From a virus: a stretch of DNA of 21,263 nucleotides. The stretch is taken from positions 1-21,263 of IMG/VR virus record IMGVR_UViG_3300005664_000125; one strand, given 5' to 3'. Both the position numbers and the translations under genes were made by a program. Numbering within the stretch: the stretch's first letter is position 1; the number at the start of each line of letters is the position of its first letter. Of this stretch, positions 1 to 21,263 are shown piece after piece. The notes below the pieces were generated by a model. That model was not told the DNA's origin. It made no database searches and worked only from the letters and a program-made list of their open reading frames with translations.

Positions 1-3580
<3,580 letters not shown>

Positions 3581-3609
<29 letters not shown>

Positions 3610-3985
3610 CGAGCCGCGGTCGATGCACCCGGACGTGAACTATCTCGTCGGGGTGATCGGCACCCTCGAAAGAAGGATCGACAAGCAGAACGATCTGATC
3701 GAGGATCTGCCCCGGACGCTTTCGCCGGTGCTCGTGGAAGCGTTCGTCGAAGCGATTCAGCAGGTACGCGACGAGCCCGCGTCGAAGGAAGCTCTGCTCG
3801 CCACACTGAAGAAGTTTCGCGATGATCCGGAGACCCACCGGGTCGTCGGAGATGCGTTGCAAGCACACTGGGTCAGGGCTTTCTGGCAGTGGCTCGGGGG
3901 GAAGGTGGCGGCGATCCTCGGGACCGCGATCCTCGTGGCCGTCCTTGTGTGGTTCGCGCGCTCCAGCGGGGGCAAGACGCTATGA
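3581..3985 (+). CDS. Small tail-anchored membrane protein, unknown function
   Basis: This 134-aa protein starts at GTG 3581, inside the end of the polyvalent gene, with a GAGGA-type ribosome site just upstream. An internal ATG at 3623 is an alternative start. The N-terminal two thirds are charged and helical (LERRIDKQNDLIEDLP and a region rich in E, K and A), suggesting a coiled coil. The C-terminus has one clear membrane segment (VAAILGTAILVAVLVWFA) followed by a short basic tail, the topology of a tail-anchored protein. Its stop overlaps the next ATG (ATGA at 3982). I do not recognise a family. With the next two genes it forms a run of membrane proteins, so a lysis or entry role is possible but inferred only from position. 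Confidence 0.75.
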
Positions 3986-4434
3986 GCTTCATCGATCGCA
4001 TGCTGCATTCCCCCTACTCGATGCTTGCGGGTGTCGTGTTGGGGCTTGTGGCCGGTTTGAGCAACGATGCGATCGAGGATTGGGCGCTCACCCGGTACGA
4101 TGTCCTGTTCCCGGTCGTGACTACAAACGTGACTGTCGTTCTGGCGACGCACGACGAGATCCTGTTGTCGATCAGCGGCACCAAGCACCGGGCATGCGCC
4201 ATCAGTCGTCCCCCGCACGCCGAGGGCCGTACCTCGGGCGGCACGCCCGTGGAGATGAGCATCGAGCGGCTCGACAAGAAAGAGACTCTTTCGATGCGCC
4301 CTATCGGACCGTTCGCCGCCGGCTTGTGGCGCCTGTGGCCGCGCGGCAATGCTGCCTCAGCCCAGGTCTATTTGACCTACGACTGCCGTGGCCGGGTGGT
4401 CGTGGCGAAGTATGCTGACGTGACGCTACCCTGA
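3982..4434 (+). CDS. N-terminally anchored membrane/exported protein, unknown
   Basis: This 150-aa protein begins at the ATG of an ATGA overlap with the preceding stop. Residues about 12-26 (YSMLAGVVLGLVAGL) form a hydrophobic segment that could be a signal anchor. The rest is mixed alpha/beta and relatively polar, ending in YDCRGRVVVAKYADVTLP, which looks like a small extracytoplasmic domain. An earlier in-frame ATG at 3889 would overlap the neighbour by almost 100 bases and is less likely. I recognise no catalytic motif. The layout (short anchor plus periplasmic domain) would suit a spanin-like or envelope-interacting protein, but no lipobox is seen and I do not assign that function. Confidence 0.75.
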   Translation: MSFIDRMLHSPYSMLAGVVLGLVAGLSNDAIEDWALTRYDVLFPVVTTNVTVVLATHDEILLSISGTKHRACAISRPPHAEGRTSGGTPVEMSIERLDKKETLSMRPIGPFAAGLWRLWPRGNAASAQVYLTYDCRGRVVVAKYADVTLP

Positions 4435-4447
4435 AAGGAACTCTGCG

Positions 4448-4723
4448 ATGGAAACCAAGTTCGATCCGAAGTTCATCGCCGCCTTCGCGGTCGGGCTCTC
4501 GCTCGCGGGGCTCGCCTACATGGCGGCGATCACGTTCCTGCCGATCCCGAAGGACAACATTCGCTTCGCCGACACGATCTTGGGCTTCATCATCGGCACG
4601 GTGGTCGCCGCACCGATCGGGTTCTTCTTCGGGTCGAGCAGCTCCAGCCGCGCGAAGGATCAGACCATCAACGACATGATGCCTACTTCACCAGATACGC
4701 CGACCCCATCGGATTCTCGATGA
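4448..4723 (+). CDS. Two-TM small membrane protein, holin-like
   Basis: This 91-aa protein is preceded by an AAAGGA ribosome site about 9 bases before the ATG. It has two hydrophobic segments: residues about 10-32 (IAAFAVGLSLAGLAYMAAIT) and about 43-61 (ILGFIIGTVVAAPIGFFFG). A Ser-rich, polar tail follows (SSSSSRAKDQ and SPDTPTPSDSR). Two membrane helices, small size and a charged tail resemble class II holins, but no endolysin is visible nearby, so holin is a guess from topology. Its last 41 bases overlap the 3' end of the convergent methyltransferase gene on the other strand. Confidence 0.7.
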   Translation: METKFDPKFIAAFAVGLSLAGLAYMAAITFLPIPKDNIRFADTILGFIIGTVVAAPIGFFFGSSSSSRAKDQTINDMMPTSPDTPTPSDSR

Positions 4724-5360
4724 AGAGCGTCGGCGTGTAGTCGCGCAGGAACTCGTCGACCGCGATCTTCGCGCCGGGGAAGTTCCTGTAACCATAGTCG
4801 TCGAAGAAGATCGCGCCGCCCGTCATGAGGTGGGGGTACAGATGCCGCAACGAGGCAAGCGTCGGCTCGTACAGATCGACATCGATCATCGCGAACGAGA
4901 TCGAGCCCAAAGGCACGTCTTCGAACACATCGGGGATCCACCCCTTGTGCAGATCGACGAAGCCGAACGGCTCGACAAGCCGGCGCAGCCGATGGATGTC
5001 CGACGCGTAGTGCACGCGCTCGGCCTCGCGCTTCGCAGTCGTGTTGAACGTGTCGGAGCGGTCCTGCTCCTTGAACTCCGACAGGCCCTTGAACGAGTCG
5101 AAGACGTGCAGCCGGCCAGCACGTCCCTTCATCAGGTTAGCGATCAGCAGCGTCGAGTGACCGTGCCAGCAGCCGCACTCGACGACATCCAGAAGCGGGA
5201 ACCGTTTGACGGACTGCTCGACGAGTTGATGCAGAACGTAGTAGCGGAACTGCTTCGCATCGTTGTCGGGCTTGCCGCCCTGCGCCACGTCGATCGCTTT
5301 CCGGTAGAGCTTGCGGATCGGGTTGCCAGCAGCGAGCGAGTTGAGGACTGAAGGATTCAA
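4683..5360 (-). CDS. TylF/MycF-like SAM-dependent O-methyltransferase
   Basis: This is the last gene of the long minus-strand unit. I choose the TTG at 5360 because it makes a TTGA overlap with the preceding stop and has AAGGGG five bases upstream; GTG 5366 is the alternative. The 225-aa product has the SAM-binding loop ECGCWHGHS (residues 61-69). The strand-4 motif is MIDVDLYEPT (Asp160, Asp162) and is followed by FFDDYG (Asp187-Asp188). This pattern of acidic residues binds the metal in TylF/MycF-type macrocin and mycinamicin O-methyltransferases, which methylate sugar hydroxyls. Length fits the family. In a cluster with glycosyltransferases, a sugar O-methylation role is a reasonable inference. 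The acceptor is unknown. It overlaps the convergent membrane-protein gene by 41 bases. Confidence 0.85.
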   Translation of the reverse strand: MNPSVLNSLAAGNPIRKLYRKAIDVAQGGKPDNDAKQFRYYVLHQLVEQSVKRFPLLDVVECGCWHGHSTLLIANLMKGRAGRLHVFDSFKGLSEFKEQDRSDTFNTTAKREAERVHYASDIHRLRRLVEPFGFVDLHKGWIPDVFEDVPLGSISFAMIDVDLYEPTLASLRHLYPHLMTGGAIFFDDYGYRNFPGAKIAVDEFLRDYTPTLFIENPMGSAYLVK

Positions 5361-5641
5361 AACCACCCCTTCGCAACTTCGCCGCAGTGAACGCAGTACG
5401 GTCCGATCTCCTGACCGATGTGGAACACCTGACAGCCGCAGTCGCATTCCCACAGCTTCTCACCGCGCACAACGGGCGCGACGTAGTAGCCCTTGGTCGC
5501 GTGGCACTCCGGGCACTCCAGCTCGTGCGTGCCGACCGGCGCAACGGCGACCCATGAGTGATGGCAGACCATGCACGCGGCAGCGCCGCTCAAGTGCGGG
5601 GTGCGATCGAGCTTGGCCTGCTCCAGTGAGATCACGGTCAT
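5357..5641 (-). CDS. Double zinc-ribbon protein, unknown role
   Basis: This 94-aa protein starts at an ATGA overlap with the glycosyltransferase upstream. Cysteines sit in pairs: C23-x2-C26, C43-x2-C46, C66/C68/C70 and C83-x2-C86, which is enough for two treble or rubredoxin-like zinc ribbons. The intervening sequence (ELECPECHATKGYYVAP and ECDCGCQVFHIG) is typical of small phage zinc ribbons. No DNA-binding helix or catalytic motif is evident. Its place inside the sugar cassette may reflect a structural or accessory role in a complex, but this is only positional inference. Confidence 0.75.
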   Translation of the reverse strand: MTVISLEQAKLDRTPHLSGAAACMVCHHSWVAVAPVGTHELECPECHATKGYYVAPVVRGEKLWECDCGCQVFHIGQEIGPYCVHCGEVAKGWF

Positions 5642-6336
5642 GTCGGCAGCACCTTCCGCCACTCGTCGTCGAACGAGCCGCCCTGCCAGCCGGGCAGCCA
5701 AGGGCCCCCGAGGGTCATGTGCGCGATGCCGAGATTCTCGGGTCGGGGTTGCACGTCGACGAGCCAGTTCCACTCGGGGCCCAGCTCGCCGATCTCGCTG
5801 TCGTGCAGCCAGTAGAACGAGTGCAGATCGAGCGCGGACCGCTCGTTCACGTCGCGTAGGGTCAGTCTGCGGTGCGCCGAGTGGTAGCAGTTGAAGAGCA
5901 TCACGCTCGACCAGTTCTTCCGCGCGTAGGCGATCTGCTTCTGATCGACCATCTTGAACGACTCGGCCGGGGTGTAGGCGTGCTTGACCACCCACACGGC
6001 CTTGTCCGCCAGCTTGTCGTGCTTCAGCATCTCCCGGGGATCGCGCAGGAATACCACGTCGCAGTCGACGAACAGGGCGATCATGTCCTGACAGAGCATC
6101 GGCACGAGGAAGCGCGTGAACTTGAACTCGGTGCTGAAGGTCGCGTTCCCGGTCAGATCGTAGCCCTGCCCCCCGCGACGATCGAACGTGCGCCACATGA
6201 AGCCGTGGTCGCGCAGCTTCGGCAAATGCAGGAACTCGACGGGTGGCCGCTGCCCCTTCGAGACTTGAGACAGGCTCAAGTAGGCGGCACGCGCAGCTTG
6301 CGGCTCGCGCTCGTCGTAGCCGATGTAGATTTTCAT
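5638..6336 (-). CDS. GT8-like glycosyltransferase (GT-A fold, DxD)
   Basis: This 232-aa protein starts at an ATGA overlap with the FkbM gene, with AAGGTG upstream. It begins MKIYIGYDEREPQAARAA, a start common to phage and bacterial GT8-like transferases. It contains FKFTRFLVPML and then LFVDCDVVFLRDP, giving the metal and nucleotide-sugar binding DxD at Asp91-x-Asp93. A conserved Trp/Asn region (PEWNWLVDVQPRPENLGIAHM) near the C-terminus resembles the acceptor-site and HxxG-like end of GT8 proteins. The expected role is transfer of a sugar from a nucleotide donor. Donor and acceptor cannot be read from the sequence. It is co-transcribed with the methyltransferases. Confidence 0.82.
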   Translation of the reverse strand: MKIYIGYDEREPQAARAAYLSLSQVSKGQRPPVEFLHLPKLRDHGFMWRTFDRRGGQGYDLTGNATFSTEFKFTRFLVPMLCQDMIALFVDCDVVFLRDPREMLKHDKLADKAVWVVKHAYTPAESFKMVDQKQIAYARKNWSSVMLFNCYHSAHRRLTLRDVNERSALDLHSFYWLHDSEIGELGPEWNWLVDVQPRPENLGIAHMTLGGPWLPGWQGGSFDDEWRKVLPT

Positions 6337-7022
6337 GTCGGCACCTTCAGGATGTAGTCTCCACTGATCTCGCCCACGACCTTGTAGCCCAGGCCGATGA
6401 GGTATTTCACGGCACCCATCGGCTTCAAGCCGAATTTTTCCGCCATCGTTCGCTTCTGCTCGACGCAGACCACTGGCTGCCAGTGCTTGAGCGTGAACTC
6501 GGCGCCGCGCAGGATGAACTCTTCGTAGCCCTCGGCGTCGACCTTGATGAAGTCGACATCCTCGAAGCCGAAGCTGTCGAGCGTGCGCATCGGCACGGTG
6601 CCTTTGCCCTTCACCCACGAGTCGCCGCTGCTCGTCGGGTTCACGCGGATCGTCACCATGTCCTCGCGGTCCCCGAGAGCATGGTCCCACAGCCACACCC
6701 TAGCTAACTCTTCCGGGCCTGTCAGCAACCGAGACCCAGGCACATTTTTGAGAAAGCATTCCCGGTGCGCCGCTACCGGCTCGAAAGCCTGGATGCTTTG
6801 GAACCCCCATTCGGCGAAGTTGTAGCTCCACAGGCCGATGTGCGCGCCGCAGTCGATCATCGTGCGGCGGCGCTCCGGCGCGCAGTGCGACAGTGCGAGC
6901 TGCTGCTTCTTGCCCTGATACGCCGGCCGGTCGTTCAACATGACTCGGTTCTTGGGATCGGCGAGCCACTCGATCATGTGTTGCTCGCCATCGGGCCACC
7001 ACCAACGGTCAACGAACTTCAT
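6333..7022 (-). CDS. FkbM family SAM methyltransferase
   Basis: This 229-aa protein has an ATG in an ATGA overlap with the preceding stop and an AGGAG site upstream. The SAM-binding motif I is MIDCGAHIGLWS (residues about 55-66), with the acidic FEP at 80-82. The later segment DFIKVDAEGYEEFILRGA followed by a hydrophobic strand ending in CVEQ is the diagnostic FkbM pattern (IKxDxEGxE...vL.Ga...E). FkbM enzymes O-methylate polyketides and, very often, sugars in surface polysaccharide loci. Length is normal for the family. With the TylF-like enzyme two genes downstream, it suggests a multiply methylated glycan product. Confidence 0.9.
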   Translation of the reverse strand: MKFVDRWWWPDGEQHMIEWLADPKNRVMLNDRPAYQGKKQQLALSHCAPERRRTMIDCGAHIGLWSYNFAEWGFQSIQAFEPVAAHRECFLKNVPGSRLLTGPEELARVWLWDHALGDREDMVTIRVNPTSSGDSWVKGKGTVPMRTLDSFGFEDVDFIKVDAEGYEEFILRGAEFTLKHWQPVVCVEQKRTMAEKFGLKPMGAVKYLIGLGYKVVGEISGDYILKVPT

Positions 7023-7324
7023 GCGACTCTCCTGAGGGGGTAAAGGGCTTGCACTGCTGCCGCAGCCATCACTCGAAGCGAATAAGACACAGCCCGGGGT
7101 TCCGGCTTCCTGGGCGGAAGCTCTCGGCCGAGGATGTCGACACCGAGGATGACGTTCGGAGTCGGATCATGATCCCCAGTCTCCGTCATCCACCACACGA
7201 GAAGTTCGTCCGCGGCGAGCAAATCCTTGGGGTCCGGTAGCTCACGCCCCCGTTGCAAGGCCAAGTCGGCGATCAACGCCCATTGGGTCCGCGTGAGCCC
7301 GTAGAACCGATCCTCGGTATTCAC
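7019..7324 (-). CDS. Hypothetical phage protein (101 aa)
   Basis: The GTG start at 7324 overlaps the preceding stop (GTGA) and has AAGGAG about 8 bases upstream, so translation is well supported. The protein is soluble, with an N-terminal helical part (RTQWALIADLALQRGRELP) and a Trp pair (LLVWWMTETG). An Arg/Pro-rich stretch follows, then a C-terminal amphipathic helix. I recognise no domain. Both flanking junctions are overlapping, so it is locked into the same translational chain as the oxygenase and the FkbM enzyme. Confidence 0.7.
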   Translation of the reverse strand: MNTEDRFYGLTRTQWALIADLALQRGRELPDPKDLLAADELLVWWMTETGDHDPTPNVILGVDILGRELPPRKPEPRAVSYSLRVMAAAAVQALYPLRRVA

Positions 7325-8052
7325 GTCAGCATCTCCTTGAACAATTCCGCCTGGGACTTCGCACCGCAACCAGGGCACTCCCACGAGATCCCGATCGCGC
7401 CGCGACCGTAGACGACTTCGTGGCTCACAGTCTTCGCGTTGAAGAACCAGATCGCGCCGGGCGCCAACTCGACACGGTGCCGTGGCGTCGCGGCGCCCAG
7501 CGGACCGCCCGGCAGGGCTTGGCGCAGCGCGTAGCTCACGTCGATTGGCACGCCCGGCTTGCGCGACTTCTCGAAGAGGGCTTTCATCTGGCTTGGTGAG
7601 TCGCGCATCAGCATCGGCAGGTTCGGGCCGATGTTGTAGACCCGCGGCTCGGGCGAGACGTTGATGTACGCGGTCACGAGAGGCGCATCGTTGTGCGTGG
7701 TGTCGAAGTGCAGGGGCTCGGGGCCGGTAATCATCGGGCGCCACGAGATGCGCTCCATGATCGACTTGAAGCTGGGGTAGAGGGCCTTGAACAGCCGGGT
7801 CGCGTGCGCGGTCATGCGGCCGATCTGCTCCTGCACCTCGCGCTTCGGCACCCCTTCGTTGAAGGGTTCCTTGAAGGCGCGCTTCTTCTTGGACAGCGCG
7901 CCGTGCAGCACTCCGACATCGGCGTCCCACGGCACCTCGTCGATCACGAGCATCCGCGAGTTGATGAACACCTGCCCGGGGTGGACATCGGGGTGCCATA
8001 CCTGAACGATGTGGGGGCTCAAACCCCCGTCGAGGTGGACAACCGACTTCAC
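7321..8052 (-). CDS. 2-oxoglutarate/Fe(II) oxygenase-like protein
   Basis: The GTG start at 8052 overlaps the upstream stop (GTGA) and gives 243 aa. The metal-binding triad of the 2OG-Fe(II) fold is visible: LHFDTTH gives His115-x-Asp117, and TVSHEVVYGR gives His211, with Arg217 six residues on as the 2-oxoglutarate anchor. The intervening segment TAYINVSPEPRVYNIGPNL and the turn LAPGAIWFF fit the double-stranded beta-helix. These enzymes hydroxylate carbons; members that act on sugars (for example Kdo hydroxylase) and on nucleic-acid bases both exist. A C-terminal CPGC pair is an odd addition. Its setting among glycosyltransferases favours a sugar or lipid substrate, but this is inference. 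Confidence 0.72.
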   Translation of the reverse strand: MKSVVHLDGGLSPHIVQVWHPDVHPGQVFINSRMLVIDEVPWDADVGVLHGALSKKKRAFKEPFNEGVPKREVQEQIGRMTAHATRLFKALYPSFKSIMERISWRPMITGPEPLHFDTTHNDAPLVTAYINVSPEPRVYNIGPNLPMLMRDSPSQMKALFEKSRKPGVPIDVSYALRQALPGGPLGAATPRHRVELAPGAIWFFNAKTVSHEVVYGRGAIGISWECPGCGAKSQAELFKEMLT

Positions 8053-8558
8053 GGCTTCCTCGCCCACCAGAGCCGGCCGTTGGCGAGCAGCTCGTGCTTC
8101 GGCAGCAGCCGGCGCACACCCTCGGCCACCTCGGGGATCTCGTAGTTGTCCCCCGACATGACGCAGCCGGTCTTGACCTTCGGCAGCCACAGGCTGATGT
8201 CGGTCATGATGCCCTTGAGCGAGTGGTCGCCATCCGTGTGCCAGAAGTCGATCGATTCGTCTTCGAACAGCGGCACGGCTTCATTCGACCGCATCCAGTG
8301 GACCGTGACCTTGGGTTGCGGGCGGGCCCACTGAAGCACCTGTTGCCGGATGCCGTCCATGTGCTTCTGATCGAAGTTGCAGTAGCCGCCTTCCCACGAG
8401 TCGACGATGTACTGCTTCTCGATCGAGGGGATCGTCGCGAACAGTTGCGACAGCGCACCAGCGTAGACGCCCACCTCGACGAGCACCTTCGGGTTGACGG
8501 ACGCGGCGAGCTTGCGTGTCGCCTCACGGTAGGTCGCAGCGTTGCAGGGCTTACCCAT
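8049..8558 (-). CDS. Class I SAM methyltransferase (Methyltransf_24-like)
   Basis: This 169-aa protein has its ATG 8 bases inside the end of the GT9-like gene and a good AAGGAG site. Motif I is VEVGVYAG (residues 27-34). DFWHTDGDHSLKGIMTDI (about 104-121) is the strand-4 motif with the Asp/His pair characteristic of Methyltransf_24-type enzymes found in glycan and rhamnose-modifying loci. GCVMSGDNY follows as the next strand. Family members methylate hydroxyls of sugars or small metabolites. It is one of five methyltransferases in this cassette and is not closely similar by eye to the other four, suggesting different target positions. Confidence 0.82.
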   Translation of the reverse strand: MGKPCNAATYREATRKLAASVNPKVLVEVGVYAGALSQLFATIPSIEKQYIVDSWEGGYCNFDQKHMDGIRQQVLQWARPQPKVTVHWMRSNEAVPLFEDESIDFWHTDGDHSLKGIMTDISLWLPKVKTGCVMSGDNYEIPEVAEGVRRLLPKHELLANGRLWWARKP

Positions 8559-9309
8559 TCAGGATCTCCTTCAGGTTGTCCAGCACCATCGCTGGGGTGA
8601 TTGCCAAGAGTGACTGCCGGCAGCCCTCGCAGTCCACGCGCCGGCCGCAGGGCTTGCCCGCACGGCGCAGGTTGCGCATGGCCGGGTAGCCGGTGATGTC
8701 CGGGCTGATGTACTCGCTCCAGATGATGACCGCTGGCGTGCCCACGGCAGCCGCGGCATGCATCATCCCACCTTCGGTGCCGACGAAGGCCTTGCAGACC
8801 GCCAAGACGGCTGCAGCGAGCCGGAACGTGTCGGTCTGCACGAACTTGGTGTAGAGCAGCGGGCGCGTGCCGGCGGGCCCGCACTGCACGGTCGGGATCC
8901 GCTGCCCGTGGATCAGGCAATCGAGCTGCGACCAGTAGAGCGGCCCCCAGTCCTTGTTCCGGTGGCCGATGTCCTTCACCGAGGGCTCAAGCATCACCAT
9001 GCCTCGGAAGGGCTCTGCGAAGGCCTTCTCCGCAGCCGTGAAGACGATCTCGGCCGGGATCGGCTTGTAGGGGCGCCACGTCCACTTCTCGGGGCTCTTG
9101 GCCGCGATGTAGGGCCGATGCCCGCCGCAGTTCAACAGGCGCGTGAAGGGCCGGCCGGCAGCGCGCGCCTGCATGATGTAGGGCACCCCGTCCCACACCG
9201 GGTTCTTGATCGGTCGACCACGTGGGTCGACGATCATGACCGGCAGCTTGTTCGACTTGTGCAGCTTGCGGGCTTCGCCTGCAGCTAAAAGCGCGTCACC
9301 GATGCCCAC
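8551..9309 (-). CDS. GT9/heptosyltransferase-like glycosyltransferase
   Basis: The start is the GTG in a TAGTG one-base overlap with the preceding stop, with GTGGAG upstream. The 252-aa product opens VGIGDALLAAGEARKL, matching the glycine-rich GxGD start of GT9 enzymes. The C-terminal Rossmann half shows VMLEPSVKDIGHRNKDWG and then VGTEGGMMHAAAAVGTP (from about residue 176), the nucleotide-sugar binding motif of heptosyltransferases (D/E-GG-xHxAAAxGxP). A Cys-rich turn, PCGRRVDCEGC, is also typical of phage and bacterial GT9-like proteins. It is shorter than LPS heptosyltransferases (about 320-350 aa), so the N-domain is reduced. It probably transfers a heptose or other sugar. Confidence 0.82.
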   Translation of the reverse strand: MGIGDALLAAGEARKLHKSNKLPVMIVDPRGRPIKNPVWDGVPYIMQARAAGRPFTRLLNCGGHRPYIAAKSPEKWTWRPYKPIPAEIVFTAAEKAFAEPFRGMVMLEPSVKDIGHRNKDWGPLYWSQLDCLIHGQRIPTVQCGPAGTRPLLYTKFVQTDTFRLAAAVLAVCKAFVGTEGGMMHAAAAVGTPAVIIWSEYISPDITGYPAMRNLRRAGKPCGRRVDCEGCRQSLLAITPAMVLDNLKEILNG

Positions 9310-9815
9310 TACGGTGTCTCCACGAGCTGAAAGTCGACAGCCCCGGCAAGACGCTTGAAGCGCCCGTGCCACCACTCGATCCCTTGGATCGTGACGTGCA
9401 GGTTCGTGCCGTCAGGGAAGGTCTTCTTCGCCGGCCGGCAGCACACGCTCGCCCACACCACCTTCCTCGCGTGGTTGAACAGGTCGGCGATGAAGGGGTC
9501 CACGTCATCCTCGGGGATGTGCTCCAGCACGTCGCTGCACAGCACGGCGTCGAACCGGCGCGGGGGCAGGATCTCGTGCTTCTTGAAGGCTGGGTCGTAG
9601 AGGGCCACGTCCGGGCGCTTCAGGCCCCACTGCCGGTAGACCTTGTGCGGGGAGTGGTAGGCGTCGCCCCGGCCGCAGCCGTAGTCCAGCAGCGTGCGGG
9701 CGCGGTGCGCGCGCAGCAGCCGGCCGATCGCGTCGGAGTGCTTGAGGATGCTCAAGCCTTGGAAGTTGTCGCCGGCCTCGGCCATCTCACGGTAGAGGGG
9801 GATCAGGCTACTCAT
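9309..9815 (-). CDS. Class I SAM methyltransferase
   Basis: The start is the ATG of a TGATG overlap with the upstream stop, giving 168 aa. Motif I is TLLDYGCGRG (residues 41-50), the acidic strand end is ALYDPAF, and the post-motif segment is FDAVLCSDVLEHIPEDD (about 88-104). All are standard for class I methyltransferases of the Methyltransf_11/25 type. The short C-terminal half (WASVCCRPAKK, LHVTIQGIEWWHGRF) holds an aromatic region that may bind the acceptor. Similar genes recur in phage and polysaccharide loci. The substrate is unknown. Confidence 0.85.
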   Translation of the reverse strand: MSSLIPLYREMAEAGDNFQGLSILKHSDAIGRLLRAHRARTLLDYGCGRGDAYHSPHKVYRQWGLKRPDVALYDPAFKKHEILPPRRFDAVLCSDVLEHIPEDDVDPFIADLFNHARKVVWASVCCRPAKKTFPDGTNLHVTIQGIEWWHGRFKRLAGAVDFQLVETP

Positions 9816-10363
9816 CACACGTCCCGGATGAAGTAGCCCGTCCACTCGTCGAACGCGCCCTTCGTGAGGTGGAGGGCCCGGAACCCGCTGGCCCGCAGCA
9901 CGCGCTCGATGTCGTGCAGCACGAAGCCCGAGCGGGCATCGTAGACCTTCGGCGCGTGCCTGGGCGGCAGGCGCACGACCGCGATCCGCGCCGAGGCGGC
10001 GAGCCGCGCCGCGGCAGCCGATGGGTCGGCGAGCTTGTGCAGGACCGCGAGCATCAGCACGAAGTCGTAGGGCCGCTTCGGGGTGTAGGTCTCGGCGTTC
10101 GCCACTTCGAACAGGGCTGCCCGATCGCCTCGGGCCTTGTTCGCGTGCTCCACGAAGTCGGGCCGGATCTCGATGCCGTGCACTGCAGCCGCGCCATCGT
10201 CGCAGAGCTGCAGCGAGATGGCGCCCTCGGCACAGCCGACATCGAGGACCGAGCAACCCGGTACACGTGCGCGCAGCACGTCGAGCCCGATGAGCTGCTG
10301 CGCCAGCGTCCGGTCGCCGCCAGGGCCGAACCAGGGCTTCAGTTGCTTGCCAACCATTTCCAT
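9815..10363 (-). CDS. Class I SAM methyltransferase
   Basis: This 182-aa protein has its ATG at 10363, 25 bases inside the end of the upstream glycosyltransferase-like gene; a second in-frame ATG at 10357 is possible. SAM motif I is SVLDVGCAEGAISLQL (from residue 38) and the acidic second motif is VHGIEIRPDFVEHA. A third motif, YDFVLMLAVLHKLADP, follows. The C-terminal part (RSGFVLHDIERVLRASGF and EWTGYFI) resembles Methyltransf_11/23 enzymes. It is not recognisably a DNA methyltransferase: there is no DPPY or PPC motif. It is the first of two adjacent class I methyltransferases joined by a one-base overlap. Confidence 0.85.
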   Translation of the reverse strand: MEMVGKQLKPWFGPGGDRTLAQQLIGLDVLRARVPGCSVLDVGCAEGAISLQLCDDGAAAVHGIEIRPDFVEHANKARGDRAALFEVANAETYTPKRPYDFVLMLAVLHKLADPSAAAARLAASARIAVVRLPPRHAPKVYDARSGFVLHDIERVLRASGFRALHLTKGAFDEWTGYFIRDV

Positions 10364-11076
10364 GCCGTCCCGTTCCTGAACTCGTCGAGCGTGAACTGAT
10401 TGTCCGCGAGCACCTGGGCAAACTCAAGCCTGCCTTCGGGTCGCGGGGGGTCGAAGACCGCTTCGTAGTTGAGCGGTCCGGTCAGCGCATGCGCCGCGCC
10501 GGCCTCGCTGATCGTCGGCACCCCTTCAAGCATCGCCGTGATGCTGGCCGACGACGAGTGCGAGATCAGCAGGCGCACCGTCGACAAGGCCTCGTGCAGC
10601 ATCTCGTTCGCCTTCAGCTTGTCACGGTTCCACGGGCGCACCACGATGCCAACTGCGCCGAACGCGGCAAGCCGACGCGACACGTCACCCACCCAGTCAT
10701 AGGGCAAACCCAACGTCGACTTCATGAAGTCGTCGGACTGTGGGCACAGCAGGATCGTGCCACGCCAACCCTCGCGCCAAGGCTTGACCTCAATACCGAG
10801 CCGCTTGAACCGAGACCCGTCACTCGTCTTGCCGCGAGGGTCGACTTGCAACGCGTTCTTCGTGACGCGGAAGTAGGTGCCCCGGTGCTTGTCGAAGTAG
10901 GAGTTGTCGATGTAGAACCAAGGGCGCCCGCTGGCCTTCGCGTGCTTGAACGCACTCATCTGCCCCTCAGTGCCGAAGAACACGGCGCCATCGGCACTGC
11001 GCGGTGCACCGGCCGCGAACGCGCGGCAGATCATGTCGGACTTGGCCTTGCCGGGGACGGGGTAAAGGGTCAGCAC
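10339..11076 (-). CDS. Glycosyltransferase-like protein, paralogue of the 11156-11947 gene
   Basis: I start this at GTG 11076, which overlaps the end of the small membrane peptide by 7 bases; an ATG at 11112 is an alternative but would overlap almost half of that peptide. The 245-aa product has WFYIDNSYF near residue 53, then RFKRLGIEVKPW (89-100), VGIVVRPWNRDK, and SHSSSASITAMLEGVPTIS from 172. The last element is the nucleotide-sugar site shape of GT-B enzymes (S-x-SS...A...EG-x-P). The same sequence of elements is present in the 263-aa gene just upstream, so the pair are paralogues. The donor sugar is unknown. Phage proteins of this type are often labelled glycosyltransferase or capsule synthesis protein. 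Confidence 0.72.
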   Translation of the reverse strand: MLTLYPVPGKAKSDMICRAFAAGAPRSADGAVFFGTEGQMSAFKHAKASGRPWFYIDNSYFDKHRGTYFRVTKNALQVDPRGKTSDGSRFKRLGIEVKPWREGWRGTILLCPQSDDFMKSTLGLPYDWVGDVSRRLAAFGAVGIVVRPWNRDKLKANEMLHEALSTVRLLISHSSSASITAMLEGVPTISEAGAAHALTGPLNYEAVFDPPRPEGRLEFAQVLADNQFTLDEFRNGTAWKWLASN

Positions 11077-11162
11077 AGGAAGCGCCCCACAAAGAACCCA
11101 ATGAAGGCGCAAGCGGCCCCTGTTACCACACCGAGAAAGAAAACGGCAGTGAGACTCACCAT
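11070..11162 (-). CDS. Single-span membrane micropeptide (30 aa)
   Basis: The peptide reads MVSLTAVFFLGVVTGAACAF followed by a short IGFFVGRFLC end: one continuous hydrophobic helix with a lone Arg near the C-terminus. A perfect AAGGAGG lies 4 bases before the ATG at 11162 and 7 bases before the GTG at 11159. The GTG makes a GTGA overlap with the upstream stop and is probably the real start (29 aa). Its own stop overlaps the next gene's GTG. The strong ribosome site and overlaps on both sides argue that it is translated. It could tether the two flanking glycosyltransferase-like proteins to the membrane; that is conjecture. Confidence 0.68.
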   Translation of the reverse strand: MVSLTAVFFLGVVTGAACAFIGFFVGRFLC

Positions 11163-11947
11163 ACAGCCTCCTTGCGGTGGGCGATGATCCGCGCGAACGG
11201 CTCGCCGGTTGCGATCTCTTCGAACCCCCACTGCCCGTGGCTCATGCGGTGGAGTGCAAGCTTGCGCAGCCCGTCGCTTCTGCTGCACAAAGGGAACGAC
11301 GACAGCCGCAGGCCCCCGATCTGGCAGATCCACTTCGGCGCCGCGTAGAACACCGGGATGCCCTCGACGAGCGCGAGCACGCCCATCGAGCTGCACCAGA
11401 TCACCATCGCGAACGCGTAGCTCAAGTCGCGCACGGGATCGACCTTCGGTGCGTGGTTGCCTGGGTGCGGGATGACGCGCACCGGCACGGACGTGAGGCG
11501 GCGCACCTCGGGGTAGGCAATCTTCTCGGCCCAGTTCGGCGGGCTCGCCATCAGCGTCGAGCCGATGCCCCGCTGGCCGCGGATCACGATCTCGGTGCCC
11601 CCGGCACGCCAGGGCTTGAGCACGAAGCCGAGCCGACTGAAGCGGTCCTCGTCGCCGACCGGGAACCACCCGGACCCGTTGTGGCCGTGCACGCTGATCG
11701 CGTAGTTCGTCTTGTCGACCTTCTGCAGGTAGCCGTTCTCGGCGACGATGACCGTACCACCGAGGGCCTCCCACTGGTTCGCCTGGGCTTCGGCCGGTCC
11801 CTTCTTCCGGTTCCAGATGACGAGCCAGTCCTCGGGGCCTTCAGGGACCAGGGAGTTGACGAGCTTGAAGCCGACGCGCCGTAGCCCATCCTCGAAGGAC
11901 TGGCGACGGTAGTAGGGTTCCTTGCGGATAAGGCAGAGGGCTCTCAC
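11156..11947 (-). CDS. Glycosyltransferase-like protein (GT-B type), paralogue of the 10339-11076 gene
   Basis: The GTG at 11947 overlaps the preceding stop (GTGA) and follows an exceptionally good ribosome site, GGAAGGAGGTG, six bases away. The 263-aa protein has an N-terminal Rossmann-like region (EDWLVIWNRKKG, then GGTVIVAENGYL). RFSRLGFVLKPW lies at 102-113, VRVIPHPGNH follows, and the C-terminal signature IWCSSMGVLALVEGIP is at about 183-198. The ordered match to the 245-aa gene downstream indicates an old duplication. The EG-x-P turn after a Ser pair is where GT-B transferases bind the donor nucleotide. I am fairly sure of a glycan role, less of the exact family. Confidence 0.72.
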   Translation of the reverse strand: MRALCLIRKEPYYRRQSFEDGLRRVGFKLVNSLVPEGPEDWLVIWNRKKGPAEAQANQWEALGGTVIVAENGYLQKVDKTNYAISVHGHNGSGWFPVGDEDRFSRLGFVLKPWRAGGTEIVIRGQRGIGSTLMASPPNWAEKIAYPEVRRLTSVPVRVIPHPGNHAPKVDPVRDLSYAFAMVIWCSSMGVLALVEGIPVFYAAPKWICQIGGLRLSSFPLCSRSDGLRKLALHRMSHGQWGFEEIATGEPFARIIAHRKEAVW

Positions 11948-12546
11948 TTCAGCACCTCCTTCCAGTCCACCACCGGAAAGCACTGCATCGCAGACCCCGG
12001 AGTGGCGTTGAGCACCTCGCACTTCTCGACTTCGAGATCGCGAGCAACCTTGTTGAGCTTGTGCAGCCATTCCTCGAAAGTCTGGTTCTGCACCATCGGC
12101 GCCGGATGGTCGGCGTGATGGTGCCGCTCGCCGTTGGGCCCCAGCTTCATGTCGAAGCCGAGCAGGATGATCCGCCGGCTGCCGAACAGGTAAGCGAGGT
12201 TCAAGGCCTGCACACCGGAATTCCCGTTGATGTGGATCATGTTCTTGCCGAGCCCTTCGCGGTTCACCCCCTTCATGCGGTTCAACTTCGGCCACCTCGC
12301 TGCGGCACTATTGTCCTGGGTCCAGAGCTTGCCCGGGAACACGCGCACGATCTCGGCCATGTAGCACTTCCAGAAGAGGAAGTCGCCCGCGTAGAGGATG
12401 TTCGCCCACGGCACGCGCCGGAAGGTCGTGTTGACCACGATCGTGTCGAACCCGGAGGCGCGAGCCGCCTCGCACTGCTCGTCGGTCAGGCTCGGCCCGC
12501 TGGCGATCACGATCGCGGTCTTGTTCGACCAGTTGGGGAGGGTCAT
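11944..12546 (-). CDS. DUF115/GT42-like Rossmann protein, probable glycan enzyme
   Basis: This 200-aa protein starts at ATG 12546, five bases after the stop of a 15-codon ORF, with only a weak ribosome site, so it may depend on that ORF for translation. Motifs: IVIASGPSL (13-20), VVNTTFRRVPWANILYAGD, NGNSGVQALNLAYLFG (107-122), IILLGFDM (126-133) and a histidine cluster RHHHADH (141-147). The GxGPSL start and the NxxSG...A...LG...LxGxD end are shared by MptE-like DUF115 proteins and by Campylobacter-type sialyltransferases (GT42). Phage homologues are common. It is the first gene of the uninterrupted overlapping run, so it probably acts in the same glycan pathway. Confidence 0.75.
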   Translation of the reverse strand: MTLPNWSNKTAIVIASGPSLTDEQCEAARASGFDTIVVNTTFRRVPWANILYAGDFLFWKCYMAEIVRVFPGKLWTQDNSAAARWPKLNRMKGVNREGLGKNMIHINGNSGVQALNLAYLFGSRRIILLGFDMKLGPNGERHHHADHPAPMVQNQTFEEWLHKLNKVARDLEVEKCEVLNATPGSAMQCFPVVDWKEVLK

Positions 12547-12550
12547 CGCT

Positions 12551-12598
12551 TCAGCTTGTCTTTGAGGGCAGCGCCGGAGGCTCAGTCTCTTGGGTCAT
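12551..12598 (-). CDS. 15-aa mini-ORF, possible translational coupler or duplication remnant
   Basis: The peptide reads MTQETEPPALPSKTS. It has a strong GGGAGGA site 5 bases before its ATG and stops 4 bases before the next gene's ATG. Its first 7 residues are identical to those of the 59-aa protein just upstream because both starts lie in copies of a 20-bp direct repeat. It overlaps the end of that 59-aa gene by 17 bases. It could be a leader that couples translation to the DUF115-like gene, or the truncated remains of a duplicated small gene. Confidence 0.45.
   Translation of the reverse strand: MTQETEPPALPSKTS
12579..12598. repeat. 20-bp direct repeat, copy 1
   Basis: This is identical to 12742-12761. 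On the minus strand it carries the ATG and first seven codons of the 15-aa ORF and also spans the stop codon of the 59-aa gene in another frame. The copies are 163 bases apart, so recombination between them would delete exactly one small gene. Confidence 0.9.
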
Positions 12599-12761
12599 CG
12601 TCGTCCTCCCATTGGTGGCACATGCACTCGCAGCGAAGCGGCCTATCGAACGAGAAACCGTAGCGAAGAAGTTGGCAGTCCTTTGCGTCCCTGCTGACGC
12701 ACGCGCATCCGTAGGTTCCGCGCGGGCCTTCCGCGTCTGTTGGCTCAGTCTCTTGGGTCAT
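12582..12761 (-). CDS. Small cysteine-rich protein (59 aa)
   Basis: The ATG at 12761 has AGGAG about 6 bases upstream and is preferred over the in-frame ATG at 12791. The protein has an acidic N-terminus (TQETEPTDAEG), then CACVSRDAKDCQLLRYGF, then a C-terminal RCECMCHQWEDDDDP. Five Cys plus a His (C-x-C, C, C-x-C-x-CH spacing) suggest a small zinc-binding fold. Short phage proteins with this C-x-C...DxxxC...RY...C-x-C-x-CH layout look familiar, but I know of no function. Its 3' end contains the second copy of the repeat that forms its own start. Confidence 0.62.
   Translation of the reverse strand: MTQETEPTDAEGPRGTYGCACVSRDAKDCQLLRYGFSFDRPLRCECMCHQWEDDDDPRD
12742..12761. repeat. 20-bp direct repeat, copy 2
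   Basis: GGCTCAGTCTCTTGGGTCAT is identical to the stretch at 12579-12598. On the minus strand it carries the ATG and first seven codons of the 59-aa gene. Confidence 0.9.
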
Positions 12762-12784
12762 GTCTGCTCCTGCTTTGCGATCCA

Positions 12785-12844
12785 CGCTCACGCTCCGGGT
12801 CAGGCTGCGGCGCCGTGGTGCCCGCCTGAACTCGGGCGTTAGGT
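12785..12844 (-). other. attC-like imperfect palindrome (60 bp)
   Basis: Read on the minus strand, it opens with ACCTAAC at 12844-12838, a perfect match to the integron R'' consensus RYYYAAC, two bases after the stop of the 79-aa gene. Two 21-base arms (12785-12805 and 12824-12844) match at 14 of 21 paired positions, including an unbroken GCCTGA at the loop-proximal end, around an 18-base GC-rich centre. The far end is GTGAGCG rather than GTTRRRY. Overall size, palindromic form and placement after a gene stop resemble a degraded integron attC. A simple intergenic hairpin is the alternative. Confidence 0.35.
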
Positions 12845-12845
12845 T

Positions 12846-13085
12846 TCACGGTCGTTGCGGCTCGTGGTTGTGCTTGGAATCCAACTGCTCAAGAGTGGTC
12901 AGTCCGAGCCGCATCCATAGCCGTTCGGCCATCGTGAGCCAGTGCAGCGTTCCGTCTCGGCAGCAAAGCAATGGGCCGTCAATGTGGTTCCATTGAATAT
13001 GCGGCCCTGCATTCGGCCCACGTTGCACCATTTCCATGTCAGGGGCAACAGCGAACTGGGCGCGCACGTTTCTGCTCTTGGTCAC
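12846..13085 (-). CDS. Hypothetical protein (79 aa)
   Basis: The GTG at 13085 makes a GTGA overlap with the cupin stop, with GGGAG upstream. The sequence has a Gly/His/Trp centre (GPHIQWNHIDGPLLCCRDGT) followed by a helix HWLTMAERLWMRLGL and TTLEQLDSKHNHEP. I recognise no family. Base composition is about 59% GC by count, lower than the flanking cassette genes. The attC-like palindrome begins immediately after its stop, the arrangement of a gene cassette. The overlap with the upstream gene argues against a recent cassette insertion. Confidence 0.65.
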   Translation of the reverse strand: MTKSRNVRAQFAVAPDMEMVQRGPNAGPHIQWNHIDGPLLCCRDGTLHWLTMAERLWMRLGLTTLEQLDSKHNHEPQRP

Positions 13086-13570
13086 AGCAGATACTCCCGG
13101 TGCGGAACCTTCCGGCCGTTGACGTTGAATCCCCAACTCCGACTCTTCGGCCCCGAGATGAACAGGGTCCACGTCGAGCCCCGCTCGGGCAGCGTGAGCC
13201 GGTGCCAGCTCGACGCCTTGCGGAACAGAACACTCCCCGGCCCCCAGTGGTTCACGTCGACGAGCCGGCCCGCGTCGTTGTAGACGGTCTCGATGTAGTT
13301 GCCACGCAAGATGACCGTGACATACCACCACGGGTGATCGTGGGGGTGGCGCCCGGCATCGCTGCGCAGGATCTCGTGCACGCGCACCGCGATGCCGAAG
13401 TGCTGCAGCAGCTTCGCGACCGGCCGGCGCCAGGACACAGGCCCGCAGCCGATACCTGTGGCGCTGCCGTCGCTGACGTAGGGCACGAGCCACCAGCGGT
13501 TCATGTAGCCCGCGAGGTGGAAGTAGGGGGTGCGCTGCGCGCGTTGGATGATGCGGTCGACGAGGTTCAT
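13082..13570 (-). CDS. Cupin-like protein
   Basis: The ATG at 13570 overlaps the methyltransferase stop (ATGA), giving 162 aa. The beta-barrel metal motif is visible as RHPHDHPWWYVTVILRGNY (His75, His77 and His79 in HPHDHP, then the conserved Gly turn). It is followed by GPGSVLFRKASSWHRLTL with His123 as the second-motif histidine. This is the G(X)5HXH...H pattern of cupins in a short phage version. The N-terminal 45 residues are helical and unfamiliar. Cupins can be sugar epimerases, dioxygenases or simple binding proteins, and this one cannot be assigned a reaction. It sits between a DNA methyltransferase and the glycan cassette, so either link is possible. Confidence 0.72.
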   Translation of the reverse strand: MNLVDRIIQRAQRTPYFHLAGYMNRWWLVPYVSDGSATGIGCGPVSWRRPVAKLLQHFGIAVRVHEILRSDAGRHPHDHPWWYVTVILRGNYIETVYNDAGRLVDVNHWGPGSVLFRKASSWHRLTLPERGSTWTLFISGPKSRSWGFNVNGRKVPHREYLL

Positions 13571-14139
13571 GTCAGAACTCCCCACTGTGTAGCCATTGCG
13601 TCTGCGACGCCTTGGTATGTCCTGCTGCGTTCTTTCCACCGATCAGGGCCCGGGGCCATGCGGTGAACGCGCGCCTCTCGCCCTTCTACTACGTTTGTCG
13701 GCTTCAACTTCGGCAGATTCTTCAACCACAGGCAAGTTGCCTTTGTCTCTCCGTGTCCGAACTGCCACGGCTGGATGATCTGATCTGGTTTGCGAATCAC
13801 CGTGCTGATGATCGAAACCGGATTTTCCAGCGCGATGTACTTGATCGGGGCGGCAAGTAGAGCGCGCACAAAATCCAATGCTCTCTGTTGCCTTCCGTCC
13901 GATCGTTTCGTCGCGAAGTGTCGGGCGCCGCTCACGGCAAGATCGGTGCATGGGGGGTGCGCGATCATCAGATCCCATCCTTCCTTGTTTTGCGACACGC
14001 GCACAGCGTCATCAGATAGGTGCCACGGGCTACCGTCCTCGGCCGGTTCGTACAGATCGCACGACCACGCATCGTGCCCGCGGTCGCGGAACGCCTGCCG
14101 GACGCGCCCACTGTATTCACACGCGACAAGGACTCTCAC
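13567..14139 (-). CDS. Short C5-cytosine DNA methyltransferase-like protein
   Basis: The GTG at 14139 overlaps the helicase stop (GTGA) and follows GGAGGAAGAAGG, giving 190 aa. It starts [17 protein letters not shown], a C5-methyltransferase motif I, and has IAHPPCTDLAVSGARHF with the catalytic-type PPC at residues 62-64 and ALENPVSI (105-107), corresponding to the ENV motif. It is about half the length of a standard C5 enzyme and I see no target-recognition domain or C-terminal motifs IX/X. Phages carry many such short Dcm-like proteins, presumably to protect their DNA. It is less GC-rich (about 55% in the rows counted) than its neighbours, hinting at separate acquisition. Confidence 0.75.
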   Translation of the reverse strand: MRVLVACEYSGRVRQAFRDRGHDAWSCDLYEPAEDGSPWHLSDDAVRVSQNKEGWDLMIAHPPCTDLAVSGARHFATKRSDGRQQRALDFVRALLAAPIKYIALENPVSIISTVIRKPDQIIQPWQFGHGETKATCLWLKNLPKLKPTNVVEGREARVHRMAPGPDRWKERSRTYQGVADAMATQWGVLT

Positions 14140-15587
14140 GCCTTCTTCCTCCGGTTCACAGCCGCGAGCAGGGCATCCTGCACGCTGATCTTCGACGCGT
14201 GCCGTGCGAGCACGTCCTCGTCGATGGTGTCCTCGGCCACGATGTCGTAGACGAACACCGGGCGATCGAGACCGGCCTGCATCTGACGCTCGGGTCCGAT
14301 GCGGCCGATGATCTGCAGGCGCAACTCCAAATCCCACGAGTTGCCGTAGAAGGCGATGATGTTCGTGACGTGCTGGAAGCCGTCGATCCCGTGGCCCGCG
14401 CTCTTCGGGTGCGCGAGCAGCATGTCGATCTTGCCGGCTTTGAAGTCGTCCTCGTCCTGCTCGCTCTTGAGCACGCGCGCCTTGGGGAAGGCCTTCAGCA
14501 GCCGCGGGATGTCGCTCTGGAACTGATAGGCCACGAGCACAGGCATGCCCTCGGCTTCCTCGACGATGCTCTCAAGGGCCTCGGTCTTCGCGCCGTGCAC
14601 CTCGCGCCACGCCTGGGCCCTCGGGTCGCTCTCGTTCTCGACGCTCGGGTCGAGGTACGCGGCGCCGTTCGCAAGCTGCAGCAGCTTGTTCGTCTTCACG
14701 CCCGCGTTGAACGCTTCGATCTCGTGGTTCTCGATCTGCGTGAAGAGAGCGTTCTCCATCTCACGGTAGTGCTTCCGGGCAGCCGGCGGCAGATCGACCT
14801 TCACGGTGCGGTAGATCGGATCCTTGATGTCGAACCAGTCCTTCGCGTCGATCGACAGGCACAGGTCGGCGACGAGTGCGTGGATCTCTTCGTCGGCGCC
14901 TTTCTGGATCACGGACTCAATGTGCGTGCGTCCGTTCGCGAGCGCATCCTGAATCCGCTTGAAGCCGAACCACCGCTCTTCGAAGCCCGAGAAGGTCTCG
15001 CCGAGCCGCTTGCCGCGATCGAGGAAATGAAGCTGGCCGTAAAGGTCTTTCAATCCAAGCGGTGAGGGGGTGCCCGTTAGCTCAATGAAGTGGCGTAGGA
15101 ACGGGTGCCACGCCATCTTAGACAGGGCCTGGGCCGTCACCCCGCCCTGTGTTGCACGGTACGCCTTCAGCTTGCGCGACTCATCGGCGATGATCGTGCG
15201 GAACGGCATCTTGCCTTTCAGGCGATCGACGAGCCACGGGATGTTTTCATAATTGATCGTATAGAGGCGACTCGTCGCGCAGCCGAAGAGGGTCGCCACG
15301 GCTTGCTCCCGCTCGGCTGCAGCGCCGATGATCTGGCACACGTCGATGTGCTTCGTGTGCTCCCACTTCCGGGTCTCTTCACGCCACACCTTGCGCGCGA
15401 CGCGCAGCGGACCGATCGCGAGTGCCGGCCAAGCATCGTCGTGGATTAGGTCAAGGGCATCGAGCGCAGTGAGAGTACAAATCGTCTTACCCAAACCCAT
15501 ACCCATCCAAAGGGCGCACCTTGGGTTTTGCAGGATGTGTCCGATTGCGGTGCCTTGATAAGGCAGGGGGGTGAACGGCTTGCTCAC
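14136..15587 (-). CDS. SNF2-type superfamily 2 DNA helicase/translocase
   Basis: The GTG at 15587 overlaps the HNH stop (GTGA), giving 483 aa. The N-terminal Q-like element [12 protein letters not shown] precedes Walker A GMGLGKT (29-35). Motif II is [10 protein letters not shown] (DES at 135-137, the DExx-K form of phage SNF2 proteins), motif III LTGTP (170-174) and motif [13 protein letters not shown] (425-435). The protein is complete, and its length is normal for phage SNF2-like helicases that sit next to VRR-NUC nucleases in replication modules. It presumably remodels or unwinds DNA during replication or recombination. It is not a hexameric replicative helicase, and neither that nor a primase is seen in the window. 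Confidence 0.92.
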
Positions 15588-16138
15588 GGTATGAACTTGT
15601 TGTGCTTGCGCAGGTTGTCTCTCTTCGGAACGATCTGCAAGTTCCAGTGAACATGCAACCCAGACACCAACTTACCGCGCAGCGGCACTTCGTGGTCTAC
15701 GTGAACATCGGCGCCCAATTCACGCAAGCGCGCCGCTTCTGCGTAGACGGCGGCGATCTGTTCCGTGTCGGAAAAAGGGACCGTTCGGCGTAGCTTCCCG
15801 GCATGGTAGGCCGAGGAATGTGCAGCGTTTCGGGCGGCGTTCGCTTTCTTGTAAGCTGATTTTTTGGCAGCCAGCAGAGTGCGATTCGCAGCGGCCCACG
15901 CAGCGTACACCTCTGGGTTCTTCGCCCGGTAGGCGCGTTGCTTCTCTAGGTTCACTTCCCTGTTGCGGGCGTGGTAGTCGCGGGCTTTAGCCGCCAGTTC
16001 CGCTCTGTGTGCCTTGTTATACGCGCGTGCGGCAGCGATCTTTTCATCCTTGTTCTCTTGGTACCTCACCCGCGCCTCGGCCGCGATTCGTTCCTTGTTC
16101 GCCTCGTACCACGCCTTCTTGTATTCCGACCTGTTCAT
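15584..16138 (-). CDS. HNH endonuclease with helical-repeat N-terminus
   Basis: I start at the ATG of the ATGA overlap with the VRR-NUC stop (184 aa); an in-frame start at 16153 exists. Residues 1-115 are a run of basic helices repeating a Tyr-x3-Asn/His pattern about every 20 residues ([22 protein letters not shown]), a DNA-binding arm often found in phage HNH enzymes. The nuclease core is [20 protein letters not shown] followed by [16 protein letters not shown], with Asp148, His149, the central Asn166 and Asn180/Lys181. Its composition is noticeably less GC-rich than the flanking genes. It separates VRR-NUC from the SNF2 helicase, usually neighbours, which suggests a free-standing homing endonuclease insertion. 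Confidence 0.85.
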
Positions 16139-16455
16139 AGCATCGGCAACCACGCGTCAAGCTCGGCCAAATCTCTGACCATCACCACGACGCACCCCGA
16201 CGCGCGCAGCCGCTCGTGCTCGCGCGCCTGGGCCGCGGTCGCATCCTTGCCGGGTCGCTTGGTTTCGACGAAGACGTTCTGGCCCTTGCGACCGTAGAAC
16301 ACTCTGCCGTGGATCGTGCAAGGCCGGTCGATCGCCGGCAGCAACGCGAGCACATCCGGCGCGCTGTGCCGCCCGAGCCAGGACACGGCGCGGATCTCGC
16401 CACCGTAGCTCTCGACTCGGGCCTTCAGGGCCTCGCGGATCTTGGACTCACGCAC
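16135..16455 (-). CDS. VRR-NUC domain nuclease
   Basis: The GTG at 16455 overlaps the preceding gene by 8 bases and gives 106 aa, the usual size of single-domain phage VRR-NUC proteins. The PD-(D/E)xK core is plain: APDVLAL (Asp34), then [16 protein letters not shown] (Glu64-x-Lys66), then [16 protein letters not shown] with the hydrophobic strand that ends the fold. These small nucleases occur beside phage SNF2 helicases and are thought to act as structure-specific or Holliday-junction-type nucleases in replication. In this phage the helicase is one gene further on, past an HNH insertion. Confidence 0.92.
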
Positions 16456-16669
16456 TGGCGACCCTCACGTCGTTCACTTGACTCGCCGCCTGTCGCACGA
16501 ACACCTCGCCGGGCCCATAGTCGCTCGCGTACTTCGCTTCGGTGTCCGCTTCTTCTCGCGTATCGAACATGGTCGCCCGCGCCGGGTCGGTAGTCCAGTT
16601 CTGCGCCGACTGCATCCAGTAGTGGTTTGCGGCCGATGCCATGTTCATCCAGATGTAGAACTTGCCCAT
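16448..16669 (-). CDS. Hypothetical protein (73 aa)
   Basis: The ATG at 16669 follows AAAGGGAA at good spacing and is preferred to the ATG at 16726. The sequence is short and aromatic at the start (MGKFYIWMNMASAANHYW). The middle, DPARATMFDTREEADTEAKY, looks like the strand-helix unit of small phage proteins that place a field of data after xxxAxxFxTxEEA. No catalytic motif is seen. It is the first gene after the 82-base gap that holds the palindromic promoter-like site, so it may head a sub-operon. Confidence 0.68.
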   Translation of the reverse strand: MGKFYIWMNMASAANHYWMQSAQNWTTDPARATMFDTREEADTEAKYASDYGPGEVFVRQAASQVNDVRVASA

Positions 16670-16713
16670 GATCCATTCCCTTTCGGTTGATGCCGCCGGA
16701 AAGTCGGCGACAG

Positions 16714-16751
16714 CCGATTGTATCAAGTGATACTTACACCAACCTTACAGC
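16714..16751 (-). promoter_or_regulatory. AT-rich palindromic promoter/operator-like site
   Basis: This short AT-rich island lies in the only substantial gap of the right-hand replication unit other than the polymerase leader. GTATCAAGTGATAC at 16720-16733 is a palindrome except for its central two bases. On the minus strand it provides TACAAT as a -10-like box, preceded by two close TGTAAG copies (in TGTAAGGTTGGTGTAAG). A convincing -35 box at 17-base spacing is not present, so it could be an activator- or repressor-controlled promoter or a phage-polymerase site. Confidence 0.4.
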
Positions 16752-17159
16752 CTAGAACGGGCACTCGACGCGCAACTCGCCGACCGCATCCCACACCACC
16801 CCGTCATCGACTTCCACATCCTCGGGCAGCCCGAGCATCCAACCCTCGCGCCGATGGATGTTGTCCTGCTTCGACTCGCCGATGAGGTGGTCGGGGTTGA
16901 TGCAGAGCCAATTACCGACGCACAGGTGCGAAGCCTCGTGCAGCGGATCGAGATCGCCGAACTCGCGCAGCATCACGCGCGCTGCGTTGTGCTGCTTGGG
17001 CTTGCCCCCGCGGCCTGCGCCTGGGGTCCGCATGGACAACGCCGGCCGGTCGCCGCCACCGTGCCGCCGGGTCGGGCCGGTCCACGTCCAGCAGGCTTGC
17101 GCGTTCTTGGGCTCGGCCGTGTTCGCCACGAGGCGGGCGTAGAGGGACTCGTACCTCAC
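16752..17159 (-). CDS. HNH_3-type endonuclease
   Basis: The GTG at 17159 overlaps the zinc-ribbon stop (GTGA); the protein is 135 aa. Conserved features run in order: CWTWTGPT (23-30), HNAARVMLREFG (about 57-68), then EASHLCVGNWLCINPDHLIG (75-94) with Cys80, Cys86, Asn88 and His91, followed by KQDNIHRREG. This is the layout of phage HNH_3 homing endonucleases, where the His of SHLC and the NPDHL motif form the metal site. The C-terminal 30 residues are acidic and unlike the family. It is probably a selfish nuclease or a recombination helper. It sits directly before the gap with the promoter-like palindrome. Confidence 0.85.
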   Translation of the reverse strand: MRYESLYARLVANTAEPKNAQACWTWTGPTRRHGGGDRPALSMRTPGAGRGGKPKQHNAARVMLREFGDLDPLHEASHLCVGNWLCINPDHLIGESKQDNIHRREGWMLGLPEDVEVDDGVVWDAVGELRVECPF

Positions 17160-17386
17160 TTCATACTCTTTCGTGATAACCGCTCGGATTCCAAGAACAA
17201 AAATGCCTTATGACGGAGTGATTGAAGTTCCGCCGATGATATTTCCGTGGTGCTCATCGTGACACCGCACGCCTCGCACTTGCGCACCCTCCGCTGAATG
17301 CTCATCGCGTTTTGCAGAGCCGAGTCTTTAGTGCACGCGAGGTTGCTCACGGACATCGGGACACTGCACGTTGGGCAAAGGATCAT
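17156..17386 (-). CDS. NrdR-like zinc-ribbon protein (76 aa)
   Basis: The start at ATG 17386 overlaps the stop of the 37-aa ORF (ATGA). It begins MILCPTCSVPM, with C4-x2-C7, and has RRVRKCEACGVTMSTTE with C37-x2-C40. That is the N-terminal zinc ribbon of NrdR, including the Arg-rich turn before the second Cys pair, but the ATP-cone domain is absent. The rest is a charged helix. It may bind DNA as a small regulator. One 60-base row within it is only about 43% GC, far below the window average, suggesting recent transfer. Confidence 0.72.
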   Translation of the reverse strand: MILCPTCSVPMSVSNLACTKDSALQNAMSIQRRVRKCEACGVTMSTTEISSAELQSLRHKAFLFLESERLSRKSMK

Positions 17387-17496
17387 CCCGGCACCACGTC
17401 GAACGGGTCGGGGATCGGGCACTGGTGCACGACTCCCGGCTTGAGGCTGAAGAGCACCCACTTGCCGCCTTGCTGGCGCCAGCGCACCTCGGTCAC
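17383..17496 (-). CDS. 37-aa small protein between polymerase and zinc ribbon
   Basis: The GTG at 17496 lies 3 bases after the polymerase stop and 6 bases after GGAAGGGG, a strong ribosome site located in the end of the polymerase gene. The product begins VTEVRWRQQGGKWVLFSLKP and ends in HQCPIPDPFDVVPG. Its stop overlaps the ATG of the zinc-ribbon gene (ATGA). The tight fit on both sides supports a real gene. Function unknown; it reads like a small soluble beta-hairpin protein. Confidence 0.6.
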   Translation of the reverse strand: MTEVRWRQQGGKWVLFSLKPGVVHQCPIPDPFDVVPG

Positions 17497-17499
17497 GGT

Positions 17500-19704
17500 T
17501 CACCCCTTCCTGTTCCGCAAAGCCTCGAAGCCCTTCGCCGCAAGCGGCAGGCCCCGGTTCCAACCCAGGTCCGCGCACATCAGCTCGCCGAGTCGGGTCG
17601 CGGACAGATCATCGCGATCGGCCGGCGCCTCGGTCAAGTAGGCATCGTGTTCGGACAGGATGATCTCGAAGCCGGCTGCCTCGATCGCTTCTCCGGTCTC
17701 CAGCAGTTGATCGCAGGCTGCGGCCTGGGTCGCGTTCTCGAAGAGCTTGCCACCGTAGGTGCCGATGCGCTGCCACTTCCGGGTATATTGCGAAAGGCCC
17801 ATGTAGCTGATGCCCGGAAACCCCTTCGCGTCGATCCTGGGGTGCGGGTAGCACAGCGCGCGACCGCTGGGCAGCCCGATGCGCAGCCACTCGCCGTCGC
17901 GGCGGATCTTGAGCCGGCGGCACGCGAACTGCTCGCCGGGCACGAGGATCGCCTGGGAGACCGTGTTCTCGATCTGCTTCCAGTACCCGCTGATCTCGGG
18001 GTGCGCGCGGCGCCACAGCCTCTTGATCGCGTCACAAGCAATGAACGTGCGCTCGGGCAGCCCGAGGCGGGCTTTCAGCTTGCGGGCTTCGCGCTTGACG
18101 GCTGCCGCGTCGAGCAGCGCGTTCGCTTCCTCGGTTGGGATTTCCCCTTGCTGAACTTGATCGCCGGTCTTCTGAAGGACTTCCTGATACCGGCCTTCCG
18201 CCGGCTCATACAACCACTGCAGGAAGCTCTCGGCCTCGATCTTCGCCCACTCGGGCAGTGTGCCCCATACCTGCGTGGTCATCTTGTCGAGATCGATGCC
18301 GTAGGTGGCAGCTCCGGTGATCCACGCACCGACGCCGCCCCCGTACTGGAACATCAACTCTTCGACCTTGCCGATCTGACGCTCGGTGCCGTCGAGCGGC
18401 ACGCTCTCGGGCGGCACGTTGAAGCTCTTGGAGTAGGCGACGATGTAGAGATCGTGACCCTCGCCCGCGTCGAACGCTTCGAACGCGCGCAGCTTCCATT
18501 CCTCGCCGGCCAGCCACGCAGCCTTCCGGCCCTCGATGTTGGACAAGTCAGCGGCCACTAACTTCTTGCCCGGTGGCGCGATGATGGTGCTGCGGATCGC
18601 GTTGGAGCACACGCGCATGACGTTGGGGAAGACGAGGTGCGCAGCGTCGAGCTTGAGCAGCTCGATCCCCCACATGATCTCGTCGGCCTTCATGTCGGGC
18701 CGGGGCATGTTGCCCGACTGGAAGAGCCGATGCGCTACGCGGCCGGTGCGCCTGGCGCCGCGGAACTGCATGGTGCCGCGCAGGCGCCCGTCGCTGTTCA
18801 CCCCACGCAGCAGGGTGCTGTACTTGGCGACGCTCGTGGTCACGCTCTCCAGCCGCACACGCAGCAGCTCGCGCAACTCATCGGGCAGATCGGGATCCTC
18901 GATGCGCCGCTCGATGGTGTCAGCTTGCATGTCGGGCAAGTCGACCCCGTAGGCTTCGAGGATGTAGCGCAGCATCTCGTCGCGCTGCGTGGCCGACGCC
19001 ACGGCATCGCCCGTCATCGCCTGGGTGCGCTTCGCAAGGCCCTTCTTGGCCTTCTCGCTCGCGCGCACGGCTGCCTCGGCCAGCTCGATGTCCATGAACA
19101 TGCCACGGTTGTTGATGCGCTGATCGAGGAACCACAGGTCGAGCTGCTTGCCTTTGTAGTTCCACATCGGCATGCGCTTGTGCGCCTCGCGCATGGCAGT
19201 GATGTCCTGCTTCGCGTAGTCCTTGAACTCTTCCCACTTCTCGGGGTGCGTCAGGCGCGTGTTGCGGCTGCCGTTGGCCTGCGGCATGCAGAAGAGCCGG
19301 ATCAACGCGCGGCCGGTCTTGAGCTTGCGCTTGTCCTGCTCGATGCCGAGGGCGTCGGCCATCATCTCAAGGTTGCCCGGCAGGCTGTGGCTGTAGGCCT
19401 GGATCATCGTGTCGCGTCGCCGGGCCTGGGGCACGGCTTCGGCGAGCCACGGCAGTGCCTTCGTGAAGACCGGCCAGTCGAACTTGTCGCCGTTCTGGAG
19501 CCACACGAGAGTGTCGGGGTCGGAAATCGCGTCGGCGAGTCGCAGGGGTAACGGCTCGGCTGCAGTCAGGTCCCACTCCCCCACCGGCCCATCATCGATC
19601 GCCCAGGTGATGAGCATCACCTCCGCGCGCTCGGCGTAGCGATACGTCCCGTGCTTGATCGGGATGTCGCAGAACGTCTCGCAGTCGAGGAACAGATCAG
19701 GCAT
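17500..19704 (-). CDS. Family A DNA polymerase with 3'-5' exonuclease
   Basis: This 734-aa protein is complete. The exonuclease domain has FLDCET (Asp7-x-Glu9), QNGDKFDWPVF (Asp76) and YAKQD (Tyr163, Asp167), so proofreading residues are intact. The polymerase domain has RRTGR (319 on), motif A AADLSNIEGR (Asp386), motif B RQIGKVEELMFQYGGG (Arg442, Lys446, Tyr454) and motif C SEHDAYLTE with the catalytic Asp687. The usual Glu after this Asp (HDE) is Ala here (HDA). It belongs to the phage PolA-like group found with DUF2800, DUF2815, VRR-NUC and SNF2 genes. Its ATG has no clear ribosome site and follows an 88-base leader full of hairpins. Confidence 0.95.
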   Translation of the reverse strand: MPDLFLDCETFCDIPIKHGTYRYAERAEVMLITWAIDDGPVGEWDLTAAEPLPLRLADAISDPDTLVWLQNGDKFDWPVFTKALPWLAEAVPQARRRDTMIQAYSHSLPGNLEMMADALGIEQDKRKLKTGRALIRLFCMPQANGSRNTRLTHPEKWEEFKDYAKQDITAMREAHKRMPMWNYKGKQLDLWFLDQRINNRGMFMDIELAEAAVRASEKAKKGLAKRTQAMTGDAVASATQRDEMLRYILEAYGVDLPDMQADTIERRIEDPDLPDELRELLRVRLESVTTSVAKYSTLLRGVNSDGRLRGTMQFRGARRTGRVAHRLFQSGNMPRPDMKADEIMWGIELLKLDAAHLVFPNVMRVCSNAIRSTIIAPPGKKLVAADLSNIEGRKAAWLAGEEWKLRAFEAFDAGEGHDLYIVAYSKSFNVPPESVPLDGTERQIGKVEELMFQYGGGVGAWITGAATYGIDLDKMTTQVWGTLPEWAKIEAESFLQWLYEPAEGRYQEVLQKTGDQVQQGEIPTEEANALLDAAAVKREARKLKARLGLPERTFIACDAIKRLWRRAHPEISGYWKQIENTVSQAILVPGEQFACRRLKIRRDGEWLRIGLPSGRALCYPHPRIDAKGFPGISYMGLSQYTRKWQRIGTYGGKLFENATQAAACDQLLETGEAIEAAGFEIILSEHDAYLTEAPADRDDLSATRLGELMCADLGWNRGLPLAAKGFEALRNRKG

Positions 19705-19719
19705 GAGAAAGGGATTCTC
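19705..19719 (-). promoter_or_regulatory. Small hairpin at the polymerase start codon
   Basis: GAGAA and TTCTC form a 5-bp stem around a 5-base loop, touching the polymerase ATG. The stem covers the region where a ribosome site should be, and no good one is seen there. Together with the larger inverted repeat beside it, it may limit translation initiation. Confidence 0.35.
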
Positions 19720-19723
19720 GGTT

Positions 19724-19766
19724 GCTCTTTGATGAGGGCACTACACTCGCGCCCTCATCAAAGAGC
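19724..19766. repeat. Perfect 16-bp inverted repeat upstream of DNA polymerase
   Basis: GCTCTTTGATGAGGGC at 19724-19739 is exactly complemented at 19751-19766 across an 11-base loop. The stem is long and perfect and lies between the DUF2815 stop and the polymerase start. It could be an RNA hairpin acting as terminator or translational regulator, a protein operator, or part of a replication origin. Confidence 0.8.
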
Positions 19767-19783
19767 CCTGCCCGAAGCAGGGC
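19765..19783 (-). terminator. Hairpin with TTCGG loop after the DUF2815 gene
   Basis: On the minus strand GCCCTGC pairs with GCAGGGC around TTCGG, about 10 bases past the DUF2815 stop. It resembles an intrinsic terminator stem, followed only by TCTTT rather than a full T-run. Its far arm shares two bases with the adjoining 16-bp inverted repeat, so the two cannot both form completely. It may act as an attenuator. Confidence 0.45.
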
Positions 19784-19792
19784 CCCCCAACA

Positions 19793-20395
19793 TCACGTCA
19801 GGTCTTCGGCGTCCGAGCCCTCGGTGATCTCTTCGAACGCGTCCGGATCCGGCGCAACACCACCGCTGAACGCGTCGCCGTCGCGCTGGCGTTGGATGCC
19901 GAGCAGGGTGGCGCGCACGGCCTTGCCGTTGTTGTTGTCCTGGCACCAGAACTCGATCTGCATGTTGACGTAGCAGCCCGAGTAGATGCGCCCGGCCTTG
20001 CCCTCGTACAGTTCATTCGAGGGCTTGTAGATCGGCGACTTGTCGCTGTCGTAGACCAGGGGGCGCCCCTTGTCCTCGTTGCGGTGCGCGGTGAGGGCCC
20101 AGTGCCCGGCGTAGCCCTCGTAGTCCTTGCGCTTGCCGTCGACGAAGCAGCAGGCCTTCGGGTCGGCGCGCACGTTCTCCATGACCGACTGCCACTTCTT
20201 CTCCCACTTCTCCTTCGCCATCGCATCGATCATCTCGTCGATCTGCTTGCGCAGCGGCGAGCCGGCCGGGATCAGCGCGGTCGCCGACCAGCGGCGCTTG
20301 TCGGTGGGCTTGGTCTTCTGCCCCCCGTAATACTCCGGTTCACCGAGCGTGATGAAGCTGCAGCGAACGTCTTTCAGCAACAGTGTGGTTCCCAC
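19793..20395 (-). CDS. DUF2815 family, ssDNA-binding-like replication protein
   Basis: This 200-aa protein starts at GTG 20395 with AAAGGAAAG just upstream; no ATG is near. The N-terminus TTLLLKDVRCSFITLGEPEY and the following KRRWSATALIPAG match DUF2815. The middle (AGHWALTAHRNEDKGRPLVY, then GRIYSGCYVNMQIEFW) forms the expected OB-like barrel strands. The last 18 residues are strongly acidic (EEITEGSDAEDLT), as in phage ssDNA-binding proteins that recruit partners through an acidic tail. DUF2815 proteins lie directly upstream of PolA-like phage polymerases, as here. A single-strand-binding role is the accepted guess and is not proven by sequence. Confidence 0.88.
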   Translation of the reverse strand: MGTTLLLKDVRCSFITLGEPEYYGGQKTKPTDKRRWSATALIPAGSPLRKQIDEMIDAMAKEKWEKKWQSVMENVRADPKACCFVDGKRKDYEGYAGHWALTAHRNEDKGRPLVYDSDKSPIYKPSNELYEGKAGRIYSGCYVNMQIEFWCQDNNNGKAVRATLLGIQRQRDGDAFSGGVAPDPDAFEEITEGSDAEDLT

Positions 20396-20455
20396 TTTCT
20401 CTTTCCTTTCAGTGTTTGCGATTCAGGTCGCGGGTTTGCTCTCGGGCGAGGGCTC

Positions 20456-20731
20456 TTAGAACGTGGTCGGCTGCGCGATGCCTCGGATCACAGCCATGAA
20501 TCCCTGCTGCAGTTGTGTGGCGCCGATGCTGATCCACCGCTGATCGAGCGATGGCGCCCCCACGAGTAGCGTGTCACCTTGCTGGGCGCCGGTTTTGCTG
20601 GGGTGCTGTCGCAGCTTCTCGATGAACGCGCCGCAGGCCCCGGCGAGTGCCTTGCCCTCGTTCATCAACTCGACTTCGGCTTCGCTCAGTTGGCGATAGC
20701 CCGTGACCTTGGGTTGAATCATCGTTTCCAT
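20456..20731 (-). CDS. Acb2/Tad1-like cyclic-nucleotide sponge (anti-CBASS/anti-Thoeris)
   Basis: I start at ATG 20731, which follows AAAGGAACC at good spacing, giving 91 aa; Acb2 proteins are about 90-95 aa. The N-terminus KVTGYRQLSEAEVELMNEGK and the C-terminus RWISIGATQLQQGFMAVIRG followed by IAQPTTF match the Acb2/Tad1 hairpin family (GYRxLs...LMNexK, then RWxxIxxTxLQxGFMaxxRxxAQPt). Known members form oligomers that sequester cyclic di- and trinucleotides or TIR-derived cADPR signals, silencing CBASS and Thoeris. Tyr12 and Lys27 here have the same 15-residue spacing as Tyr11 and Lys26, which I recall as ligand-contacting in PaMx33 Acb2. It lies inside the early replication module, where a counter-defence protein would be made promptly. 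Ligand range is unknown. Confidence 0.8.
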   Translation of the reverse strand: METMIQPKVTGYRQLSEAEVELMNEGKALAGACGAFIEKLRQHPSKTGAQQGDTLLVGAPSLDQRWISIGATQLQQGFMAVIRGIAQPTTF

Positions 20732-20742
20732 CTTGGTTCCTT

Positions 20743-21263
20743 TCACCAGAGTTGCTCTTCATCTACCACCCCGAACGCCGAGTCGTCAGGCGCGGCGATC
20801 AGGTAGGGGGTCTTGATCTGCGCCTTCGGCTTGACGCTGGGCACGGCCGGGCTGCGCTCGATCATGTCCTGCATCTTCTTCCATTGGCGTGGCGACAGCA
20901 CTGGCTCGGGGTTCAGCTTGGTGGCCTTCGCGAGCTTCTCCGCGGTCGTCGGGCTGATGAGTTTCAGATCATAGGTCTGTTCGATCTTGATCCGCGCGGT
21001 CTTGCGCAGGTAGGCCTCGGCAGCCTTGGGATCCTTCCACTTGCGCGGCCCCTCGCGGCCCAGCTCAAGGCCGAAGCCGTCGATCTCCTGCCCGAGCAAC
21101 ATGCGGCGCTCGACTTCCGCGCGCACAGCCTTGGCGAAGTCCTCCAGCATCGGCGCGACGCGCATCGCGAGTGCGAGCTTGTCGTCGGCCAGCGTGGTCG
21201 GGGCAGGGATGCCCGCGGCTGCCTCGACGACTTCGAAGTTCGCGCCGATGCCGGCCTCCAGCC
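20743..21263 (-). CDS. DUF2800 family protein (Cas4/RecB-like nuclease), C-terminal part
   Basis: The frame is open to the right edge, so the N-terminal nuclease core lies outside; 172 residues are visible. The conserved C-terminal block is clear: GFGLELGREGPRKWKDPKAA, then YDLKLISPTTAEKL and the later LSPRQWKKMQDMIERSPAVP. In DUF2800 proteins this follows a PD-(D/E)xK fold and ends with a linker. The last 40 residues here are a poorly conserved tail. DUF2800 is the standard first gene before DUF2815 and PolA in such phage modules. The stop lies 11 bases before the Acb2-like ATG, so the two are co-expressed. Confidence 0.85.
   Translation of the reverse strand, partial: LEAGIGANFEVVEAAAGIPAPTTLADDKLALAMRVAPMLEDFAKAVRAEVERRMLLGQEIDGFGLELGREGPRKWKDPKAAEAYLRKTARIKIEQTYDLKLISPTTAEKLAKATKLNPEPVLSPRQWKKMQDMIERSPAVPSVKPKAQIKTPYLIAAPDDSAFGVVDEEQLW

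Follow-up and report, generated by a model that had tools for sequence, protein, structure and literature searches.

The DNA considered here, a 21,263-nucleotide stretch (the window) spanning positions 1 to 21,263 of IMG/VR virus record IMGVR_UViG_3300005664_000125, carries a cassette of 14 minus-strand open reading frames that runs from position 12546 down to 4683 and is rich in predicted glycosyltransferases and methyltransferases. This raises the question of what a phage would assemble with such an array and where the product would be attached. On balance we lean towards the view that these soluble enzymes assemble a glycan on a virion protein and methylate it, using the host's sugar nucleotides (perhaps those of Kdo and heptose).

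Gene content of the cassette

From the first gene, g1 (11944–12546), to the last, g14 (4683–5360), all 13 junctions overlap, by 4, 7, 7, 25, 4, 1, 8, 4, 4, 4, 4, 4 and 4 nt, respectively. An earlier note on this DNA had claimed 14 genes with 13 junctions overlapping by 1–25 nt, which the ORF coordinates bear out, but it also took the gap-free arrangement to be distinctive. This part does not stand, since 4-nt overlaps are found as well at eight of the 13 junctions upstream of the cassette. Overlaps are thus a habit of the whole genome and packing by itself is no evidence for a cassette, so that overlapping junctions were rejected as the mark of a special operon: the cassette is set apart by its gene content. 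Several of its genes have GTG starts, and g14 requires TTG at 5360 or GTG at 5366. For 12 of the 14 genes third-position GC is 0.82–0.93, which supports their coding status; the values for g3 (0.65) and g10 (0.70) are weaker.

The enzyme content given in the earlier note agrees with Pfam and PHROG matches and sequence features. There are one MptE/DUF115/GT42-like protein (g1), four glycosyltransferase-like proteins (g2, g4, g7 and g12), five methyltransferases (g5, g6, g8, g11 and g14) and one 2OG-Fe oxygenase (g9). The putative glycosyltransferase g1 (200 residues) matches PHROG 4603 ('alpha-2,3-sialyltransferase') with an e-value of 1.6e-41; its Pfam MptE-like score, 26.4 bits, is under the cut-off of 34.6. 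Against the PDB, the g1 profile finds the CstII sialyltransferase weakly (e = 0.008), with ferritins ranked higher. The latter were set aside as artefacts, the best scores coming from unrelated engineered ferritin fusions and the sialyltransferases aligning over the expected region. The GT9 heptosyltransferase-like g7 (8551–9309; 252 residues) scores 23.6 bits with Pfam Glyco_transf_9 (PF01075; cut-off 22), and its family profile matches heptosyltransferase II (PDB 1psw; e = 8e-10); by these matches g7 is a relative of the heptosyltransferases. The predicted GT-A (GT8-like) glycosyltransferase g12 (5638–6336; 232 residues) matches PHROG 28018 (e = 7e-44), and its DCD motif, D91-C92-D93, is invariant across the alignment.

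The remaining two glycosyltransferase-like proteins share a predicted fold. For g2 (11156–11947; 263 residues) no significant match was found in Pfam or PHROG, and sequence profiles match KpsC only, at e = 0.012. Its structure model (pLDDT 96), however, has a GT-B fold of the retaining beta-Kdo transferase type, with KpsC (Z = 12.6), WbbB (12.5) and KrkA (9.7) as fold matches and the next unrelated fold at 8.3; the hydrophobic peak of g2 is a strand within this confident globular model. The likeness to the three enzymes extends over the whole chain, but g2 is shorter than their approximately 300–400 residues, and their Asp nucleophile (D160 in KpsC, D232 in WbbB) is absent. Among 60 g2-family sequences no acid is conserved at residues 120–129, where Arg126 is invariant, the register of the nucleophile being extrapolated from a KpsC alignment that begins at residue 167. 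The missing nucleophile makes Kdo uncertain as the donor. The paralogous GT-B protein g4 (10339–11076; 245 residues) is related to g2 with a BLASTP e-value of 1e-7, and in relatives the g2/g4 family is present in several tandem copies. The g4 HMM also picks up g2, so separate counts of the two were taken from tblastn.

Among the predicted methyltransferases, g5 (9815–10363; 182 residues) is of class I and SAM-dependent (Pfam Methyltransf_25/11, e = 2e-10), g6 (9309–9818; 169 residues) is another SAM methyltransferase (Methyltransf_23, e = 7e-8; PHROG 24759, e = 3e-22), g8 (8049–8558; 169 residues) matches Methyltransf_24 (e = 8e-14) and g11 (6333–7022; 229 residues) is of the FkbM type (Methyltransf_21, e = 2e-16). 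The 225-residue g14 matches TylF (PF05711) at 67.4 bits against a cut-off of 23 (e = 2e-18). In the PDB it finds NovP, mycinamicin III 3''-O-methyltransferase and CalS11 (e = 5e-13 to 3e-7), and on this basis resembles sugar O-methyltransferases.

The oxygenase g9 (7321–8052; 243 residues) has an HxD...H iron triad (H115, D117, H211) that is invariant in all eight sequences. KdoO entries form the top five matches in a fold search (Z = 16.4 over 216 residues, against 12.6 for the next family) and share the triad, and no TET/JBP entries are among the matches listed. Identity to KdoO is, however, 13%, the model has a low-to-moderate pLDDT of 64, and the match to the Kdo hydroxylase family PF11004, at 12.8 bits, is under the curated cut-off of 25. 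Like the lack of the KpsC nucleophile in g2, the last two values weigh against the reading favoured here.

Three small genes complete the set. The 94-residue g13 (5357–5641) is Cys-rich and double zinc-ribbon-like, with four CxxC/CxC-type Cys pairs. No significant Pfam or PHROG match was found for g10 (7019–7324; 101 residues), nor any in the loci of relatives; it was found in this contig only and has no assigned function. The 30-residue g3 (11070–11162; hydropathy 2.37) would be a single-helix membrane micropeptide, although its coding status is uncertain. It alone looks strongly transmembrane, and the cassette has no multi-span membrane protein.

Distribution, gene order and genomic context

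The earlier note took the genes for one unit with a defined product, as opposed to independent insertions without conserved co-occurrence, and suggested searching for the same ordered set. When phages were searched for near-identical DNA, the sole match was a short one, with the DNA methylase of Burkholderia phage Bcep1. A core of g1, g2, g4, g5/g6, g7, g11 and g12 is nevertheless found in more than 100 uncultured phage contigs and in Caulobacter jumbo phages, and adjoins phage genes in a Mesorhizobium chromosome. Gene order is kept in 727 of 756 gene pairs (50 loci), with 292 of 292 genes on one strand. After dereplication it is kept in 631 of 654 pairs (43 loci), whereas the best of 5000 shuffles reached 385. 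The result is the opposite of independent insertion, and order and strand conserved across unrelated phages support a single unit well, its product being a prediction.

Seven other contigs largely preserve the extended arrangement with g8 and g9, and at least five of them have g14; g8, adjoining g9, is 69–80% identical in seven contigs. Relatives of g13, 42% identical, were found by tblastn in two contigs (L008 and L090). A higher HMM count for g13, of 14 loci, was rejected since many of the matches were out-of-frame ORFs over neighbouring genes. Accessory genes, among them an FAD oxidoreductase, an SDR, radical SAM proteins and extra glycosyltransferases, differ from locus to locus. For g1 and g2, pairwise identities correlate with each other (Spearman 0.47) more closely than those of either gene do with the portal (0.13–0.17), as expected of co-transfer.

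Sensitivity mattered in these searches. A single-sequence g1 scan of viral contigs gave no match, alignments being needed, and a g2 profile of four sequences found nothing in genome contigs where one of 60 sequences found nine loci, so that the first negative marks a sensitivity limit. Eight of the nine genome contigs are MAGs, and most carriers are free viral contigs.

Loci were collected with g2 as the anchor, and counts of context hold for g2-bearing loci. When clustered on g2 these form 68 lineages, in 49 of which the cassette is located in or next to the head/tail operon, 'next to' meaning within a few genes of a terminase, portal, protease, major head protein, head-tail adaptor, head closure or tail terminator gene. 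Of the remainder, seven have it after a helicase and two between tail fibre and endolysin, while ten have no assigned position. The structural-gene context is repeated in MAGs and in the complete Mesorhizobium chromosome NZ_CP034448.1, where the cassette, at about 4.02 Mb, adjoins terminase and portal. In the podovirus-like lineage of the window and its closest relatives, the cassette is the end of the replication operon, outside the structural operon, a position that does not speak for a virion glycan. Here it follows the minus-strand helicase gene u5 (14136–15587; PHROG 62, e = 6e-130), as it does in L008, L010, L012–L016 and L018. Conserved order in such differing genomic positions indicates that the cassette moves as a unit: judged by sequence comparison, it is widespread, conserved in order and transferred between unrelated phages.

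A proposed virion glycan and its alternatives

The donor sugars, the acceptor and the benefit are what we infer from these data. The GT42/DUF115-like g1 would act as starter or capper and, with the two Kdo-transferase-fold GT-B proteins (g2 and g4), the heptosyltransferase-like GT9 (g7) and the GT8-like GT-A (g12), would make up a soluble, cytosolic chain-building set that draws on the host's activated sugars to make a short oligosaccharide. The KdoO-like oxygenase would then hydroxylate this oligosaccharide, with up to five methyltransferases adding O-methyl groups. Most probably the acceptor is a virion protein of the head, connector or fibre, and particles would leave the cell bearing a methylated glycan; this could protect them or alter their surface interactions. 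A collagen-like protein was considered as universal acceptor and rejected, being present in 22 loci only. Only tentatively can more be said, namely that particles of unrelated tailed phages might bear an LPS-inner-core-like (Kdo/heptose), hydroxylated and O-methylated glycan, specified by a mobile locus with a previously unrecognised Kdo-transferase-fold subfamily that lacks the Asp nucleophile.

The earlier note had offered two acceptors, the virion and a host surface glycan, of which gene context favours the former, without proving it. The main rival, which we consider unlikely but serious, is that the host's LPS inner core, or some other glycan on its surface, is remodelled, which would keep competing phages from adsorbing or released virions from being caught on debris. 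The inner core consists of Kdo and heptose and is assembled at the cytosolic membrane face, and g2/g4, g7 and g9 resemble the folds of Kdo transferases, heptosyltransferases and Kdo hydroxylases, respectively; this Kdo/heptose-like toolkit is equally what LPS-core modification would need. Large cyanophage clusters of P-SSM2 type, also with many glycosyltransferases, methyltransferases and 2OG oxygenases, are interpreted in a review of jumbo phages as modifying the surface polysaccharide against other phages (PMC7824862), but these carry sugar-nucleotide synthesis genes (epimerases, kinases, nucleotidyltransferases) that are absent here. The Mesorhizobium copy beside terminase and portal suggests that some carriers may be temperate, yet carriers are mostly free viral contigs. 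Against host remodelling, too, most lineages hold the cassette where expression would be late, and it encodes neither the multi-span flippase (GtrA) nor the membrane glycosyltransferase of Gtr-type serotype conversion.

A small glycoside, diffusible or retained in the cell as a secondary metabolite, with no polymer decorated, is improbable. Antibiotic tailoring typically uses TylF, FkbM and 2OG enzymes, g14 has close matches in NovP and CalS11, and one class of cyanophage cluster has a proposed metabolite role (PMC7824862). The cassette, however, has no genes for making an aglycone, for export or for resistance, and often lies in or beside the head/tail operon.

Hypermodification of phage DNA, in which the oxygenase would hydroxylate a base that the glycosyl- and methyltransferases extend, is still less credible. 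Known base-hypermodification systems follow the same logic of an oxygenase combined with glycosyltransferases, and a cytosine-methylase-like gene (u4; PHROG 757, e = 5e-71) lies just upstream of the cassette. This gene is, however, not among the recurring families of the relatives' loci, in contrast to the cassette core, which recurs alongside head and tail genes; moreover, the best match of g9 is KdoO, and g7 resembles LPS enzymes and g14 sugar enzymes. That unrelated cargo without a common product gathered at one hotspot, as the varying accessory genes might suggest, is the least probable reading, largely refuted by order and strand conserved over lineages and positions and by the co-divergence of g1 and g2.

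Related loci and implications

The earlier note knew of no system of this composition. Literature searches likewise found no paper describing the locus, but related loci exist in CcrColossus, CcrPW, J4 and others, unnoticed as a system. In these Caulobacter jumbo phages (CcrColossus gp126–gp131, CcrPW, J4, CcrSC and relatives), homologues of g1, g2, g4, g12, g6 and g7 form one same-strand block in nearly the same order. The block differs in having six genes, without g5, g8, g9, g11 and g14, in lying between a tail-fibre-like gene and endolysin, and in its piecemeal annotation; the searched passages of the genome paper make no mention of its glycosyltransferases.

To our knowledge, phage virion glycosylation is limited to a few actinobacteriophage cases and phages of Gram-negative hosts have seldom been examined for it. 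Phage Che8 has been reported to carry capsid glycans (Freeman et al. 2023, as cited in PMC11256854), and in Corndog-type (Cluster O) phages an O-methyltransferase and glycosyltransferases lie between portal and protease, for which the authors suggested capsid modification (PMC4351075). As far as the consulted parts of these sources go, the mycobacteriophage systems are similar in combining phage-encoded glycosyltransferases with an O-methyltransferase, but have fewer genes, no described Kdo-transferase-fold pair or KdoO-like enzyme, and actinobacterial hosts.

The cassette points to an uncharacterised Kdo-transferase-fold family with a changed active site. Since it is present in cultured Caulobacter phages as well as in more than 100 viral contigs and beside phage genes in a Mesorhizobium chromosome, both the existence of a sugar coat on the virion and the composition of such a coat are directly testable.

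Layout and conservation of the cassette

The cassette comprises 14 minus-strand ORFs running from 12546 to 4683 (g1, 11944-12546, to g14, 4683-5360) in the 21,263 bases of this viral IMG/VR record. Each of the 13 junctions is an overlap (of 4, 7, 7, 25, 4, 1, 8, 4, 4, 4, 4, 4 and 4 nt), bearing out the gap-free run described in an earlier note, and third-position GC supports coding for 12 of the 14, g3 and g10 being weaker. Such packing is not specific to the cassette: the replication genes upstream on the same strand (polymerase, helicase and others) overlap by 4 nt at 8 of 13 junctions, so that tight packing is a genome-wide property. Upstream of the cassette lie u3 (13082-13570), a small protein that carries an HPHDHPW motif and looks cupin-like to the eye, with no Pfam match, whose 61% identical copy in locus L168 immediately precedes g1, and u4 (13567-14139), a short cytosine-methylase-like protein (PHROG 757) in which PPC replaces the usual PCQ motif. 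The u4 DNA gives the window's sole near-identity DNA match, 78% over 246 bases to Burkholderia phage Bcep1. On the downstream side are plus-strand genes convergent with the cassette; in a close relative (L010/G002, a 52.5-kb record) the convergent operon encodes an endolysin, spanin, 1199-aa protein, major head protein, head-tail adaptor and internal virion protein, a predicted content that points to a podovirus. The record itself starts within a run of 17 proline codons (1-57), where a 1183-aa ORF has its edge; this may be an effect of the assembly boundary, or the run may encode a low-complexity linker belonging to a larger protein.

The same ordered gene set was sought in other phages. A tblastn search of 50,697 phage records with the concatenated cassette found homologues of g1, g2, g4, g12, g6 and g7 in Caulobacter jumbo phages, grouped in a single block. 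Scanning IMG/VR with a g2 profile gave 113 contigs with relatives, of which 80 were sampled, with mechanical gene calls; since loci were gathered through g2, the context statistics apply to g2-bearing loci. Fifty loci have at least four cassette genes; in these the window's order holds for 727 of 756 gene pairs, and all 292 cassette genes lie on a single strand. Dereplication at 70% g2 identity left 43 loci, still not all independent of one another, in which 631 of 654 pairs are in order, whereas none of 5000 shuffles exceeded 385. These observations argue against independent insertions lacking conserved co-occurrence, the outcome that the note had named as refutation. Seven contigs retrieved with a g9 profile keep most of the extended set, again ordered, and their g8 is 69-80% identical. 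Among 80 g12-anchored loci a g2/g4-type protein is present in 61 but g1 in only four, so g12 also occurs more widely, outside the cassette.

Predicted enzymes and folds

Pfam and PHROG assignments agree with the enzyme content first proposed: five methyltransferases (g5, g6, g8, g11 of FkbM type and g14 of TylF type), a GT9 protein (g7), a GT8-like protein (g12) and an MptE/sialyltransferase-labelled g1. The same searches gave nothing significant for g2, g4, g9, g10 and g13. The g7 family profile matches heptosyltransferase II (E 8e-10), while g14 matches the sugar O-methyltransferases NovP, mycinamicin III 3''-O-methyltransferase and CalS11.

The AlphaFold2 model of g2, built with 60 relatives, is confident (pLDDT 96) and its best 28 Foldseek matches are without exception KpsC, WbbB or KrkA chains, all retaining β-Kdo transferases (Z 12.6, with the next unrelated fold at 8.3); KpsC is also the sole match when the PDB is searched with the family's sequence profile (E 0.012). 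Although the predicted fold is shared with these enzymes, their nucleophile is not conserved: no conserved acidic residue occurs at g2 residues 120-129 across 60 sequences, in which Arg126 is invariant. For this reason we regard g2, and name it, as a putative Kdo-transferase-fold protein rather than a Kdo transferase; g4 is its paralogue. The predicted fold of g9 is nearest to the oxygenase KdoO, with all five KdoO entries on top (Z 16.4, next family 12.6) and the HxD...H triad invariant across eight relatives, but its model reaches only pLDDT 64. Three genes, g2, g9 and g7, suggest a Kdo/heptose flavour through their fold or profile matches, a suggestion weakened by the missing g2 nucleophile and the modest g9 model.

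Genomic context and mobility

PHROG scans of neighbouring families, with labels taken from family representatives and by HMM transfer, identified terminase, portal, head protease, major head protein, head-tail adaptors and head closure, as well as tail completion, tail terminator, major tail and tape measure proteins. In 49 of 68 g2 lineages the cassette lies a few genes at most from such head or tail genes, typically with the major head protein on one side and head closure or tail genes on the other; in seven, including the window, it follows the helicase, in two it is flanked by tail fibre and endolysin, and ten were left unassigned. Pairwise identities correlate at 0.47 between g1 and g2 but at only 0.13-0.17 between portal and either. 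MAG contigs also carry the cassette, as does the complete Mesorhizobium sp. M1B.F.Ca.ET.045.04.1.1 chromosome, where terminase and portal follow it immediately; some carriers may therefore be temperate. Taken together, these contexts, correlations and loci indicate that the cassette has been transferred as a unit among three or more kinds of phage backbone. The Mesorhizobium locus (L188; NZ_CP034448.1, about 4.01-4.03 Mb) is probably a prophage and contains g1, three g2/g4-type genes, an FAD oxidoreductase, a GT-A and g12, then terminase and portal. A contig binned as the archaeon Candidatus Methanoperedens (L190, 3785-14000) carries four g2/g4-type genes, a methyltransferase, an FAD oxidoreductase, a GT-A, g12 and g1, and represents either a phage binned in error or a carrier that is itself archaeal.

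Apparent alternative tailoring modules are seen in loci of neighbour families F26, F35 and F34: in some, among L043, L048, L053, L079, L085 and others, an FAD oxidoreductase, SDR and extra GT-A stand in place of the g5-g11 part, while other cassettes of the group have a radical-SAM/SPASM protein. Family F10 (L049, 5857-6834, and 21 further loci), often immediately before g1, is a collagen-like protein whose Gly-X-Y repeats are accompanied by a C-terminal domain similar to the end of portal-family profiles; it is a possible glycan acceptor in the phages that carry it.

Relation to known systems and proposed function

Phage glycan cassettes are already known. Between their portal and protease genes, Corndog-type mycobacteriophages carry an O-methyltransferase and glycosyltransferases, for which the authors proposed capsid modification (PMC4351075); capsid glycans of Che8 are reported, as cited in PMC11256854; and large cyanophage clusters have been interpreted as modifying surface polysaccharides (PMC7824862). 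In the text searched, the phiCbK/CcrColossus genome paper is silent on sialyltransferases, and its two occurrences of 'glycos' concern an endolysin domain (PMC3556154). No published description of the present cassette was found in the open-licence literature and, in keeping with the earlier claim of novelty, its composition, mobility and Kdo-type folds appear undescribed.

The note had offered two products, a virion glycan or an altered host surface glycan. The latter, as modification of the LPS core, is the main rival and would fit the same Kdo/heptose flavour, but we rank it lower because the cassette sits beside structural genes in most lineages and is without membrane machinery. No sugar-nucleotide synthesis gene was recognised by Pfam or PHROG among the 14 genes and no multi-span membrane protein lies within the cassette, which suggests soluble enzymes fed by host precursors. 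Virion glycosylation is our preferred reading. The analysis establishes gene content, order, genomic context and predicted folds, whereas donor sugars, acceptor and benefit are all putative: a short glycan would be built in the cytosol out of host sugar nucleotides, then oxidised and methylated, and joined to a structural protein of the virion.

Follow-up and report, generated by a model that had tools for sequence, protein, structure and literature searches.

A predicted Acb2-type cyclic-nucleotide sponge encoded within a BPP-1-like phage replication module

Introduction

Sequestration of CBASS signals is well studied in the Acb2 family of phage proteins (PMC10419184, PMC11722364, PMC12657218), and the mechanism on which we draw below is described in PMC12043709, PMC10419184, and PMC11722364. 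In Acb2, two long helices follow a short N-terminal one, and cyclic dinucleotides are bound at a different site from cyclic trinucleotides (PMC12043709). The Panoptes operon is triggered by T4 Acb2 (PMC12657218). Tad1 bears a beta sheet at its N terminus, and gcADPR binds in a pocket composed of loops and tail from one protomer and helices from the other (PMC12043709); the same review names Tad1 and Tad2, but not Acb2, as gcADPR binders. Here, we analyze a viral contig of 21,263 nucleotides (IMG/VR record IMGVR_UViG_3300005664_000125; the whole of this stretch is referred to as the window), one small gene of which had been predicted to encode an Acb2/Tad1-like anti-CBASS or anti-Thoeris sponge embedded in the replication module.

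The acb2 gene and its neighborhood

Read directly from the window, the acb2 ORF is intact, running from an ATG at 20731 to a TAA at 20458-20456 and encoding 91 residues, METMIQPKVTGYRQLSEAEVELMNEGKALAGACGAFIEKLRQHPSKTGAQQGDTLLVGAPSLDQRWISIGATQLQQGFMAVIRGIAQPTTF. The features of the gene and its flanks are as follows.

20743..21263, minus strand: DUF2800/PHROG 69 exonuclease, C-terminal part, which runs off the window edge with its frame open to the edge (PF10926, E = 1.1e-11; PHROG 69, E = 1.3e-17)
20738..20743, minus strand: Shine-Dalgarno-like AAAGGA, read in the sequence, overlapping the exonuclease stop at 20743-20745
20456..20731, minus strand: acb2, predicted Acb2-type cyclic-nucleotide sponge, 91 aa (PF24729, 8h2j, AlphaFold2 hairpin)
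20651..20701, minus strand: N block GYRQLSEAEVELMNEGK, residues 11-27, including two predicted dinucleotide-pocket residues, Tyr12 and Lys27
20549..20605, minus strand: hypervariable hairpin tip, residues 43-61, recognized by length and alignability across relatives
20459..20548, minus strand: C block LDQRWISIGATQLQQGFMAVIRGIAQPTTF, residues 62-91, containing residues invariant in 54 relatives
19793..20395, minus strand: Enc34-type (former DUF2815) ssDNA-binding protein, SSB (PF10991, E = 8e-28; PHROG 112, E = 6e-35)
17500..19704, minus strand: family A DNA polymerase of a BPP-1-like module (PHROG 17, E = 3e-96; 53% identity to the Bordetella phage BPP-1 polymerase)

The minus-strand order is thus DUF2800 exonuclease, acb2, Enc34-type SSB, PolA, a VRR-type nuclease ORF (named after the homologous ORF of the module and not from a Pfam match), and an SNF2-type helicase. 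Pfam matches bear out the predicted flanking of acb2 by DUF2800 (PF10926) and DUF2815, the latter now PF10991 (Enc34). The polymerase shares 53% identity with its BPP-1 counterpart and 51% with that of Burkholderia phage BcepC6B. Since the four closest acb2 relatives in bacterial genomes belong to betaproteobacterial MAGs, a betaproteobacterial host is likely.

The AAAGGA motif lies six bases 5′ of the ATG at 20731, itself 11 bases past the exonuclease stop, and the overlap of motif and stop suggests that acb2 is coupled to the upstream exonuclease gene. An alternative GTG start at 20746 would add five residues; we prefer the ATG because of the Shine-Dalgarno-like motif six bases upstream of it. 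No sigma-70-like promoter was found around acb2, and shuffled sequence yields as many terminator-like sites as the one found near the gene. Because this search gave nothing above background, it is operon position that points to early expression, which we consider plausible by analogy.

Two further regions of the contig drew our attention. A run of TylF, FkbM, and Methyltransf_24 methyltransferases with a glycosyltransferase family 9 match occupies 4683-9375 (minus strand), from which similar-looking ORFs extend to about 12546; these methyl- and sugar-transfer genes may serve to modify glycans or the virion. At the opposite end of the contig from acb2, and on the other strand, lies a 1,183-codon open frame with no Pfam match (58-3606, plus strand).

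Family membership and predicted fold

A Pfam search of the 91-aa protein matched the whole PF24729 (Acb2/Tad1 hairpin) profile at E = 9.3e-15 and 55 bits, against a curated cut-off of 27 bits, confirming the predicted family membership; the profile occupies residues 11-87. PHROG 717 was matched as well (E = 2e-17). Among solved structures, the sole good sequence match was Acb2 of Pseudomonas phage PaP2 (8h2j and 8ixz, E = 2.7e-11, phmmer against PDB sequences). A profile built from 54 aligned sequences (the window protein plus 53 relatives from viral contigs) and searched against solved structures found 8h2j at 1.2e-28 and T4 Vs.4 at 7e-4, and Tad1 was absent from its results. NCBIfam had no model and PADLOC no match for the protein, and the family search matched 0 of 14 control genomes. 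Both motif blocks quoted in the original prediction are present (GYRQLSEAEVELMNEGK, residues 11-27, and RWISIGATQLQQGFMAVIRGIAQPTTF, residues 65-91), as are the family-typical length (91 aa versus 93 aa in PaP2 Acb2) and the Tyr/Lys spacing, with 15 residues from Tyr12 to Lys27 as from Tyr11 to Lys26 in PaP2 Acb2. The window gene is therefore confirmed as a genuine acb2, one more member of a known family and not new in kind.

The predicted fold agrees. An AlphaFold2 monomer, built from the 54-sequence alignment with a mean pLDDT of 82.7, contains the paired-helix hairpin expected of the family; its long helices (17-41 and 64-86) are accompanied by no beta strand of three residues or longer. 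When this model was searched against the PDB with Foldseek, Acb2 chains ranked first (8h2x, E = 4e-4, probability 1.00), followed by Vs.4 (probability 0.84); beyond these nothing convincing appeared among the matches listed, and no Tad1 was present among the 50. The match to Acb2 is a monomer comparison with a moderate TM-score of 0.66 and an rmsd of 5. Sequence and predicted fold together support the nucleotide-sponge reading.

Like Acb2, the window protein stands alone, falls within ~75 to 95 aa, and has a short N-terminal segment ahead of two long antiparallel helices. Only 10 residues precede the hairpin, which begins at residue 11, leaving no room for the N-terminal beta-sheet domain of Tad1, and the model has no strands; we therefore conclude that the protein is Acb2-type, not Tad1-type. 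The anti-Thoeris half of the prediction does not fare as well as the anti-CBASS half, since the hairpin fills residues 11-87 of 91 as two helices without a beta sheet and the structure searches gave no Tad1 among the matches listed, and anti-Thoeris action is disfavored. Although the PF24729 hairpin domain is common to Tad1 by Pfam family definition, we think it very improbable that the main action of the protein is anti-Thoeris, through gcADPR sequestration as in Tad1, given the 10 residues ahead of the hairpin, the lack of any strand of at least three residues, sequence and fold searches that give Acb2 and Vs.4 but no Tad1 (for Foldseek, among the matches listed), and the assignment of an N-terminal beta sheet to Tad1 and of gcADPR binding to Tad1/Tad2 and not Acb2 (PMC12043709).

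Conserved residues and proposed function

Across the 54 aligned relatives, G11, Y12, R13, N24, and K27 are at least 90% conserved, and R65, W66, T72, Q75, G77, M79, R83, P88, and F91 are invariant. In the alignment with PaP2 Acb2 (8h2j), the counterparts of Tyr12 and Lys27 are Tyr11 and Lys26, which we take to be ligand-pocket residues, and that of Arg65 is Arg67, presumably part of the trinucleotide site; the counterpart of Arg65 is absent from T4 Vs.4. From these correspondences we infer that dinucleotides as well as trinucleotides may be ligands of the window protein. Most of the identity to relatives falls within the two end blocks, where it persists although many codons differ synonymously (12 of 30 per block relative to L002), which indicates purifying selection.

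Some relatives depart from this pattern. Two Acb2-like proteins in the exonuclease/SSB slot (L083, 2313-2597, and L122, 5354-5683) keep the C block and have lost the GYR..K block, so that their ligand, if any, may differ, while in L081 (8001-8834) the acb2 domain is fused in frame to a further ~160 C-terminal residues without a Pfam match. Loss thus occurs in the family, as those two same-slot relatives attest, and the window protein might by extension be a sponge that has decayed or been repurposed and has lost its binding of CBASS signals. We give this little credence, since every conserved residue is present in the window copy and the centering of identity on the end blocks despite synonymous change speaks of purifying selection.

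We are instead highly confident that the window gene encodes an Acb2-type sponge whose likeliest role is to soak up, as a hexamer, the cyclic di- and trinucleotides of CBASS. By analogy with described Acb2 proteins, Acb2 would be produced together with the replication genes, and its helical hairpins would assemble as a homohexamer. The N-terminal GYR..K and C-terminal ends would then form inter-protomer pockets for CBASS cyclic dinucleotides, and a second, three-fold site would take cyclic trinucleotides. Sequestered uncut in this way, the signals would no longer lead CBASS effectors to kill infected cells. Hexamer formation, ligand binding, CBASS inhibition, and early expression are all expected of the window Acb2 on these grounds. 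Among 10 bacterial genomes holding acb2 relatives, one had a SMODS match and three had a ThsB match; at one in 10, CBASS co-occurrence lends no support to the sponge reading, and a lysogen or MAG need not show CBASS.

An accessory gene in a replication operon

Tight same-strand packing between exonuclease and SSB genes might suggest that the protein assists the exonuclease-SSB module in replication or recombination, perhaps as a partner of the ssDNA-annealing protein. A family member is also found in the same slot of six other contigs (L053, L055, L083, L086, L087, and L122). We collected modules with a polymerase profile and from related records, yielding 77 loci with both exonuclease and SSB genes; five more, found via acb2 itself, bring the full set to 82. 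The SSB as a viral-contig query returned no relatives. An acb2-like gene lies between exonuclease and SSB genes in only 4 of the 77 modules (L083, L086, L087, and L122). The gene is embedded in the replication module by position, as predicted, but a role in replication does not follow.

In most homologous modules acb2 would not fit, the gap between exonuclease and SSB ORFs being at most 60 bases in 61 of 82 loci. Elsewhere the slot is filled by unrelated small ORFs, such as a Gp49/66-family gene in L092, and in BPP-1 it holds a different small ORF. Related modules place acb2 between the SSB and polymerase genes (L067) or after the helicase gene (L069 and L070). The best acb2 matches (64 to 80% identity) occur in contigs without a nearby exonuclease or SSB homologue, some of them near other polymerase or helicase genes, and the immediate neighbors of the closest relatives are scattered across portal, head, repressor, dUTPase, and methyltransferase genes. 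Moreover, the polymerase of L083 is 67% identical to that of the window, while its same-slot Acb2-like protein is only 39% identical over 44 residues. This divergence, together with relatives in other slots and unrelated contexts, argues that acb2 moves independently of the module. On gene order and identity, then, we take acb2 to be an interchangeable accessory (mobile) gene and not a replication part, and we regard a replication function as a very slim prospect.

Relatives in other contexts include two pairs of adjacent sponge families: in L031 (7977-8717) and L048 (8001-9019), a Tad2-like (PF11195) gene lies directly downstream of acb2, an arrangement that fits counter-defense. Relatives annotated as hypothetical also occur in the head-gene clusters of Acinetobacter phage Ab9 (L180, 3974-4198) and Microcystis phage Mwe-JY05 (L179, 3983-4207), where they adjoin portal, protease, or head-tail adaptor genes.

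A hypervariable hairpin tip

The sole unusual feature of the window Acb2 is its hypervariable tip between conserved ends. Across relatives, the tip between the N and C blocks ranges from 3 to 43 aa and is barely alignable. Loci L086 and L087 offer the closest comparison, as their modules are nearly the same (exonuclease 89%, SSB 96%, and polymerase 94% identical). The ends of their acb2 genes (5222-5530 and 5438-5782, respectively) are 83% and 87% identical, with synonymous changes in 4 of 29 and 5 of 26 codons, whereas the tips, of 31 and 43 residues, are unrelated at 26% identity. Loop slack at a distance from the pockets explains this variation simply, and selection on the tip is possible. 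We consider it improbable that the tip is not mere slack but a swappable, fast-replaced element, one that may evade a sponge-recognizing host factor or tune partner choice or assembly apart from ligand binding. Closely related sponges with exchanged tips provide a set for testing its role.

Comparison with known systems

The nearest described protein is Acb2 of Pseudomonas phage PaP2 (8h2j, 8h2x, 8ixz, and 8j8o), which resembles the window protein in length (93 versus 91 aa) and hairpin fold and shares the GYR..N..K and RW..IG.T..Q.G.MA.IR.IAQP..F blocks, at ~33% identity in structural alignment. The two differ in the tip, which in the window protein is a few residues shorter and unrelated in sequence, and in genomic context, the BPP-1-like replication module of the window being unlike the surroundings of PaP2 acb2. 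T4 Vs.4 (T4 Acb2, 7uq2) has the hairpin domain and GY...K spacing in common with the window protein but is only 16 to 17% identical and lacks the whole RW pair that is invariant in the window family. The anti-Thoeris sponge Tad1 (CbTad1, 8smd) shares the PF24729 domain by Pfam definition; it differs in its N-terminal beta-sheet domain and gcADPR binding, and the window protein has neither that domain nor a Tad1 match. The modules of BPP-1 and BcepC6B match that of the window in gene order (exonuclease, ssDNA-binding protein, PolA, VRR-type nuclease, and helicase), with PolA 51 to 53% identical, but these phages have no acb2 between the exonuclease and SSB genes.

While the finding leaves the understanding of CBASS evasion unchanged, it aids annotation of a frequent "hypothetical protein" and assigns an Acb2-type sponge to the replication operon of a BPP-1-like phage. 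The comparison shows that acb2 moves from slot to slot among homologous exonuclease-SSB modules and also enters unrelated settings, head-gene regions among them.
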